Source of the DNA: an uncultured Selenomonadales bacterium
GTDB lineage: Bacteria > Bacillota > Negativicutes > Selenomonadales > Selenomonadaceae
Reading direction: 5' to 3'
Length of the DNA stretch: 64,000 bases
Assembly (NCBI GenBank): GCA_946408355.1
Contig: CAMJRX010000010.1
Span: forward strand, 1 to 64,000
Part shown: piece by piece, positions 1 through 64,000 of the stretch
Layout: every line of letters starts with the position of its first letter
Numbering within the stretch: the stretch's first letter is position 1
Made by a program: the position numbers and the translations under genes
The notes under the pieces: generated by a model
Seen by the model: only the letters and a program-made list of their open reading frames with translations
The model's database searches: none
What the model was told of the DNA's origin: nothing

Positions 1-89
1 ACAAGCCGCCCGCCCTTAGTTTTCATGCGTTCGCGAAAGCCGTGCGTTTTTTTGCGCCAATGCGTATTCGGTTGAAATGTCCGTTTCAA
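1..89 (-). CDS. rpmH: 50S ribosomal protein L34, 5' part (runs off left edge)
   Basis: Not on the ORF track because it is cut by the window edge. Reading the minus strand from a TTG at 89 gives MKRTFQPN, then [18 protein letters not shown], which is the nearly invariant start of ribosomal protein L34, a small basic protein of the large ribosomal subunit. The TTG start is set by a GGAGG about 8 nt upstream and by the L34 family start MKRT. Only about 29 of the usual 44-45 residues are in the window. In most bacteria rnpA and yidC follow, so they probably lie just beyond the left edge. A consensus promoter sits directly upstream. Confidence 0.95.
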
Positions 90-125
90 GCTCTTTCGCC
101 TCCTTATCATAAAATAACAATGCCG

Positions 126-154
126 ATTATAGACGAGCCGTTTTTTTGTGTCAA
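126..154 (-). promoter_or_regulatory. sigma-A promoter of rpmH
   Basis: On the minus strand TTGACA (154-149) and TATAAT (131-126) are separated by exactly 17 bp, a perfect consensus housekeeping promoter. It lies 37 bp upstream of the rpmH start, as expected for a strongly expressed ribosomal protein gene. It also overlaps nothing but the end of the intergenic space after the hot-dog gene. Confidence 0.93.
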
Positions 155-168
155 GTGAATAAAATTTT

Positions 169-669
169 TCACTCCGTTGTTATCAAAACTTTTCTGACAC
201 CTGCACTGCTTATTTTCCAAAAATTTTTGTCGCCTTGCAAAGAAAGCGGCTCGCCTGCCGTGATAAAATTTTTGAACTTGAGCTTGATTAGATTTGCTGA
301 AAATTCCGCACAGATATTTTCCAAGATTAAAAGCGCAGGTACGATTGGCGGATTGAGTTTATGAATTTTATTTTTGTCGTCGACTGCCGAAGTAAAATCT
401 AAAACCTCCGACGCCGTGAATACTCGCCAAATTTTTCCCAACGATTGAATCCGACTGCCGACCGTCGCTGTTATCTTCCTGCGCGGGCGAATCAGTTTGA
501 CTAAAAGTTGAGCGTCCGACGAACTCACTTTGACAAGTGCCATTGCCGAATGAGTTTTTAAAATCTCCGTACCTGCCTCGAATGTTCCGTGCTTAAATTC
601 TGCCTCTACTATCACGCAGTCAACGAATTCTGGGAACGCCGCCAATTTTCTTGCAAGCTCTCTAATCAT
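169..669 (-). CDS. MaoC-like hot-dog fold protein
   Basis: A protein of 166 residues if started at the ATG at 669, which has GGAGTGAGG just upstream; the track start at 699 lies inside a terminator hairpin and is less likely. The second half resembles MaoC/FabZ-type hot-dog dehydratases: [16 protein letters not shown], then [18 protein letters not shown] and [15 protein letters not shown]. This matches the family pattern of a D..NxIH motif, a PIVPG-like helix start and a closing strand. The glycine after IVP is replaced by alanine, so catalytic competence is uncertain. It may hydrate or bind an enoyl/hydroxyacyl thioester. The N-terminal ~80 residues are not recognised. It lies just upstream of rpmH on the same strand. 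Confidence 0.6.
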
Positions 670-681
670 CTGCCTCACTCC

Positions 682-712
682 AAAAAAAATGCCCGCCAAT
701 TTTCGACGAGCA
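682..712 (-). terminator. intrinsic terminator after the FliD-like gene
   Basis: On the minus strand TGCTCGTC and GGCGGGCA form an 8-bp stem with two G-U pairs around an 8-nt loop, followed directly by eight T. It sits between the FliD-like gene (ends 739) and the SD of the hot-dog gene, so it should end the former's transcript. Confidence 0.75.
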
Positions 713-738
713 CTTTTTATTTCGAGCTAAAAATTTTA

Positions 739-1545
739 TTAGAACATCATATTAATCAAGTTGCCCATGTTGCTATAAGCCGCCATGTTGCGATAAGCTT
801 TGCCAGTATAAACTGCGGCAGTATCGAGTTGGTCGCCGAGCATTTCTTTAGCCGCTGGGAAAAGACTATCTGCTTGACTGTTCGCAAAGCTGATATGACT
901 TTCCGCCTTACCAGCAAGTCCATCTTTGCCGAGAATACTTGAAATTTTGTCGGGGTTGTTGAGAATCGTATCGGCAAGTTTTGCCTCGTTAATGCTCAAG
1001 GAACCGTTGCTACCGACCGTCAAGCCAACTGATTCGTAAAGCGAGGCGCGATAGCTCGTGTCGCCAAAAGTAGTCGCCATTAACTCGACGCGCTTTGAAA
1101 CTTCTCTGTTATCGCCGAAGAATTTGACCGCGCTGTTGTAGTCGTCAACAAAATTTTTGACGGTATCGAGAGCCGCTTGCAAATCTTTGCTGTAAGTCGT
1201 CGTCGTGGTAACATTGCCGTCTTTGTCAGCTTCAGAAGTCGTAGTTATCGCGCCTTCCTGTTCGACGTTAAAGTTATAATCCTTGAGTTTGGAGGCGGAC
1301 GCGCTCAAGTCGCTCATTGCCTCTTTGAATTCGGATTGGAACGCGCTTTTGGCGTCGTCGTAGCTGGCAAGGACGGATTTAAGATTGCTATTAACTTCCG
1401 TCAAACCCGCCAGTGAACTCGTTGCATTGTTTTGGAAATTGCCGTAAGCACTCCACAGCTGATTGATTGAATTTTTCTTCTGATTGTTAGAGGCGAAGAG
1501 CCAACCATAATTGTTGATTCCGCCCAAAGAATTTATTCCTGCCAT
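739..1545 (-). CDS. flagellar hook-associated protein 2 (FliD)-like protein
   Basis: A 268-residue protein starting at an ATG (MAGINSLGG) with AAGGTG 8 nt upstream; the GTG nine bases earlier on the track is part of the SD. The C-terminal half has the FliD_C pattern: VKNFVDDYNSAVKFFGDN, then a segment LTVGSNGSLSINEAKLADTI followed by NPDKISSILG, typical of filament-cap proteins. Full FliD proteins are usually over 400 residues, so this is a short version lacking much of the N-terminal region. The N-terminus is rich in N and S, and a coiled-coil-like stretch spans about residues 50-90. It is probably an exported flagellar-type or surface protein. It has its own promoter and terminator and no flagellar neighbours here. 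Confidence 0.65.
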   Translation of the reverse strand: MAGINSLGGINNYGWLFASNNQKKNSINQLWSAYGNFQNNATSSLAGLTEVNSNLKSVLASYDDAKSAFQSEFKEAMSDLSASASKLKDYNFNVEQEGAITTTSEADKDGNVTTTTTYSKDLQAALDTVKNFVDDYNSAVKFFGDNREVSKRVELMATTFGDTSYRASLYESVGLTVGSNGSLSINEAKLADTILNNPDKISSILGKDGLAGKAESHISFANSQADSLFPAAKEMLGDQLDTAAVYTGKAYRNMAAYSNMGNLINMMF

Positions 1546-1593
1546 TTTAATCACCTTCCCTGAATTGAAAAACTATCCTTAAAACTTTGCTTG

Positions 1594-1622
1594 ATTTTAC
1601 ACCATTTATCAACGGCTTGCAA
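1594..1622 (-). promoter_or_regulatory. promoter of the FliD-like gene
   Basis: Minus strand TTGCAA (1622-1617), 17-bp spacer, TAAAAT (1599-1594), about 50 bp before the ATG at 1545. It begins only 5 bp after the end of hisG, so the FliD-like gene is a separate transcription unit. Confidence 0.7.
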
Positions 1623-1626
1623 GAAA

Positions 1627-2280
1627 TTATTTAAAATCTCCGAGTTGCTTAGCAAGGTCGTCGACAAGTGAATTAATTCGTTCAAACTTTAGCTTATAAC
1701 TTACACGATTGGCAATGAGCCGCGCTGTTGCGTTCATAATAGTAACGATTTCCTCAAGATTATTTTCGCGGAGCGTCGTGCCGGTCTCTACAATGTCGAC
1801 GATACTTTCCGACATGCCAATTATTGGTGCAAGTTCAATCGAACCGTTCAGCTTGATATATTCCATTTGCATTCCCTGCGCGGCAAAAAATTGTTCAGCA
1901 ATGCGAGGAAATTTGGTTGCAACGCGAGTGTGTGCATAATCTTTGAGGCGAGGACGTTTTTTATCTTTAGGCACCGCCATCATCAAATGACATTTGCCGA
2001 AACCTAAATCTAACAGCTCGTAAACGTCTTTACCTGATTCTAAAATAACGTCCTTGCCGATAATGCCAATGTCAGCCGCACCGTATTCGACATAAGTTGG
2101 AACGTCAGCGGTTTTCGTTATGATAAATTTCAGCCGCGCCGTCTCGTTGGTGATTATAAGCTTGCGCGATTTTTCGTGAAGACCTTCCGCCGTCCAACTG
2201 ACTTTTTTAAGTAGCTCCGCGCTCAACCCGAAAAGTTTACCTTTTGGCAGAGCGATTGTTATAAAATCTTTATTTTGCAC
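1627..2280 (-). CDS. hisG: ATP phosphoribosyltransferase catalytic subunit, short form
   Basis: HisG joins ATP and PRPP in the first step of histidine synthesis. The true start is a GTG at 2280 with GGAGG 8 nt upstream; the longer track ORF reads back into the upstream gene. From there ITIALPKGKLF is the conserved HisG N-terminus, and GIIGKDVILES, DLGFGKCHLMMAVP and the IVDIVETGTTLRENNL phosphate-binding segment are typical. At 217 residues it is the short form, which lacks the C-terminal regulatory domain and normally needs HisZ. No hisZ or other his gene is in this window. It overlaps the end of the DUF4127 gene by 11 bp, which implies translational coupling. Confidence 0.95.
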   Translation of the reverse strand: MQNKDFITIALPKGKLFGLSAELLKKVSWTAEGLHEKSRKLIITNETARLKFIITKTADVPTYVEYGAADIGIIGKDVILESGKDVYELLDLGFGKCHLMMAVPKDKKRPRLKDYAHTRVATKFPRIAEQFFAAQGMQMEYIKLNGSIELAPIIGMSESIVDIVETGTTLRENNLEEIVTIMNATARLIANRVSYKLKFERINSLVDDLAKQLGDFK

Positions 2281-3886
2281 GTTGACGCCCTCCGAACGAA
2301 ATATCAGCCTCAAACATTCTGTTCCACGGGAAATACACGCGGATATTGTCGTTGCCCGTGAACTTGGGCAAATTCCTCTGCGCAAAACTCGTAAGCAACA
2401 ACGCGCAATTTTCCGCAGCAGAATCGCGTTTATCGTCTAAAGTCTCGTAACGCCCGTCGCCGGCAATCCAATCAAGTTGAGCCGCTCCGATTTGTCGAAC
2501 GTTCGCCTGATATGCCCAATCGTCAAGATAGCGGCGCAAAAGTAATTCGTCAACAGAATTATCTTTCATGCGCGTCGATAAAACTCCCGTGCCCAATGCA
2601 AAGCCGCTTGAATTCGTCGGCGTGTTCCAACCTGAATAAGCTGTAAGTTTGAACAAAAGCCCGCGCTGTCTAAGTTGCTCCATTAGCGCGTTGTCCGAGC
2701 CGTTAGCAAAGGCGACATCTGCAAGAATAACTTTTTTCTTGTCGTTAACGTAATCTTGAACGGTGTCAGCGAAAAATTGCGTGCCGTTGCGAATCTTGTC
2801 GTCGTTAACGTCTTCGTTAGCCTCGAAAGTTTCTCCGCCGGGATTTGTATTCACGGCGAGGATAAAATCTGCGCGGCTTTCGTCGTCAGTCAATGTCGCG
2901 CCCGATGCCGAAATCGCCGCCCTAATCGAATCATCAATCGGTTCGTCGGAATAAGACGGTACCGTCAATGCGCCGCGTCCCCAGTTATACTTGACAAAAA
3001 TTTTCGGCGAAGTGTTAGCCCGCTTATTAGCCGCCCGCGCCAAAAGCACAAGTCCAACCTCGTCAATGCCCGCCGTCGTCAAATAATCGTTGATTCCGTG
3101 CCCGTATTGCAAAAGTTTACGTCCCTCGTTGTGTGTCTGCGAATAGGGCGCGTTGTCGTCGCGTCCAAGCACGAGATAATCAAACGTCTTGTTGCGGGCG
3201 TAGTCGATTAATTTTTTATTGGCGTCAAAATTTTTTTCGCGACGTCCCATCCAGTCTTCTATAGCTTTAGTCGGAATTAGACGTTGCAGAAAGTTAAACT
3301 CTTTAATTTCACGCGGCGTTAATCCTTCCAATTCCTGCTTGTCCATAAGCTCCGTTAAGCGGAAAATATTTGTGCCGTAGTAACGATAATAATCTGGCTC
3401 CTCGTAACCAGAGGCTAAACCTGTTCGCGGCGTGCGCATTATCGAGCCGAAAACGTACAGCGGCAATTTTTTATGTTTCCTGCGGAACTCGGCGAATAAA
3501 TCTGCACGCGCTAAAATTTCGTCGCCATCGTATTCATGCTTGCGCGAACCAACTAAACTTCCGTAAAGTAGCGCGTCCGATGATATGACTGCCGCTGTTA
3601 AATCTTTTTTAGCGTTTTTGTTCAGCCAGTCCCAAAGTAAATCGGGGTCGCCCAAATTTTCTCTGTCGCCCAAAAGTTCTACGGGCGGTGACACAATTTG
3701 AATTCCCGCCTTTTCTAAAACCTCAATCGTTTGCTTGTTGACAATCGGGCGGCTGTCGTGCGGTATGTATAAAATTTTTTCTTGAACAACTTTTTTCTTA
3801 GCCGCGCAGTCGGAAGCCTCCGCGCAGATTAAAATCATCAGTACAAGGAGGCTCGTCGCCACGCGCAATAAATTTTTCCTAATCAC
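2270..3886 (-). CDS. DUF4127 family exported protein
   Basis: A 538-residue protein with an N-terminal signal sequence (RVATSLLVLMILICAEA) followed by KILYIPHDSRPIVNKQT and VISSDALLYGSLVGSRKH. These are hallmarks of the DUF4127 family, proteins of unknown function. Further conserved-looking stretches are FDYLVLGRDDNAPYSQT and VNTNPGGE. The GTG start at 3886 lies inside a 7-bp-type repeat and has no clear SD. A TTG at 3868 with AGGA 8 nt upstream would give a slightly shorter signal peptide and may be the real start. It follows the DUF2225 gene by 21 bp and overlaps hisG, so it sits in a minus-strand operon. Confidence 0.8.
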   Translation of the reverse strand: MIRKNLLRVATSLLVLMILICAEASDCAAKKKVVQEKILYIPHDSRPIVNKQTIEVLEKAGIQIVSPPVELLGDRENLGDPDLLWDWLNKNAKKDLTAAVISSDALLYGSLVGSRKHEYDGDEILARADLFAEFRRKHKKLPLYVFGSIMRTPRTGLASGYEEPDYYRYYGTNIFRLTELMDKQELEGLTPREIKEFNFLQRLIPTKAIEDWMGRREKNFDANKKLIDYARNKTFDYLVLGRDDNAPYSQTHNEGRKLLQYGHGINDYLTTAGIDEVGLVLLARAANKRANTSPKIFVKYNWGRGALTVPSYSDEPIDDSIRAAISASGATLTDDESRADFILAVNTNPGGETFEANEDVNDDKIRNGTQFFADTVQDYVNDKKKVILADVAFANGSDNALMEQLRQRGLLFKLTAYSGWNTPTNSSGFALGTGVLSTRMKDNSVDELLLRRYLDDWAYQANVRQIGAAQLDWIAGDGRYETLDDKRDSAAENCALLLTSFAQRNLPKFTGNDNIRVYFPWNRMFEADISFGGRQRAK

Positions 3887-3907
3887 TTAATCACTAACCA
3901 CTTTCTA

Positions 3908-4591
3908 CTATTTTTTCCTTGCGGCTCGCATATCGCTCCACAAATCCCGCGCCTTGTCGTGAATTCGAGGTTCACGCTCACGAACGCCTTGATCACTTAT
4001 CAATTTCGACAAATAAGACGTTGCCTTTTGCCGGTCGCCAAGCCGATTGTAAATCGCCGCCACGAGATAAATTACTGCGTTGTCAGTCAGCTCGCCGATT
4101 GGGAAACTTTCACGCATTAAAGCTTCCTCATAAAACGCAGCCGCCTTTGTAAGGAATTCGTCCTCTTGAGTTTTGTCGCCCGCCTCGCGATAAATCCACG
4201 CTAACTGGTGCGCATATTTAGCTTTTTTGGACGCCTTGCCGTGAATCAAATCCAAATACTTCAACGCCAATCTAAAAGCCGTCGACGCCTCGCCAAGTGT
4301 ACGCTCCTCTACGAATGGAATTTTAATATTTTTCGTAAGCAAAACGGCGCGCAAAATCGTTAAATGTCGGTCGGGGATTTTCGTCGTGAATGTCGTCTCA
4401 TCAGCCGCAAAACCGCAATGTTCGCAAATCCAAATCGTATAGTAATACGGATTAAAATTTTCGTAGTGCGTGCAAGCGTCATCGTCGCGTTTTAAAACCA
4501 TGAGCCGCGAACGTGTCTTAACAACCCGAAAAGTTTTTTCGCAAACGGGGCAAGTTTTTTCAACAACAAAAGTTTTTTCTATTTCTGCCAT
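3908..4591 (-). CDS. DUF2225 family zinc-ribbon/TPR-like protein
   Basis: A 227-residue protein. The N-terminus has two CxxC pairs, CPVCEKTF and CEHCGF, separated by about 40 residues, which suggests a zinc-binding site. Between them is the DUF2225 stretch ACTHYENFNPYYYTIW. The rest is helical with TPR-like repeats (AYKLAWIYREAGD-type and AAIYNRLGDRQKATSYL segments), so a scaffold or interaction role is possible. The function is not established. It starts 4 bp after the GH13-GH77 gene and is surely co-transcribed with it. Confidence 0.8.
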   Translation of the reverse strand: MAEIEKTFVVEKTCPVCEKTFRVVKTRSRLMVLKRDDDACTHYENFNPYYYTIWICEHCGFAADETTFTTKIPDRHLTILRAVLLTKNIKIPFVEERTLGEASTAFRLALKYLDLIHGKASKKAKYAHQLAWIYREAGDKTQEDEFLTKAAAFYEEALMRESFPIGELTDNAVIYLVAAIYNRLGDRQKATSYLSKLISDQGVREREPRIHDKARDLWSDMRAARKK

Positions 4592-4595
4592 AACA

Positions 4596-7500
4596 TCACC
4601 TTAAATATTTATTGCAAAGAGCTTTAAGTTTATCGGTTTCCGCCTCCGCCAAATAATCGGGCTTAAGTCTCCAGCCCCAGTTCGTTCCGACGGTGCCAGG
4701 CGTATTCATACGGTTGCGACTGTCAAGTTTCAAAATATCCTGCATGGGAACAATCGCAAAGCGCGAATTCGACGCATAAGCAAATTCAATCAGCTTTTTG
4801 CAAACGTCATCGGGGCGGCGCACGTCAGCACCAATCAACGCGGCAATCGTCGTTTTCGTGTCGTTGTCCACATCTTCCATAAACCAGCCGACGGTTGTAT
4901 TGTTGTCGTGCGTTCCTGTGTAAGTTATGCTGTTTTCGGGCGGAACAAATCCCATACGCCCATCTTCGTTGAAGTGCAACTCGAAATGCAAAACCTTCAT
5001 TCCTGGAAAACCGCAATCTTCGCGGAGTGTGTCAACGGCGTCGGTTATAATTCCCAAATCCTCTGCAACAATTTGCGCGTCACCAATTTCTTTGCGAATC
5101 TCTTTAAAGAAATTCAATCCGGGACCTTTAAGCCATTCGCCGTTAATAGCGGTCTTCGCGTCGCCGGGTATCGACCAATACGACTCAAAGGCGCGGAAAT
5201 GGTCAACGCGAACAATATCGACCAACTCATAAATCCGCTTGAAACGCAATTTCCACCACTTATATTTTGTAGCTTTCATTTCTTCCCAATCGTATTGCGG
5301 ATTGCCCCAAAGTTGTCCCGTCGCACTGAAATAATCGGGCGGAACTCCAGCGACTTTTTCGGGGTGTCCTTCCTCGTCAAGCTGGAATTCTTGTTGATTA
5401 GCCCAAGCGTCCGCGCTGTCAGCCGAAACGAATATCGGCATATCGCCCATAATTTGAATCCCGCGCTCCAAAGCGTAGTCGTGAATTTTTTGCCACTGTT
5501 CAGCAAAGATAAACTGTTCAAACTCCGTGAATAAAATTTCGTCGGCAAGTTCTTTCTTCAAGGCCGCCAAAACTTTTTTATCGCGCTGTTTAATTTTAAT
5601 ATCCCACTCAACCCAATATGCGCCGCCGTTCTTTTGCTTAATCGCCGCGAACAATGCGTAATCTTCCAGCCAATATTTTTGCGCCGCGCAGAATGTTTCA
5701 AAGTTCTTTTTAAGTTCAGCGTCCTTTTTGAGTTTCTTTTTAAAGTTTTCAAATGCCTTTTTAAGTGCAGTTGTCTTGAGTTTGTCGACAGCCTCGAAGT
5801 CAACGAATTTTGTTTTTGCGAGCTTGAGCGGAACTTTTATATCGCCCTCGTCAAGCAAGCTCTCTGCAATTAATCCGTCGATTGAAATTATCATCGGGTT
5901 GCCCGCGAACGCCGACGGTGATTGATACGGCGAATAACCATAACCGACGGGATTAAGCGGAAGAATTTGCCAAATGGATTGCCCCGCCGCCTTGAGGAAG
6001 TCGATAAATTCAAATGCCTCTTTGCCCATGTCGCCAATTCCGTATTTGGAAGGTAAGCTCGTCGGGTGGAGGATAATGCCTGCGCGGCGGTCGTAATTTT
6101 GCTGTTGAGGGACGTGATGCAATAAAACGCCTTCAAGCGGCTCAATTCTAAATGTTACACGCCCGCGAGTGACAGGATATTTTTTCTTCGGATTGTCGGG
6201 TTCAAAGGCATCAATGAAAAGTCCGTTAGCAATGTCGCTCACGTCGAAGGAAACTTCCTTGCTGCGATTTTTTGAGCGATTGAACGCAACCAAATAAATA
6301 TCGTTTTTCGCCTCGTGCCCGAATACGTCATGACCGTTACGAATCACGCGGGCATAAGCAACAATATCGCCTTTCGACGGTAACGGCAAAAGTTCGCCCG
6401 TCTGGAAAACTAAATTCTTGTTGCGCATGGCGATAAATCTCTTATACATCGCTAAAAGTTCCTGGTCGCCGCCTCCCCAAGGATAAGGTCTGCGGTTCGT
6501 AGGATCTTTGAAACCTTGCATGCCGATTTCGTCACCATAATAAATACACGGCACGCCCGGATAAGTCATCTGCCACAAAGCCGCCATTTTTAAACGCGCC
6601 TTGCCGAGTTTTTCTGCCGCCTCGTCAAGCTTAAAGCGTGATTGCTCATAATACGGCATTTGATCATAATACGGAGCCTCGCCAAAAATCGTGACGGGGC
6701 GCATAATGTCATGGCTGGCAATTAAATTCATCATCGCGTAGAAATTTTCTTTAGGATAATTTTCGCGGAGGCTTTCCATACGCCGCATACAAAGTTCGCC
6801 GTCAATCTGCCCCAAAATAAAATCAAAGATATGCGCCCGCAACGGATAATTCATCGCCGAATCCATTTCGTAGCCGCAAAGATATTGCCGCTGAACGCCG
6901 TAAGCAATTTTATTCGAGGCGTCCTCCCAAACTTCGCCAATCATGACAGCTTCGGGATTAATTTTTTTCAACTCGGAGAAAAATAATCTACTGAATTCGG
7001 CGGGCAATTCGTCGATAACGTCAAGTCGCCAACCGCTGATACCTTCGCGCGTCCAATGCTTTAAAACACTGTCCTTGTCACGAATTATAAAATCCATATA
7101 AGACGGAGTTGTTTCACGGACATTCGGGAGCGTTGGGAAATTCCACCAGCTGTCATAATCCGTCGGATAATTTCTGAAGTCATACCACTCATAATACGGC
7201 GAATCTTTAGATTGAAACGCGCCAACGCTGTCATAGGTGCCCTTGCGATTAAAATAAATACTATTGGAGCCCGTATGACTGAACACGCCGTCGATTATAA
7301 TTCGGATACCTTTGGACTTTGCAACGTCGATTAAATGTTTAAAGTCCTCGTTGGTGCCGAGTATCGGATCAATCTTGTGGTAGTCGCCGGTGTCGTAGTG
7401 GTGATTGCTCTCCGACTCAAAGACAGGATTAAAATAAATTGCGGTGATTCCCAGCTCTTTGAGGTAGTCAAGCTTCTTTTCAACGCCGCGCAGATTGCCG

Positions 7501-8072
7501 CCAAAAAAGTCGTAAGCAGCAATTTCGTTGCGGTCAGTGTCTTTGAAGTAAACTGGATCATCGCTCCAGCTCGCGTGATAAACTGCGCCTTCCTTTTCGA
7601 TAATCTCGTTGCCGTCGCGATAAAATCTGTCAGGGAAAATCTGATACATGACGGCATGTTTAAACCAATCGGGAGTTTTCGCGCCCTTTTGATAGACGGT
7701 GATTTGGAAAGCGGGCGGCAAATGATCGTAAAGTTCACCGACGCCGCCCAAAAGTTCGGGATTGTTGCCGTAATAATAAGTTTTGCCGCCGGTAACAATT
7801 ATAAAGTAGTACCAGAGCAAGCCGCCCTTATCGGGCATTTTGAAGACGAGCGAATAAAATTTTTCTTCGGACTTTTCGTCATCGCGTGTCGTGAGATTCG
7901 ACCACTTTTCGCCCGCGCCCTCTTCCCACGTGTGCAGGAGGACTTGCTTAATTACGGCGTCTGTTTTGATTGTAATACCGAGCCGCACAGACGAGCCAGC
8001 TTCTGCCGCACCAACCGTTGAGCGGTAGTAAATGTTCTGCGAGTTATGCAGGATGTTCTTTTTGTCAATCAT
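4596..8072 (-). CDS. GH13 alpha-amylase/neopullulanase fused to GH77 4-alpha-glucanotransferase
   Basis: The start is placed at the ATG at 8072 (MIDKKNILH), with GGAG 8 nt upstream; the 57 extra residues of the track ORF come from the GT92 pseudogene read through in frame. The protein has 1158 residues. Residues ~1-140 are a beta-rich starch-binding-like domain. Residues ~140-640 are a GH13 hydrolase with IIDGVFSHTG (~261), GWRLDVIDE with the nucleophile Asp (~350), VMIGEVWED with the acid/base Glu (~379) and SHDIMRP (~453). From ~666 it is a complete MalQ-type GH77 domain: GIILHPTSLPS, VRVDHFRAFESYW, VAEDLGII, YTGTHDNNT. It should hydrolyse and rearrange maltodextrins in the cytoplasm (no signal peptide). 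It is first in a minus-strand operon with DUF2225, DUF4127 and hisG. Confidence 0.92.
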   Translation of the reverse strand: MIDKKNILHNSQNIYYRSTVGAAEAGSSVRLGITIKTDAVIKQVLLHTWEEGAGEKWSNLTTRDDEKSEEKFYSLVFKMPDKGGLLWYYFIIVTGGKTYYYGNNPELLGGVGELYDHLPPAFQITVYQKGAKTPDWFKHAVMYQIFPDRFYRDGNEIIEKEGAVYHASWSDDPVYFKDTDRNEIAAYDFFGGNLRGVEKKLDYLKELGITAIYFNPVFESESNHHYDTGDYHKIDPILGTNEDFKHLIDVAKSKGIRIIIDGVFSHTGSNSIYFNRKGTYDSVGAFQSKDSPYYEWYDFRNYPTDYDSWWNFPTLPNVRETTPSYMDFIIRDKDSVLKHWTREGISGWRLDVIDELPAEFSRLFFSELKKINPEAVMIGEVWEDASNKIAYGVQRQYLCGYEMDSAMNYPLRAHIFDFILGQIDGELCMRRMESLRENYPKENFYAMMNLIASHDIMRPVTIFGEAPYYDQMPYYEQSRFKLDEAAEKLGKARLKMAALWQMTYPGVPCIYYGDEIGMQGFKDPTNRRPYPWGGGDQELLAMYKRFIAMRNKNLVFQTGELLPLPSKGDIVAYARVIRNGHDVFGHEAKNDIYLVAFNRSKNRSKEVSFDVSDIANGLFIDAFEPDNPKKKYPVTRGRVTFRIEPLEGVLLHHVPQQQNYDRRAGIILHPTSLPSKYGIGDMGKEAFEFIDFLKAAGQSIWQILPLNPVGYGYSPYQSPSAFAGNPMIISIDGLIAESLLDEGDIKVPLKLAKTKFVDFEAVDKLKTTALKKAFENFKKKLKKDAELKKNFETFCAAQKYWLEDYALFAAIKQKNGGAYWVEWDIKIKQRDKKVLAALKKELADEILFTEFEQFIFAEQWQKIHDYALERGIQIMGDMPIFVSADSADAWANQQEFQLDEEGHPEKVAGVPPDYFSATGQLWGNPQYDWEEMKATKYKWWKLRFKRIYELVDIVRVDHFRAFESYWSIPGDAKTAINGEWLKGPGLNFFKEIRKEIGDAQIVAEDLGIITDAVDTLREDCGFPGMKVLHFELHFNEDGRMGFVPPENSITYTGTHDNNTTVGWFMEDVDNDTKTTIAALIGADVRRPDDVCKKLIEFAYASNSRFAIVPMQDILKLDSRNRMNTPGTVGTNWGWRLKPDYLAEAETDKLKALCNKYLR

Positions 8073-8598
8073 CGTATCATCTCCGTTTACATTGTATACG
8101 CCAATACCGCTTCCGTAATTACTCTTTGCACGACGAGTAAATCCTTCCAATACGCCGCGTGAGTAGTCTGCTTTATCTTGTCCGTTCGAGCCAAAAATTT
8201 GCCAATTTATCCCTAAACCCACCGCGTGAGGAATATTTAACAAAATTTCGTCGACAACTTTGATAATCCCCCCCTCCGGTCAACTTCTTAGGGTAAACAA
8301 ATTCATCAATATCAATGAACGCCATGTATCGACAATTGAAACGGTATTTATCAATCGCGTCGTCATAGGCAGGCATTTGCATCATCTTGCCTGGAAATTC
8401 AGTAAGCGTCACTAAATTTTTTTCGACGTAAGGTGCAAGGACTTCTTTGTAATTGTCGGAGCTTTCGTTGTTGTAAAGATAAAAATGTTCGACGCCGGCG
8501 AGCAAATGATAATCCAATCACTCTTTAAGGTAAGGTGCCTCGTTCTTGAAAATCGCCGTAATTGCCAAATCATACATGAACAAATTCTTATCAACCAT
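8073..8598 (-). pseudogene. truncated GT92-type glycosyltransferase pseudogene
   Basis: Closely similar to the intact GT92 gene at 44935-46182. Reading from an ATG at 8598 (SD GAGGTG) gives MVDKNLFMYDLAITAIFKNE, then a TGA where the paralogue has Trp (KE*LDYHLLAGVEHFYLYNN). The frame continues to the DIDEFVYPKK motif, then shifts at a run of seven G. The next frame gives VGLGINWQIFGSNGQDKADY and FTRRAK before the homology stops next to the SD of the GH13-GH77 gene. About two thirds of the paralogue's C-terminal part is absent. One nonsense codon, one frameshift and a 3' deletion make function very unlikely. Confidence 0.85.
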
Positions 8599-8667
8599 AA
8601 AAATCACCTCGCGTAGGTTATTTCCCGCTTTTTGCCCTCAACCCTTTTAATCGCAAAAAAATTTTTC

Positions 8668-8696
8668 TTGATTCTAACTCTAAGTTGGTTTATAGT
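8668..8696 (+). promoter_or_regulatory. promoter of the deacetylase lipoprotein gene
   Basis: TTGATT (8668-8673), 17-bp spacer and TATAGT (8691-8696), 29 bp before the ATG at 8726. The SD AAGGAG lies between them. Confidence 0.7.
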
Positions 8697-8725
8697 AAAA
8701 AAAATTATTTTGTAAGGAGCAACTC

Positions 8726-9649
8726 ATGAAAAAAATTTTTTATACTGTGCTGTTAATTTTGTTGACGGCGAACCTTATCGGTTGCACTCAAGAGCAAAAG
8801 TCAGGCGACGTAAATCAAATTCCTACGGAAGTTGCAACTCCACAAGACGCTAATAATCCTACAAACGAGCCGCAAGAACCTGCGCCGCAAGCTCAACCCG
8901 ATAAAGATTATATTTTGGCTAACGACGATTTATCTAATCTTCAACTCAACGATCCAACCAAACCAGTTTACGATAAATACATTATGTGGGAGCGGCAGGA
9001 AAAAGGTTTGCCGTTTACTTTGCCGTATCTGGAGCCTTACGAGGCAGAGTCGGTTGTTTATCTGACTTTTGACGACGGTCCCGACGATAAAGTTACGCCG
9101 CAGATTTTGGATATTCTCAAAGCCGAAAACGTCAAGGCAACTTTCTACGTGTGCGGCAACATGGTTGAAGCTTATCCCGAAGTTTTAAAGCGCATTTTTA
9201 ACGAAGGTCACGCAATCGGCAATCACAGCTACAATCATCGCTACGACCAACTTTATGCTAGCCCGTGGGGTTTCATGGAGCAGATTATTCAAACCGACAA
9301 TGCTATTAAAAATGTTATCGGCGTACGCCCATTTATAATTCGTGCGCCGGGCGGTGTTGGCATGTTTAACGGCGATTATTGGTCAATGATTGACAGTTGC
9401 GGCTACGTTGAGCACGATTGGAACGCCTTAACTGAAGACGCTACGCCATCCAAGCCAAACGCTTCTCAACAAGTCAACAATGTCTTAAAATATTTAGGCG
9501 ATAACCCGCCGCGCTCCGTGATTATCCTCATGCACTCCAACAGCGATAAAGTCGAGACTGTTAAAGCTCTGCCCGAAATAATTCACTTCCTGCGCGATTG
9601 GGGTTATAAATTTGGCGTCGTCACTCCCATGACACCTCAGCCTTGGTAA
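8726..9649 (+). CDS. polysaccharide deacetylase lipoprotein (NodB domain)
   Basis: A 307-residue protein with a lipoprotein signal peptide ending in the lipobox LIGC (Cys ~20). A ~75-residue linker rich in P, Q and E follows, then a NodB (CE4) domain. The metal-binding and catalytic motifs are visible: VYLTFDDGPDD, the HSYNH zinc-site motif, RAPGGVGM and LMHSN near the end. Family members remove N- or O-acetyl groups from cell-wall or surface glycans. The lipobox places it on the outer side of a membrane. It is a single gene with its own promoter and a downstream hairpin. Confidence 0.9.
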   Translation: MKKIFYTVLLILLTANLIGCTQEQKSGDVNQIPTEVATPQDANNPTNEPQEPAPQAQPDKDYILANDDLSNLQLNDPTKPVYDKYIMWERQEKGLPFTLPYLEPYEAESVVYLTFDDGPDDKVTPQILDILKAENVKATFYVCGNMVEAYPEVLKRIFNEGHAIGNHSYNHRYDQLYASPWGFMEQIIQTDNAIKNVIGVRPFIIRAPGGVGMFNGDYWSMIDSCGYVEHDWNALTEDATPSKPNASQQVNNVLKYLGDNPPRSVIILMHSNSDKVETVKALPEIIHFLRDWGYKFGVVTPMTPQPW

Positions 9650-9726
9650 AAATATTTTTACGTATTTTAATAAAGATAAAACCTACGACACTTAAACCTT
9701 AATAAAATTCTGAAAACAAAGTAAAA

Positions 9727-9760
9727 GCTCCCGCCGACTTCGACAGGAGCAAATTTTTTT
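9727..9760. terminator. bidirectional terminator between convergent genes
   Basis: GCTCC...GGAGC arms with an inner CGA/TCG pairing; two further positions can pair as G-U only on the minus-strand RNA. T-rich tracts flank both sides. It lies between the convergent deacetylase lipoprotein gene and the 82-residue gene. Confidence 0.65.
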
Positions 9761-9774
9761 GTCATTGATCATTT

Positions 9775-10023
9775 TCACGCGGCATTATCCTCTTTCAAAA
9801 CGTAACGCATATACATCGGCAACTTTTCAATCGTTTTATCTAAGCGAGGATTTTTTCGCCAAAGATTGTATTTATGCAGTTCCGATTCAGAACGTCCGCC
9901 TTTGAAAAATTGATATACGCCTTTTGAAAAATCTTGAGTGAATAAATAGTACCGCTTCCCATTAGAGATTAAGTAAAAGTGAAGTTTCTCGTTGAGCTTG
10001 TTAACCGTTATTTTATTCTTCAT
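9775..10023 (-). CDS. small basic hypothetical protein (82 aa)
   Basis: An 82-residue protein with a strong SD (AGGAGG, 9 nt before ATG), so it is probably translated. It is lysine- and tyrosine-rich, with predicted strand-like segments (LHFYLISNGKRYYLFTQDF) and a helical C-terminal half (LDKTIEKLPMYMRYVL). I do not recognise a family. It is alone on the minus strand between the deacetylase lipoprotein and the divergent DeoR gene. A 19-bp inverted repeat lies about 120 bp upstream. Confidence 0.65.
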   Translation of the reverse strand: MKNKITVNKLNEKLHFYLISNGKRYYLFTQDFSKGVYQFFKGGRSESELHKYNLWRKNPRLDKTIEKLPMYMRYVLKEDNAA

Positions 10024-10141
10024 TAAATATTCCTCCTTATGAAAGGTTGCTGAAAAAATTTTCTCGCCGCTATTTTAATCGAAATTTTTTTGCTTGTCCA
10101 TAAGCGTAGGATAAATTTTTAATCAACTTTTAATTTAGCTT

Positions 10142-10160
10142 TGTAATAAGCTATATTACA
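10142..10160. promoter_or_regulatory. perfect 7-5-7 inverted repeat, candidate operator
   Basis: TGTAATA-AGCTA-TATTACA is a perfect 7-bp inverted repeat with a 5-bp spacer, in the ~300-bp region between the 82-aa gene and the DeoR regulator. The size and spacing fit a dimeric repressor site. The rest of the region (10024-10320) holds the DeoR promoter and is otherwise A/T-rich. Confidence 0.45.
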
Positions 10161-10226
10161 GTTAGCGTTGTAAAATTTTTGTAGTCTATTATAATTACCA
10201 TTGTTTAACCTCTCGCTCATCGGTTA

Positions 10227-10255
10227 TTGTCAAAATCGCTTGCTTATGTTATTAT
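10227..10255 (+). promoter_or_regulatory. promoter of the DeoR-family regulator
   Basis: TTGTCA (10227-10232), 17-bp spacer, TATTAT (10250-10255), 65 bp before the ATG. Confidence 0.7.
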
Positions 10256-10320
10256 GAAAAAAACAGGTAAAGACAAATAAAAACGTAGCTTATAAAAAGT
10301 AATTAGAGGAAGTATGAAAA

Positions 10321-11091
10321 ATGTTTTTAGAAGAGAGACAAGCTAAAATTTTAGAAATGCTCAAACAAGACGGCAAAGTTTTAGTAAAAGAATTGGCAGA
10401 AATTTTTGGTGTGACAGAAGACTCAATACGCAAAGATTTAAGCTCGCTAGAAATGGACGGTAAATTAAAACGAACCTATGGTGGCGCAGTGTCGATAGAA
10501 GAAAAACTTCAAATGACAGAGGCACAACGGCGCAGGATCTCCGATGTGGAGGCAAAGAGGAAAATTGCCGCCGCCGCAGTTAAACTTATCAAACCGCAGG
10601 ATTTAATTTTCTTGGACATTTCCACGATTAGTATTGCTATCGCGCAGATTTTGGAGAAAACCGAAACTAATTATAAAATCCTTACAAATATGGTTGACGT
10701 GCTTGTTATGCTCGCTCGCAATCCGAAGATAACTTTGTTTTTCGCAGGTGGACAAATTAATCAGAGCCGCGACGGTTTTTCTGACGTGCTCAACATGACG
10801 TTCCTTTCAAACTTTCGACCGGATATTTCTTTTATTGGTTCGTTCGGTGTTGACATCAAAAAAAATTCGCTGACCTCACGTGATACCGCCGCTGGCATCC
10901 ACAAGGCGCGAATGATTGAACTAAGTAAAACTTCTTATATAATTGCCGAATCGCGGAAAATCGGAGTCGAAAGCACCTATAGTTTTGCTCCGCTAGATAA
11001 AGTTGACGGCATTATCACCGAAGCTAAACTTTCCGACAACCTCATTGCGGCGGCTGAAAAATTGGGCGTGAAAATTATTTCGGCTGATTAA
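10321..11091 (+). CDS. DeoR-family transcriptional regulator
   Basis: A 256-residue protein. Residues ~3-58 form the DeoR winged helix (ERQAKILEMLKQDGKVLVKELAEIFGVTEDSIRKDL, then LKRTYGGAV). The C-terminal DeoRC sugar-phosphate-sensing domain includes IAAAAVKLIKPQDLIFLD, FFAGGQIN and a KARMIELSKTSYIIAESRKIG stretch. Such proteins repress sugar-catabolism genes and release DNA on binding a phosphorylated sugar. No sugar operon is adjacent, so the target is unknown. The SD (AGAGGA) fixes the ATG start. Its last 4 bp overlap the convergent gene. Confidence 0.92.
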   Translation: MFLEERQAKILEMLKQDGKVLVKELAEIFGVTEDSIRKDLSSLEMDGKLKRTYGGAVSIEEKLQMTEAQRRRISDVEAKRKIAAAAVKLIKPQDLIFLDISTISIAIAQILEKTETNYKILTNMVDVLVMLARNPKITLFFAGGQINQSRDGFSDVLNMTFLSNFRPDISFIGSFGVDIKKNSLTSRDTAAGIHKARMIELSKTSYIIAESRKIGVESTYSFAPLDKVDGIITEAKLSDNLIAAAEKLGVKIISAD

Positions 11092-11765
11092 TTCAACATG
11101 CTAAGCAGATAACTTGCGGGCACGCCGATAATCGGTTTTTGTGGCGCAAACGGATCTGTTAATCCTTCCTTAGCCTTCTGAATTGATTCAACCTGCGCGG
11201 ACTCGTCGTTAATCTTTTGCAAAAGTTGTTCGTGCTCAAAAAGTTCTTGCTCCGCCTTGAGCCGCGCCTTTAAACGTTTAAGTCGACGTTCCCAATAAGT
11301 TTCCTCTTCAACGTGGCGCGAATCGTTTTTGTGAATAGCTAACGACTGCCCGCGATACTCTTCCTTAGTTGCGCCGAATTGAATCACTTCGTGGCGACCG
11401 TAAGTACCGGGATAACCGCAGAGATAATCCGGAAAACTCAACTCTTCGCGCACGCTGTCCAAAACCCAAGTTTCATACTCCGAATCATTCTGCATAGCTT
11501 GAAAGCCCGCGTCGGAAATTACAATCGTCACGTCGTCGCGATAACGAGTAAAATTGCGCGGAATATTTTGGAGTTGCCCTTCAATGTAGGATTTGTATTC
11601 GTCAAGCGTCATTTCCTGCGGCGAAATTTTTTTCAGACCTTCCCGTGCCTCAGATAAAATTTCGTCGTAAGTCTTCTGCTTGTGGAAATTTTCGACGCGC
11701 CGTTCCAAATCTTCCATAAGCGTAATCACGCCGCCAATATAAAAATTGTCCAGATGAATTTCCAT
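11088..11765 (-). CDS. hypothetical protein (225 aa)
   Basis: A 225-residue, charged protein with a good SD (GGAGGGTGA, 6 nt before ATG). I do not recognise a family. The middle holds aromatic and glycine-rich motifs (FPDYLCGYPGTYGRHEVIQFG). Residues ~145-190 are a likely coiled coil (YWERRLKRLKARLKAEQELF). No signal peptide or membrane segment is visible. Its SD is part of a strong hairpin (11772-11804) that also looks like the terminator for nth, so its expression may depend on read-through. Confidence 0.65.
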   Translation of the reverse strand: MEIHLDNFYIGGVITLMEDLERRVENFHKQKTYDEILSEAREGLKKISPQEMTLDEYKSYIEGQLQNIPRNFTRYRDDVTIVISDAGFQAMQNDSEYETWVLDSVREELSFPDYLCGYPGTYGRHEVIQFGATKEEYRGQSLAIHKNDSRHVEEETYWERRLKRLKARLKAEQELFEHEQLLQKINDESAQVESIQKAKEGLTDPFAPQKPIIGVPASYLLSMLN

Positions 11766-11771
11766 AAAAAA

Positions 11772-11804
11772 TCACCCTCCCTTACAAATTTTATCGGAGG
11801 GTGA
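11772..11804 (-). terminator. terminator of nth overlapping the SD of the next gene
   Basis: TCACCCTCC and GGAGGGTGA form a perfect 9-bp stem with a 15-nt loop. On the minus strand it is followed by six T, as expected for an intrinsic terminator after nth (ends 11815). The minus-strand right arm GGAGGGTGA is also the SD of the 225-aa gene, 6 nt before its ATG, so in a read-through RNA the site would be closed by the hairpin. Confidence 0.75.
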
Positions 11805-11814
11805 AATTTTTTTC

Positions 11815-12441
11815 TTAACAACTCGTTGACGGACAAATTTTCGACAGCGGGCAGAGGTCGCATTTCGGATTACGAGCTTTACAAATTTCGCGCCCATGCC
11901 AAATTAGCCAGTGATGAGCGTCCGACCATTTTTCACGCGGAATAATTTTCTGCAAGCCTAATTCAACCTCAAGCGGCGTTTTACCTTCGGCAAGTTTCAT
12001 TCGATTAGCTAAGCGAAAAACATGCGTGTCGACGGCAATCGCGGGATTTTTAAAGGCGACACTCGTCACAACGTTTGCAGTTTTTCTACCGACGCCAGGC
12101 AATTTAATCAGCTCATCAAAATCTGCAGGAACTTCGCCGCCATAATTCTCTAGTAAAAGTTTTGAAGTCTCGACGATATGTTTAGCCTTTGAACGCGCTA
12201 ATCCGCACGGCTTGATAATTTCCTCTAATTTCGATTGTCCAAGTTGCAAAATTTTTTCGGGCGTGTTCGCAATCGGAAATAAAACTTGCGTGACTTGATT
12301 GACTCTCTTATCAGTACACTGCGCGGATAAAATTACGGCAACCAACAATTCAAACACCGAATCAAATTTAAGTTGAGGAATTGCGCCGCGATACGTTTCC
12401 TCTAAAACTTTTAATTCCTCAAGTTTAATTTTGTCGTCCAT
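11815..12441 (-). CDS. nth: endonuclease III
   Basis: A 208-residue DNA glycosylase/AP lyase for oxidised pyrimidines in base-excision repair. It has the helix-hairpin-helix LPGVGRKTANVV with the catalytic Lys, the downstream VDTHVFRLANR with the catalytic Asp, and the C-terminal [4Fe-4S] motif C-x6-C-x2-C-x5-C (CKARNPKCDLCPLSKIC). The length is normal. The ATG lies one base after the stop of the 45-codon ORF, so translation is likely coupled. The transcript probably ends at the hairpin at 11772-11804. Confidence 0.97.
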   Translation of the reverse strand: MDDKIKLEELKVLEETYRGAIPQLKFDSVFELLVAVILSAQCTDKRVNQVTQVLFPIANTPEKILQLGQSKLEEIIKPCGLARSKAKHIVETSKLLLENYGGEVPADFDELIKLPGVGRKTANVVTSVAFKNPAIAVDTHVFRLANRMKLAEGKTPLEVELGLQKIIPREKWSDAHHWLIWHGREICKARNPKCDLCPLSKICPSTSC

Positions 12442-12442
12442 G

Positions 12443-12580
12443 TCAATTCGTTAAACTCCTCACCGGTGCGGGAATTCTGCCGCCACGAGGCAACGTGACG
12501 TTGCATCCAATGGACGCGCCGCGCCAATCAATATTTTTAACGTTGTCGCCGCGTTGCATTTTTCTAATTGCAATGTCCAT
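12443..12580 (-). CDS. 45-residue small protein sharing the C-terminus of the upstream UPF0210 protein
   Basis: Too short for the track. It is an ATG-started ORF one base after the UPF0210 stop, ending one base before the nth ATG, a spacing identical to that of its real neighbours. The protein reads MDIAIRKMQRGDNV, then NIDWRGASIGCNVTLP, and ends [13 protein letters not shown]. Those last 13 residues equal the last 13 of the UPF0210 protein. At DNA level the shared tail differs only at synonymous positions and in the stop codon (TGA versus TAA), which suggests an old tail duplication kept by selection. The function is unknown; it could compete for or regulate whatever the UPF0210 tail binds. 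Confidence 0.7.
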   Translation of the reverse strand: MDIAIRKMQRGDNVKNIDWRGASIGCNVTLPRGGRIPAPVRSLTN

Positions 12581-12581
12581 T

Positions 12582-13952
12582 TTAATTCGTCAAGCTCCTA
12601 ACAGGCGCGGGAATTCTGCCGCCGCGAGCAATAAACGCCTCCGAGCTCCATTGATTTTTAACGGGAACAATCGGACAGTAGCCGAGCAAACCGCCATATT
12701 CGACGACATCGCCGACCTTAGCACCAGGCACGGGAATTAATCTAACGGCGGTTGTTTTATTGTTGACGACGCCAATAGCCGCCTCGTCCGCAATAATCCC
12801 GCTCAAAGTCGCCGCGCTAACGTCACCAGCAACCGCAATCATATCCAGCCCGACGCTACAAACGCAAGTCATAGCCTCCAACTTTTCAATCGACAACGAG
12901 TCTTGCTTAACCGCCGCAATCATGCCTTCATCTTCGCTGACGGGAATAAATGCGCCACTCAAGCCGCCGACGTGTGAACTTGCCATAAGCCCGCCCTTTT
13001 TAACCGCGTCATTTAACAAAGCCAGCGCGGCAGTCGTACCTGGTGCACCGCAAGCTTCAAGTCCCATTTCCTCTAAAATACGAGCAACCGAATCGCCGAC
13101 GGCAGGTGTAGGAGCCAATGACAAGTCAATTATTCCGAACGGCACGCCTAATCTACGCGACGCCTCTTGAGCTACGAGTTGACCGACGCGAGTAATTTTA
13201 AATGCCGTCTTTTTAATCGTTTCGGCAATCTCCGTAAAGTTCGCGCCCTTTAAATCTTCCAACGCATGCTTGACGACGCCGGGTCCACTTACTCCGACGT
13301 TGATAACTTTATCGGGTTCGCTGACGCCGTGAAACGCCCCCGCCATAAACGGATTATCTCCAGGCGCATTGGCGAAGATAACTAACTTTGCACAACCGAT
13401 AGCTTGCTTGTCGCGTGTAAGTTCCGCCGTCCGTTTGATAACTTCACCCATTTCGCGAACGCAATCCATATTTATGCCCGCCTTAGTCGACGCCAAATTA
13501 ATTGAGCTACAAACTAAATCAGTCGAGGCTAAAGCTTGCGGAATTGATTCAATTAAAATCCTGTCACCAGGCGTATAACCTTTTTCAACTAATGCGCTGA
13601 AGCCGCCAATAAAATTAACGCCAACCTCTTTGGCGGCGCGGTCAAGAGTTTCAGCGACGGGCACATAACTTTCCGCCTTGCAACTTTCAGCGACAATCGC
13701 AATCGGCGTAACGGAAATTCTTTTGTTGATAATCGGAACTCCATATTCAGCTTCAATCTCCTCGCCCGTCTTAACTAAAAATTCTGCGGAACGAGTGATT
13801 TTATCGTAAACATTGCGGCAGAAGTCGCGCAAATTTGGATGAGCGCAATCTCTTAAAGAAATGCCCATAGTTATAGTTCGCACGTCGAGTTTGTTGACGG
13901 TTATCATACGGTTTGTTTCGAGTATGTCTTCAATCGTTATCAAAATCGACAC
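12582..13952 (-). CDS. UPF0210/DUF711 (PFL family) protein
   Basis: A 456-residue protein of the UPF0210 family, uncharacterised but widespread in Firmicutes and archaea and structurally related to glycyl-radical-type barrels. Typical segments are [21 protein letters not shown] near the start, [15 protein letters not shown] in the middle, [15 protein letters not shown], and the C-terminal [14 protein letters not shown]. It starts one base after the ACT-domain protein and ends one base before the 45-codon ORF. The pairing with a UPF0237 ACT protein is conserved in many genomes and suggests an amino-acid- or ligand-sensing pair. No enzymatic activity can be assigned from sequence. Confidence 0.93.
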
Positions 13953-13953
13953 C

Positions 13954-14232
13954 TCAAATCTTGTGCATTACGTCGAAAATATCTTGGTGTTGAGTTTTAA
14001 TTTCGACGCCAATAGCCTCGCCCTGTTCGCGAAGTTTTTGTTGCAAATCAACGAGCCGAATTTTACTTTCCGACGCCTCAGCGAACAGTATCATATTAAA
14101 AAAGCCGTCCAAAATATTTTGATTAATGCTTAGAATGTTGACGTTGTTATCGGCAAGAATTTTAGTTACGGCGGCGATTATCCCGACTCTATCCTTGCCG
14201 ACAACTGTCACGATTAATTTCATTTCTATCAC
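13954..14232 (-). CDS. ACT domain protein (UPF0237)
   Basis: A 92-residue single ACT domain: [31 protein letters not shown] is the classical beta-alpha-beta start with the DRVGII loop. ACT domains bind small ligands, usually amino acids. This family is normally encoded directly before UPF0210, as here, where one base separates them. The track's first residues (MIE) may be upstream of the true ATG at MKLIV; the SD GAGGTGATAG precedes either. Confidence 0.93.
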
Positions 14233-14253
14233 CTCGCGCAGAATATAGCACAG

Positions 14254-14901
14254 TTATTTTTTTGCGGCAAGTTGATAACTTTTTTCCAGCCGCGCAGAAA
14301 TTTCTTCAAACGTCAAAGTTCCGTCCAATCGGATTGTTAGCCATGATTTTTTATTCATGTGCCAGCCGCGAAAATATGTTTCTCCGTCGAAAATTTTATC
14401 CAACTCTTCAGGCTCAACGCGCAGATTTAAAATTTCAATCTCTTCCGCGCCGCCGAGTTTCAAATATTTTTTCGGGATATTTGCAATCAAAGCGTACCAT
14501 TTGCGGTTGTCCTTGCGGCGGAAGATTGCAAAGTTAGGATATTTTTCCCAGAGGAACTCCGGCTCATCAGAAAATTTTTCGCGAATATATTCGATAAGTT
14601 TCAACGTCTGCGTGGACTTAAAGATTTCGTCGTCAAAACATTGCGCGGCAATTTCATTCAAAACGCGCTCATATTCCGCCTTGACGGTGCCGACAAATTC
14701 GCCGCTTGCGCCCTCGACCAAATGCAATGTGTAAGGCTCGCCGTCAGCGTCGACAATTTTTGTAGTGACAGAGCTGCTCTTGTCGATTATAATTGTCAGC
14801 GTGAAGTCATTTAAAAATCTTTGGTGTCGAATAAAATTTTCCCCGTCGACTTCAAAGCCACAACTTAAAATTTTTTCGCGATTAAGCTTTTTATTCTTCA
14901 T
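14254..14901 (-). CDS. MmcQ/YjbR family protein
   Basis: A 215-residue protein. The C-terminal ~120 residues match the YjbR/CyaY-like fold: FEFLWEKYPNFAIFRRKDNRKWYALI-type core, VEPEELDKI, and the ending HMNKKSWLTIRLDGTL, typical of the family. An extra N-terminal domain of ~95 residues (HQRFLNDFTLTIIIDKSS) is found in some Firmicute members. The biochemical role is not established; DNA binding has been proposed for the family. The upstream 7-bp-type repeat (14901-14936) supplies an AGGAGTG about 11 nt before the ATG, the only SD-like site. Confidence 0.8.
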   Translation of the reverse strand: MKNKKLNREKILSCGFEVDGENFIRHQRFLNDFTLTIIIDKSSSVTTKIVDADGEPYTLHLVEGASGEFVGTVKAEYERVLNEIAAQCFDDEIFKSTQTLKLIEYIREKFSDEPEFLWEKYPNFAIFRRKDNRKWYALIANIPKKYLKLGGAEEIEILNLRVEPEELDKIFDGETYFRGWHMNKKSWLTIRLDGTLTFEEISARLEKSYQLAAKK

Positions 14902-14929
14902 TCCTAATTACCCACTCCTAATTCTTAAT

Positions 14930-14957
14930 TGAAAAAGACGCCCTCAGCGGACGTCTA
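14930..14957 (-). terminator. intrinsic terminator of sigH
   Basis: Minus strand AGACGTCC-GCTGA-GGGCGTCT: an 8-bp stem with one G-T pair, followed by TTTTT. It starts inside the sigH stop codon. Confidence 0.85.
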
Positions 14958-15692
14958 AGTATGCGTAGATTTCATATGGCGGTCAAGTGTCGACAGCCCG
15001 CGATAGACTGTGCCGATGTCGATAGCCTCGCCACGACTGGCAACGTAGCGTTCAAGTTTGCGTTTCACTCGTTGCAATGCGTTATCGATTGATTTAACAT
15101 GACGGTCAAGGCTCGACGCAATTTCTTGATAAGATTTTCCGTCAAGATAAGCCATGAGTACTTGCCATTCCAGCTCGCTAAGAATTTCGGACATTTTCTT
15201 TTCAATAGCAAGGAATTCTTCGCGGCTAATAATCAGTTCTTCAGGGTCGGCAACTTTAACGCCGCTAATCACGTCTAAAAGTGTTCGGTCGCTGTCCTCG
15301 TCGTAAATCGGCTTGTTTAGCGAAATGTAGGAGTTCAGCGGAATATGTTTTTGGCGCGTAGCAGTTTTTATCGCCGTAATAATTTGGCGCGTGACGCACA
15401 ATTCTGCGAAGGCATGGAAACTCGACAGCTTATCGCTTTTGAAATCGCGCACTGCCTTATAAAATCCAATCATGCCCTCTTGGATAATATCTTCCCTGTC
15501 TGCGCCGATTAAAAAATAAGAACGCGCTTTAGCTCGGACAAAACTCCTGTAACGATGAATCAGATAATCAAGCGCGGAAGCGTTATTTTTTTCCTTTATC
15601 TCGACAATGAGTTCCTCGTCGGTGAGCGATTCATATTTAGCGTACTCGTCGGCAATTTCACTCTCGAAAGAATTTTCAACGTTTGATTTCAT
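14955..15692 (-). CDS. sigH: RNA polymerase sigma factor, SigH-type
   Basis: A 245-residue sigma-70-family factor. Region 2 reads ALDYLIHRYRSFVRAKARSYFLIGADREDIIQEGMIGFYKAVRDF, followed by the SSFHAFAELCVTRQIITAIKTATRQKHIPLNSYISLNKP promoter-recognition part that is highly characteristic of Bacillus SigH. Region 4 (LDGKSYQEIASSLDRHVKSIDNALQRVKRKL) is at the C-terminus. SigH controls sporulation entry or competence in relatives; its role here is unknown. It has a near-consensus sigma-A promoter and its own terminator, so it is monocistronic. In many Firmicutes it instead follows yacP (here at 57 kb). Confidence 0.92.
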   Translation of the reverse strand: MKSNVENSFESEIADEYAKYESLTDEELIVEIKEKNNASALDYLIHRYRSFVRAKARSYFLIGADREDIIQEGMIGFYKAVRDFKSDKLSSFHAFAELCVTRQIITAIKTATRQKHIPLNSYISLNKPIYDEDSDRTLLDVISGVKVADPEELIISREEFLAIEKKMSEILSELEWQVLMAYLDGKSYQEIASSLDRHVKSIDNALQRVKRKLERYVASRGEAIDIGTVYRGLSTLDRHMKSTHT

Positions 15693-15718
15693 GTCACGTC
15701 CTCCATTTTTACGCGCTG

Positions 15719-15747
15719 ATTATACTGCACGGCTTATTTTTAGTCAA
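15719..15747 (-). promoter_or_regulatory. sigma-A promoter of sigH
   Basis: Minus strand TTGACT (15747-15742), 17-bp spacer, TATAAT (15724-15719), 26 bp before the ATG. This is one of the best promoters in the window. Confidence 0.85.
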
Positions 15748-15818
15748 ATTTTTTCGGCGGCTAAGTAGGGATTATTGCGGTGGAGGTAGAATAAATCTTT
15801 TTTTCGGAGGTTGAAATT

Positions 15819-16394
15819 TTGGGTAAAATAATTTTGGTGACGGGCGGGGCACGTAGCGGAAAAAGTTCATTCGCCGAAAAGCTCGCATTAAAAATCGGCG
15901 ACGGACGGGCGGCTTACATTGCCACCGCGCAAATTTTTGATGACGAGATGAATTTTCGCGTTAAACTTCACCAATCGCGGCGCGGCGATAATTGGCGAAC
16001 ATTTGAGGCACCATTTGCGGCGGAAGAAAAAATTTTGGAAGCAGGGAAAAATTTTAACGCTATTCTCTTTGATTGCGTCACAATTTACGTTAGCAATTTC
16101 CTCTGCGCGGCTGAACTTGACGATGAAAAATTTTTGTACGACAATCTGCGCGGGCTGATTCAAAAACTTATTAACGCCGCTTTGAACTCCAATGCTAAGA
16201 CAATTTTTGTAACTAACGAAGTTGGCTTTGGCATTGTTCCTGAAAATAATTTGGCGCGACGTTTCCGAGATTTAGCTGGACTTGCCAATCAAATGTTAGC
16301 CGCGCACGCTGATAAAGTTTTCTTGACGATAGCAGGCATTGCCGTTGACATAAAAGAATTAGAGTTTGTGGCTAATAAAGTAAGCACGACATGA
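15819..16394 (+). CDS. cobU: adenosylcobinamide kinase / adenosylcobinamide-phosphate guanylyltransferase
   Basis: A 191-residue bifunctional enzyme of the nucleotide-loop assembly of cobalamin. The P-loop is ILVTGGARSGKSSFAEKLA, the histidine of the GMP-transfer region lies in VKLHQSRRGDNW, and the C-terminal VTNEVGFGIVPENNLARRFRDLAGLANQMLA is diagnostic. It starts with TTG, 8 nt after CGGAGG. No other cobalamin gene and no cobalamin riboswitch is visible nearby, so it probably serves corrinoid salvage together with genes elsewhere. Confidence 0.95.
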   Translation: MGKIILVTGGARSGKSSFAEKLALKIGDGRAAYIATAQIFDDEMNFRVKLHQSRRGDNWRTFEAPFAAEEKILEAGKNFNAILFDCVTIYVSNFLCAAELDDEKFLYDNLRGLIQKLINAALNSNAKTIFVTNEVGFGIVPENNLARRFRDLAGLANQMLAAHADKVFLTIAGIAVDIKELEFVANKVSTT

Positions 16395-16473
16395 AAATCT
16401 GACTATGAGCATTTTTGCGGCGTAAATTTTCCAACGTGCCCGTGAGAACAATTATAACTTTGTAATAAAAAAT

Positions 16474-16498
16474 CCCGCAGATAAAAATCGTCTGCGGG
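16474..16498. terminator. bidirectional terminator between cobU and aspA
   Basis: CCCGCAGA-N9-TCTGCGGG, a perfect 8-bp stem with A/T tracts on both sides; the T6 run on the minus side favours aspA termination. Confidence 0.88.
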
Positions 16499-16524
16499 TA
16501 AATTTTTTATGTGGCGTAAAATTT

Positions 16525-17913
16525 TTAGTTAGTTATGCCGGGGTGCGTCATCTTTTCGGGAGACATATAAACTTTAAGCTGTTCATCAGTCAAAATGCCT
16601 TTTTCCAAAATAATTTCGCGAATCGGGCGGCGGGTTGCATAAGCTTCTTTGGCGAGCATTGAGCATTGTTCATAGCCCAAATGCGGCAACAACGCAGTTA
16701 CGACGCCAACAGAGCTATCAAGCCATTTTTGGCACTGTTCGCGGTTCGGTTCCAAGCCCGTCAACAATTTATCAACGAACGTGCGCGATGCATTGGCAAG
16801 ATAATTCATCGAGGAGCAAAGATTGTACGCCATAATCGGTTCCATAACGTTTAATTCAAATTGCCCGTTCTCGACGCCCAAAGTAACGGCTAAGTCGTTG
16901 CCGATGACTTGATAGCACGCTTGATCCATGACTTCGGCGATAACGGGATTGACTTTGCCGGGCATAATCGACGAGCCAGGTTGCCGTTTCGGCAAGAAAA
17001 TTTCATTAAGACCGCAACGAGGTCCCGACGCCATTAAGCGGAAGTCATTCGCCATTTTAATTAGCACGAGAGCAGTATTTTTCAACGCGCTGGACACGTC
17101 AACAAAACCGTCCGTGTTATTCGTCGCGTCGATAATATTTGTAGAAGTCTCAAAATTTTCGCCGGTAATTTCGCGCAATTTACGGGCGACAATCTTGATA
17201 TATTTCGGTTCGGCATTCAAACCGGTACCAACTGCGGTTCCGCCCATGTTAATCAAGCGAATACTATCGATAGCCCACTCAATACGGCGAATACTGCGAC
17301 GAACGGCGGAGGCATAAGATCCCATTTCTTGACCAAGCGTAATCGGAACGGCGTCTTGCAAGTGCGTGCGTCCCATTTTGAGAATATCTTTGTACTCTTC
17401 GGCTTTTTGCTCAAGGGCGGTTGCAAGATAGTCGAGCGCGGAGGTTACGTTGTGGCTTTTGTAAGTCAAGCAAACTTTAATAGCGGTCGGCAAGCTGTCG
17501 TTAGTCGATTGCGCCATATTCGCATGATTATTCGGCGAAATTATATCGTAGCGACCTTTAGCCTCGCCGATAATCTCCAGAGCGCGATTGCAGAGGACTT
17601 CGTTCATGTTCATGTTGATTGAAGTGCCCGCGCCGCCTTGAATCGGGTCAACGGGGAACTGGTCGATGAATTCGCCGTCGATAATTTCTTCCGCCGCCTG
17701 AACGAGCGCATTACCGATTTTCCTATCGAGACGACCGGTTTCCATGTTGGCTTGAGCCGCCGCCTTCTTAACTTTCGCGAGAGACTTAATAAAATCTTCG
17801 TCGAGCCTGCGACCGGTGATTGTAAAATTCTCAATCGCCCGCATAGTTTGGACGCCATAATACGCCTCGTCCGGAACTTCAATTTCTCCCAAAAAATCGT
17901 GTTCCTTTCTCAT
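16525..17913 (-). CDS. aspA: aspartate ammonia-lyase
   Basis: A 462-residue fumarase/aspartase-superfamily enzyme that turns L-aspartate into fumarate and ammonia. It contains the superfamily signature GSSIMPGKVNPV with the catalytic Ser, SPNNHANMAQSTND and GRTHLQDAVPITLGQE. The start EHDFLGEIEVPDEAYYGVQT is more like AspA than class II fumarase. Co-transcription with the C4-dicarboxylate transporter gene 38 bp upstream supports aspartase: imported aspartate would feed fumarate respiration. Confidence 0.9.
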   Translation of the reverse strand: MRKEHDFLGEIEVPDEAYYGVQTMRAIENFTITGRRLDEDFIKSLAKVKKAAAQANMETGRLDRKIGNALVQAAEEIIDGEFIDQFPVDPIQGGAGTSINMNMNEVLCNRALEIIGEAKGRYDIISPNNHANMAQSTNDSLPTAIKVCLTYKSHNVTSALDYLATALEQKAEEYKDILKMGRTHLQDAVPITLGQEMGSYASAVRRSIRRIEWAIDSIRLINMGGTAVGTGLNAEPKYIKIVARKLREITGENFETSTNIIDATNNTDGFVDVSSALKNTALVLIKMANDFRLMASGPRCGLNEIFLPKRQPGSSIMPGKVNPVIAEVMDQACYQVIGNDLAVTLGVENGQFELNVMEPIMAYNLCSSMNYLANASRTFVDKLLTGLEPNREQCQKWLDSSVGVVTALLPHLGYEQCSMLAKEAYATRRPIREIILEKGILTDEQLKVYMSPEKMTHPGITN

Positions 17914-17951
17914 GTTAGCACCTTCTATATAAATTTTTTTTAATACCTTGA

Positions 17952-19277
17952 TTAAATTATAACATTTGCTAAAGCCATGCCGACTGCAACGCTAACGATA
18001 CACGTAATCAAGCCTGGAATTTGGAAACTGTGATTGAAAACGAATTTACCAATTTGCGTCGTGCCTGTGCGGTCGAAAGCGATACCGGCAAGAACAGTTG
18101 CGTAAATCGGAACGAGGAAGTAGCCGTTAACCGCAGGGAACATACCAATCATAGCGGGCGGCGTAATTCCCAAAGTAATTCCGAGCGGAGCCAACGCACC
18201 AATAGTTCCCGCCTGACTTAAGATAACGGCAGAAAGCAAGAATAAAATTATCGCGAAGACCCACGGATAAGCGGAAATCATATCAGCCGCGCCCGATTTG
18301 ATAAAGTCGATATTATTGCGCGTTAAAGTGTCACCAGCCCACGTCAAGCCGAAAATGCAGTAGACGCCCATTAAGCCATTGCGGAAAACAGACTGTTCGA
18401 TAATCGAATTGACTTTGACGCCGCAAGCGATAATCATAACGCCCGCCATAGCCATCATAACCATTTCAATGCACATTGTCATAGAAAAGGAAACCATTTT
18501 CCCGCCGAGTTCAGCAGAAGGGCGCAATTCAGGGAAAATACCGAAGATAACGACGATAACAGTTGCCAAAAGATAAATCCAGACGGCGCGTTTAGTTGAA
18601 GCGGAAAATTCTTTAGCCTCTGCGATTTGCGCCTTTTCGTTAACCGGAGCAGCCTCGCCACGTGCAACTCTAGCAAGATATTCTTGATCTTCGGAGAGTT
18701 CTTTACCCATACGAGCCGCCCATAACGAACCCGCAATTACACCTATAAGCGTTGACGGAATACAGACGATTAAAATATCAATGAGCGTGACGCCTTGCGG
18801 AGATAAAAGTCCGACGAGTGCAACAGTCGCCGCAGAAATCGGACAGGCAGTTATAGCTTGTTGAGAGGCGATAACCGACATTGAAATTGGTCGTTCAGGA
18901 CGAACACCAGCCTCGCGAGCAACTTCAGCGATAACCGGCAAGATACCGAACGAAATATTTCCCGTGCCGCACATGAACGTAAAAACCCAGCTGATAATTG
19001 GAGCATAATAGCTGATACGATTTGGATTTTTGCGCAAAAGCTTAACGGCAATCTGAATAAGATAATCCATGCCACCCGACGCCTGCAAAGTCGCCGCGAT
19101 AACAACGACCGTCATAATAATCATAATAACATCGATTGCGGGATTACCCGGCGCGAGTCCGAATCCGAAAACTAAAATTGCAATAGCAAAACCACTCGAC
19201 ATACCGAGAAAAATTCCGCCGTAGCGTGCGCCGATAATTAACATTGCCAGCACAACCGCTAATTCAGCCCAAAACAT
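17952..19277 (-). CDS. dcuA: anaerobic C4-dicarboxylate transporter (DcuA/DcuB family)
   Basis: A 441-residue, very hydrophobic protein with about a dozen membrane segments. Conserved Dcu segments include ARYGGIFLGMSSGFAIAILVF at the N-terminus, FTFMCGTGNISFGILPVIAEVA, and SQQAITACPISAATVALVGLLSP. Family members exchange aspartate or fumarate for succinate in anaerobes. The aspA gene follows directly, which favours an aspartate/succinate antiport role (DcuA-like). The promoter and a palindromic operator-like site lie just upstream, divergent from valS. Confidence 0.9.
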   Translation of the reverse strand: MFWAELAVVLAMLIIGARYGGIFLGMSSGFAIAILVFGFGLAPGNPAIDVIMIIMTVVVIAATLQASGGMDYLIQIAVKLLRKNPNRISYYAPIISWVFTFMCGTGNISFGILPVIAEVAREAGVRPERPISMSVIASQQAITACPISAATVALVGLLSPQGVTLIDILIVCIPSTLIGVIAGSLWAARMGKELSEDQEYLARVARGEAAPVNEKAQIAEAKEFSASTKRAVWIYLLATVIVVIFGIFPELRPSAELGGKMVSFSMTMCIEMVMMAMAGVMIIACGVKVNSIIEQSVFRNGLMGVYCIFGLTWAGDTLTRNNIDFIKSGAADMISAYPWVFAIILFLLSAVILSQAGTIGALAPLGITLGITPPAMIGMFPAVNGYFLVPIYATVLAGIAFDRTGTTQIGKFVFNHSFQIPGLITCIVSVAVGMALANVII

Positions 19278-19308
19278 ACAACCACCCCTTTTTTAACAGA
19301 AAATTTTG

Positions 19309-19320
19309 TTTGTATACAAA
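19309..19320. promoter_or_regulatory. palindrome TTTGTATACAAA downstream of the dcuA promoter
   Basis: A perfect 12-bp palindrome starting about 12 bp after the -10 box of the dcuA promoter, inside the 5' untranslated region. TTGTATACAA-type palindromes are typical GntR-family repressor sites; no such regulator is in this window. Confidence 0.5.
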
Positions 19321-19331
19321 GTACAAGCGTG

Positions 19332-19360
19332 ATTGTAGCCCCTTGCAATGGAAATGTCAA
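19332..19360 (-). promoter_or_regulatory. promoter of dcuA-aspA
   Basis: Minus strand TTGACA (19360-19355), 17-bp spacer, TACAAT (19337-19332). This is 55 bp before the dcuA ATG. Confidence 0.8.
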
Positions 19361-19434
19361 TCAAATATATTTTTATGGTTGCTTATTAGATTGTTAATAG
19401 AAACGCAGAAGTTTTTTAGCAATTTTAAACCTAA

Positions 19435-19463
19435 TTGACTTTCAGGCGGCGGCAGTTTATTAT
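19435..19463 (+). promoter_or_regulatory. promoter of the valS operon
   Basis: TTGACT (19435-19440), 17-bp spacer, TATTAT (19458-19463), 33 bp before the valS start. The short leader has no room for a T-box riboswitch. Confidence 0.8.
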
Positions 19464-19496
19464 TGCAATTAATTTCACATTTGGGAGGAGCAAACT

Positions 19497-22145
19497 TTGA
19501 GTAATATATCGAAGACTTACGAGCCGCAAAAATTTGAGAAAGAAATTTACGCGGCATGGGAACGAGATAAAAATTTCCATACGACAGCAGAGGCGGCAGG
19601 CGAGCCGTATTGCATAGTGATTCCGCCGCCGAACGTGACGGGACAACTGCACATGGGGCACGCCCTTGACGAAACTTTACAGGACATTTTGATTCGCTAC
19701 CACCGCATGAAGGGCGACAATACGCTTTGGATGCCTGGCACCGACCACGCGGGCATTGCCACTCAAGCTAAGGTTGAAGAGCAACTGCGCGGCGAGGGCA
19801 CTAATCGCTACGAACTTGGACGCGAAAAATTTTTGGAGCGCGTTTGGCAGTGGAAAGAAAAATTTGGCAACCGAATCAGCTATCAACTTCGTACGCTCGG
19901 TTCAAGCTGTGATTGGGATCGCGAACGCTTTACAATGGACGCGGGTTGCTCGGCGGCTGTCAGAAAAGTTTTCGTTCAGCTGTACAACGAGGGCTTAATT
20001 TATCGCGGGCGTCGCATTACCAACTGGTGCCCGAAGTGCAACACCGCCTTAAGCGACATTGAAGTTGAGCACGAGACAGAGCAAGGGCATTTGTGGCATT
20101 TGCGCTATCCGTTCAAAGACGGTTCAGGCTACGTGGAAGTTGCGACGACGCGCCCCGAAACTATGTTAGGTGATACGGGCGTTGCAGTTCACCCCGACGA
20201 CGAACGCTATAAAAATCTTGTCGGCAAAACTTTAATTCTGCCGCTGGTTAATCGGGAAATTCCGTTGTTTGCTGATTCTTACGTTGATAAAGAATTTGGC
20301 ACAGGCGCAGTTAAAGTTACACCTGCTCACGACCCCAACGATTTTGAAATGGGACTTCGCCACAATCTGGAGCAAGTCAAAGTTATAAACAACGATGGCA
20401 CAATGACTGATGACGTTGGAAAATATTCGGGGCTTGACCGCTATAAATGCCGCGAAGTGATTGTTAAAGACTTGGAAGCGGGCGGATTTTTAGTTAAGGT
20501 TGAGCCTTACGAACACGCCGTCGGACATTGCTCGCGCTGTCACACGACTGTTGAGCCATTGATAAGTAAGCAATGGTTCGTTAAAATGGAAACACTCGCA
20601 AAGCCCGCGATTGAGGCTGTTAAGTCGGGCGAATTAAAATTTGTTCCCGAACGCTTTACAAAAATTTACATTAGCTGGCTTGAAAATATTCGCGACTGGT
20701 GTATAAGTCGGCAACTTTGGTGGGGTCATCAAATTCCGGCGTGGTATTGCGACGATTGCGGCGAAATGACAGTTTCAGAGACGGATATTGAAGAGTGCCC
20801 GCATTGTCACGGAAAAAATTTGCACCGCGAAGAAGACGTTTTAGACACGTGGTTTTCAAGTGCGTTGTGGCCGTTCTCTACGTTAGGTTATCCGGAAGAA
20901 ACGCCCGAACTTAAAAAATTTTATCCGACGAGCGTCTTGGTTACGGGCTACGATATAATTTTCTTCTGGGTTGTTCGTATGGTTATGATGGGGCTAAAAT
21001 TTCGCGGCGAGGTTCCGTTTAAGCATGTATTTATTCACGGCTTAGTTCGCGACGAGCAAGGACGCAAAATGACAAAATCACTCGGCAACGGCATTGACCC
21101 GGTTGAAGTGATTGATAAATACGGCGCGGATTCTTTGCGGTTTATGTTGGTGACAGGCAACACGCCCGGCAACGATTTAAGATTTTATTGGTCGAAAGTT
21201 GAATCTGCGCGGAACTTTGCAAATAAAATTTGGAATGCCTCAAGATTTTTGCTGATGAACTTGGAAGACTTCGACGCGAAATTTAAACCTGCGCGGGCTG
21301 ATTTAGAGCTCGCTGACATGTGGATTATAAGTGAGTTGGCAAAAACGATTGAGGGTGTCACGAAAAATATTGAGCGGTTTGAATTGGGCGAGGCGGCGCG
21401 GCTCCTTGACGATTTTATTTGGTCTGAGTTCTGCGACTATTACATTGAGCTGACAAAAGCGCGGCTTTACGGTTCGGACGCAAAAGCTAAGGCAACGGCT
21501 CTGTTCGTGCTGGAAAAAGTTTTGGAGTGTACGCTTAGATTATTGCATCCGTTTATGCCGTTCTTGACGGAAATTATTAGGCAGAAACTTCCGAACGCGC
21601 AAGGCTCAATCATGCTCGCACCGTATCCTACACGCGACGAATTAAAAGATTTACTAACCGACGAACACAACGTGGACGAATTCGCGAACGTAATTTTGAA
21701 CGTTGTTAGAACAATCCGCAACTTGAAATCGGAGCTGGGAATTGATTCGCGCAAAAAAGCGGCAGTCGTCTTGAAAGTTAAAAGCGCACGGCACAAAGAA
21801 ATTTTGCAAGAGGGCATTAACTATGTAGCCGCGTTGACGTTCGCGGAGCCGATAACTTTTGCCGAAGAAAAACCTTTGCACGCGATGAGCGGTGTGATTG
21901 ATGGCGTGGAAATTTATTTGCCGCTTGAAGGATTAATCGACACGGAAAAAGAAATTGCACGCTTGACTAAGGAATTGGAAAAAATTCGCAAGGGCGCGGC
22001 GTCGACTACAGGCAAGCTCCAAAACGAACGCTTTTTAAGCAAGGCACCGGCAGAAGTCGTTCAATCGGAACGCGATAAACTTGCCGCCGCTGAAGAAAAA
22101 ATTTCGTCGCTTGAACAGAGGATTAAACAACTTGAAGACTTATAA
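19497..22145 (+). CDS. valS: valyl-tRNA synthetase
   Basis: An 882-residue class I tRNA synthetase that charges tRNA-Val. The HIGH motif is in [14 protein letters not shown] (~45), the zinc-ribbon-like CxxC pairs in WCPKCN and CSRCHT, the editing domain in [19 protein letters not shown], and the KMSKS loop is KMTKSLGNG (~523). The C-terminal coiled-coil arm ([18 protein letters not shown]) is present, so the protein is complete. It starts with TTG after GGGAGGAG. It heads an overlapping operon with folC, the ligase-like gene and rex. Confidence 0.98.
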
Positions 22146-23304
22146 AGACGCGCTGAAATATTTGGAGCAACTTTGCCAGTTCGGAATAAAAGAAGGCCTG
22201 GAACGCACAAAGAAACTTGCCGCCACGCTCGGAAATCCGCAAAATTTTTATCGTACAATTCACGTGACGGGCACCAATGGTAAAGGTTCAGTGTGCGCCA
22301 TGCTCGCCGAAATGCTTAAGGCTCAAGGCTTGAAAGTCGGATTATTTACGTCGCCGCATTTGGAAAGTTATTGCGAACGAATTCAAATCAACGGAGAAAA
22401 TATTCCCGAAGACGACTTTACCGATATGATTTTCCGCGTGAAAGATAGCAACGTCGACGCTACTCACTTTGAAACTTTGACGCTTGCCGCTTTCCTGTAC
22501 TTTAAAATTCAAAGGGTTGATGTGGCAGTTGTCGAAGTCGGATTGGGTGGAACTTTTGATTCAACGAATATTATCACGCCTGAACTTTGCATTATAACGA
22601 CCGTCGCGCTTGACCACGAAAATATTTTGGGCGACTTGAATGGTATCGCACGAAACAAGGCGGGCATTATCAGAGCAAACGTCCCGACAATTACAGGCGT
22701 GACCGGCGAACAGCTTAAAATTATTCGCGCCGTTGCCAAAGAAAAAAATTCTACACTTTACGAAGTTAACAGCCAACAGCTGACAGCTAACAGCTATAAG
22801 CTAAACCTGCGCGGCGAATATCAGAAATTTAACGCGGCGATTGCGATTAAGGCGGCAGAAGTTTTAGGACTTGATAAAGCGGCGATTGAAATAGGTTTAG
22901 CTAATGTAAAATGGGCTGGACGCTTTGAAGTTATTGGTAACGTTGTAATTGACGGGGCGCACAATCCTCACGGGGCGGCGGCTCTTCGCAAAAGTTTAGA
23001 TAAAAATTTTCCACGCGGCAAAAGAATTTGGCTATTCGGCGTACTCAAGGATAAAAATTTCGACGAGATGATTAAAATTTTATTCCGCGCAGATGATTTT
23101 GTTATTGTCACAAAAGTTCCCTCAGAACGCACCGCCGAACCTGAAACTTTATGCGAAATTTTACGCAAACGCGGCGTTAATTGCATTGCAGTCGAAGATA
23201 ATTTTGCGGCAGTCGAAAAGCTTAAAAATTCCGGCGGCGATGTTAAAATTATCGCGGGTTCGTTGTATCTAATTGGCGCAGTCAGAAAATTTTTTATTGC
23301 TTAA
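22132..23304 (+). CDS. folC: folylpolyglutamate synthase / dihydrofolate synthase
   Basis: A Mur-ligase-family enzyme that adds glutamate to folates. The likely start is a TTG at 22132 ([12 protein letters not shown]), 14 bp inside valS and after AGAGGA, giving 390 residues; the track ORF starts further inside valS. Key motifs are the P-loop [29 protein letters not shown], and [13 protein letters not shown]. The C-terminal [12 protein letters not shown] motif is intact. Residues ~213-224 ([11 protein letters not shown]) are encoded by an in-frame array of 7-bp repeats, an unusual insertion before the LRGEYQ strand. Confidence 0.95.
22767..22801 (+). repeat. array of five degenerate 7-bp repeats inside folC
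   Basis: TAACAGC-CAACAGC-TGACAGC-TAACAGC-TATAAGC in tandem. It is read in frame in folC. Similar 7-bp-periodic tracts of other sequence occur between genes at 3881-3908, 14901-14936, 32979-33000 and 56297-56353. Confidence 0.85.
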
Positions 23305-23320
23305 GAAAAGAGGCGAGAAA

Positions 23321-24940
23321 GTGGACAGGATAAGCGTTTTTGCTAGACGAAGGCGAATTAAAAATTTGGAAACATGGACGCTCTACGCCATTTTGACAGA
23401 AGCGTTTTTCCTCGCGCTTTCTCCCACGATTGCGGCGGCGGCGGTTATGTTCGGCGTGATAACTGCCTTTTTGCGCATGAGAATCGACACTAAATACAAA
23501 ATGCGAAGTTTGCCCTTCGACGTGCCTGTTACAATTTTTTTGCTAATTGGCGCGGCAAGTGTTTTTCTGTCGTCAGTATTTAGTTTTGGGTTAATCCATA
23601 ATTATTTATCACTCGTCGGAGTTTACGCCCTAACTTATCTAATCGTCGGGCAATCAATTCGCACGCCCGCGCAGGTCAAAAAAGTTGCTCAAGCTCTCGG
23701 TGCGTCGGCAGTATTAGTCGTGCTGTGGGGATTTTTCCAATTTGTCTTCGGCGTGGACGCGGCTGACGTAAAGTGGACAGACCCCGACGCCTTCCCCGAA
23801 TTGAAGAAACGCATTTTCTCGACGCTGGAAAATCCCAACGTACTTGCAGGTTATCTGGACATTTTTATTTGCTTGGCATTAGGATTATTATCACAAGCTG
23901 AACAACGTTCGCACAAAGTAATTTTAATCAGCGCGATAGTCTTGCTCACCGCGTGTTTGGTAATGACGTATTCGCGGGGCGCGTTCATTGCAATAGTAGT
24001 TGTCTTTGCGGTTTATGGCGTGTTAAAAGATTGGCGCGTTTTAGTTTTCTTTGCGGTAGTCACGGGGATTATTGCCTACAGCGACACGACTTTTGTAAAC
24101 CGAATTTTATCGGCGTTCAATATGGGCGATTCGTCAGAGGGCGTGCGCGTCGGCATTTGGGTTAGTACCATTGCTATGATTAGCGACCACCCGTTTGCGG
24201 GCATTGGCTGGGGTGCTTATCAATTCGTTTATCCGCAATACAATTATTACGTCGCCGACTTAGACATTATCATTTACCACGCGCACAACATTTATCTAAA
24301 CATAGCGGCGGAAATTGGGATTGTCGGGGCGTTGGCGTTTTTCTGGTATTTTTTCGGGACAATGCTTATTTCTTTGGGCGCAAGCGAAAACAGCGTTGAA
24401 AATTGGTTGAGCAGACACCTTGATAAAATTATTTCGTCAAGTTCGTTTCTGCAAGAACTTTCTAATATGGTAAATGAAAAGCTCGCCGATTTCTCGAATA
24501 GATTTCTGGACTTGTTCGGCAAAAAAAAATCGCCGCGTATAAAAAAAATCCGTCGCAGTGACGTTGTGCACCATGAGGATATGAAGTGGAGCAAGCGTTC
24601 TGCAGAGGACGAAAAAATTGCTTCCGTAGAAAATATTTCTGTTGGCGGCGAAAATATTTCCGCAAAAATTATTAAGCTTGACGACGCACCAAAAGAGATT
24701 GACAAGCCGTTAGTCGAATGGGACGAAATTACAAATATTGACGATAAAAAATTCCTCGACGGATTCAAATTCGGAATCGGGCTAGCGTTCCTGTCTATGG
24801 CATTGAACGGCTTGACGGATCATTTACTTTTTAATATTCCAAGCGCAATGCTAATGTGGATGCTCGGAGCGTTGGGGGCGGCAATACATTTAATGCCGGA
24901 AGAAGACACTAACTCAAACAAAGGGAGGCGGCACATTTGA
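23321..24940 (+). CDS. O-antigen ligase/polymerase-like membrane protein
   Basis: A 539-residue polytopic membrane protein starting at GTG (VDRISVFARRR) after AGAGGCGAG; the track start lies inside folC. Around ten membrane segments occupy residues ~20-370. The Wzy_C/WaaL-like loop is seen in FSTLENPNVLAGYLDI, MTYSRGAFIAIVV and HPFAGIGWGAYQFVYPQYNYYVAD with the HAHNIYLNIAAEIGIVG segment. Family members join sugar chains at the membrane (LPS O-antigen, teichuronic-type or glycoprotein ligases). A hydrophilic stretch of ~130 residues (~375-485) interrupts the C-terminal membrane region before two last segments, which is unusual. The substrate cannot be deduced. Confidence 0.75.
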   Translation: MDRISVFARRRRIKNLETWTLYAILTEAFFLALSPTIAAAAVMFGVITAFLRMRIDTKYKMRSLPFDVPVTIFLLIGAASVFLSSVFSFGLIHNYLSLVGVYALTYLIVGQSIRTPAQVKKVAQALGASAVLVVLWGFFQFVFGVDAADVKWTDPDAFPELKKRIFSTLENPNVLAGYLDIFICLALGLLSQAEQRSHKVILISAIVLLTACLVMTYSRGAFIAIVVVFAVYGVLKDWRVLVFFAVVTGIIAYSDTTFVNRILSAFNMGDSSEGVRVGIWVSTIAMISDHPFAGIGWGAYQFVYPQYNYYVADLDIIIYHAHNIYLNIAAEIGIVGALAFFWYFFGTMLISLGASENSVENWLSRHLDKIISSSSFLQELSNMVNEKLADFSNRFLDLFGKKKSPRIKKIRRSDVVHHEDMKWSKRSAEDEKIASVENISVGGENISAKIIKLDDAPKEIDKPLVEWDEITNIDDKKFLDGFKFGIGLAFLSMALNGLTDHLLFNIPSAMLMWMLGALGAAIHLMPEEDTNSNKGRRHI

Positions 24941-25560
24941 AGAAAATAATTTCACAAGCGACGATTGACCGATTGCCATTGTATTTTAGGACATTGCAGT
25001 TGGTCGAGGAAGAAAAGACAAGTATAATCTCTTCGGACGAGTTGGGTAAACGACTTGACATTACGCCTGAACAAATCCGCAAAGACTTAGCGACGTTCGG
25101 GCAATTCGGCAGAAAAGGCATTGGCTACGACGTGCACGAGCTTAAAAATAAAATCAGCAACATTTTAGGCTTGCACAACAAGTGGCGGCTGGCGATTGTC
25201 GGCGTTGGGCATTTGGGCGGTGCACTCGCTAATTATGTTAACTTCGCGTCGCTTGGTTTTTCGGTCGTGGCTCTCTTTGACAAGGACAAGAAAATAATCG
25301 GCTCTGAGGTCAACGGAATCAAAGTCAACGCCGTTTCCGCTATGAAAAAAATTATTGCTAAACGGGCGGTAGACATTGGCGTTATCACCGTTCCCGCGAC
25401 TGAAGCTCAAGAAGTAGCAGATAAATTGATTAAGGCGGGTGTCAAGGGCATTTGGAATTTCGCGCCGGTAAAACTCAATGTGCCGTCGGAAATTCCGCTC
25501 GTCAACGAGGATTTATCAATCGGCTTGAGTGCGTTAAGCTATCATATGTCACAGGATTAA
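24937..25560 (+). CDS. rex: redox-sensing transcriptional repressor Rex
   Basis: A 207-residue NADH/NAD+-responsive repressor of fermentation and anaerobic respiration genes. The N-terminal winged helix reads IDRLPLYFRTLQ ... LDITPEQIRKDLATFGQFGRKGIGYDV, which is diagnostic. The Rossmann fold follows with VGVGHLGGALANY. The C-terminus IPLVNEDLSIGLSALSYH is typical. It starts at TTG, overlapping the stop of the ligase gene as TTGA. No Rex operator-like site (TTGTGA-N6-TCACAA) was noticed in the window's promoters. Confidence 0.96.
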   Translation: MKKIISQATIDRLPLYFRTLQLVEEEKTSIISSDELGKRLDITPEQIRKDLATFGQFGRKGIGYDVHELKNKISNILGLHNKWRLAIVGVGHLGGALANYVNFASLGFSVVALFDKDKKIIGSEVNGIKVNAVSAMKKIIAKRAVDIGVITVPATEAQEVADKLIKAGVKGIWNFAPVKLNVPSEIPLVNEDLSIGLSALSYHMSQD

Positions 25561-25706
25561 AAGTTACTGATGTTAAATGTATCATTGCTGATTTTGTTAA
25601 AATTGCTTATACGAATATCTCCAAAATTACAAGTAATGTCGCAACGATAGCAATATTTTGCAGGAAATTTCTTTTGTTTAAAGAAAAATTTTTAAGAAGG
25701 TATTTT

Positions 25707-26631
25707 ATGGATTCAAAGCAAATTTTAAAGGAGATTCGCCTTTGCATTGTTGGTAATGAGATGACTTGGGACGACTTCGATAAAATTTTTGGCTCGCTCC
25801 AGCAAGATGAACAATCCGATATTGCCGATGTCATTCAAGATGATTTTAAAATTTCGCTTGTTGAGGAAATATCGCAGAAAAATTTTGTTGATGTTGAGGC
25901 AATTAGGAAAGAAATTATTCCTTACGTTGTCGATAACAAATTGACTTACTATACCTTTGATAAAATTTTTGGTTTCCTACCGCGTAAAGAACAATATCCC
26001 ATTGCCTACGCGATTCAAGACGATTTGAAAATTGAGCTAGTTGACGAAATAATTTTTTCATCTGAAGAAATAATTCCTGATGAGGTTACAACGCTAATTT
26101 CAAGAGAAGCGCGAGAAATTAAAATATCGAATAAAATTTTAATCGGGCTTATTCAAAGCGGCGATGAACAGGCACGTCAAGACCTTTGCGTAAAAAATCG
26201 CGGACTTGTCGAGAAATTTGCCGCAAGGTATGAAAAGTTTTTTAGTTCAAAACTGACATTTGAAGATTTGGTTCAAGAAGGTATAATCGGCATGTTGAAG
26301 GCGGCGGAACGATTTACCTGTCGACGAAGCGGAAGGCAATTCGCTTTTGCTCGATTTTATAGAAGATAACAATACGTCCGCCCCCGCCGAAGCTGTATCG
26401 GTTATGATTTTGAAAGAACAACTCGAAGATGTTTTGAATAGCTTAACGCCACGTGAAAAAGATGTTTTGAAATTGCGCTATGGACTAGAAGACGGCAGAG
26501 AACGGACGCTTGAGGAAGTTGGCAAAATTTTTAATGTCACTCGCGAAAGAATTCGTCAGATTGAGGCTAAAGCGTTGCGCAAACTTCGTCCCCCCGCCCG
26601 CTCGAAAAATCTTAAAGATTTTCTAGATTGA
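25707..26631 (+). pseudogene. RpoD-like sigma factor, internally deleted and frameshifted
   Basis: From the ATG at 25707 the N-terminus carries two copies of a sigma region 1.1-like module: KEIRLCIVGNEMTWDDFDKIFG and, ~60 residues later, KEIIPYVVDNKLTYYTFDKIFG. Sigma regions 1.2-2.2 follow (DLCVKNRGLVEKFAARYEKF, then [21 protein letters not shown]). The frame then shifts and continues as [19 protein letters not shown], the region 3/4 linker. Region 4 ([15 protein letters not shown], then [18 protein letters not shown]) is intact. Regions 2.3 to 3, about 90 residues needed for -10 recognition and melting, are gone. A working sigma factor is therefore unlikely. Confidence 0.85.
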
Positions 26632-26659
26632 GGGGGAATTTTTTTTGAAGGAGATAATT

Positions 26660-29600
26660 TTGAAGAGCTTACGCGGACAACTCGAAAAGATTCCGCAAGA
26701 TAAAAATATATTTGTGTTAAAGGGCGTGCCGCTTGAATTCGTCGGCGAAGAAAATTTTCCAGAGAACTTGTCGGCGGCGGCAGATAATCCGTTGAATTAT
26801 TTTATCGCGCTTACGAACAGCGGACGGAAATTTTTGACGCATGAGGAATTTCTTTTGCTTAACGCCGTTATTTTTATGCAATATGATGCCGTTTATGTTC
26901 TGAAAAATAATCTTTATATGGAGCAATTCCCTATTGAAACGAAATTTGATGACGTAACCAAGAAAATTTTACTTGAACACTTCACAGAACCGGAAAATAT
27001 TATCGACGAGTCGGAAGAAGAAATTTTAGGCAACGCCACCAAACTTACGGAACTTTTTATCGGACTGAAGGATAATGGAAATTTTTTGCTGGGCGTTTAC
27101 AATGACGAACAGATTTTGAGTGAACCGAAAGTAAAAGTTTTAAATCTTTTTGACGCTGACGAATAACTTGCCGAAATTAATCTTAGTGACGCGCCAAAAT
27201 TTTTCGACTTGCAAGAGGAAGCGGATTTTGTTGCGTTTATCAGAGCGATTATTTACACGTTGCCGGATAAAATTTTTGTTCGGACTTATAACTATATCGG
27301 CGATAAGGAAAAATTTCACGCCCATTTAAAATTGCTTGCCGCACAAATTCAAATTTTCTGCGTGCGCCCCGAAAAATTTAAATTCGGTTTTGAACATAGA
27401 GACGACTTCACGGAAATTTTAAAGCGGCATTGGGGCTACGATACCTTCAGAACTTTTAAAGTTTACGACCTGCCAAGCATTGACGCTGGCGAAAAAATTA
27501 TTCGCGACGTTTCACAGGAACAAATTATCTTCGACATTGTTCAGCAGGTAGAAAATTGCATGGCAGGCGATAACATTCAAGATATTTTCGTCACGGCTCC
27601 GACTGGCGCGGGAAAGTCCGTTATTTTCCAAATTCCCGCCATTTACCTTGCCGAAAAATATAATTTGCTGACGATTGTAATTTCTCCGCTTATCGGGCTA
27701 ATGAACGACCAAGTTAAAAATCTCACACTCAAAAATTATCGACAAGCCGAGACAATTAACTCTGACATTTCGCCGATTCTTAAGGAGCAAATTGTAGAAA
27801 AGATTACGTCTGGCGCGTGCGATATTCTCTACATTTCGCCCGAAACCCTTTTGAGTCGCAGCGACGTTGAACAACTTATCGGCGATAGGACAATAGGTTT
27901 AGTTGTCATTGATGAGGCGCATATAGTCACGACGTGGGGCAAACAATTTCGCCCTGACTATTGGTATCTTGGCGACCATATAAAAAAGTTGCGCAAGATT
28001 CAAAGCAATCGCAAGGGACATTCGTTTATAATCGCGACGTTCACGGCGACGGCGATTTATCGAGGCGTCGAGGACATGTATAACGAGACGATAGCTGCTT
28101 TGCACCTGCGCGAGCCGATAACTTATCTGGGTTACGTTAAGCGCGGCGACATTGAAATTAAAATTGACAAGACGCCTTTCGATAAGGGTGAAAACGTGCC
28201 GAATTTGAACTGGAGAAATTTTCCGACATAGAGAACGCTATCAAACGCGTAAAAATTTTCCGCAAGAAGACGCTGATTTATTTTCCTGAAGTGCAACTTA
28301 TTGAGACCGCTAAAATTATTCTGCAGAACAAAAATAATTTAGATGCTGTTGCGACTTATCATGGGAAAATGAACAGGGACGATAAGCGCGAGAACTACGA
28401 GAAATTTTTTCGTGGCGACAAATTGGTTATGTTGTCAACGAAGGCTTTTGGCATGGGCATTGACATTAACGATATTGAAATCGTTATGCATTTTGCGCCG
28501 ACCGGCAATGTTTGCGATTATGTTCAAGAAATTGGGCGAGCGGCTCGTCGAAATGATTTGTGCGGCGAGGCTCTTTACCACTACGACAAAAAAGATTTTA
28601 AATATATCAAGCGTCTACATGGTCTTTCGGCGATAAAAAAATATCAGCTGATTGCAGTTGTGAAAAAAATTTATGAGCTGTGGAACTTCAAGCGAAAGAA
28701 TAATCTTCTGCTCGACGCGGAAAATTTTACTTACATTTTCGACCGATATGCTGATGAATCGATAAGCATTAACAAAGTTAAAACCGCGCTGTTGATTATC
28801 CAAAAAGACTTTGAAGTGCGATTGGGCTTTTCGCCGCTAACGGTTCGTCCAATACCGCTTTTTTCAGTCGGATTCTTCGTGATAAATCCTTCCGTACAGA
28901 AAAATTTGCTGGCTGACTTTGGAAGTTGTTTAAAGGAAATTGAGCCGAACCTGAATATTTGCCGCGTCAATCTTCAAATGATTTGGGAGAAAGATTTTCG
29001 CGATAAGTCTTTCCCGCAGTTTAAGTACTTGATTTATTCCAAGAATGAGGATTTGCTTTTCAATAAAAAATATCCCCTTCAAAGTGCGCTGTGCGTCGAG
29101 ATAGAGTTTGAAGAGGATTTCCGCACCATTTTTAAAAATCTGTTCGGGAGATTTAAAGCGGCGGCAAATAAATCGATTGCCGAGACGAAATATTTTTCCA
29201 TTGACAATTTGGTTGCGTCGATGAATATTTCCGAGTTCAAGGCGCGTAATATTTGCGAGATTTTAATCGCGTCGATGAATTCTTACAGAAAAATTTTCAA
29301 CCGCAAGGGACATTCTATCTTCGCTCCAAAAACTTATCCAAATGGAAACATCTGTTATCTTTTCAATGCGGCTATGAGATTTTATTTCGCATGGGTTGAG
29401 AAAATTTTTAATGAAATTTTCGACAAGACTAAGAATGGGAAATTTTACATTGCCGATGCCACGACAACACATGCTAAAGAAATTAATACCGTGTTAGGAA
29501 TTTTGGAAGCATTAGGCGTTTTGAAATTCAAAATGACGGGCGGCGCGAACAGCCAAATTTATATTCATATCAACCAGATTCGTAACTTGAAAAAAATAAT

Positions 29601-29811
29601 CGACGAGCAGAGTCGCTATAGAAATAAAATTCTTGAATCCGTCGCCGAGCGTCATAAAATTTCGGTCGCTATGCTCACTTATATTTACGAAAATAATTTT
29701 GACAACGCGCATATTTGGAATTTGCTGGAGGATTATTTTCTAGGAAAAATTCCCGCCGAAGTAAAAGACGTGTTATCTATTTTTCAATCTAGTATGGATT
29801 CCAAAGAATAA
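26660..29811 (+). pseudogene. RecQ-like superfamily 2 helicase, broken by one stop and one frameshift
   Basis: Three track ORFs appear to be one ~1050-residue gene. The first (SD AAGGAG before TTG 26660) ends at an in-frame TAA at 27164, after which the same frame continues as LAEINLSDAPKFFDLQEEAD. It carries the helicase core: PTGAGKSVIFQIPA (Walker A), VISPLIGLMNDQV, VVIDEAHIVTTWGKQFRPDY (DEAH box), TFTATA. Near 28200 the frame shifts and continues with EFELEKFSDIENAIKRV, then motifs STKAFGMGIDINDIEIVMHF and QEIGRAARR. The N-terminal ~250 and C-terminal ~350 residues are not recognised. It could be a decayed defence or phage-derived helicase. Two sequencing errors are the alternative explanation. 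Confidence 0.75.
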
Positions 29812-29905
29812 CTGTAACTTCCAAATTTTTTTGCGAATGATTTCATCTTTATCAAGCTCGCTTATCAATTCCAATTTATCCCCAACGAATCGGGCGACTC
29901 GTTCT

Positions 29906-30240
29906 TTATTTTTTCCACGTCGTCAAATATCTGTGGCTTGAAAAAAATTTTTTTGTCGTCATGTCTCTCTCAAAGCAAAGAGCCCATTTGTCGTAGCGCA
30001 TGGCAGCGTGACGGTAATTCACGCTGAAAAAACCTCTCGACTTTTGTTGCGTTTTTTGTATAGTTCTGAATCTAAGCTTTATATCTTTGACAAGAGCGAT
30101 AGCCGCGTCGCTGTCGTGAACTTGCCCGCAGTTCAATATAATTTTTAAGACTTTCATTCTCTCGTTTAGTAGAACGTGTACTTTGCTATTCGAGCCTGCA
30201 GCATTGACATTCCTTGTGGTAAATGCTGTTCCAATTAGCC
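29906..30240 (-). mobile_element. internally deleted IS5-family transposase remnant
   Basis: The minus-strand reading (including codons upstream of the track ATG) gives RNVNAAGSNSKVHVLL, then KIILNCGQVHDSDAAIAL, which matches the DDE transposase core of IS5-type elements (TTKIH...GQVHDS). It then jumps to FSVNYRHAAMRYDKWALCFE, which matches the conserved C-terminal fRriAtRYDKla.nF motif. The middle of the DDE domain is missing, so it is inactive. No terminal inverted repeats were recognised. Confidence 0.7.
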
Positions 30241-30302
30241 TCTATTAATTCTTTATAGTAAAAAGAATTTGACATAAGCTTTTCTTTCAAACTCATTTTA
30301 TC

Positions 30303-30668
30303 ATCGTCACGATGTCTGGATTGCCTGAAACTAAAGCCGGCGATATTACTCCCAACTGTATTACCTCTACAATCTCTGGATTAGAGTTCAACGGAATTGA
30401 TTACATGGTCGAAGCGGTTAAATATCAATGGGAAGTCGCTGCTCAAATGTTGGAAAGAATATACGCGCAATTCTGCAAAGACAAAGACGTTGAGAAAATC
30501 GCTGATTGAAGAATTCTTTTGACGACTTTTTTACAATGTCCGTAACCTTAACAAACTCGTTAAAGTCGTCGACTTCGATTTGGGCAAGATAATTGGCATG
30601 AACCTCGATCCATCGCATTTGATGATTCGAGGCGCAGAACCGATTGCCGCCGCGCTTAAGAAGTGAGC
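30303..30668 (+). pseudogene. degraded sugar phosphate isomerase/epimerase (TIM barrel)
   Basis: Fragments in shifting frames: IVTMSGLPETKAGDITPN and YQWEVAAQMLERIYAQFCKD, ending at a stop (30509). A shifted frame then gives FYNVRNLNKLVKVVDFD and IGMNLDPSHLMIRGAEPIAA. NxDPSHL..G.xPI is the diagnostic metal-site motif of the IolE/IolI-type AP-endonuclease-2 family. At least one frameshift or deletion lies around 30510-30550, and the ends are missing, so this is a relic. Confidence 0.7.
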
Positions 30669-30682
30669 AAGTTATTAAAATT

Positions 30683-31165
30683 CAAGCGCAGTACAAGAAA
30701 GACGCCTCACAAGCTTTGATTAATTCAGCTATTAACATTTCAGCTTGTAGAGGCATTTTTTGCAAGTTGTTTATTTTCGCGACGGTGGTGAGCATAAGTG
30801 TTAACGGTAGGATTGTGCTTGTAAAGGTTGCGTGTGGAAAATTTTTTAGGCACGGTATTAATAAAACCGAAGTTGACCATATCATACGTTCCGACAGAAA
30901 CAATTTGCGGAATTTTTTAGCGATAGCTACTTGGTAACAAGCCTCACCCGCCGACAACTTGGTCAGCCCATTCGGTCGTTATAAGGTCGCATGCACGCAA
31001 AAAATCCCGCGTTGATGAGAGCGTCCATAGTCTTGCCGCCGGTTCCGGTTGCGTTAAAAACGAGCACTTCATAACCGCGCTTTTCGAGATAATCTTTGGC
31101 GCAGTCGACGCAGGGAGTGGTTACGTCGAACATTGACGCCGCGATTAGTGGTTTACTCTCCGACT
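30683..31165 (-). pseudogene. degraded Tm-1-like ATP-binding protein (UPF0261)
   Basis: The minus strand gives PLIAASMFDVTTPCVDCAKD and LEKRGYEVLVFNATGTGGKT, the Tm-1-like/UPF0261 core. A shifted frame then gives TTEWADQVVGG, and a further shifted frame gives SVGTYDMVNFGFINTVPKKF and NLYKHNPTVN, also family motifs, before stop codons. At least two frameshifts show it is a relic. It lies convergent to the degraded isomerase. Confidence 0.75.
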
Positions 31166-31233
31166 AAAAAAATTTATCATTACATAGGTTTATGAAATTC
31201 ATTGACTATGGACTTATCTGACCCTTTAATCGG

Positions 31234-31677
31234 TTGTGGATGAGCTATTTTATTCGGACGCCGTGGTTCGATGAGGATTCAATGGGCAGATTGTACAAGG
31301 CTTTTCTGCAAATTCGTAGCGATTTGAAGAATTCGGCATTAAAACTTTCCGCGATTATGTCGGGTAAAACTCACGCTTTTTTCGTGGAACCCGCAAAAGT
31401 TGATTCCATGAAGAAAATTTTTTCGATACACGACGGCGAAACAATTATCCCTGCCGAAAACAAAGAATCCATTCACAGACTTATAGGCGCGATGAAAATT
31501 ACTCAAGGTAAATGCGTCTTCTTTATCATGACGACAAAATTATTTAATGAAAACTTCCCGTTCGATTTACTGACTAAGGAAGGATTCGTCGAAAACAAAG
31601 ACTTTGTAAAAGGTTGGAACTATTTAAATTCGCCGCCTAGCCCCGCTGTATCTTATTCCTTTATCCAGGCGATGTAA
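31234..31677 (+). CDS. hypothetical protein (147 aa), possibly a fragment
   Basis: An ORF of 147 residues on the edge of the decayed region. I do not recognise a family. It contains FFVEPAKVDSMKKIFSIHDG and KESIHRLIGAMKITQGKCVFF, suggesting an alpha/beta fold. There is no SD before the TTG at 31234 or the following ATG, so it may be the 3' remainder of a longer gene. A strong terminator 10 bp after its stop argues that a transcript once ended, or still ends, here. Confidence 0.4.
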   Translation: MWMSYFIRTPWFDEDSMGRLYKAFLQIRSDLKNSALKLSAIMSGKTHAFFVEPAKVDSMKKIFSIHDGETIIPAENKESIHRLIGAMKITQGKCVFFIMTTKLFNENFPFDLLTKEGFVENKDFVKGWNYLNSPPSPAVSYSFIQAM

Positions 31678-31686
31678 AAAATTTTT

Positions 31687-31717
31687 CCCTTGCGTAGTTT
31701 TGCGCAGGGGATTTTTT
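31687..31717 (+). terminator. intrinsic terminator before the glycogen operon
   Basis: CCCTTGCG-N8-CGCAGGGG forms an 8-bp stem (one G-T pair) followed by ATTTTTT. It separates the decayed region from glgC. Between here and glgC only a small GAAGC-GTT-GCTTC hairpin (about 31783-31795) was seen, and no clear promoter. Confidence 0.8.
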
Positions 31718-31841
31718 ATGCGTAAAAATTTTTCTGAAATTTTGGGCAGGAAAAACCTAAAGCGCGTAGAAATGCCTAATTAATGAAGCGTTGCTTCGGA
31801 AGTATTGGAGGCATTGTATTTCGTTCAGGGGGGATTATTCT

Positions 31842-32978
31842 ATGAGAAAGACAGAGTGCTTGGCAATGATATTGGCCGGCGGGCAGGGTAGCCGCCTCAA
31901 GGCCTTGACGAAAACCGTTGCGAAGCCGGCAGTACCGTTCGGCGGAAAGTATCGCATTATCGACTTCCCGCTCTCTAACTGTGCAAATTCGGGCATTGAA
32001 AAAGTTGGCGTGCTTACCCAATATAAGCCGCTCGAACTTCATAACTATCTGGGCAGTGGTAGCTCGTGGGATCTTGACCGCACGGGCGGCGGCGTTTTTA
32101 TTCTTCCTCCTTATGCTCGCGAAAAGGGCGCGGATTGGTATCGCGGCACGGCAGATGCGATTTATCAGAACCTCAATTTCATCGACCTCGCCGACCCCGA
32201 TTACGTCCTGATTCTCTCCGGTGACCATATCTACACTATGGATTATTCGTGGATGCTCAAGGCTCACAAGATGAATAATGCTGACGTTACAATCGGCGTA
32301 TTTGAAGTTTCTTGGGAAGAGGCTCCGCGCTTTGGTATCATGGTTACCGATAAGGAAACCGGACGCATTACCGAATTCCAGGAAAAACCCAAAGAACCCA
32401 AATCCAACCTCGCCTCGATGGGCATTTATATTTTCTCGAAACCCTTCCTTAAAAAGTACCTCGAAGAAGATGGCGTTAAAGAAGATTCTACGCATGACTT
32501 CGGCAACGACTTAATTCCGAAAATGCTGGCTGACGGCGCGCGCATGTTCTCCTATGCATTTGACGGATATTGGAAAGATGTCGGAACGATTGAAAGTCTC
32601 TGGCAGGCAAATATGGATCTTCTGCAGGATCAGCCGCCCTTCGACCTTAAAGGCGACCAAAAAGTTTATTCGTCCAACCCGTCACTCCCGCCGCATTTCG
32701 TAGGACCTTATGCTTCTGTTAAGCAGTCCATGATTAACGAAGGCGCGAAGATTGAGGGCGACGTTGACAAGTCCGTTATCTTCCAAGGCGTGCGCGTCGG
32801 CAAAGGCGCAAGCGTTAGCAGCTCGGTTGTTCTCCCGTCGGCGATTATCGAAGAAGGCGCAGTCGTTAAATATGCGATTATCGCTCAAGACGCCGTTATC
32901 AGAGCGGGCGCAAGAGTCGAAGGCAAAGAGGGCGAAATTTTCGTCGTTCCCGAAGGTGCCGTCGTCAACGCCGGATAA
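31842..32978 (+). CDS. glgC: glucose-1-phosphate adenylyltransferase catalytic subunit
   Basis: A 378-residue enzyme making ADP-glucose, the sugar donor for glycogen. The start at ATG 31842 follows AGGGGGG; the longer track ORF lacks support. Nucleotide-binding motif [39 protein letters not shown], the catalytic-site stretch [11 protein letters not shown], and the ending hexapeptide repeats ([18 protein letters not shown]) of the beta-helix are all present. Next is glgD, with which it usually forms the active complex in Firmicutes. Confidence 0.97.
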
Positions 32979-33000
32979 GTGATTAGTGGTTAGTGCTTAG
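32979..33000 (+). repeat. three tandem 7-bp repeats between glgC and glgD
   Basis: GTGATTA-GTGGTTA-GTGCTTA-G directly after the glgC stop. A shorter relative, TAATTAGTGATTAG, follows glgP at 36784, and the reverse orientation occurs at 3881-3908. Confidence 0.75.
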
Positions 33001-33036
33001 AAAAATGCTAACAGCTACCATCGGAGGTGCTTTGAA

Positions 33037-34146
33037 TTGAAACAAGTAGTGGGGATTATAAATCTTCAGGAAGGCAACAGTTTAATAAGAGAATTGGCAG
33101 CGACTCGCGCAGTTGAAGCTCTGCCGTTCGCGGGGCGTTATCGTCTCGTTGACTTCGCTATTTCCAACATGGTTAATTCCGGCATGAGCATCGTCGGACT
33201 TCTTTTGCCCGATTTTTCCCGCGCAGTGCTCGACCATATCCGCTCCGGTAAGGATTGGGATTTGGCTCGTCGTCGTGACGGCTTGACCTATTTGCCCGCC
33301 GCGCTCCCCGACAATGATTCGCGCAAGGGCGACCTTAAAGATATTTATGCCAACCTCGACTTCGCTGAACTCAGCGGCAGACAATATGTCCTTCTCACCA
33401 ACGCAAGCTACATTTACAACATTGACTTTGAAAAAGTTCTCCAATTCCATAAAGACAGCGGCGCAGATATTACAATGGTTTATTCCAAAGCGCAAGTTGA
33501 CCGCGCAGGTAAGAGCGTCGTTATCGAAACCAGCACCAATGGCATTGTCACCGACCTCGCAGAAGTTCCCGCGATTAAAGCCGGACAAAAAGACGTTATG
33601 GGCGCGTATCTCATGCCCGTCCCGACGTTCGCTTATATCGTTAAATCTTCTTATGAACGCGGTGGGCAAGACTTCCTGCTTGATGCGTTGATTCGTCATG
33701 CGCATGAATTCAAAATCAGCGCGTACAAACATGATGGCTACGTCGCACATATCAATTCCACTATGGAATATTATGCTGCGAACCGCGATTGCCTCAAGCC
33801 CGAAGTTTGGGAAGAACTCTTTATGAACAACGAACGCCCAATCTTTACAAAAGTTAAAGACGAAGTTCCCGTTCAGTATAAAGAGACTGCCAACGTTAAA
33901 AATTCGCTTATCGCTAATGGTTGCGAAATTCGCGGCACGGTTGAAAACAGCATAATCTTCCGCGGCGTTATCGTCGGCAATGGCGCAGTTGTTAAAGATT
34001 CTATCCTCATGCAACGTTGCGACGTGCAAGAGGGTGCTCGCGTCGAAAATGTCATCTGCGATAAAGAGGTTATCATTACCAAAAATCGCTGGCTCAAAGG
34101 CGCGGAAAATTATCCTTACATTGTTACGAAAAAAGCAAGGATCTAA
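33037..34146 (+). CDS. glgD: glucose-1-phosphate adenylyltransferase regulatory subunit
   Basis: A 369-residue GlgC homologue. The N-terminus KQVVGIINLQEGNSLIREL lacks the GGxGxRL signature of active enzymes, and the LSGDH motif is replaced (YVLLTNASYIYNID), as is normal for GlgD, which modulates GlgC in Firmicutes. The C-terminal beta-helix (IRGTVENSIIFRGVIVGNGAVVKDSILMQ) is intact. It starts at TTG after GGAGGTG. A long stem-loop and a promoter follow before glgP. Confidence 0.95.
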   Translation: MKQVVGIINLQEGNSLIRELAATRAVEALPFAGRYRLVDFAISNMVNSGMSIVGLLLPDFSRAVLDHIRSGKDWDLARRRDGLTYLPAALPDNDSRKGDLKDIYANLDFAELSGRQYVLLTNASYIYNIDFEKVLQFHKDSGADITMVYSKAQVDRAGKSVVIETSTNGIVTDLAEVPAIKAGQKDVMGAYLMPVPTFAYIVKSSYERGGQDFLLDALIRHAHEFKISAYKHDGYVAHINSTMEYYAANRDCLKPEVWEELFMNNERPIFTKVKDEVPVQYKETANVKNSLIANGCEIRGTVENSIIFRGVIVGNGAVVKDSILMQRCDVQEGARVENVICDKEVIITKNRWLKGAENYPYIVTKKARI

Positions 34147-34167
34147 GTCATTGAATTTTAATCGATG

Positions 34168-34228
34168 AGAAATCGGCGGCGGATTTTTACCTGAGGGACT
34201 TGCCTTAGCGTAAAAATTCGCCGTTTCT
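34168..34228 (+). promoter_or_regulatory. long intercistronic stem-loop between glgD and glgP
   Basis: The arms CGGCGGATTTTTAC (34177-34190) and GTAAAAATTCGCCG (34210-34223) pair over 14 bp with one G-T pair. Inside, CTGAGG pairs with CCTTAG around the loop GACTTG. Outside, AGAAA pairs with TTTCT across a bulge. No strong T-run follows, so an RNA-processing or attenuation element is more likely than a plain terminator. Confidence 0.65.
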
Positions 34229-34249
34229 GTGGTTTTGATTCGATAAATA

Positions 34250-34278
34250 TTGCCAAGTTTTTCGCTGTTTGATAAAAT
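34250..34278 (+). promoter_or_regulatory. internal promoter of glgPBA
   Basis: TTGCCA (34250-34255), 17-bp spacer, TAAAAT (34273-34278). Transcription would begin near 34285, after the upstream starts on the ORF track, which supports the TTG at 34325 as the glgP start. Confidence 0.65.
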
Positions 34279-34324
34279 GGCATACAGAAATACAAATAAT
34301 CTCGCAGTAAAAGGAGGAGTACAC

Positions 34325-36787
34325 TTGGCAAAGGATGCAAATAGAACCGCACACAGTAAGGAGTACGAAAGACTCAAGGACGCCCTCAAAACGCGCTTTA
34401 TCAGTTCGGCGCATATTATGTTCGGGCGCGATATTAAAGAACTGCCCATGAACGAGATTTATAAAACCGTCGCGGCGGTCGCTAAACAGTTCGTATCCGA
34501 AAACTGGATTAAGACGAACAAAGCCTACATGGACAGGCAGGAAAAGCAAGTTTATTATTTCTCGATTGAGTTCTTAATGGGTCGTCTCCTTAAAGCAAAT
34601 CTTATCAATCTCGGCATTGATGAAGCGTTCCGCGAAGTGCTTGAAGACCTCGACTTGAACCTCGACGAAATTTACGAGGAAGAACCCGACGCAGGTTTGG
34701 GTAATGGCGGCTTAGGTCGTTTGGCGGCGTGCTTTATCGATTCGCTAGCGGCGCACCGTCTACCCGGTCACGGTTGCAGTATCCGTTATCAGTATGGACT
34801 TTTTGAGCAGAAAATTATTCAAGGTCAACAAGTTGAAATTCCTGATAACTGGCTCCGCGACGGCTTTGCTTGGGAATATCGCAAGCCCGATAAGTCTATC
34901 AATGTCAAATTCAACGGCAACGCTTACATGAAAGAACAACCCGACGGCTCGTTAAAGCTCGTCCACGATAACGCAATGACTGTTATGGCTGTTCCCTACG
35001 ACGTGCCGATTGTCGGCTATCACAACAAAACAGTTAACACGCTCCGCCTTTGGAACGCCGAAGTTAACCGCGACTTTTCCGATTACGGCATGTTGACGCA
35101 TGAACAAATGCGCGCTAAGAATGAATACCGCCAATTTGTCGAAAGTATTACCGAATACCTCTACCCCGACGACAGCTCCAGCGAAGGTAAACGCATGCGT
35201 TTGATTCAAGAATACTTCCTCGTTTCGGCGGGCACGCAAAGTATCATTCGCCATTTTGTTCGCTCCGGCGGAAATATTCGCGCACTCGACAAGAAAATTG
35301 CAATTCACATTAACGACACGCACCCTGCGCTTTGCGTCGCTGAACTTATGCGCATTTTGGTTGACGAACACGATCTGGAATGGAACGAGGCATGGACGAT
35401 TACCCGCAATGTCGTCGCTTATACGAACCATACGATTATGCCCGAAGCCCTCGAAAAATGGCCGGTTGATATGTTCAAAACACTTTTGCCGCGCATTTAT
35501 ATGGTTATCGACGAAGTTAATCGCCGTCATCTCGAATACGTCAAGGCGCGTTATCCGAACAACGTCGAAAAACTCCGTGCAATGTCGATTATCGAAGGCG
35601 GCGAAGTTCATATGGCTCGCCTCGCAATCGTCGGTTCGCACTCCGTTAACGGCGTCGCAAGAATCCACAGCGATATTCTTAAATCAACTACGCTTCACGA
35701 CTTCTACGAATATTGGCCGCGCATGTTCAATAACAAAACTAACGGCATAACTCATCGTCGCTGGCTTATGGGCAATAACCCCGAACTCGCCGACCTTATC
35801 GACAGAACAATTCGTAGCCGCGTTTGGCACCGTCACCCCGAACAACTCGACCTCTTTAATGAATCAGTTGACGATAGGAAAGTTTTAAAAGAACTCGACG
35901 AGATTAAATTGATTCGCAAAACTGCACTCGCCGATTTTATCAAAAAACATCAGGGCATTGAACTTGACCCGAATACAATTTTCGACATTCAAGTTAAGCG
36001 CATTCACTCCTATAAACGCCAACTTATGAACGCGCTCCATATCATTTGGCAATACGAAAAACTTAAGAGCGACCCAAGTTATAAACCGCTCCCGACGACG
36101 TATCTTTTCGGCGGCAAGGCGGCGGCTGGTTACTACATTGCTAAGGAAACTATTCGCCTTATCAACGCAATCGCTGATAAGATTAACAACGACAAATCTA
36201 TTGACAACCGCTTAAGAGTCGTCTTTATCGAAAACTTTGGCGTGTCTATTGGCGAAATCGTTTATCCTGCGGCGGACGTTAGCGAACAAATTTCTACAGC
36301 GTCTAAAGAGGCGTCCGGTACCGGCAATATGAAATTCATGATGAACGGCGCGATAACTCTGGGCACGCTTGACGGCGCGAACGTCGAAATCCGCGAGGCT
36401 GTTGGCGACGACAATATTGTTATCTTCGGACTTAAGGCGGGCGAAGTTCTTGCTTATTACGAAAACGGCACCTACTCCGCATGGAACGAATACACCAGCA
36501 ATCCTAACGTTCAACTTGTCGTCAATAAACTCACCGACGGTAGCTATGGCAACTTCCATTCTCTGCGCGATTATCTGATTCAGGGCAATGACGAGTTCTT
36601 TATTCTTAAGGACTTCAACGCCTATATCGACGCGCACAGCGAAATTTATGCACGCTATGCCGACCGTATGGGCTGGCTCCGTTCGGCGGCTATGAATATC
36701 GCTAACTCCGGCAGATTTTCTTCCGACAGAACCATTGACGAATACGCCGCTGAAATTTGGAATATCAAGCCTTGTAAGATTCAATAA
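34325..36787 (+). CDS. glgP: glycogen phosphorylase
   Basis: An 820-residue GT35 enzyme that releases glucose-1-phosphate from glycogen. It starts at TTG after AAAGGAGGAG. Conserved segments are YFSIEFLMGRLL, DAGLGNGGLGRLAACFIDSLA, HINDTHPAL, and the pyridoxal-phosphate site EASGTGNMKFMMNGAITLGTLDGANVE, whose Lys carries the cofactor. NKTNGITHRRWL is also typical. The length is standard. glgB follows 30 bp later. Confidence 0.98.
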   Translation: MAKDANRTAHSKEYERLKDALKTRFISSAHIMFGRDIKELPMNEIYKTVAAVAKQFVSENWIKTNKAYMDRQEKQVYYFSIEFLMGRLLKANLINLGIDEAFREVLEDLDLNLDEIYEEEPDAGLGNGGLGRLAACFIDSLAAHRLPGHGCSIRYQYGLFEQKIIQGQQVEIPDNWLRDGFAWEYRKPDKSINVKFNGNAYMKEQPDGSLKLVHDNAMTVMAVPYDVPIVGYHNKTVNTLRLWNAEVNRDFSDYGMLTHEQMRAKNEYRQFVESITEYLYPDDSSSEGKRMRLIQEYFLVSAGTQSIIRHFVRSGGNIRALDKKIAIHINDTHPALCVAELMRILVDEHDLEWNEAWTITRNVVAYTNHTIMPEALEKWPVDMFKTLLPRIYMVIDEVNRRHLEYVKARYPNNVEKLRAMSIIEGGEVHMARLAIVGSHSVNGVARIHSDILKSTTLHDFYEYWPRMFNNKTNGITHRRWLMGNNPELADLIDRTIRSRVWHRHPEQLDLFNESVDDRKVLKELDEIKLIRKTALADFIKKHQGIELDPNTIFDIQVKRIHSYKRQLMNALHIIWQYEKLKSDPSYKPLPTTYLFGGKAAAGYYIAKETIRLINAIADKINNDKSIDNRLRVVFIENFGVSIGEIVYPAADVSEQISTASKEASGTGNMKFMMNGAITLGTLDGANVEIREAVGDDNIVIFGLKAGEVLAYYENGTYSAWNEYTSNPNVQLVVNKLTDGSYGNFHSLRDYLIQGNDEFFILKDFNAYIDAHSEIYARYADRMGWLRSAAMNIANSGRFSSDRTIDEYAAEIWNIKPCKIQ

Positions 36788-36817
36788 TTAGTGATTAGCG
36801 GGAAGGGAGGCTGATTC

Positions 36818-38716
36818 ATGAAAATTGCCAACCTCAGCGAATACGGTCTTTATCTGTTCCATCAAGGCACGAATTATCGCGCTTATGAAATGCTAGGTGC
36901 ACACTTTATCGAACGCGACGGCAAAAAGGGCGTGCGCTTTGCAGTTTGGGCACCTCATGCAAAATCCGTTAGTGTCGTCGGCGACTTCAACAACTGGGAT
37001 AATCGCGTTAATCGTATGATTCAGCTTGAAGACGGCGAAACGTGGGAAACTTTTATCGAAGGGCTTAAGCAAGGCGACCTCTACAAATACGCAATTCTTC
37101 CGCCAAATGGACCGCACATCATGAAAGACGACCCCTATGGCTTTTGGGCGGAAAAACGTCCTAACACCGCGTCGAAACTCTACAACCTCGAAGACTACGA
37201 CTGGCAAGATAACGAGTGGCAAGAACTTAAAAAACGTAAATCCTCTTATTCGCACCCAATGCTGATTTATGAAGTGCACGCCGGCTCTTGGCAACGCAAA
37301 GGCAGAGATTATCTTACTTATCGCGAACTTGCCGACAAGTTGATTAAATACGTCAAGGAAATGCACTACACGCATATTGAGTTCATGCCGCTAACTGAAC
37401 ACCCGCTTGACAATTCGTGGGGCTATCAAACAACGGGATATTTTGCTGTAACAAGCCGTTATGGCGAGCCGAATGATTTTCGCTACTTAGTTGAGACGGC
37501 GCACAAAAATAATATCGGCGTGATAATGGATTGGGTACCTGGTCATTTCTGCAAAGATACTCAAGGCTTGCGCGAATTCGACGGCGTTAATCTCTACGAA
37601 TCCGACAACACGCAACGTTCAAAAAATCGCGGCTGGGGAACGATTAATTTCGACTACGGGCGCACCGAAGTTCAAAGCTTTTTAATATCAAACGCGCTGT
37701 TTTGGTTCGAGGAGTTTCATATTGACGGCTTAAGGATTGACGGCGTGGCAAATATGTTGTATCTTAACTTCGGACGCGAGGAGGGGGAATGGACTCCAAA
37801 TCGCTACGGCGACACCGGCAATCTTGAGGCGGTTGAATTCCTTAAAAAACTCAACGAAACTGTTTTCAAGTATAATCCCCAAGCGTTGATGATGGCGGAA
37901 GAATCGACTTCGTGGCCGCTTATATCCAAACCGGTTTATATGGGCGGCATGGGCTTTAACTACAAGTGGAACATGGGCTGGATGAATGACATGTTGTTTT
38001 ATGTCAGCCTCGACCCGATTTATCGCAAATGGAATCACGACAAAGTTACTTTCTCGTTTATGTATGCGTTCGCGGAAAATTTTATCCTGCCGCTTTCGCA
38101 CGACGAAGTTGTTCACGGCAAGCGATCTTTGATTGAAAAAATGCCCGGCGAATATGAGCAGAAATTTGCGGGCTTGAGATGTTTTTTCGGCTACTGGATG
38201 GCGCACCCCGGCAAAAAGCTTTTGTTTATGGGCGGCGAGTTCGGGCAGTTTATCGAATGGAACGAAAACGACAGCTTAGATTGGCACCTCGTCGAGCAAT
38301 ACGAAAAACATAAGCAGTTGCAGGAATATTCGCGGGCGTTGAACAAATTTTATATTAATAACAAATCGCTCTGGCAAGTGGATTTTGATTGGAACGGTTT
38401 TCAGTGGATTGACTGCAACGACAACGATAACAGCATAGTTTCCTTTATTCGCAAGGCGGAAAATAGCGACGATTACTTGATTGCAATTTCCAACTTTACG
38501 CCAATGCGGCACGAGGGCTATCGAATCGGCGTCCCCGATAAAGGAAGTTATGTCGAAGTGTTTAACTCGGACGCGGAAGAATTCGGCGGCAGTGGCATAA
38601 AAAATTCCGGTGCTCTCTTAACCGAAGAAATTCCGTATCACAACCGCAATCACTCAATAACCTTGACAATTCCGCCATTGGCAACAATTTACCTTAAACA
38701 CGACGTGATTGTTTAG
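36818..38716 (+). CDS. glgB: 1,4-alpha-glucan branching enzyme
   Basis: A 632-residue GH13 branching enzyme. It has the N-terminal CBM48 (GVRFAVWAPHAKSVSVVGDFNNWD). The catalytic barrel motifs are VIMDWVPGHF, DGLRIDGVANMLY with the nucleophile Asp, LMMAEESTSWP with the acid/base Glu, and LPLSHDEVVHGKRSL. It introduces alpha-1,6 branches into GlgA products. The start ATG has an AAGGGAGG SD. Confidence 0.98.
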   Translation: MKIANLSEYGLYLFHQGTNYRAYEMLGAHFIERDGKKGVRFAVWAPHAKSVSVVGDFNNWDNRVNRMIQLEDGETWETFIEGLKQGDLYKYAILPPNGPHIMKDDPYGFWAEKRPNTASKLYNLEDYDWQDNEWQELKKRKSSYSHPMLIYEVHAGSWQRKGRDYLTYRELADKLIKYVKEMHYTHIEFMPLTEHPLDNSWGYQTTGYFAVTSRYGEPNDFRYLVETAHKNNIGVIMDWVPGHFCKDTQGLREFDGVNLYESDNTQRSKNRGWGTINFDYGRTEVQSFLISNALFWFEEFHIDGLRIDGVANMLYLNFGREEGEWTPNRYGDTGNLEAVEFLKKLNETVFKYNPQALMMAEESTSWPLISKPVYMGGMGFNYKWNMGWMNDMLFYVSLDPIYRKWNHDKVTFSFMYAFAENFILPLSHDEVVHGKRSLIEKMPGEYEQKFAGLRCFFGYWMAHPGKKLLFMGGEFGQFIEWNENDSLDWHLVEQYEKHKQLQEYSRALNKFYINNKSLWQVDFDWNGFQWIDCNDNDNSIVSFIRKAENSDDYLIAISNFTPMRHEGYRIGVPDKGSYVEVFNSDAEEFGGSGIKNSGALLTEEIPYHNRNHSITLTIPPLATIYLKHDVIV

Positions 38717-38778
38717 GTGTATAAATTAAAAAGATATTTTTCCCAACAACAAGATAAAACAGGAGGGAGTTTATAATT

Positions 38779-40227
38779 ATGAAAGTTCTTTATGTGGCGT
38801 CTGAAGCTGTGCCGTTTATTAAGACTGGCGGTTTGGCTGATGTGGCAGGTTCTCTCCCCAAAGCTCTTAAAGAGCAGGGCGTTGATGTTCGCGTTATCCT
38901 CCCAAAGTTCAGCAAAATCGGCGAGAAATATCGCGAAGGTATGGAGCACGTTTACGACGGGACAATCCCCGTTTCTTGGCGTACGAAATACGTCGGCATT
39001 GATAAATATGAGCTTGACGGCGTGACTTATTATTTCGTCGACAATGAAGAATATTTTGCACGCGAAGGGCTTTACGGCTACGACGACGACGCGGAACGTT
39101 ATTCGTTCTTCTGCCGTGCGATTCTGAATTGCTTGCCCGCGCTTGACTTCTGGCCCGATGTTATTAACGCTAACGATTGGCACGCCGGCTTAGTTCCCGT
39201 TCTGCTGAAACTCGAACATCAGGGCGACGAACGCTACGAAAATATTAAGACGCTGTACACGATTCACAACCTCAAATATCAAGGCGTCTTCACAAAAGAT
39301 ATTATGGGCGACGTTCTCGGACTCGACTGGAAATATTTTAACAATGGCGACCTCGAATTCTATGATGCGGTTAACTTCATGAAAGGCGGCATTATCTACG
39401 CCGATTACGTCTCGACTGTCAGCAAAACTTATGCGCAGGAAATTCAGTATGAATATTTCGGCGAACACCTCGACGGTCTCCTTCGTAGCCGCAAAGATGA
39501 TTTGTACGGCATTGTCAACGGCATTGACTACACCGTATTTAATCCTGCGACCGATAAGAACTTGTTCGTAAACTATGATAACTCCGACGCTTACGCCGCA
39601 TTCGATAAGAAGTGCGAAAACAAAATTAAGCTCCAAGAGTTGCTTGGACTTCCGCAGGGCAGAAAAATTCCGATTGTGTCAATGGTTACTCGTCTCGTTG
39701 CGGCTAAAGGTCTTGACCTCGTTGTCCGCATGATGGACGAACTTTTACAGCATGAGGATTTCCAATTCGTTCTTTTGGGCACCGGCGATAAAGTTTATGA
39801 GGATTGGTTCAAAGGTTTGGCGTGGAGATACCCGCAAAAAGTTTCAGCGAATATTTATTTCTCGAATGAACTTGCGCAGAGGATTTACGCCTCGTCCGAT
39901 ATTTTCCTTATGCCGTCCAATTACGAGCCTTGCGGCATTGGTCAGCTTATCGCCATGCGCTATGGTGCGGCTCCCGTCGTACGTGAAACTGGCGGCTTAA
40001 AAGATACCGTTCAGCAATACGACAAGTACACCAAACAGGGCAACGGCTTTGTGTTCTCGAATTACAACGCGCATGAAATGATGTATGCTCTCAAGCGTGC
40101 ACTGTCGACTTACGCGCAGTTTGAAGTTTGGCTCCAAATTTCTTCTAACGCCATGAACAGCGACTACAGCTGGAAGAATTCGGCGCACGAATACATTGAA
40201 CTTTACAAGAAACTTATCAACAGCTGA
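38779..40227 (+). CDS. glgA: glycogen synthase
   Basis: A 482-residue GT5 glycosyltransferase using ADP-glucose. The N-terminal KVLYVASEAVPFIKTGGLADVAGSLPKAL has the KTGGL ADP-glucose loop, and the C-terminal domain has IFLMPSNYEPCGIGQLIAMRYGAAPVVRETGGLKDTV with the catalytic Glu. It ends the glycogen operon, as the terminator after it shows. Confidence 0.98.
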   Translation: MKVLYVASEAVPFIKTGGLADVAGSLPKALKEQGVDVRVILPKFSKIGEKYREGMEHVYDGTIPVSWRTKYVGIDKYELDGVTYYFVDNEEYFAREGLYGYDDDAERYSFFCRAILNCLPALDFWPDVINANDWHAGLVPVLLKLEHQGDERYENIKTLYTIHNLKYQGVFTKDIMGDVLGLDWKYFNNGDLEFYDAVNFMKGGIIYADYVSTVSKTYAQEIQYEYFGEHLDGLLRSRKDDLYGIVNGIDYTVFNPATDKNLFVNYDNSDAYAAFDKKCENKIKLQELLGLPQGRKIPIVSMVTRLVAAKGLDLVVRMMDELLQHEDFQFVLLGTGDKVYEDWFKGLAWRYPQKVSANIYFSNELAQRIYASSDIFLMPSNYEPCGIGQLIAMRYGAAPVVRETGGLKDTVQQYDKYTKQGNGFVFSNYNAHEMMYALKRALSTYAQFEVWLQISSNAMNSDYSWKNSAHEYIELYKKLINS

Positions 40228-40245
40228 TATAAAAATTTTAATCAC

Positions 40246-40280
40246 AATCCGGCGGGTAAAAGGCTCGTCGGATTTTTTTA
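40246..40280 (+). terminator. terminator of the glycogen operon
   Basis: AATCCGGCGGG-N7-CTCGTCGGATT forms an 11-bp stem with two G-T pairs, followed by a run of T. Confidence 0.92.
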
Positions 40281-40308
40281 TTGACATATCGGCAAATTCT
40301 AGTAAACT
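40281..40308 (+). promoter_or_regulatory. promoter of the MATE/ATP-grasp unit
   Basis: TTGACA (40281-40286), 16-bp spacer, TAAACT (40303-40308), directly after the glgA terminator. The -10 box is moderate. Confidence 0.55.
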
Positions 40309-40327
40309 AAAGGACATTGGTAAAAGT

Positions 40328-40375
40328 ATGAAACAAGAAATAATTTTAAATATACAACACGACGGTTTTAAGTAA
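40328..40375 (+). CDS. 15-codon leader ORF overlapping the MATE start
   Basis: An ORF encoding MKQEIILNIQHDGFK whose stop overlaps the MATE start as TAATG. AAAGGA lies ~13 nt before its ATG. The MATE ATG itself has no good SD, so translation of this ORF probably delivers ribosomes to it. It might also be a real peptide (regulator or substrate). The assignment rests only on position and coupling. Confidence 0.4.
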   Translation: MKQEIILNIQHDGFK

Positions 40376-42165
40376 TGGGAAAATTTTTTAATAATCAAAA
40401 CTCCTCTGTCGAAGTCGGCAAGGAAAGTTTGAAACGAAATTACAAAATTTTACTCAATAAATTTGTTCGTTATTTAATCCCCACAATGATAACAACGATT
40501 GCCTTATCGCTCAATGAATTTGTTGATAGTATGTTTGTAGCAAATTTACTCGGCAGTGAGGCTATGGGGATAGTAAATTTGGGTTTTCCCGTCATGTTGC
40601 TCATGGCTGCCATTTACACGCTTCTCGGCACCGGCGGAGCAACTCTGTATGCAATTTGCTTGGGTGAACGCCAATCGGTAAAAGCCGGTAAAATATTATT
40701 CCTGTCTTTAGCGGCGGCACTTTTCTGCGGTTTGCTTATATTTGCAGTCGGCAAAATTTTTCCTGAGCCGTTAATTTCCCTCTTGTGTCACGAAAAAACT
40801 TTGACGGCGGACTTTGCTCCATACTTTCAGGCACTGATATTTTCGGCACCGTTTTTAATTTTTGTGCTAACGCTTGTATCCTTTCTGCCGCCGAGTGGCG
40901 CACCTGCATTGGCAACGGTCGTTAATGTAATTGCCAACGTCGTCAATCTGATTATGGACTACGTTTATATCACTTATTTTGACATGGGCGTTGCTGGAGC
41001 GGCGTGGGCTACGCTGACAGGATACATTGCAGGGGTACTCATACTGTCGATAATCTTTTTGCGCGACGGAATGAAATTACATTTTTACAAAGCAGGTCGC
41101 CAAGATTTAAATCTTTTGCTTGAATCTGCAACTACAGGAGCGGCGGCGGCACTTACCCAACTGGGCTTTGCAATAAAATTCACCTTTTGTAACATATTGG
41201 CTGCTACTTACGGCGGAACTGTCGGAGTCGTGGCATTCGCGTTTTGCCTACAGATAATGTCGTTTGTGGCTGTTTTTTACGGCGGAATTATTTGCGCGGC
41301 TTTGCCGATTTTAGGCGTTTTGCATGGCGAGCACGATTTTTCAGGGCGTCATCACTTGTTGAAAATTTCCTGTCTGTGCGAGTTGATAATCGTTTCGGCA
41401 CTGGTTTTTTGGTTTGAAATTGCACCTCAACAAGCGATAAATATTTACAATATCACAGATCCGTCAGCAATGTCATTGGCTGAAAGAGGTTTGAGAATTT
41501 TTTCCCTGTCTTTTATACTGCGGAGTTTATGTATAACGTTCATGTACTATCTACAAATTCTGCAAAAAAAATATTATGCAATGATAATCAGCTTGTTTGA
41601 TGGATTCGTTGGAATTGTTCCTCTCGCTTGGCTCATGTGTCAATTAATGGGAATGGACGGTCTTTGGTGGACATACCTTTTAAACAGCGTAATGCTCTTT
41701 GCGGGCATGTTATTTTGGAATTATCATCTTGTCCGAAAGCCCGACAGCAACTATACGGGATTATTACTTTCCGAACGTGACGAGCAGGCAAAGCAAGTTT
41801 GGGATTTTACCATGACAAGCAATGTTCAGGATATTTCTTTTGTTTCCGAGCAACTTTGCGCGTTGGGGGAAAAAGGCGGTCTGAACCACAAGCAAGCAAT
41901 GAAGTTTGGACTTGCCGTCGAAGAAATGGTTGTATACACGAGCAATCATATAAACAAGCAATTTCCTATCGATATTTTGGTACGATTATATGATGACCGC
42001 ATTGAAATAAATTTTCGTAGTTTGGGAAGTTCTTTCAGTCCGTTGAGTGATACCGATAGCGATGACACGTTAAATTTGCGATTGTTGAGAGCATTGGCTG
42101 TTTCTCTGGAATATGATTATATAATGGGAATGAACAGCACGAAAATTATATTGGAGAGAAAATAA
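40375..42165 (+). CDS. MATE-family transporter with C-terminal RsbW-like ATPase domain
   Basis: A 596-residue protein. Residues ~25-455 form a MATE (multidrug/oligosaccharide/flippase) transporter with 12 membrane segments: LIPTMITTIALSLNEFVDSMFVANLLGSEAM and LVSFLPPSGAPALATVVNVIANVVN. Residues ~470-596 are a soluble GHKL/anti-sigma-type ATPase domain: FGLAVEEMVVYTSNHI (the E..N box region), a strand pair VRLYDDRIEINFRSLGSSF, and the closing MGMNSTKIILERK. The usual N of the N-box is shifted or replaced, so ATP binding is uncertain. It is translated right after a 15-codon ORF and 17 bp before the ATP-grasp gene, which suggests export of that enzyme's product. Confidence 0.85.
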   Translation: MGKFFNNQNSSVEVGKESLKRNYKILLNKFVRYLIPTMITTIALSLNEFVDSMFVANLLGSEAMGIVNLGFPVMLLMAAIYTLLGTGGATLYAICLGERQSVKAGKILFLSLAAALFCGLLIFAVGKIFPEPLISLLCHEKTLTADFAPYFQALIFSAPFLIFVLTLVSFLPPSGAPALATVVNVIANVVNLIMDYVYITYFDMGVAGAAWATLTGYIAGVLILSIIFLRDGMKLHFYKAGRQDLNLLLESATTGAAAALTQLGFAIKFTFCNILAATYGGTVGVVAFAFCLQIMSFVAVFYGGIICAALPILGVLHGEHDFSGRHHLLKISCLCELIIVSALVFWFEIAPQQAINIYNITDPSAMSLAERGLRIFSLSFILRSLCITFMYYLQILQKKYYAMIISLFDGFVGIVPLAWLMCQLMGMDGLWWTYLLNSVMLFAGMLFWNYHLVRKPDSNYTGLLLSERDEQAKQVWDFTMTSNVQDISFVSEQLCALGEKGGLNHKQAMKFGLAVEEMVVYTSNHINKQFPIDILVRLYDDRIEINFRSLGSSFSPLSDTDSDDTLNLRLLRALAVSLEYDYIMGMNSTKIILERK

Positions 42166-42182
42166 CAAGGAGGAAAGATCGC

Positions 42183-43874
42183 GTGAAGAAAAAAATTGTG
42201 TTGGTGGAATGCTGGTCTACAGGTGCAAATTATGTGGAAGATATACTCAAGCGCGGCTATGAGCCGGTAATTGTAGAAGCCTCCGATTATATAGGCACTG
42301 AGGCAGACGTTGCTTTGTTTAGGCAAATTCGCGATTTCACGCAAAAGAAACTTCCGCCTGACGTAAAGATAATCAGAGAAAATCCCGACTACAACGAAAT
42401 TTTGCGGCAAGTGCGCGAGATTCAGCCTTTGCATATAATCGCAGGTAGCGAGTTCGGCGTAGGGTTAACCGTTCGTTTGGCACATGATTTGGGACTGCCC
42501 GGCAATCCCATAGAGAGATTGTCTGCAATGACGCAGAAAGACGCCATGCACGAGGCATTGAAAGCGCACGGACTTAGATATATTCGCGGGAAAATCGTCA
42601 ACTCTGTACAAGAGGCAGCAGATTTTTACGATGAAATCGGCGCAGAAGGTATCGTCGTGAAACGCACGCGAGGTGCCGCTACTCAAGGACTTCACCTTTG
42701 CGATAACCGCGAAGATATGCTAAAAGCTGTAGAAACGGAACTTAAAAAGCATGTAAGTATAAGTACGGAAAAAAGCGATGTCCTGTTGCAGGAGCGAATT
42801 AATGGGCGAGAATTTATCGTGAACACGGTATCTTTGAACGGAGAACACCGCCTGGTATCTATTTGGGAATATGACAAAGTAAAAATGCCAAATGGCACAA
42901 ATGCTTACAATTACGCCGAAACAGTCAATGAACTGACAATCGGACATTCGCGGCTTATTCGCTATGCGTTCGAGGTTGCCGATGCAATCGGTATCAAGTA
43001 CGGTCCAGTTCACGGCGAGTATATGATAGACGAAAAAGGTCCCGTGCTGATTGAAGTTAATTGCCGTCCAATGGGGGGTTCCATGCCGCGACAATTTGTG
43101 GATATGGCGTTCGGTCAACACGAAACGGACAGTGCCCTTGAGGCTTATCTTGATCCGGAAGGGTTTGCGCTCAAAAAGCAACAATTATATCGTCCCTTGC
43201 GCAAGGCAGCGTTAAAATTTTTTATCCTGCCCGATGATACGCCTGCAGATACCGCTCCTATACTTTCAATTAGCCGCCAACTGAAAAGTTATTATCAAGG
43301 TAGCTTTGACCGCGTGGGGCGAGAAACTGTTTTGGCAAAAACGAGAGATGTGGAAACTGCAGGCGGCGTAGTGTACATGATTCACGATAATGACAAAGTT
43401 GTTAAGCGTGAGCTTAAATTGTTGCATACTTTGGAAATGAAGTACCCGCGCATTTTGTTCCATAACTTGCAACCCGAAGGGCAAAAGTCCGAAGAAAATT
43501 TCGACTTGCCAAAAATTATGGATATGGCTGCTTGTCATGGTGCGACGCTAGTATTTTCCGACAACTTGACTCAAGCGGAAGGTGTAACTGTTGTGAACAC
43601 GGACGATTTGCAAGATGTTTATGACGGCTTTGATCAAGGTATTCTCGATTTGCAGGAAGATACGAGCTTTAAAGATCTTGAAAGCCTGTTGCAACAGATA
43701 TTTACATTCTTCCGTAAAGTGCGGCAGGGTGGGCGTATCATAGTGGCGGAGACAACATATCGCCGATTGCCTTACGGAATGGACGGTATGGACATATTGG
43801 CAAAGCTTGGCGGTCTGCGAATAGAAGTTCCGCCTTCAGGCAAATCATCACTGTTAGTCGCTACGGTTCTATAA
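42183..43874 (+). CDS. ATP-grasp ligase (L-amino-acid-ligase type) with C-terminal extension
   Basis: A 563-residue protein starting at GTG after AAGGAGG. The N-terminal ~95 residues are a Rossmann-like pre-ATP-grasp domain (KIVLVECWSTGANYVEDILKRGYEPVIVEAS). Residues ~100-310 are the ATP-grasp fold: MTQKDAMHEALKAHGL, EGIVVKRTRGAATQGLHLC, LLQERINGREFIVNTVS, and the metal-binding end GPVLIEVNCRPMGG. The region resembles ligases such as BacD, which join amino acids through acyl phosphates. The last ~160 residues end in GGRIIVAETTYRR and LGGLRIEVPPSGKSSL, with a methyltransferase-like look but no clear SAM motif. The product is unknown, possibly a dipeptide-type metabolite. Confidence 0.8.
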   Translation: MKKKIVLVECWSTGANYVEDILKRGYEPVIVEASDYIGTEADVALFRQIRDFTQKKLPPDVKIIRENPDYNEILRQVREIQPLHIIAGSEFGVGLTVRLAHDLGLPGNPIERLSAMTQKDAMHEALKAHGLRYIRGKIVNSVQEAADFYDEIGAEGIVVKRTRGAATQGLHLCDNREDMLKAVETELKKHVSISTEKSDVLLQERINGREFIVNTVSLNGEHRLVSIWEYDKVKMPNGTNAYNYAETVNELTIGHSRLIRYAFEVADAIGIKYGPVHGEYMIDEKGPVLIEVNCRPMGGSMPRQFVDMAFGQHETDSALEAYLDPEGFALKKQQLYRPLRKAALKFFILPDDTPADTAPILSISRQLKSYYQGSFDRVGRETVLAKTRDVETAGGVVYMIHDNDKVVKRELKLLHTLEMKYPRILFHNLQPEGQKSEENFDLPKIMDMAACHGATLVFSDNLTQAEGVTVVNTDDLQDVYDGFDQGILDLQEDTSFKDLESLLQQIFTFFRKVRQGGRIIVAETTYRRLPYGMDGMDILAKLGGLRIEVPPSGKSSLLVATVL

Positions 43875-43939
43875 CGAGATTTTTAATTCTAATTAATACA
43901 ATTATTGGCGTTTCCGCAGAGGAGGTAGAAGGGACTGCA

Positions 43940-44917
43940 ATGGTAAGAAGAGATAGCAGAGCCCGATTAAGCGGCGGCGGTCGACAATGCGTCGGTTGCG
44001 GGCGATTGATAAAAGGCGGACTTTATTGCGAGTCGTGTCTTGAAAAATTTAGAGAACGGGCAAAAGTTCAGGGCGAACGCATGGAAACTTTAAAAAGCAA
44101 CGCCCTAAAAAAAGTCGCCGAAGACAGAGTAGAGACTATAATTATGATTGTCAACAGCGACGAACGCAACTTGAGCATAACCAAAATCGTTTTGGAGCGC
44201 GGCTTGCCCGAATACAAAATTCTTGCAGTAAATAATCCTTTGACTGCGATAAATACGCTCGTTAGCCGCGAAATAAATCTTGTTGTTTTGGACGCAGATT
44301 ATAATGGGCTGGACATGTTGCGGCGAATTCGCGAAGACGACCGCTTTAAAACTGTGCCCGTAATGATGATGTCCGGCTCGACGCGGCGGGAAATTGTCGC
44401 TGATGTTTTTTCGCTCGGCGTGCAAGATTACGTTTCAAAACCTTGCGCCCCAAAAGATTTAGTCGGACGTGTCAATAAAGTTATAACGGGCAAAGACTTT
44501 AAAGGCGAAACCGCGCCCGCTGTCGAAACGCCGCAAAGAGGTTCTTTCAGTGTCTTGCTTATTGACGATGATATTTTCGACTTACGGCAGGAAAGAGAGA
44601 CGCTAAAAAATCGTCTGCCCTGCGCTATAACTACAGCTCAAAGCGCGGCAGAGGGCATGAGAATTTTGGAGAGCAACGGCGCAGATTTGGTTCTCGTCAA
44701 TTTGGATATGCCCTTCGTCAACGGCTTGAAATTTTTATCGCTCGTCGACAACAATCCAAAGCTTAGAAATATCCCCGTGATAATCATGACGGAAACGCGA
44801 GACTTTGCGGTTATCAGCGAAATAAATAAATCGTCTGCGGCGGGGCACGTCAAAAAACCGAATTTCACAGAGGACGGCTTGGCTTTAATTGAATCTAAAC
44901 TTCGCAAGCGCAGATAA
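43940..44917 (+). CDS. two-receiver response regulator with N-terminal zinc-finger-like motif
   Basis: A 325-residue protein. The N-terminus has CVGCGRLIKGGLYCESC, a C-x2-C/C-x2-C zinc-ribbon-like element. Residues ~65-180 are a receiver domain with the acceptor in LVVLDADYNGLDML and the conserved Lys in VSKPCAP. Residues ~195-325 are a second receiver (VLLIDDDIFD) in which the acceptor position is Asn (LVLVNLDMPFVNG), so it probably cannot be phosphorylated. There is no DNA-binding output domain. The partner kinase is not in the window. It follows the ATP-grasp gene by 65 bp. Confidence 0.85.
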   Translation: MVRRDSRARLSGGGRQCVGCGRLIKGGLYCESCLEKFRERAKVQGERMETLKSNALKKVAEDRVETIIMIVNSDERNLSITKIVLERGLPEYKILAVNNPLTAINTLVSREINLVVLDADYNGLDMLRRIREDDRFKTVPVMMMSGSTRREIVADVFSLGVQDYVSKPCAPKDLVGRVNKVITGKDFKGETAPAVETPQRGSFSVLLIDDDIFDLRQERETLKNRLPCAITTAQSAAEGMRILESNGADLVLVNLDMPFVNGLKFLSLVDNNPKLRNIPVIIMTETRDFAVISEINKSSAAGHVKKPNFTEDGLALIESKLRKRR

Positions 44918-44934
44918 ATTGAGGTGAAAAATTT

Positions 44935-46182
44935 TTGAGTGTCGATAAGGATTTGTTTCTCTACGATTTGGCGGTCGTGGCTATTCTGAAAAATGAGGGA
45001 CGTTACCTTAAAGAATGGCTCGATTATCATTTGCTCGCTGGAGTTGAACATTTTTATCTTTACAACAACGACAGCATTGATAATTACAATGAAGTTATTG
45101 CGCCTTATGTAGACGCCGGCTTGGTTACAAGTAAATATTTTCCTGGCAATATAATGCAATTCGTGGCTTACTTTGATGCAGTTCAAGATTATCGATTTCA
45201 TTGCAGATATATAGCGTTCATTGATTTGGACGAATTTATTTTTCCTAAAAATACCACCGGTACGATAATGGAAACTGCTGACAAAATTTTGTCTAATGAT
45301 CCAGAAGCTTCCGGTTTAGGTATTCATTGGCAGTGCTTTGGCTCGAATGGACAAGAAAAGGCAGATTATTCTCGTGGTGTTTTAGAACGCTTTACTAGGC
45401 GTGCAAAGAAAGATTACTTTTACGATAGAGGTAGTAACACCGGAAGTGGCAATATTTTTTTTAAATCCCTATTAAATCCTCGACGTATTAAAAGTGTTAA
45501 TATTCATTTTGCGCAATACTTTGATGAACATTACACCATAAACGAGAATGGGAGCAAACTCCCAAATGCATTTGGTTTTTATCCCGTCACGGCAGAAAAA
45601 ATTGTAGTTAATCATTATATAGTAAAATCCCGCGAAGAATTCAACTCAAAGCTGACGCGAGGTAGAGCAGGTATTAATCGCAATTTGTCTATAGAGTTTT
45701 TTTATGATTATGATCGTAATGATGAATTCGATGACGACATTTTGAAATACCGCGCCGCACGTGAAAAAATTTTTTCTCTCAAGAGTGATACACAACGGAT
45801 TAGCCGTGTTATAGAAACTTTGACAAAAACTTTATCGCAATACGCCGACGACGAAATTTTCGATTTGGAGACGGCGTTGACTTGTCGGGCGTTAAGTGCT
45901 TACCTGCTGAAAAAATTTCCGAATGAGGAACGCTTTAAAGTTTTTGAAGAGGCGTCGCTTGCCGCAATTTTAAAATCTCTTGACGGACTTAAACTTTCTG
46001 AAGTTCAGCTTTTGATGGACGAATTGCCTAATCTTTTAATTTTGCCTTATCCTATTGTTGAGGAGCTTCGTGACGTTTCAATTCAAATTACGTCGCAGAT
46101 GATGAATTTAATGCGCGAAAAAACCCTTTGGAAAGATTTTCTTGAATGGAATTATCTGTATCGCCTTCTGAAGAGTTTGTAA
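44935..46182 (+). CDS. GT92 (DUF23)-type glycosyltransferase
   Basis: A 415-residue protein starting at TTG after GAGGTG. Its N-terminal ~250 residues match the GT92/DUF23 family: VAILKNEGRYLKEWLDYHLLAGVEHFYLYNND, IAFIDLDEFIFP with the DxD nucleotide-sugar/metal site, HWQCFGSNGQ, and VNHYIVKSREEF. The C-terminal ~130 residues are helical and not recognised. It likely transfers a sugar onto a surface glycan or protein in the cytoplasm. The broken copy at 8.1-8.6 kb is a close paralogue of its first ~170 residues. Confidence 0.85.
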   Translation: MSVDKDLFLYDLAVVAILKNEGRYLKEWLDYHLLAGVEHFYLYNNDSIDNYNEVIAPYVDAGLVTSKYFPGNIMQFVAYFDAVQDYRFHCRYIAFIDLDEFIFPKNTTGTIMETADKILSNDPEASGLGIHWQCFGSNGQEKADYSRGVLERFTRRAKKDYFYDRGSNTGSGNIFFKSLLNPRRIKSVNIHFAQYFDEHYTINENGSKLPNAFGFYPVTAEKIVVNHYIVKSREEFNSKLTRGRAGINRNLSIEFFYDYDRNDEFDDDILKYRAAREKIFSLKSDTQRISRVIETLTKTLSQYADDEIFDLETALTCRALSAYLLKKFPNEERFKVFEEASLAAILKSLDGLKLSEVQLLMDELPNLLILPYPIVEELRDVSIQITSQMMNLMREKTLWKDFLEWNYLYRLLKSL

Positions 46183-46207
46183 TAAAAATTTTTAGGGAGT
46201 GGATTAA

Positions 46208-46981
46208 TTGCTTCTTGTGATTGACATTGGCAACAGCAATATTGTCATGGGTACGTACAGCGGAAAAATTTTGCGTAAACACTGGCGCATTTCGACTGAT
46301 AGACAGAAAACCGGCGACGAATACGGCATGTTGATTAATGATTTGTTTCGCTATCAGGGCGTGAAAATTTCCGACGTTAAGGACATAATTATTTCGTCGG
46401 TGGTGCCGCCGCTGGTCGTGCCTATCGTTAAAATGTGTGAACGTTATTTTAAAATTCGTCCGTTGGTCGTCGGTCCAGGCATTAAAACCGGTATTAAACT
46501 CAACTACGAAAACCCGCGAGCAATCGGCGCAGACAGGATTGTAAACGTTGTTGGAGCTTTTGAGCAATACGGCGGTCCGCTGATTGTTATTGACATTGGA
46601 ACGGCTACGACTTTTGATGTTGTGTCGGAGACAGGCGACTTTTTGGGCGGAGTGATTGCGCCGGGCATTGTGGCGAGTGCAGAGTCTCTTTTCAGTTCGA
46701 CGGCAAAACTTCCGCGCATTGAACTTGTCCCGCCAAAAAGTGTCATTGGGCACAACACGATAACTTGTATGCAAGCGGGAATTATTTATGGCTACGTCGG
46801 GCAGATTGATACGATTGTCGAAAAAATTCGTGCGGAAATGGGCGCGGATTGGCACGCAAAAGTTGTAGCGACGGGCGGGCTTGCAACGATGATTCAACGC
46901 GAATCAAAGACGATTGATAGAATCGACCACTTCTTGACACTAACAGGCTTGCGCGTCCTGCACGAGAGAAATTCCGCATGA
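46208..46981 (+). CDS. coaX: type III pantothenate kinase
   Basis: A 257-residue enzyme of the first step of coenzyme A synthesis. The phosphate-binding LLVIDIGNSNIVMG, the substrate-binding NPRAIGADRIVNVVGAFEQYGGP and VIDIGTATTFDVV are diagnostic of CoaX. It starts at TTG after AGGGAGTG and overlaps the dus start as ATGA, a common gene pair in Clostridia and Negativicutes. Confidence 0.97.
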   Translation: MLLVIDIGNSNIVMGTYSGKILRKHWRISTDRQKTGDEYGMLINDLFRYQGVKISDVKDIIISSVVPPLVVPIVKMCERYFKIRPLVVGPGIKTGIKLNYENPRAIGADRIVNVVGAFEQYGGPLIVIDIGTATTFDVVSETGDFLGGVIAPGIVASAESLFSSTAKLPRIELVPPKSVIGHNTITCMQAGIIYGYVGQIDTIVEKIRAEMGADWHAKVVATGGLATMIQRESKTIDRIDHFLTLTGLRVLHERNSA

Positions 46982-47952
46982 CGACAGAAGAAATTTTCAA
47001 GACGCCAATTTTCCTTGCGCCAATGGCGGGTGTCACGGATACGGCATTTAGAATTTTGGTGCGCGAGTTGATTGGCGACGACTTTGCTAAAAAAAATTTA
47101 CTGATGTTTTCGGAAATGGTTAGCGCGGCGGGCGTCCATTATCGTAACGAAAAAACTTTGGCAATGCTTGAAACGGTTACAGAAGAGCGACCAACGGCAA
47201 TTCAAATTTTCGGCTCCGACCCGACAATCTGCGCGGAGGCGGCGGCTTACGTCGAACAACTCGGCTCGGCTGCCGTCATTGATTTTAATTGCGGCTGTCC
47301 CGCGCCCAAAATCGTCAAGAACGGCGAAGGCTCTGCACTTATGAAAAATCCCGCGCTCGTCGAAAAAATTTTGTCAGCTGTTAAAAAATCTGTTAAACTT
47401 CCTGTTAGCGTCAAAATTCGTCTGGGCTGTGACAAGATTAACGCCGTCGAAGTTGCTAAACGTGTGGAAAATGCGGGCGTCGACTTTATTGCAGTTCACG
47501 GGCGTACACGCGAACAATTTTATTCTGGCGCGGCGAATTGGGAAGAAATTGCTAAAGTCAAAGCCGCCGTTAAAATTCCCGTCATTGCAAACGGTGACGT
47601 TCGAGATTTTGATTCATTGGATAAAATTTTTTCTGTAACTAAAGCCAACGGCGTGATGATTGGACGCGCCGCGCAGGGCAATCCGTGTATTATAAATCGC
47701 TTGCTGAAATATTTTTTAACGGGCGAAAAAATTCCTCCGCTGAATACTCACGAACGCGCAGAAATTATGCGTCGTCACCTGAATAAAATTATTTTTTATA
47801 AGGGCGAATATATCGGCGTCCGCGAAATGCGTGCTCATGCGGCGTGGTATACTAAAGGTTTAACGGGCGGCGCGGAACTTAGAAATTTATTTAACCGTGC
47901 AAATTCTGCTCAAGATTTTTTAGAGGTGATTAAGTTTTGTGATGGACGATAA
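46978..47952 (+). CDS. dus: tRNA-dihydrouridine synthase
   Basis: A 324-residue FMN enzyme that reduces uridines in tRNA D-loops. The start PIFLAPMAGVTDTAFR, the catalytic-Cys motif IDFNCGCPAPKIVKNGEGSALM, FIAVHGRTREQFYSG and the FMN-phosphate stretch NGVMIGRAAQGNP are typical (DusB-like). It overlaps coaX upstream and the aminopeptidase gene downstream. Confidence 0.96.
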   Translation: MTTEEIFKTPIFLAPMAGVTDTAFRILVRELIGDDFAKKNLLMFSEMVSAAGVHYRNEKTLAMLETVTEERPTAIQIFGSDPTICAEAAAYVEQLGSAAVIDFNCGCPAPKIVKNGEGSALMKNPALVEKILSAVKKSVKLPVSVKIRLGCDKINAVEVAKRVENAGVDFIAVHGRTREQFYSGAANWEEIAKVKAAVKIPVIANGDVRDFDSLDKIFSVTKANGVMIGRAAQGNPCIINRLLKYFLTGEKIPPLNTHERAEIMRRHLNKIIFYKGEYIGVREMRAHAAWYTKGLTGGAELRNLFNRANSAQDFLEVIKFCDGR

Positions 47953-49450
47953 AATACTTACGACGCAGGTTTCCGAACTAAGAGAGAAATTGCGCAAATG
48001 GAAACAAATTCAAACTGAAAAGGATGAACAACAAATGGAAGAAAAATGGGAGGACAAAGAAATGGCGAAAAAATTTTCCGCGTGGAATGAATACACCGAC
48101 GAGGAGAAGGCGGCTTTGGAGAATTTAGCGACGGGTTATATCGACTTCATAAGCCGTTGCAAAACCGAACGCGAAAGCGTTGTTGAGATTGTTAAGCAAG
48201 CAAAAGCGTCTGGCTACAAAAATCTTGATGACGTGATTAAAAATAATACTCAACTCAATCCTGGCGACAAAGTTTATGCCATATGCATGAAAAAAACCGT
48301 CGCTCTCTTCCAAATCGGGACTGAACCGCTGGAAAATGGCTTAAAAATACTCGGTGCACATATTGATACTTGTCGACTCGACCTTAAACAAAATCCACTT
48401 TACGAAGACAGCGGATTGGCTTATATGGATACGCACTATTACGGCGGAATAAAAAAGTATCAGTGGGTGACGATGCCGCTGGCTATGCATGGCGTTGTTG
48501 TAAAACGTAATGGACGCGTCATTCATGTTGTCATCGGCGAAAACGAAAGCGACCCTGTTTTTTGTGTAACGGATTTGCTGATTCATTTGTCGAAGGAACA
48601 ACTTAAAAAGACCGCCGATAAAGTCATTGAGGGCGAAGCGTTGGATATTCTCGTTGGCAATTATCCGCTCAAGGAAAATGATAAAGAATCCGTCAAAAAA
48701 GGCGTGCTTAAAATCCTCAAGGACAAATACAACATTACGGAAAAAGATTTTTATTCGGCGGAAATCGCGTTGGTTCCGGCGGGCAAGGCTCGCGAACTCG
48801 GCTTTGATAGAAGTATGATTCTCGGTTACGGGCAAGATGACCGCGTTTGCGCTTATACGTCGCTCGTTGCAATGTTGGAGGCGGGAGAGCAAACTTTAGG
48901 TAAGACGGCTTGTTGTTTGCTCGTCGATAAGGAAGAAATTGGCAGTTACGGCGCAACCGGTATGAAGTCTAGATTTTTTGAAAATACGCTCGCTGAACTT
49001 ATGAACGCCTGCGGACAATACAACGAACTTGCTTTGCGTCGCGCCTTGAAGAATTCGTTTATGCTTAGCTCCGACGTGTCTAGTGCTTATGATGTGCTTT
49101 ACGCCAATGCTTACGAAAAGAAAAATGTTGCCTATCTCGGTAAAGGCATGGTATTTAATAAGTTCACCGGATCGCGTGGCAAAAGTGGTTCGAGTGACGC
49201 CAATGCAGAATACGTCGCTAAACTCCGCGCCATTTTAAATAAGTACAATGTCCGCTTTCAATTTTCCGAACTCGGCAAGGTGGATTTGGGCGGCGGCGGC
49301 ACGATTGCTTACATGATGGCGGAATATGGAATGGAAGTTATCGACAGCGGCGTCGGCGTTTTGAGTATGCACGCCCCTTGGGAGGCTACTTCCAAAGTTG
49401 ATATTTACGAGACTAAAAAAGGTTACGCGGCGTTCCTGGCAGAAATATAA
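47939..49450 (+). CDS. M18-family aminopeptidase
   Basis: A ~502-residue zinc aminopeptidase related to aminopeptidase I. The metal-ligand motifs are visible: GAHIDTCRLDL, YGQDDRVCAYTSL, VDKEEIGSYGATGM, LSSDVSSAYD and SMHAPWEATSKVD. The start is GTG at 47939 or ATG at 47942, both after GAGGTG. The first ~60 residues are a charged helix (LREKLRKWKQIQTEKDEQQMEEKW) not typical of the family. It probably trims cytoplasmic peptides. Confidence 0.93.
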   Translation: MMDDKILTTQVSELREKLRKWKQIQTEKDEQQMEEKWEDKEMAKKFSAWNEYTDEEKAALENLATGYIDFISRCKTERESVVEIVKQAKASGYKNLDDVIKNNTQLNPGDKVYAICMKKTVALFQIGTEPLENGLKILGAHIDTCRLDLKQNPLYEDSGLAYMDTHYYGGIKKYQWVTMPLAMHGVVVKRNGRVIHVVIGENESDPVFCVTDLLIHLSKEQLKKTADKVIEGEALDILVGNYPLKENDKESVKKGVLKILKDKYNITEKDFYSAEIALVPAGKARELGFDRSMILGYGQDDRVCAYTSLVAMLEAGEQTLGKTACCLLVDKEEIGSYGATGMKSRFFENTLAELMNACGQYNELALRRALKNSFMLSSDVSSAYDVLYANAYEKKNVAYLGKGMVFNKFTGSRGKSGSSDANAEYVAKLRAILNKYNVRFQFSELGKVDLGGGGTIAYMMAEYGMEVIDSGVGVLSMHAPWEATSKVDIYETKKGYAAFLAEI

Positions 49451-49526
49451 ATTTGTCAAATTAGTAATGCGTATGAACGCGGTGATAACGTCAAAATTAT
49501 TGTAACGTTGAATCGCGACCATTGGG

Positions 49527-49543
49527 TCAAGCGTCACGCTTGA
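49527..49543 (+). terminator. weak hairpin after the aminopeptidase gene
   Basis: TCAAGCG-TCA-CGCTTGA, a 7-bp stem, followed 11 bp later by A6T5. It may terminate the coaX-dus-aminopeptidase transcript before fba. Confidence 0.45.
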
Positions 49544-49569
49544 ATTGTCAAAAAATTTTTGATTGCTTG

Positions 49570-49599
49570 TTGCAACTTTGCCCGTGAATATGTTAAAAT
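49570..49599 (+). promoter_or_regulatory. promoter of fba
   Basis: TTGCAA (49570-49575), 18-bp spacer, TAAAAT (49594-49599), 67 bp before the fba ATG. Confidence 0.65.
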
Positions 49600-49666
49600 G
49601 CACTTGTTTTTTAGGAGGGGCGCAAGCTCCGCGAATCTGTGTAATAATTTTTGGGAGGTATGCTAA

Positions 49667-50668
49667 ATGCCGTTAATCACAACTAAAGCTATGTTCAAGA
49701 AGGCTTATGAAGGCGGTTTCGCTATCGGCGCGTTCAACGTCAACAACATGGAAATCGTACAGGGCATCACCGGTGCCGCTGCCGAATTGCAATCCCCTGT
49801 TATTCTCCAGTGCTCCGCCGGCGCAAGAAAGTATGCAAATCATCAATATCTCGTCCACCTCGTCCGCGCAGCTCTCGAAGTCAGCGACATTCCGATTGCT
49901 CTGCACCTCGATCACGGTCCGGATTTCGCAACCTGCAAATCCTGCATCGACGGCGGATTTACCTCCGTTATGTTCGACGGCTCGCACTATTCTTTTGCTG
50001 AAAACATTGAGAAGACCAAAGAAGTTGTCGAATATGCGCATGCACACGGCGTAGTTGTTGAGGCTGAACTTGGTCAGCTCGCAGGCGTTGAGGACGACGT
50101 TTCTGTTGACGCCGACAAAGCTCACTACACCAAACCGGAAGAAGTTTTCGAGTTTGTTGAAAAGACCGGTTGCGACTCCTTAGCAATAGCTATCGGCACC
50201 AGTCACGGCGCATTCAAATTCACCCCTGAACAGTGCACCCGCAATCCCGAAACCGGCGTTCTTGAGCCGCCTGAACTCCGTTTCGATATTCTTGCCGAAA
50301 TCGAAAAGAAAATCCCTGGCTTCCCGATTGTTCTTCACGGTGCATCTTCCGTCATTCCGAAGTACGTTAAAATTATTAATGACAACGGCGGCAACCTTAA
50401 AGACGCTGTCGGCATTCCTGAAGCACAGCTCCGCAAAGCGGCAAAATCGGCTGTCTGCAAAATTAACATCGACTCCGACCTCCGCCTTGCATTGACTGCA
50501 GGTATCCGCGAACACTTCGTGCAACACCCCGAACACTTTGACCCGCGTCAATATCTTGCTCCTGGTCGCGCTTATATCAAAGAACTCGTTGAGCACAAGA
50601 TTAAAGAAGTTCTCGGCTCGGACGGCTCTGCACCCGCTATCATGGAACTTGCTAAAGAACTTAAGTAA
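49667..50668 (+). CDS. fba: class II fructose-1,6-bisphosphate aldolase
   Basis: A 333-residue zinc aldolase of glycolysis. Zinc-site motifs ALHLDHGPDFATCKSCIDGGFTSVMFDGSHY, EAELGQLAGVEDDV, AIGTSHGAFKF and VLHGASSV are all present. It has its own promoter and terminator. Its codon choice leans towards C-ending codons more than its neighbours, as expected for a highly expressed gene. Confidence 0.97.
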   Translation: MPLITTKAMFKKAYEGGFAIGAFNVNNMEIVQGITGAAAELQSPVILQCSAGARKYANHQYLVHLVRAALEVSDIPIALHLDHGPDFATCKSCIDGGFTSVMFDGSHYSFAENIEKTKEVVEYAHAHGVVVEAELGQLAGVEDDVSVDADKAHYTKPEEVFEFVEKTGCDSLAIAIGTSHGAFKFTPEQCTRNPETGVLEPPELRFDILAEIEKKIPGFPIVLHGASSVIPKYVKIINDNGGNLKDAVGIPEAQLRKAAKSAVCKINIDSDLRLALTAGIREHFVQHPEHFDPRQYLAPGRAYIKELVEHKIKEVLGSDGSAPAIMELAKELK

Positions 50669-50692
50669 TTTTTTATCCAACTTGAAACAAAT

Positions 50693-50722
50693 AAACCGCT
50701 CTCAAAATTTGGGGGCGGTTTT
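50693..50722 (+). terminator. terminator of fba
   Basis: AAACCGC and GCGGTTT pair over 7 bp and can extend inward with G-T pairs; the right arm runs into TTTTACTTT. Confidence 0.75.
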
Positions 50723-50790
50723 ACTTTGCACAGGAAAAAATTTTTTTGTGTCGAAAATTTAGCCCGTAAAAATTTTTGGAGGGTTTTTTA

Positions 50791-51594
50791 ATGATTAAAA
50801 TAATTTTCTGCGATATGGACGGTACGCTCTTGACGAGTGAAAATAAATTGCCCGAAGGTTTCGACGAAATGATTGCCGAACTCAAAAGGCGTAATGTAAT
50901 TTTCGCGCCTGCCAGCGGTCGGCAATATTTTTCGCTAATTCGTTCGTTTGCAGATTATCTTGACGAATTTTTATTCTTAGCCGAAAATGGGACGCTCGTT
51001 ATGTACAAGGGCGAAGAAATTTTTAGTTGTCCTTTGGGCGTTGAAAATGCTTTGAACGTTTTGGCGACAACCGTTGACTTTGGAAATATTTTGCGCGTCT
51101 ATTGCGGTAAAAAAGATGCTTATATTTTGCGCGAACAAGATACCCCCGAATTTCGCGCCGAACAAGAAAAATATTACACACGTAGCGGCATTGTCGACAG
51201 CTTTAACGAGATTACTGACGAAGCTTTGAAAGTCGCGCTTTTCGATCCGACGGGCAATTCCAAGAAAAATATTTATGATAAGCTTGCGCAGTTCTATGAT
51301 TCGTTGCAAGTTGTTTTAAGTTCGGATTATTGGGTTGACGTGATGTCGCCGAGCATTAACAAAGGCGAGGCAGTTAAAAATATTCAGCGCGTCATGAATT
51401 TTAAGCCCGAAGAGTGCGCGGCGTTCGGCGATTACCTAAACGATTGCGAAATGATTCAATCGGTCGGCTATAGTTTTGCAATGGCGAATGCACACCCTGA
51501 CTTGAAAAAATTTTCCAAATTCGAGACGGCAAGCAATGACGAGGCGGGCGTCTTAGTCGGAATTCGTAAATTAATTGAGGACGGGTTGATATAA
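50791..51594 (+). CDS. Cof-type HAD-IIB phosphatase
   Basis: A 267-residue HAD hydrolase. The nucleophile motif is FCDMDGTLLTSENKLP, motif II ends at APASGRQY, and motif IV is AAFGDYLNDCEMI. The large cap domain places it in the Cof/HAD-IIB group, which dephosphorylates sugar phosphates or cofactors; the substrate is unknown. The start at ATG 50791 follows GGAGGG. It overlaps the ispD start by one base (TAATG). Confidence 0.92.
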   Translation: MIKIIFCDMDGTLLTSENKLPEGFDEMIAELKRRNVIFAPASGRQYFSLIRSFADYLDEFLFLAENGTLVMYKGEEIFSCPLGVENALNVLATTVDFGNILRVYCGKKDAYILREQDTPEFRAEQEKYYTRSGIVDSFNEITDEALKVALFDPTGNSKKNIYDKLAQFYDSLQVVLSSDYWVDVMSPSINKGEAVKNIQRVMNFKPEECAAFGDYLNDCEMIQSVGYSFAMANAHPDLKKFSKFETASNDEAGVLVGIRKLIEDGLI

Positions 51595-52289
51595 TGGTTA
51601 CAGCTATTTTCCCTGCTGCCGGCTCAAGTACGCGCATGGGTGGCGGTGTAAATAAAAATTTATTAAAACTTGCGGGCGAGCCAATTTTGGTTCGGACGCT
51701 GAAAACTTTTTCGCAAGTTGAGCGCATAAAATTTTTAATAGTTGCAGTCGCTGAACACGAAGTCGAGACGGTTGAGAAACTTTTAAGCGCAACGGAAAAT
51801 TTAAAGTCATGGCGTGTGACAATCGGCGGGAGTGAACGCCAATATTCAATCGCGAACGGCTTAAAACTTTTGCCTGATGACGCAGAAATAATTTTGGTAC
51901 ACGACGCAGCACGCCCGTTAATTTCGGTGCAAACTATTAACGATGTAATTGACGCGGTAGAAAAATTCGGCGGAGCAATCGCAGCAGTTCCGGCTAAAGA
52001 CACGATAAAAATTGTCGGTGCGGACAAATTCGTAAGATTTACGCCGCCGCGCAGAGAATTAGTTGCAGTTCAAACGCCACAAGGTTTTCGTCGAGACCTT
52101 TTATTGCGGGCTTACGATAAAGCGGCAGAAGAAAATTTTTTAGGCACGGACGATTCAAGCTTAGTCGAGCGGCTGGGCGTGCGGATAAAAGTTGTGACGA
52201 GCAGTTACGAAAATATAAAAGTCACGACGCCGGAAGATATTCACGTTGCAGAAACGATTTTAAGGGATAGAAATGGAAAAACAACTTGA
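51594..52289 (+). CDS. ispD: 2-C-methyl-D-erythritol 4-phosphate cytidylyltransferase
   Basis: A 231-residue enzyme of the MEP isoprenoid pathway. The CTP-binding start AIFPAAGSSTRMGGGVNKNLLKL, VHDAARPLIS, and the end VTTPEDIHVAETIL are family hallmarks. It is followed by a NUDIX relic and then ispF, the usual partner. Confidence 0.97.
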   Translation: MVTAIFPAAGSSTRMGGGVNKNLLKLAGEPILVRTLKTFSQVERIKFLIVAVAEHEVETVEKLLSATENLKSWRVTIGGSERQYSIANGLKLLPDDAEIILVHDAARPLISVQTINDVIDAVEKFGGAIAAVPAKDTIKIVGADKFVRFTPPRRELVAVQTPQGFRRDLLLRAYDKAAEENFLGTDDSSLVERLGVRIKVVTSSYENIKVTTPEDIHVAETILRDRNGKTT

Positions 52290-52374
52290 ACTTGCGCGAG
52301 AATTGCAAGCCTTAGTATAGACTGGATTTTACTATTGCAAAGATAAATTTTGTTGTGAACGTTACACGCAGTGA
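52273..52374 (+). pseudogene. N-terminal relic of a NUDIX hydrolase
   Basis: Thirty-four codons between ispD and ispF read MEKQLELARELQALV, a TAG stop, then TGFYYCKDKFCCERYTQ and a TGA. This matches the small N-terminal domain of Firmicute NUDIX hydrolases (LQAxAQTGLxYxKDxYDxERYE), with TAG in place of the Gln codon. The rest of the gene is absent. It overlaps the end of ispD by 17 bp. Confidence 0.6.
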
Positions 52375-52384
52375 GGCGATATAA

Positions 52385-52855
52385 ATGATTCGTTTTGGAA
52401 TCGGTTACGACGTGCACAAGCTCGCGCCGAATCGGAAATTAATTTTGGGCGGCGTTGAAATTGAACACACGCTGGGACTAGAGGCACATTCGGACGGCGA
52501 CGTTTTGATTCACGCGATAATTGACGCATTGTTAGGGGCGGCGACGCTCGGAGATATTGGACAGCATTTCCCTATGACGCCGGAGTTTAAAAATATTTCA
52601 AGCGTCGAATTGCTAAAGAAAACTTGCGAACTCGTCAAAGCTAAGGGTTGGTCAATCGGCAACGTGGATTCGATAATCGTTGCACAGAAGCCAAAATTCG
52701 CGCCTTATATTTTAAAAATGCGTGAACGATTAGCGGAAGTTTTGCAAATAGACCTTGACTCGGTGAGCGTTAAAGCAAAGACAGAGGAAGGGCTTGGCTT
52801 TACGGGTACAGAACAGGGAATTTCAGCTTATGCAGTGGCAAGTTTAGAAAAATAA
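52385..52855 (+). CDS. ispF: 2-C-methyl-D-erythritol 2,4-cyclodiphosphate synthase
   Basis: A 156-residue MEP-pathway enzyme. The zinc-site GIGYDVHKL, AHSDGDVLIHAIIDALLGAATLGDIGQHFP and the end KAKTEEGLGFTGTEQGISAYAV are diagnostic. The SD GAGGCG lies just after the NUDIX relic. Confidence 0.98.
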   Translation: MIRFGIGYDVHKLAPNRKLILGGVEIEHTLGLEAHSDGDVLIHAIIDALLGAATLGDIGQHFPMTPEFKNISSVELLKKTCELVKAKGWSIGNVDSIIVAQKPKFAPYILKMRERLAEVLQIDLDSVSVKAKTEEGLGFTGTEQGISAYAVASLEK

Positions 52856-52876
52856 TCGTCGGTTGAGGTGTCGTCC

Positions 52877-53752
52877 ATGAAATTTTTTTCGCGCATTAAG
52901 AAAGATATTCGCGTCATCTTTGAGCGCGATCCTGCAGCAAAGAGCGTATTGGAGGTTATCCTTTGTTATTCGGGACTGCACGCGATTTGGTTGCATAGAA
53001 TTTCGCACGCCCTTTTCAAACGCGGCTGGATAGTATCTGCGCGGCTGGTATCTAATTTTTGCAGATTTTTAACGGGCATTGAAATTCACCCCGGCGCGAC
53101 GATTGGCGACGGACTTTTTATTGATCACGGAACTGGAATTGTCATCGGTGAAACGGCAGAACTTGGAAAGAACGTTACACTTTATCAGGGCGTGACTTTG
53201 GGCGGCACCGGCAAGGAAAAGGGCAAACGTCATCCAACAATCGGCAACAATGTCGTTGTGGCGACGGGTGCAAAAGTTTTAGGCTCATTTAAAGTTGGCG
53301 ATCATGCCAAAATCGGCGCGGGTTCAGTCGTATTAAAAGAAGTTCCGCCGCATGCAACTGTTGTAGGTATACCTGGACGAGTTGTAGTATTACACGGTAA
53401 GCGCGTACATAACGAGGAAGAATATCGCGAAGCAGTTGCAGAGTTATGTAAGGCTCGCGGCTACGACGTGGACAATCCGCAAATTTTTTCTGAACTTATG
53501 GAGGAAATCGACGTTGACTTGAATCATGATGTTTTGCCTGACCCTGAACGCGAAATGATAGAGGTTGCGCTTAGACAAATTCAGCGGTTGGAATCTCGCG
53601 TTAATGAATTGGAAAGGGAACTTGCCGCTGCCCGCGCGGAAATTTCCGCCGAAGCAATGCGCACCTCGTCCATTGAAGTTTCTTTGACAAATAAAGTTGA
53701 CTTGACTAAAAGGAGTGTTGAACATGAAAACTCAACTGAAAATCGTTCGTAA
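52877..53752 (+). CDS. cysE: serine O-acetyltransferase with a long C-terminal tail
   Basis: Makes O-acetylserine for cysteine synthesis. The ATG at 52877 follows GAGGTG; the GTG at 52868 on the track is within the SD. The protein has 291 residues. The N-terminal helices ([29 protein letters not shown]-like) and the left-handed beta-helix ([31 protein letters not shown], then [17 protein letters not shown]) are intact. The last ~65 residues are a coiled coil ([23 protein letters not shown]) and then a tail encoded over the SD and start of the antitoxin gene, suggesting that insertion of the toxin module reshaped the C-terminus. Confidence 0.95.
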
Positions 53753-53993
53753 ACAAATGACTGCTGGCGACTTGAAAGGCATTGTGGATTTGCCGAATTA
53801 CGCCGACAATCAGCGCGTGGAAATCACCATAAGCCCCGCCGTAGAACACAAAAAAGTTTTAAGCAAAAAAGAAATTGATGCACTTTTAGATAGTTTCACC
53901 GGTTGCTTGAAAGGCGTAGACCCGTCGAAAACTCTTGACGATTGGCGCAAAGAAAGGTTGGAAGAGAGATATGATATTAAACTTGCTGATTGA
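53724..53993 (+). CDS. putative antitoxin of a PIN-domain toxin pair
   Basis: An 89-residue protein from the ATG at 53724 (SD AAGGAGTG, inside cysE). The N-terminal part ([23 protein letters not shown]) looks like a short beta-rich DNA-binding element. The C-terminus ([29 protein letters not shown]) looks like the toxin-binding helices of VapB-type antitoxins. The gene overlaps the PIN gene by 23 bp. The role is inferred from the arrangement. Confidence 0.7.
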
Positions 53994-54411
53994 TACGAAC
54001 GTAGTTTTGGATTCCTTTTTGGAACGTGAACCTTTTCTTGCCATGAGTAGACAGGTACTCGCTCTTTCGAGACAATATCCCAATGTACAAAATTTTATCT
54101 CGGCGTCGACCGTAATGGATATTTACTACATCGCTTACAAAAATTTGAAAGATCATCAAATTGTTCGCGGACACTTTAAAAAGCTTTTTGAATTCGTCAC
54201 CGTTGTTAAAGTTACTGCTGATGATATTCACGCCGCCTTTGCATTGAATTGGAAAGATTTTGAGGACTCCGTTCAATATGCCGTTGCCAAGTCGAATAAT
54301 TTTGACGGAATCGTTACGCGCAACATGGAAGGCTTTGTCGTTGACGACGCAGTTAAAATTTTTACGCCCGAAGAGGTTTGCAAATACGTTGAGAAAAATT
54401 TGGAGGAATGA
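53971..54411 (+). CDS. PIN-domain toxin (VapC-like ribonuclease)
   Basis: A 146-residue PIN domain starting at [22 protein letters not shown], with the first acidic residue in LIDTN. Further PIN features are FISASTVMDIYYIAYKN, WKDFEDSVQYAVAKSNNFDGIVTRN with the central acidic cluster, and the end TPEEVCKYV. Members cut RNA in a Mg-dependent manner and are held inactive by the antitoxin. The start on the track (53935) lies inside the antitoxin and is rejected. It lies 6 bp before cysS. Confidence 0.85.
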   Translation: MILNLLIDTNVVLDSFLEREPFLAMSRQVLALSRQYPNVQNFISASTVMDIYYIAYKNLKDHQIVRGHFKKLFEFVTVVKVTADDIHAAFALNWKDFEDSVQYAVAKSNNFDGIVTRNMEGFVVDDAVKIFTPEEVCKYVEKNLEE

Positions 54412-54417
54412 TGCCTT

Positions 54418-55944
54418 ATGATTAAAGTTTATAACACGATGAGCAGGTCGAAGGAAATTTTCAAGTCGCTTAAAAAAGGCGAGGTAAGTATCTATTGCTG
54501 CGGAGTGACGCCCTATAACGCGCCACATATTGGCAACGCCCGCCCGTTTGTTACGTGGGACGTGATTCGCCGATTTTTTACAAAGAGCGGTTATAAAGTT
54601 CGCTACATTCAAAATTTCACCGACGTTGACGATAAGATTATCAAGGCGGCAAATGAACAGGGCGTCACTTGGAAAGATATTGCCGAAAAAAATATCGTCG
54701 CTTATTTCAAAAGTATGGACGCGCTGAACGTCCGCCGCGCAGATTTTTATCCAAAAGTTTCAGAGACAATGGGCGATATTATCAACATGATTCAAACGCT
54801 CGTCGACAAGGGTTTTGCTTACGTGCTGGACAATGGCGACGTTTTCTATAGCGTTGAACAGGATAAAAGTTATGGCAAGTTAAGCGGGCGCAAACTTTCC
54901 GACATGATGGCTGGTGCACGTGTTGAAGTTGACGAACGTAAACATCACCCAATGGATTTTGCGCTGTGGAAGGCGGCTAAGCCCGGCGAGCCGTATTGGG
55001 AAAGTCCGTGGGGGCAAGGGCGTCCTGGTTGGCATATCGAGTGCTCCGCAATGTCGCTGAAATTTTTGGGCGAAAAGTTTGACTTTCACGGCGGCGGCTC
55101 CGATTTAATTTTCCCACACCACGAAAACGAAATCGCGCAAAGTCAAGCGGCTCTTGGCGACGAAAATTCTTTTGCGCAGTATTGGTTGCACAACGGCTTT
55201 ATAACCGACGGCAACGAAAAAATTAGCAAGTCGAATAAAGAAATGGTCAAGCGCAATAAAGGTTTCTTCACGGTCGAGGAAGTTTTAGCGAAATATCCCG
55301 GCGAAGTGATTCGCTTGCTTTTGTTGCAGACGCATTATCGCAATCCGCTTGAATTCAACGAGACCAGAGTAATTGAGGCGCAAGAATTTTTCGGCAAGTT
55401 GGCTAAGGCTTATTGGCAACTGGACGACTTAGCGCGCAAGATTCATGCTGGCGAATTTATTAAAGACACGGGCGAGAAAAATTTTGCAATAACAGTAAGT
55501 CCTGCGGGTGGCCTTGTCGAGGAAGGCGAGCGGCTTTTGTCGAATTTCTACGCGGCAATGGACGACGACTTCAACACCGCGCTTGCTATAACTCACATGT
55601 TCGAGTTGGCTAAGGAAATCGGCGAATACTACGGCGAATTCGTTAATGGAGAAATTTTACCTGTGACGATTGACGGTGATATAATTCTGCGCGTTCGGGA
55701 TATTTATATGGAAATGGCGGAGATTATTGGTATCTTTGAACAACCCGTGCCCGTCGAAAAGACAGAAGAAAAAACTGCCGAGCCGGAACTTGTCAATTCG
55801 TTGATGAAAATTATCCTCTCGTTGAGACAAGACGCCCGCGCCGCAAAAAATTGGGCAACTGCTGATAAAATTCGCGACGAACTTAAAGCGGCGGGAATTG
55901 TCGTTGAGGACACGCCGCAAGGAGCCGTATGGAAGAAAGCTTAA
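54418..55944 (+). CDS. cysS: cysteinyl-tRNA synthetase
   Basis: A 508-residue class I synthetase. The zinc-site and HIGH motif are CCGVTPYNAPHIGNARPFVTWD; WHIECSAM and HGGGSDLIFPHHENE are zinc ligands, and KISKSNKE is the KMSKS-like loop. The C-terminal anticodon domain is complete. It normally follows cysE in Firmicutes, but here the PIN pair is between them. mrnC overlaps its last 16 bp. Confidence 0.98.
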   Translation: MIKVYNTMSRSKEIFKSLKKGEVSIYCCGVTPYNAPHIGNARPFVTWDVIRRFFTKSGYKVRYIQNFTDVDDKIIKAANEQGVTWKDIAEKNIVAYFKSMDALNVRRADFYPKVSETMGDIINMIQTLVDKGFAYVLDNGDVFYSVEQDKSYGKLSGRKLSDMMAGARVEVDERKHHPMDFALWKAAKPGEPYWESPWGQGRPGWHIECSAMSLKFLGEKFDFHGGGSDLIFPHHENEIAQSQAALGDENSFAQYWLHNGFITDGNEKISKSNKEMVKRNKGFFTVEEVLAKYPGEVIRLLLLQTHYRNPLEFNETRVIEAQEFFGKLAKAYWQLDDLARKIHAGEFIKDTGEKNFAITVSPAGGLVEEGERLLSNFYAAMDDDFNTALAITHMFELAKEIGEYYGEFVNGEILPVTIDGDIILRVRDIYMEMAEIIGIFEQPVPVEKTEEKTAEPELVNSLMKIILSLRQDARAAKNWATADKIRDELKAAGIVVEDTPQGAVWKKA

Positions 55945-56309
55945 TTAAAACTTTGTCGCCTTTAGTTTTGGCGCATATTGGCGACGCTTATTTTCATTTG
56001 TACGTTCGCACACGCCTTTTGCAAGTTACACACAACATAACCCGTTTGCACGACCTCAGCGCGGAAATTGTTTCAGCAACCGCGCAGGCGAAGACTTATT
56101 ACGCGATAGAAAATTTTTTGACGGACGACGAACGCGACATTTTTCGGCGAGGTAGAAATGCCAAAAGTCATGCTCCACGCAAGGCAACTGTTGCCGAATA
56201 TCACGCGAGCACCGGTTTTGAAGCTCTGCTTGGTGAACTTTATCTTAAGAAAAATTTTACGCGGCTTGAGGAAATTTGCGAGCTAGCGTTTAATTCAATT
56301 AGGAGTTAG
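55929..56309 (+). CDS. mrnC: Mini-ribonuclease 3
   Basis: A 126-residue RNase III-like catalytic domain without dsRNA-binding domain, used for 23S rRNA maturation in Firmicutes. The signature is seen in LAHIGDAYFHLYVRTRL, GRNAKSHAPRKATVAEYHASTGFEALLGELYL. It overlaps cysS. Its last codons (IRS-stop) are part of the left arm of a 17-bp inverted repeat, so the very C-terminus has been shaped by that repeat. Confidence 0.95.
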   Translation: MEESLIKTLSPLVLAHIGDAYFHLYVRTRLLQVTHNITRLHDLSAEIVSATAQAKTYYAIENFLTDDERDIFRRGRNAKSHAPRKATVAEYHASTGFEALLGELYLKKNFTRLEEICELAFNSIRS

Positions 56310-56353
56310 GAATTATAAATTGTTTTTTCATTTCTCATTCCTAATTTCTAATT
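56297..56353. repeat. inverted repeat with 7-bp periodicity between mrnC and rlmB
   Basis: AATTAGGAGTTAGGAAT (56297-56313) and ATTCCTAATTTCTAATT (56337-56353) are inverted with two mismatches. Within each arm a 7-bp unit repeats (AATTAGG-AGTTAGG). A related tract lies upstream of the YjbR-like gene (14901-14936). Confidence 0.75.
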
Positions 56354-56374
56354 GTTAAAAAGGGGATTTAAGAG

Positions 56375-57106
56375 TTGGACGATAACTTAATCTTTGGACG
56401 AAACGCCGTAATGGAGCTATTAAAATCTGGGCGAAGCGTCAACAAACTTTTTATCGCGGAGGGCAGTCGCGACGGCTCTATACAAAAAATTTTTTCACTT
56501 GCCAAAACAGCGGGCGTTGTTGTAGAATTTGTAAAGCGTGACAAGCTCGATAAGCTGTGCGACGGTCGTCATCAAGGCGTAGCGGCATTGGCGGCGGCGA
56601 TTAATTATTCGACGCTCGAAGAAATTTTGGAGCTTAACGAATCGCCGTTTATAATTTTGCTAGACGAATTGGAAGACCCGCAAAATTTCGGCGCGATACT
56701 TCGTACGGCGGAGGCAGTCGGCGTGCACGGCGTAATAATTCCAAAGCGTCGAAGTGTCCAGCTCAATGCAACAGTTTTCAAAACGTCGGCGGGTGCGGCT
56801 GAATACGTCAAAGTCGCGCAAGTCACAAACGTTGCTCAAACTTTAAAAAATCTGCGCGAACGTGGATTAAAAATCGTCGGTGCAGACATGAACGCGGTAA
56901 TTGATTTCAGGCAAGCAGATTTAACGGGCGGAATTGTTTTGATAGTCGGCAACGAGGGCAAAGGTATGCGACGCTTGACGCGGGAAAATTGCGATTTGCT
57001 GATAAAAATTCCGATGGTCGGCAAAATTAATTCGCTAAATGTTTCGGCGGCGGGCGCAGTGCTCATGTACGAAATTTTTTATCAGCGGAGCTATCATAAT
57101 GACTAA
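56375..57106 (+). CDS. rlmB: 23S rRNA (guanosine-2'-O)-methyltransferase
   Basis: A 243-residue SPOUT methyltransferase for G2251. The N-terminal substrate-binding domain ends in CDGRHQGVAALAA, and the knot motifs are LDELEDPQNFGAILRTAEAVGVHGVIIPKRRSV, VGNEGKGMRRLTRENCD and IPMVGKINSLNVSAAGAVLMYE. It starts at TTG after AAAAGGGGA. It overlaps yacP by 8 bp. Confidence 0.97.
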   Translation: MDDNLIFGRNAVMELLKSGRSVNKLFIAEGSRDGSIQKIFSLAKTAGVVVEFVKRDKLDKLCDGRHQGVAALAAAINYSTLEEILELNESPFIILLDELEDPQNFGAILRTAEAVGVHGVIIPKRRSVQLNATVFKTSAGAAEYVKVAQVTNVAQTLKNLRERGLKIVGADMNAVIDFRQADLTGGIVLIVGNEGKGMRRLTRENCDLLIKIPMVGKINSLNVSAAGAVLMYEIFYQRSYHND

Positions 57107-57621
57107 AAAGCGACCGCATTATCTGGTTGATGGATACAATCTAATTCACGTCTGGCAAGAGATTAACACCGACGATTTGGCGACGGCACGTGATTTTTTG
57201 ATTCGTAGCCTTCAAGAATACGGCGCGTATGAAAAATTTGAGATTACACTTGTCTTTGATGCCGCACGCAGCGAAGACGAGGAGCGCGTTGAAACCTACG
57301 ACGATTTTTTTCGCGTAGTGTAACAGCGGCTTTAATGAAACGGCGGACAACGTTATTGAGCGGCTTTCCTACGAAGAAGTTCGCAAGCGGCGCGAGGTGC
57401 ACGTTGTAAGTTCGGACGCGACGATTGAGACCGTCATTTTGGGCGCGGGAGCTTATCGGCACCCTTCGCGGGAATTTTATCGGGCGGTCAAGCGCGCTAA
57501 ACAACATTTGCGCAAAGAATATCTCGGCAATGTGACTTTGCCCGTCAAGCGCAATGAAATTGGCGACAGAATCAGCGCAGAGGTTTTCGCTAAGCTTGAA
57601 AAACTTCGGCGAGCAAAATAA
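57099..57621 (+). pseudogene. yacP: YacP-like NYN-domain ribonuclease, frameshifted
   Basis: From ATG 57099 the first part reads MTKKRPHYLVDGYNLIHVW with the NYN-domain Asp, then FDAARSEDEERVE and DDFFRVV before a TAA. Removing one A at ~57322 restores the family sequence VVYSGFNETADNVIERL and VVSSDATIETVIL up to the stop at 57621. YacP (Rae1) is a ribosome-associated mRNA endonuclease in Bacillus. The single one-base insertion could be a true inactivation or a sequencing error, because the rest is well conserved. Confidence 0.8.
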
Positions 57622-57650
57622 TAATTTTTTTATTAGGAGTGTGATTATCT

Positions 57651-59159
57651 GTGGCAGTAACTAAAAGAATTTTCCAACTGTCGAAAGAATTTGAGCGCGA
57701 CGAAAAAGAAATTATCGCGTTCTTAGCCACGCAAGGAATTAAAGTTTCAAATCGTCTTAGCGCGGTCAGCGAGGAAGCTTATACCATGTTGAAGGCGAAA
57801 TTTGCGGCACCGCCCGAACCCGAACCTGCGCCCGAACCCGCTCCTCAACCTGTGCAGGAAGTTAAAGAAACCGCGCCTGTTGAATCAGCCGAAACTCCAG
57901 CGCAACAGGCTCAACCTAATCAGCAGAATCAACCCGCGCAGGGCAGCAAGAAAAAGAAGAAAAAAAATAAGCCCCCTCAACCCGCAGAGACAACCGAGCA
58001 AACTCAACAGCCTCAACAGCCAGGAGAAGAGCAAACCGAAGAACCAACCTTTAAGGTAATTTCCGATGAAAAAGTCGCAAATATGGCAAAGCGCACGCAA
58101 ACTATTCTTTGTGAGGGAATTAAGGCGGGCAATGAGTTTATCAACCGTTACAGCAAAAATGCAAGCAGTATCGTTGAAGTTAATGATAAGAACAAACCGA
58201 TGTTAACTGCCACTATGGATACGTGGGGCGTTTTGCACAATCATAAATTTGAATACCCCGACTCCTCGCCCGTACGCTATTGGCAATCCGTCGCCAAATT
58301 GATGACTAGAGCGTTTAAAATCGTGAATGCTTTCGGCTTGGCTAACAAAGAGGCTTTAGCTCAAATGCGCAACGCTATGATTTCACTCGGAACAAAATAT
58401 CAGCCGCGTGAAATTTTTACGGACGAAGAGAATCAAACATTCGAGGAGCAACAAAAGCTATTATTTATATCGTTCGGACATGGCATGGGCTTTGTTAACG
58501 ATAATCTCTACGATTTGAAGTTAAAAGCCGAGCGCATGAAAGCTAAGTACGAGCGCATGAGTTTTCTTGAATACGTAACCAATCCCCAAGACGAACTTAG
58601 AAGTAATGAGCGCGTGCCCTTTAACGAACTCGTCGAGGCTGTGGTTTACAGCATACGCGGCATTGCCCGCCGATTTGATTTCTACCAAAATAATAAAGAG
58701 CGTGTAGATAACATTGTCAAAAGCTTTTTCGAGTGGATTGACGGCTATGCTAAGCTTAAAGAGCAAGGCGCAGACGCGGCTAAGTTAGAAAAATATTTAG
58801 AGCTTGAGGAAAAATTCGTTTCGATTTCCGAGTTCATGTCGTTTGATAATCTGCTTAACATTCCCAAAAAGAAACATAAACCCGCCGTGTTTGATAAGAT
58901 AATCGAAATATTGCAAAATTATCGCGACAATTTGGACGACCCCGACGCCGAGCGCGATTTCAAGTACAAAATTCGCGGCGTCACCAATATTATTTACAAG
59001 CCCAAAGAATATGTTTTCGTGTATCGATTCGCGGGCTTGGAGCCGCAAAAAGATTATCGCCCGCCCGAAGAAATTGCCGCCGCTGAAGCCGCTAAAAAAG
59101 CCGCAGAAGCAGAAACTAACAAACAAGAAGAAAACCCCGCCGATAACGACGAGGCTTGA
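57651..59159 (+). CDS. IF2_N-domain protein of unknown function
   Basis: A 502-residue protein starting at GTG after AGGAGTG. Residues 1-50 match the small IF2_N helical domain of translation initiation factor 2 (KRIFQLSKEFERDEKEIIAFLATQGIKVSNRLSAVSEEA). Residues ~52-130 are a low-complexity linker rich in P, E, Q and K (including GSKKKKKKNK). Residues ~135-480 are a helical domain I do not recognise, with FGHGMGFVNDNLYDLKLKAERMKAKYERM and SIRGIARRFDFYQNNKERVDNIV. There is no GTPase domain, so it is not IF2. It takes the place that sigH often has after yacP. Confidence 0.8.
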   Translation: MAVTKRIFQLSKEFERDEKEIIAFLATQGIKVSNRLSAVSEEAYTMLKAKFAAPPEPEPAPEPAPQPVQEVKETAPVESAETPAQQAQPNQQNQPAQGSKKKKKKNKPPQPAETTEQTQQPQQPGEEQTEEPTFKVISDEKVANMAKRTQTILCEGIKAGNEFINRYSKNASSIVEVNDKNKPMLTATMDTWGVLHNHKFEYPDSSPVRYWQSVAKLMTRAFKIVNAFGLANKEALAQMRNAMISLGTKYQPREIFTDEENQTFEEQQKLLFISFGHGMGFVNDNLYDLKLKAERMKAKYERMSFLEYVTNPQDELRSNERVPFNELVEAVVYSIRGIARRFDFYQNNKERVDNIVKSFFEWIDGYAKLKEQGADAAKLEKYLELEEKFVSISEFMSFDNLLNIPKKKHKPAVFDKIIEILQNYRDNLDDPDAERDFKYKIRGVTNIIYKPKEYVFVYRFAGLEPQKDYRPPEEIAAAEAAKKAAEAETNKQEENPADNDEA

Positions 59160-59162
59160 AAC

Positions 59163-60122
59163 TCAACCCCAGAACATATGTTTTTTCCAGAAAACTATTG
59201 CCGCGACGATTGACGCAAGCAACGCGATTGCAATTACGATTATAAATCCCAAACTATTTTCGGCAAGTGGAACTGGCACGTTCATTCCAAAAAAGCTGGC
59301 GATAACCGTTGGCACCGCGATTATAATCGTCATCGCCGCAAGGAATTTCATTACCATATTCTGATTATTAGAGATTATTGACGAAAAAATATCTGCCATT
59401 TGCGAAAGGATTTGGCTGTACATTTCGACCATCTCACGCGCCTGTTTATTCTCAATGATAACGTCTTCGAGTAAATCCTCGTCCTCCTCGTAAATTTCCA
59501 AAATCCCTTCGACGGTGCGATTGTTCCGAAGGCGCAGAAGTTTTTCAAAGACCGCATCATTGGAACGGAGCGAGGCGTTAAAGTAAGTCAAACCCTTTTG
59601 CAATTCCATTAACCGCAAAATATCCGAGTTGCGCATCGAACTGCGCAGTTGCTCTTCGATTTCGTCGGAGAGCTTATTTATTTGTCGCAGATACCGCAGA
59701 TAAAATGTCGCCGAACGATAAAGTATTTCAAATAAAAATTGCGTGCGCTTGTAAGTGTGGAAAAGTCGCGCCGTCCGCTGATTGAAACTCGACATGACGG
59801 GCGTCTCTTCCAAACAAACCGTGATTATATATTGCTTTGTTAAAATGATTGCTAGCGGCAACGTGTCGTAACTTTCTTCCTCGTAGACGATTGGGACGTT
59901 CGTTAAAATCATGACGGATTCTTCCTCAACGTCCAAATGCGAGCGTTCTTCCTCGTCGAGTGCGGCACGTAAAAAATCCGGCTCAACATGCGTCAACGAG
60001 CTGACTTCGCGCAGTTCATACGGCGTCGGGTCCACGATGTTTATCCACGCGCCCTTCTGCAACGTTCGGAGCGTCAACTTCTCCAAATGCCCCGACTCTT
60101 GCGATTTGTAAATTTCAACCAA
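59163..60122 (-). CDS. corA: CorA-family magnesium/cobalt transporter
   Basis: A 319-residue protein starting at TTG after a GGGGG stretch. A large N-terminal cytoplasmic domain is followed by the long stalk helix (~150-245) and two C-terminal membrane segments joined by FGMNVPVPLAEN, the GMN selectivity motif. The end WKKHMFW is basic as in other CorA proteins. The gene ends 4 bp from the convergent IF2_N-domain gene. Confidence 0.95.
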   Translation of the reverse strand: MVEIYKSQESGHLEKLTLRTLQKGAWINIVDPTPYELREVSSLTHVEPDFLRAALDEEERSHLDVEEESVMILTNVPIVYEEESYDTLPLAIILTKQYIITVCLEETPVMSSFNQRTARLFHTYKRTQFLFEILYRSATFYLRYLRQINKLSDEIEEQLRSSMRNSDILRLMELQKGLTYFNASLRSNDAVFEKLLRLRNNRTVEGILEIYEEDEDLLEDVIIENKQAREMVEMYSQILSQMADIFSSIISNNQNMVMKFLAAMTIIIAVPTVIASFFGMNVPVPLAENSLGFIIVIAIALLASIVAAIVFWKKHMFWG

Positions 60123-60199
60123 CGGTATCGCCCCCTTCCGCGATTTATTTTACTACATTTGAACTGCACTTTGAAGGAAATTTTTTCACGGCGCATAAT

Positions 60200-61195
60200 T
60201 TATCGTTTGCAAAGTTTGATGAGGATTCGTTCCAAAATTTCAATATCTGCGCGGCCGGTTTTTAATTTAAAGTCTGCCTCCGCTAATTCGATAAAAGTTT
60301 CCTCTAAAAGTTTTTCCGGATAAGTTTTAGCGACCTCTGAAAATTTTTGCGCAATGTACGGATTCATTTCAAGTGGCTCGCCCAATCGTCGACCGGTTAT
60401 TCCCTGCGCCATAAAAAATTTTGCTCTTATAAGGCGGCGTATGTGATTAACTAAAAGTGTCATCACAAGCGGAAGTTTTGCTGGGATTCGCGCTTGCTGT
60501 TTTAAAAGGTAAAAAGCTTTTTTTACCTTGCGTTCGTCAATGGCGTCCGTTAATGCCAAGTTCGACACTTCGGGCGGCGCAAGCATATTTTTACGTAAAT
60601 CTGCCGCTGTTATCTCGTTGCCTGTTACGTTCAGCGCGACTTTGTCCAATTCATTTTCCAGATACCATAGCGAAATTTCTGGCAAAATTCCAATCCGTTC
60701 GTTAAAATGTCGACGTGCCTCGCCGCGCATAATTTTTCCCAACGACGCAAGTTTTTCGTTTAACCAGGCGTCGACTTCCCACGAGCGCAGAGGATTTGCC
60801 TCTAATATCGCGCCGACTTGCGAAATTATTTTGTAAAGCTTGCGCCGCTTATCTGCCGTTTTAGCCGTGAAGATTACGTAATTTGTCGGCTGCATATCTT
60901 GCAAAATATTTTCGAGCCGCTCAATTTTTTTATCCGCGCTGAAAAACGTCGCGTTCTTTACGAGCACAACATTTTTCGGACTAAAGAACGGCGAACTGTC
61001 AATCGCGCTGATAATTTCTCCGAGCGCAGGTTTAGTGTCGCAATCGAAGGTTATAAGCTCTGTTGCTTTGTCGACACCGAGCCGAGCTAAAATTTTTTCC
61101 CGCGCCTTATCGATAAAAAAAGTTTCTTCGCCGCTAAGCAGATAGACATTTTTAATATCGCCGTCGAGCGCGTCCATAAATTCTTTGAACTTCAA
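60200..61195 (-). CDS. holA: DNA polymerase III delta subunit
   Basis: A 331-residue clamp-loader subunit. The TTG at 61195 (LKFKEFMDAL) after AGGGGTG is chosen; the track ORF reads back over the alr start. The N-terminus (KNVYLLSGEETFFIDKAREKI), the middle AIDSSPFFSPKNVVLVKNATFF and the C-terminal LLKQQARIPAKLPLVMTLLVNHIRRLIRAK are typical of HolA. It is divergent from alr with only 33 bp between them. Confidence 0.95.
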   Translation of the reverse strand: MKFKEFMDALDGDIKNVYLLSGEETFFIDKAREKILARLGVDKATELITFDCDTKPALGEIISAIDSSPFFSPKNVVLVKNATFFSADKKIERLENILQDMQPTNYVIFTAKTADKRRKLYKIISQVGAILEANPLRSWEVDAWLNEKLASLGKIMRGEARRHFNERIGILPEISLWYLENELDKVALNVTGNEITAADLRKNMLAPPEVSNLALTDAIDERKVKKAFYLLKQQARIPAKLPLVMTLLVNHIRRLIRAKFFMAQGITGRRLGEPLEMNPYIAQKFSEVAKTYPEKLLEETFIELAEADFKLKTGRADIEILERILIKLCKR

Positions 61196-61228
61196 ATTAT
61201 CACCCCTATTGATTGGAGATGTTTTGAA

Positions 61229-62341
61229 ATGATTCTTCGCGATGTTTACGCCGAGATTGACCTCAACGCCATTCGCCACAATTTAACCGAAATTCGCCGC
61301 CGCATTAATCCCGCGTCCAAATTTTGCGTTGTAGTCAAGGCTAATGCTTATGGGCATGGCGCGATTGAAGTTTCTAAAGTTGCCGTCGAGTGTGGTGCAG
61401 ATTTTTTAGCCGTCGCCACCGTCGAGGAAGGGCTTGAACTTCGCCGCGCAGGTTTTGACTTGCCGATTTTGATTTTAGGCTTGATTCCGCAAATTGCCGT
61501 TGATGTCGTCGTCGCCAATGATTTAACTCAAGCCGTAGCAGATTTTGAACTTGCCGAAAAAATTTCTGACGCCGCGCAACGTCTTAATAAAATAGCTAAA
61601 ATTCATCTCAAGATTGAAACGGGCATGGGCAGAATAGGCATTGCTCCCGATAAAGCCGTCGCGCTTGCCGAAAAAATTTCTCGCTTGCCAAATATCGAGC
61701 TTGAGGGCGTGTTTTCTCACTTCGCCGACGCTGACTCTAAAGACAGGACGTTTACGAATTATCAAATAAAAATTTTCAAAGAGACGGCGGATAAAATCCG
61801 TGCGGCAGGCATTGATATAGAAATTTTCCACATTGCCGAATCCGCCGCCGTGTTAGACATTCCGGAGGCGCATTTCGATATGGTTCGTTCGGGCATTATA
61901 AATTACGGGCTGTATCCTTCCGCTGACGTTCGTCGCACGATTGAGCTTAAGCCAGCTATGAAACTCGTTGCGCACATTGTTTATCTTAAAAAAATTCCTG
62001 CGGACGTGTCGATAGGTTATGGGCGCGAATTTGTCGCCAAACGCGATTCGCTGATTGCGACGTTGCCGCTGGGTTATGCTGACGGTTATATCCGCGCTTA
62101 TAAAAATTTTTACGTCGAGATTCGCGGACAACTTGCGCCGATTGCCGGGCGAATTTGCATGGATCAAACTATGATTGACGTAACTGACATTGACGGCATT
62201 AAAATTGGCGACGAAGTGATTTTATTCGGCTCCGATTTAATTACGATTGACGCCGCCGCACGTCATTTGAACACGATTAATTATGAGATAACTTGCTTGG
62301 TATCTGCGCGGGTGCCGAGAATTTTTAAAAAATATTTCTAA
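61229..62341 (+). CDS. alr: alanine racemase
   Basis: A 370-residue PLP enzyme making D-alanine for peptidoglycan. The cofactor Lys is in FCVVVKANAYGHGAIEV, the PLP-phosphate region in EGVFSHFADAD, and the catalytic Tyr lies in IGYGREFVAKRDSLIATLPLGYADG. The C-terminal motif AGRICMDQTMIDVTD is present. The last 17 bp overlap the convergent deacetylase gene. Confidence 0.98.
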   Translation: MILRDVYAEIDLNAIRHNLTEIRRRINPASKFCVVVKANAYGHGAIEVSKVAVECGADFLAVATVEEGLELRRAGFDLPILILGLIPQIAVDVVVANDLTQAVADFELAEKISDAAQRLNKIAKIHLKIETGMGRIGIAPDKAVALAEKISRLPNIELEGVFSHFADADSKDRTFTNYQIKIFKETADKIRAAGIDIEIFHIAESAAVLDIPEAHFDMVRSGIINYGLYPSADVRRTIELKPAMKLVAHIVYLKKIPADVSIGYGREFVAKRDSLIATLPLGYADGYIRAYKNFYVEIRGQLAPIAGRICMDQTMIDVTDIDGIKIGDEVILFGSDLITIDAAARHLNTINYEITCLVSARVPRIFKKYF

Positions 62342-63101
62342 CCTTCGCAAAGAACGTTGCCTTCCAAAGTCTGAATTTAAACTCCGTTAAACCGAATCTT
62401 GGTTTGCGAATGTGGACGCGATAAAGTTCATAAGGATTTGTCGCCAAAGTATTCAAGCCCGCCTCGCCCGTTACCGCCGTCAAATAATTTTCCTCGTGCA
62501 AAATTTTTTCTATATCGTCATTGAACGCGCCGTTCGGATAAGACAAGCTGTAAATCGTCTGCAAGCCGCTCCACTCCAGAAAAGTTTTCGATTCGCGAAT
62601 TTGTCGACGTTGAGTAATTTTATCTAATGAAGTCAGCGGCAAATGGTCGGCAGTGTGTGAGCCAATTTCAATTCCGCGTCGTTGCATGTCCTTAAGCTCG
62701 TCAAGCTTGAGGTAATTTTTTTTGCCCACTTCGTTGGTTATGACGTAAACAACCGCCGTCATGCCGTGCGCCTCCAAAATCGGCAACATCGTCGTATAGT
62801 TATCCTCATAGCCGTCGTCGAAGGTTAGCACAATCGGCTTTTCAGGTAAAGTGCCCTTGCCGTGAACGACGCGCATAAAATCTTGTAAAGTTATCGTCGT
62901 GTAGCCTTCCGCTTGCAAATAATCTAACTGCGCGGCAAATTCGGCGGGCGGTACGTTATAAACTTCATAGACGGGATCAAGCTGTTCATCTGTCACTTGA
63001 TGATATTCTAAAATCGGGAAACCTTCAGGCTCCGGCGAAAGAAAAATTATTGCGGCAATGATTGCACTCAAAATAAAAATTGCTCCGCAGAGGATTCGCA
63101 A
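62325..63101 (-). CDS. membrane-anchored polysaccharide deacetylase
   Basis: A 258-residue NodB-domain protein. A TTG at 63101 with GGAGGTGA upstream is taken as start, because the promoter at 63121-63150 puts the RNA start after the ATG/GTG options of the track. An N-terminal membrane segment (LRILCGAIFILSAIIAAIIFL) is followed by FPILEYHQV, the metal motif PIVLTFDDGYEDNYTTMLPIL, SHTADHLPLTSL and LSYPNGAFND. The histidine after VLTFDDG and SHTADH are consistent with zinc binding. It probably acts on cell-wall or surface glycans outside the cytoplasmic membrane. Confidence 0.9.
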   Translation of the reverse strand: MRILCGAIFILSAIIAAIIFLSPEPEGFPILEYHQVTDEQLDPVYEVYNVPPAEFAAQLDYLQAEGYTTITLQDFMRVVHGKGTLPEKPIVLTFDDGYEDNYTTMLPILEAHGMTAVVYVITNEVGKKNYLKLDELKDMQRRGIEIGSHTADHLPLTSLDKITQRRQIRESKTFLEWSGLQTIYSLSYPNGAFNDDIEKILHEENYLTAVTGEAGLNTLATNPYELYRVHIRKPRFGLTEFKFRLWKATFFAKVRNIF

Positions 63102-63120
63102 TTCAATCACCTCCACGAGC

Positions 63121-63150
63121 ATTTTATCATGTTGAAAAATTTTTTTGCAA
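63121..63150 (-). promoter_or_regulatory. promoter of the membrane-anchored deacetylase
   Basis: Minus strand TTGCAA (63150-63145), 18-bp spacer, TAAAAT (63126-63121). The predicted RNA start is about 63114, just before the SD. Confidence 0.6.
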
Positions 63151-63172
63151 GGAGTTATTTAAATTATAGCGT

Positions 63173-64000
63173 TCAATCGTAGCTAAGCCATGTAAAAATA
63201 AAAATTGCGATTGAAACTATTCCGTTGCGCATGAAATAAGCTTGAGTGACTTCGCGATAATCATTAGGACGAACAATCGCGTGTTGATAAATTAAAGCTA
63301 ATGCCGCAATCGCCACGCCGACAAAATACAATTTGCCTAAGCCGAGCATAAGCCCGACGATTATAAAGCAAACGATTGACACGACGTGAAGACCTCTTGC
63401 GATATTCAAGGCACCAGCCGCGCCGTATTTTGTAGCTAAGGAGTGGAGCCGTTGAGATTTGTCGAAGCGTTCATCTTGTGCGCCATAAACCGCGTCGAAA
63501 GCTCCAATCCACAGCGCGACTGCCACGCATAAAATTATCATCGGCAGAGAAATTTTTTCGGTAATGGCGACCCATGCGCCAGCCGGAGCCATTGCGATTG
63601 CCACGCCCAAACATAAATGGCACCACGCGGTAAATCTTTTCGTGAACGGATAAATTATAAACGGAATTGCGGCGACGGGCAAAAGTTTTAAGCAAATCGG
63701 CGGCAACTGCGCAACTGTCACGACGAGGACAATTATACACAGCAGGACGAAGATTACCGCCTCGCCTTTGGAAATTTCGCCGCGCACCATTGCCCGATAA
63801 GATAATCGCGGCTGAAGTTTATCGTATTTTAAATCGGCAATATTGTCGATTGCGATTGCCGCCCACCGCGCAGAAGTTATCGCAACCAAAATTAAAATGA
63901 TTGTCCAAAAGTCAGGGTGCCCATTCGCCGCCATAAATGAACTTGCCAACGCGAACGGCAAACTAAAAATCGTGTGCGGCAATGCTACATTGTTTGCATG
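63173..64000 (-). CDS. UbiA-family prenyltransferase, 5' end beyond window
   Basis: The frame is open to the window edge (preceding codons read HANNVA before the track's TTG), so the gene is partial and starts beyond 64000. It has about seven to eight membrane segments. The first Asp-rich motif is AIDNIADLKYDKLQPRLSYR and the second is DAVYGAQDERFDKSQRLHSL, both of the UbiA type. The start VALPHTIFSLPFALASSF is the common MqnP/UbiA N-terminus. It likely prenylates a quinone precursor; the MqnP branch of menaquinone synthesis is a good guess. It lies downstream on the minus strand of whatever is beyond the right edge. Confidence 0.88.
   Translation of the reverse strand, partial: HANNVALPHTIFSLPFALASSFMAANGHPDFWTIILILVAITSARWAAIAIDNIADLKYDKLQPRLSYRAMVRGEISKGEAVIFVLLCIIVLVVTVAQLPPICLKLLPVAAIPFIIYPFTKRFTAWCHLCLGVAIAMAPAGAWVAITEKISLPMIILCVAVALWIGAFDAVYGAQDERFDKSQRLHSLATKYGAAGALNIARGLHVVSIVCFIIVGLMLGLGKLYFVGVAIAALALIYQHAIVRPNDYREVTQAYFMRNGIVSIAIFIFTWLSYD

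Follow-up and report, generated by a model that had tools for sequence, protein, structure and literature searches.

The window analysed here, a stretch of 64,000 nucleotides, holds a MATE-family transporter gene and an ATP-grasp ligase gene that probably form a cassette for the biosynthesis and export of a small peptide, in which a dead RsbW-derived domain of the transporter would act as a docking or regulatory surface. The two open reading frames are adjacent, run in the same direction and are separated by a gap of 17 bp, as the original prediction had said. Their host, G000, is a Negativicutes-like bin of 2.45 Mb (84% complete); among named relatives, those nearest to the ligase are from sheep-rumen and red-deer Selenomonadaceae. 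The locus comprises the following features.

40246..40274, + strand: intrinsic terminator after glgA (12-pair stem, 5-nt loop, T-run), parting the pair from the glycogen operon
40281..40308, + strand: promoter-like site TTGACA-16-TAAACT before the pair (10/12 consensus)
40375..42165, + strand: MATE-family transporter, 596 aa, with an RsbW-like C-terminal domain (Pfam MatE, 94.8 bits)
40480..41667, + strand: MATE transmembrane body, residues 36-431 (TIGR00797 over its full length, 1-396)
41794..42156, + strand: degenerate RsbW/SpoIIAB-fold domain, residues about 474-594 (AF2, Foldseek, motif table)
42167..42173, + strand: ribosome binding site AAGGAGG ahead of the ligase GTG (read from the sequence)
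42183..43874, + strand: ATP-grasp ligase, 563 aa, L-amino-acid-ligase type (Pfam ATP-grasp_4, PRK07206, DdaF and L-amino acid ligase profile)
42651..43082, + strand: ATP-grasp nucleotide-binding domain, residues 157-300 (Pfam coordinates)
43500..43871, + strand: extra C-terminal domain of the ligase, residues about 440-563 (AF2 pLDDT 84.8; Foldseek)

A glycogen operon (glgP, glgB, glgA) and its terminator precede the pair, and the 3' arm and T-run of this terminator (GTCGGATTTTTTT) are kept in an alignment of relatives. The promoter-like site follows directly, and both of its hexamers are identical in the three relatives aligned (L076, L070 and L068). L068 keeps them despite an unrelated upstream gene with RTX repeats. 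The proposal that the pair has its own promoter was thus borne out. The start had been placed at 40328, which proved wrong: the ATG at this position opens an out-of-frame mini-ORF of 15 codons that is absent from all three relatives aligned. The transporter begins at 40375, and this start codon is conserved in the alignment.

The upstream protein had been called a MATE transporter, and Pfam MatE did recognise it in two stretches with 94.8 bits against a cut-off of 24.9, as the sole Pfam family found in this protein. The TIGR00797 score of 124.2 bits was under the cut-off of that family, 147.4. Sequence searches of the C-terminal domains of both proteins against solved structures gave nothing usable, and both were therefore subjected to fold searches. 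For the transporter, an AF2 model of the last 155 residues was built from 37 sequences and had a pLDDT of 85.9. Its best solved matches in Foldseek were RsbW and SpoIIAB (best E 1.7e-8), with a target TM-score (TMt) of 0.81-0.84 for RsbW. Thus, the domain was deduced to be RsbW-derived, and the structure prediction bore out the GHKL/anti-sigma-type fold that had been proposed for it. The claim of an ATPase found no such support. The N-box Asn is replaced by Tyr (Y521), the G1-box Asp is replaced by Ser (S549), and the G2 glycines are lost; no Pfam HATPase match was obtained in the window transporter even at E<=1. Because these ATP-binding residues are gone, the designation as an ATPase domain is unsupported, and by sequence the domain is a non-ATPase. 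The fusion is also not unusual, as had been supposed. The same genome encodes two further MATE-RsbW proteins (contigs C7 and C77), both of them intact and above the HATPase_c_2 (PF13581) cut-off, and the architecture is common beside NRPS genes.

The company kept by these transporters was evaluated for 71 MATE-RsbW proteins that were scored after removal of near-copies. NRPS and/or Sfp-type PPTase genes adjoined the transporter gene in 21 of the loci. One of these transporters (L069), 58% identical to the window MATE, has an NRPS gene directly upstream and no ligase downstream; the C77 transporter of the host genome is flanked by an NRPS-type gene fragment and a PPTase-like gene (annotated by sequence comparison); and in Treponema L098, genes for MATE, ligase and NRPS (A-T-TE) are consecutive. 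The G1-box Asp was kept in 0/29 ligase-paired MATEs versus 20/21 NRPS- or PPTase-flanked relatives, counts that are not independent, as about 3 changes on the MATE tree account for the missing Asp. The N-box Asn was retained in two of the 29 ligase-paired proteins, and in 27 both Asn and Asp are gone. Since most ligase-paired MATEs group in two clades of the tree, the motif loss corresponds to only about three events.

The downstream protein had been described as an amino-acid-ligase-type ATP-grasp enzyme. Pfam ATP-grasp_4 was found with 45.6 bits (cut-off 27), and residues K160, E204, E210, H277, E279, E291 and R295 are invariant in 11 relatives. Residues 1-420 matched PRK07206 with 236 bits against a family cut-off of 302. 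Matches to DdaF (dapdiamide synthase) and to the BacD family reached 117 bits (cut-off 840) and 16 bits (cut-off 850), respectively. Judged by these profile scores, the enzyme is a relative and not a curated member of the L-amino acid ligase families. Its best solved relative by profile is the L-amino acid ligase 30vh (E 9.8e-65), followed by BL00235 and BacD. The assignment and the analogy with BacD drawn in the original prediction therefore hold, and from these relatives we infer that the ligase would form amide bonds.

The C-terminal domain of the ligase had been left unassigned, and neither Pfam nor NCBIfam contains a family that matches residues 440-563. Nearly all top Foldseek matches were methyltransferases, at E about 1e-4 and with TM-scores (TMq) of only about 0.4-0.5. 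In the model, the similarity is to the latter half of class I methyltransferases (Rossmann fold), again with low TM-scores. A glycine-rich SAM-binding motif I was seen neither in the consensus of 68 sequences nor in the rows viewed (one in three). An apparent stand-alone copy of this domain in G095 was discarded, because the contig simply ends there.

A search of other genomes for the gene neighborhood confirmed that the pair recurs. Ten genomes with a ligase relative at least 39% identical carry an adjacent MATE gene (381 genomes of the class; own genome included), and two of these ten Negativicutes pairs, in G203 and G223, are degraded at the MATE gene. Named relatives were sampled as the best 80 of 254 ligase relatives in the genome collection. 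MATE genes adjoined the ligase in 30 of these 80, in both gene orders, and the adjacent genes mostly overlapped or lay no more than 21 bp apart. By group, with search patterns derived from Negativicutes sequences, adjacency was found among these best 80 of 254 in Bacillota (19/32), Methanobacteriota (9/24) and Spirochaetota (2/4), and in none of 17 Bacteroidota or two Synergistota. In one genome (G139), MATE and ATP-grasp are fused in a single protein of 987 aa, with MatE and ATP-grasp_4 both above cut-off; a search for an RsbW remnant in the L067 fusion protein gave no significant match. The pairing needs four changes on the MATE tree and thus probably arose at least twice. It is not a chance arrangement. 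The remaining 50 of the 80 ligase loci are without an adjacent MATE of this kind, some through contig ends, from which we deduced that the ligase can work without it. In one relative (L057/L077), the MATE gene is broken and the ligase gene is frameshifted, implying that the unit is dispensable.

Carriers of the ligase among the best 80 of 254 belong to Bacillota, Bacteroidota, Spirochaetota, Synergistota and Methanobrevibacter. Wherever the title of a record gives a source (some titles are silent), it is a herbivore gut, archaea included. The stated sources are rumen, reticulum, abomasum, ileum and rectum of sheep, goats, deer, yak, buffalo and others; all are ruminant except for one horse sample. 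Two named records among the 80 are not MAGs, Treponema JC4 and Prevotella tf2-5, which we take to be rumen isolates. Methanobrevibacter bins hold several ligase copies each, some in tandem, and genome bins may contain foreign contigs. On the ligase tree, the phyla form nearly single groups, with five changes over five groups, pointing to few transfers between phyla, none of them recent, and subsequent spread within phyla. Carriage by mobile elements was considered and rejected. No ligase relative was found in viral contigs, and the best plasmid relatives listed did not exceed about 29% identity, at a coverage of 74-78%; residues 420-563 were uncovered in those listed, although a few included about 20 of these residues at most. 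The presence of close ligase relatives, often accompanied by such an exporter, in unrelated rumen bacteria and methanogens points to a small peptide-like compound common to the ruminant gut community.

The ligase could instead make an intracellular osmolyte, antioxidant or storage dipeptide, with the MATE protein serving as a general efflux pump for by-products or resistance. Cations and drugs are frequent substrates of MATE proteins, such a MATE is missing from over half of the ligase loci (best 80 of 254), including all of those in Bacteroidota, and a glycogen operon adjoins the window pair. We nevertheless regard this explanation as unlikely: a general pump would not need adjacency in both orders, overlapping frames or a fusion protein, and MATEs of this family are also found beside NRPS genes. 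Less likely again is a ligase that acts on a macromolecule, such as a ribosomal peptide, in a graspetide-like or wall-related reaction. ATP-grasp enzymes elsewhere do so, and the extra C-terminal domain could hold a larger substrate, but the closest solved sequence relatives are ligases of free amino acids, and no conserved small ORF was noticed near the ligase in an inspection that was systematic only from 75 aa up. Neighborhood by chance or through general rearrangement would account for the many ligase loci with unrelated neighbors, e.g. glycoside hydrolases. This is hardly credible in view of adjacency in 30/80 loci (best 80 of 254), in three phyla, two domains and both orders, and of the fusion protein.

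It had further been proposed that the RsbW-like domain couples export to signaling as an ATPase. On this reading, it would be a working ATPase or kinase that phosphorylates a STAS partner. The predicted fold is that of RsbW, SpoIIE-type phosphatase-like genes occur near 11 ligase loci (best 80 of 254), STAS genes lie near the ligase in L082, and SpoIIE, STAS and RsbW proteins are encoded elsewhere in the own genome. Against this stand the loss of the ATP-binding Asp in every ligase-paired MATE scored, accompanied by loss of the Asn in all but two, and the missing Pfam HATPase match in the window protein as compared with the C7 and C77 proteins. We thus consider a working kinase very unlikely for the ligase-paired transporters. 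ATPase coupling may apply to the NRPS-linked relatives with intact motifs.

Pairs of a ligase and an exporter are already known, as are clusters of NRPS, MatE and serine phosphatase genes in Methanobrevibacter ruminantium. BacE is a transporter of the MFS and not of the MATE type. In bacilysin biosynthesis, the ATP-grasp dipeptide ligase BacD is encoded together with BacE, an efflux protein for the product (PMC9147277). The window pair likewise consists of a ligase and a transporter that are adjacent and recurrent, and BacD is a profile relative of the window ligase. The systems differ in that BacE is an exporter of 394 aa, whereas the window transporter carries an RsbW-derived domain; moreover, the window locus is without bacABCFG-like precursor genes, and its ligase has an extra domain. 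PRK07206, DdaF and 30vh are similar to the window ligase over residues 1-420 and have no counterpart of residues 420-563. In the rumen microbe M. ruminantium M1, MatE genes adjoin both NRPS genes, and serine phosphatases and an anti-sigma antagonist, i.e. RsbU/RsbV-type regulators, are found beside one of the NRPS-MatE loci (PMC2812497). There, a MATE exporter also adjoins a peptide-making enzyme, but this enzyme is an NRPS and not a free-standing ATP-grasp ligase, and no such regulators adjoin the window pair. Finally, RsbW and SpoIIAB share the predicted fold of the transporter domain, which differs from them by its fusion to a transporter and the loss of its ATP-binding residues. No paper on the ligase-MATE pair was found among the open-access papers searched. 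Nor did these papers describe this ligase family with its extra domain, its occurrence in methanogens as well as in herbivore-gut bacteria, or the way in which dead RsbW domains contrast with intact ones.

Taken as a biosynthesis and export cassette, the pair would work as follows. By analogy with its relatives, the ATP-grasp protein would join carboxylic acids and amines (amino acids) at the expense of ATP, yielding a short peptide-like metabolite. Neighborhood and family suggest that the MATE protein moves this product out of the cell. The transporter belongs to a family of natural-product exporters with an RsbW-derived cytoplasmic domain, members of which often accompany NRPS genes. The dead RsbW domain is probably a passive docking or regulatory surface, with either the ligase itself or an RsbV-type STAS protein as its partner. 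In the structural model, the C-terminal domain of the ligase resembles a reduced methyltransferase fold, and it probably binds a substrate or partner. Transfer between phyla presumably carried the cassette among Bacillota, Spirochaetota and Methanobrevibacter of the rumen.

Within one exporter family, a clear contrast emerges: members on the NRPS side keep an ATP-binding RsbW domain, and members on the ligase side are without it. This makes the role of RsbW domains in transporters testable by comparison. The MATE-RsbW architecture also offers a marker by which genomes of Negativicutes and rumen archaea can be mined for peptide gene clusters. We suggest tentatively, as a possibility somewhat short of an even chance, that the cassette belongs to an undescribed system of the ruminant gut, in which one ligase family with an extra domain, distributed over five groups and concentrated in herbivore guts, is often combined with a MATE protein carrying a dead RsbW domain, and rumen bacteria and methanogens may make and exchange the same class of small peptide. 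If true, this would provide a direct and testable handle on the chemical interaction of hydrogen producers with methane makers.

Immediately 3' of the pair, the window encodes a protein with two response-regulator receiver domains (43940-44917), ahead of which its N-terminus carries a CxxC...CxxC zinc-ribbon-like stretch; the gene is kept in two relatives. A glycosyltransferase family 92 gene lies at 44935-46182, and tandem copies of such a gene were found 3' of the pair in relatives (L056 and L057).

At L057:5584-8391, and likewise in L077, several stops break the MATE gene and the ligase gene is frameshifted, but the neighboring genes are still there. Thus, the MATE-ligase unit is in the course of loss in this relative. 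The MATE gene of another relative (L068:2293-3924; the contig stops within it) shared 95% identity and an identical promoter with that of the window, whereas the gene upstream differed, encoding an RTX repeat protein. It was therefore concluded that the promoter-MATE stretch had shifted as one block.

Methyltransferase genes of one family (Pfam was run on L081 only) immediately follow the ligase in two Lachnospiraceae bins:

L081:2555-3280, methyltransferase gene, examined with Pfam
L084:3652-4368, methyltransferase gene, same family as that of L081

L117, L133, L136, L149, and L153, mostly from Methanobrevibacter, each carry two ligase-family genes, arranged either in tandem or pointing toward one another, which might suggest a need for two joining steps.

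The window's own genome bin, G000, encodes two further MATE-RsbW fusion proteins, both above the HATPase_c_2 cut-off:

G000:C77:2677-4419 (L071), MATE-RsbW fusion protein
G000:C7:11761-12066, MATE-RsbW fusion protein

The C77 gene is flanked by an NRPS-type fragment on one side and a phosphopantetheinyl transferase-like gene on the other. Close to the ligase at two loci, sodium:dicarboxylate symporter (SDF) genes were detected whose RsbW-like domain is N-terminal:

L139:7730-9343, SDF gene, RsbW-like domain with profile E 1e-7
L111:11925-13625, SDF gene, RsbW-like domain with profile E 8e-11

These SDF proteins represent a second type of transporter-RsbW fusion.
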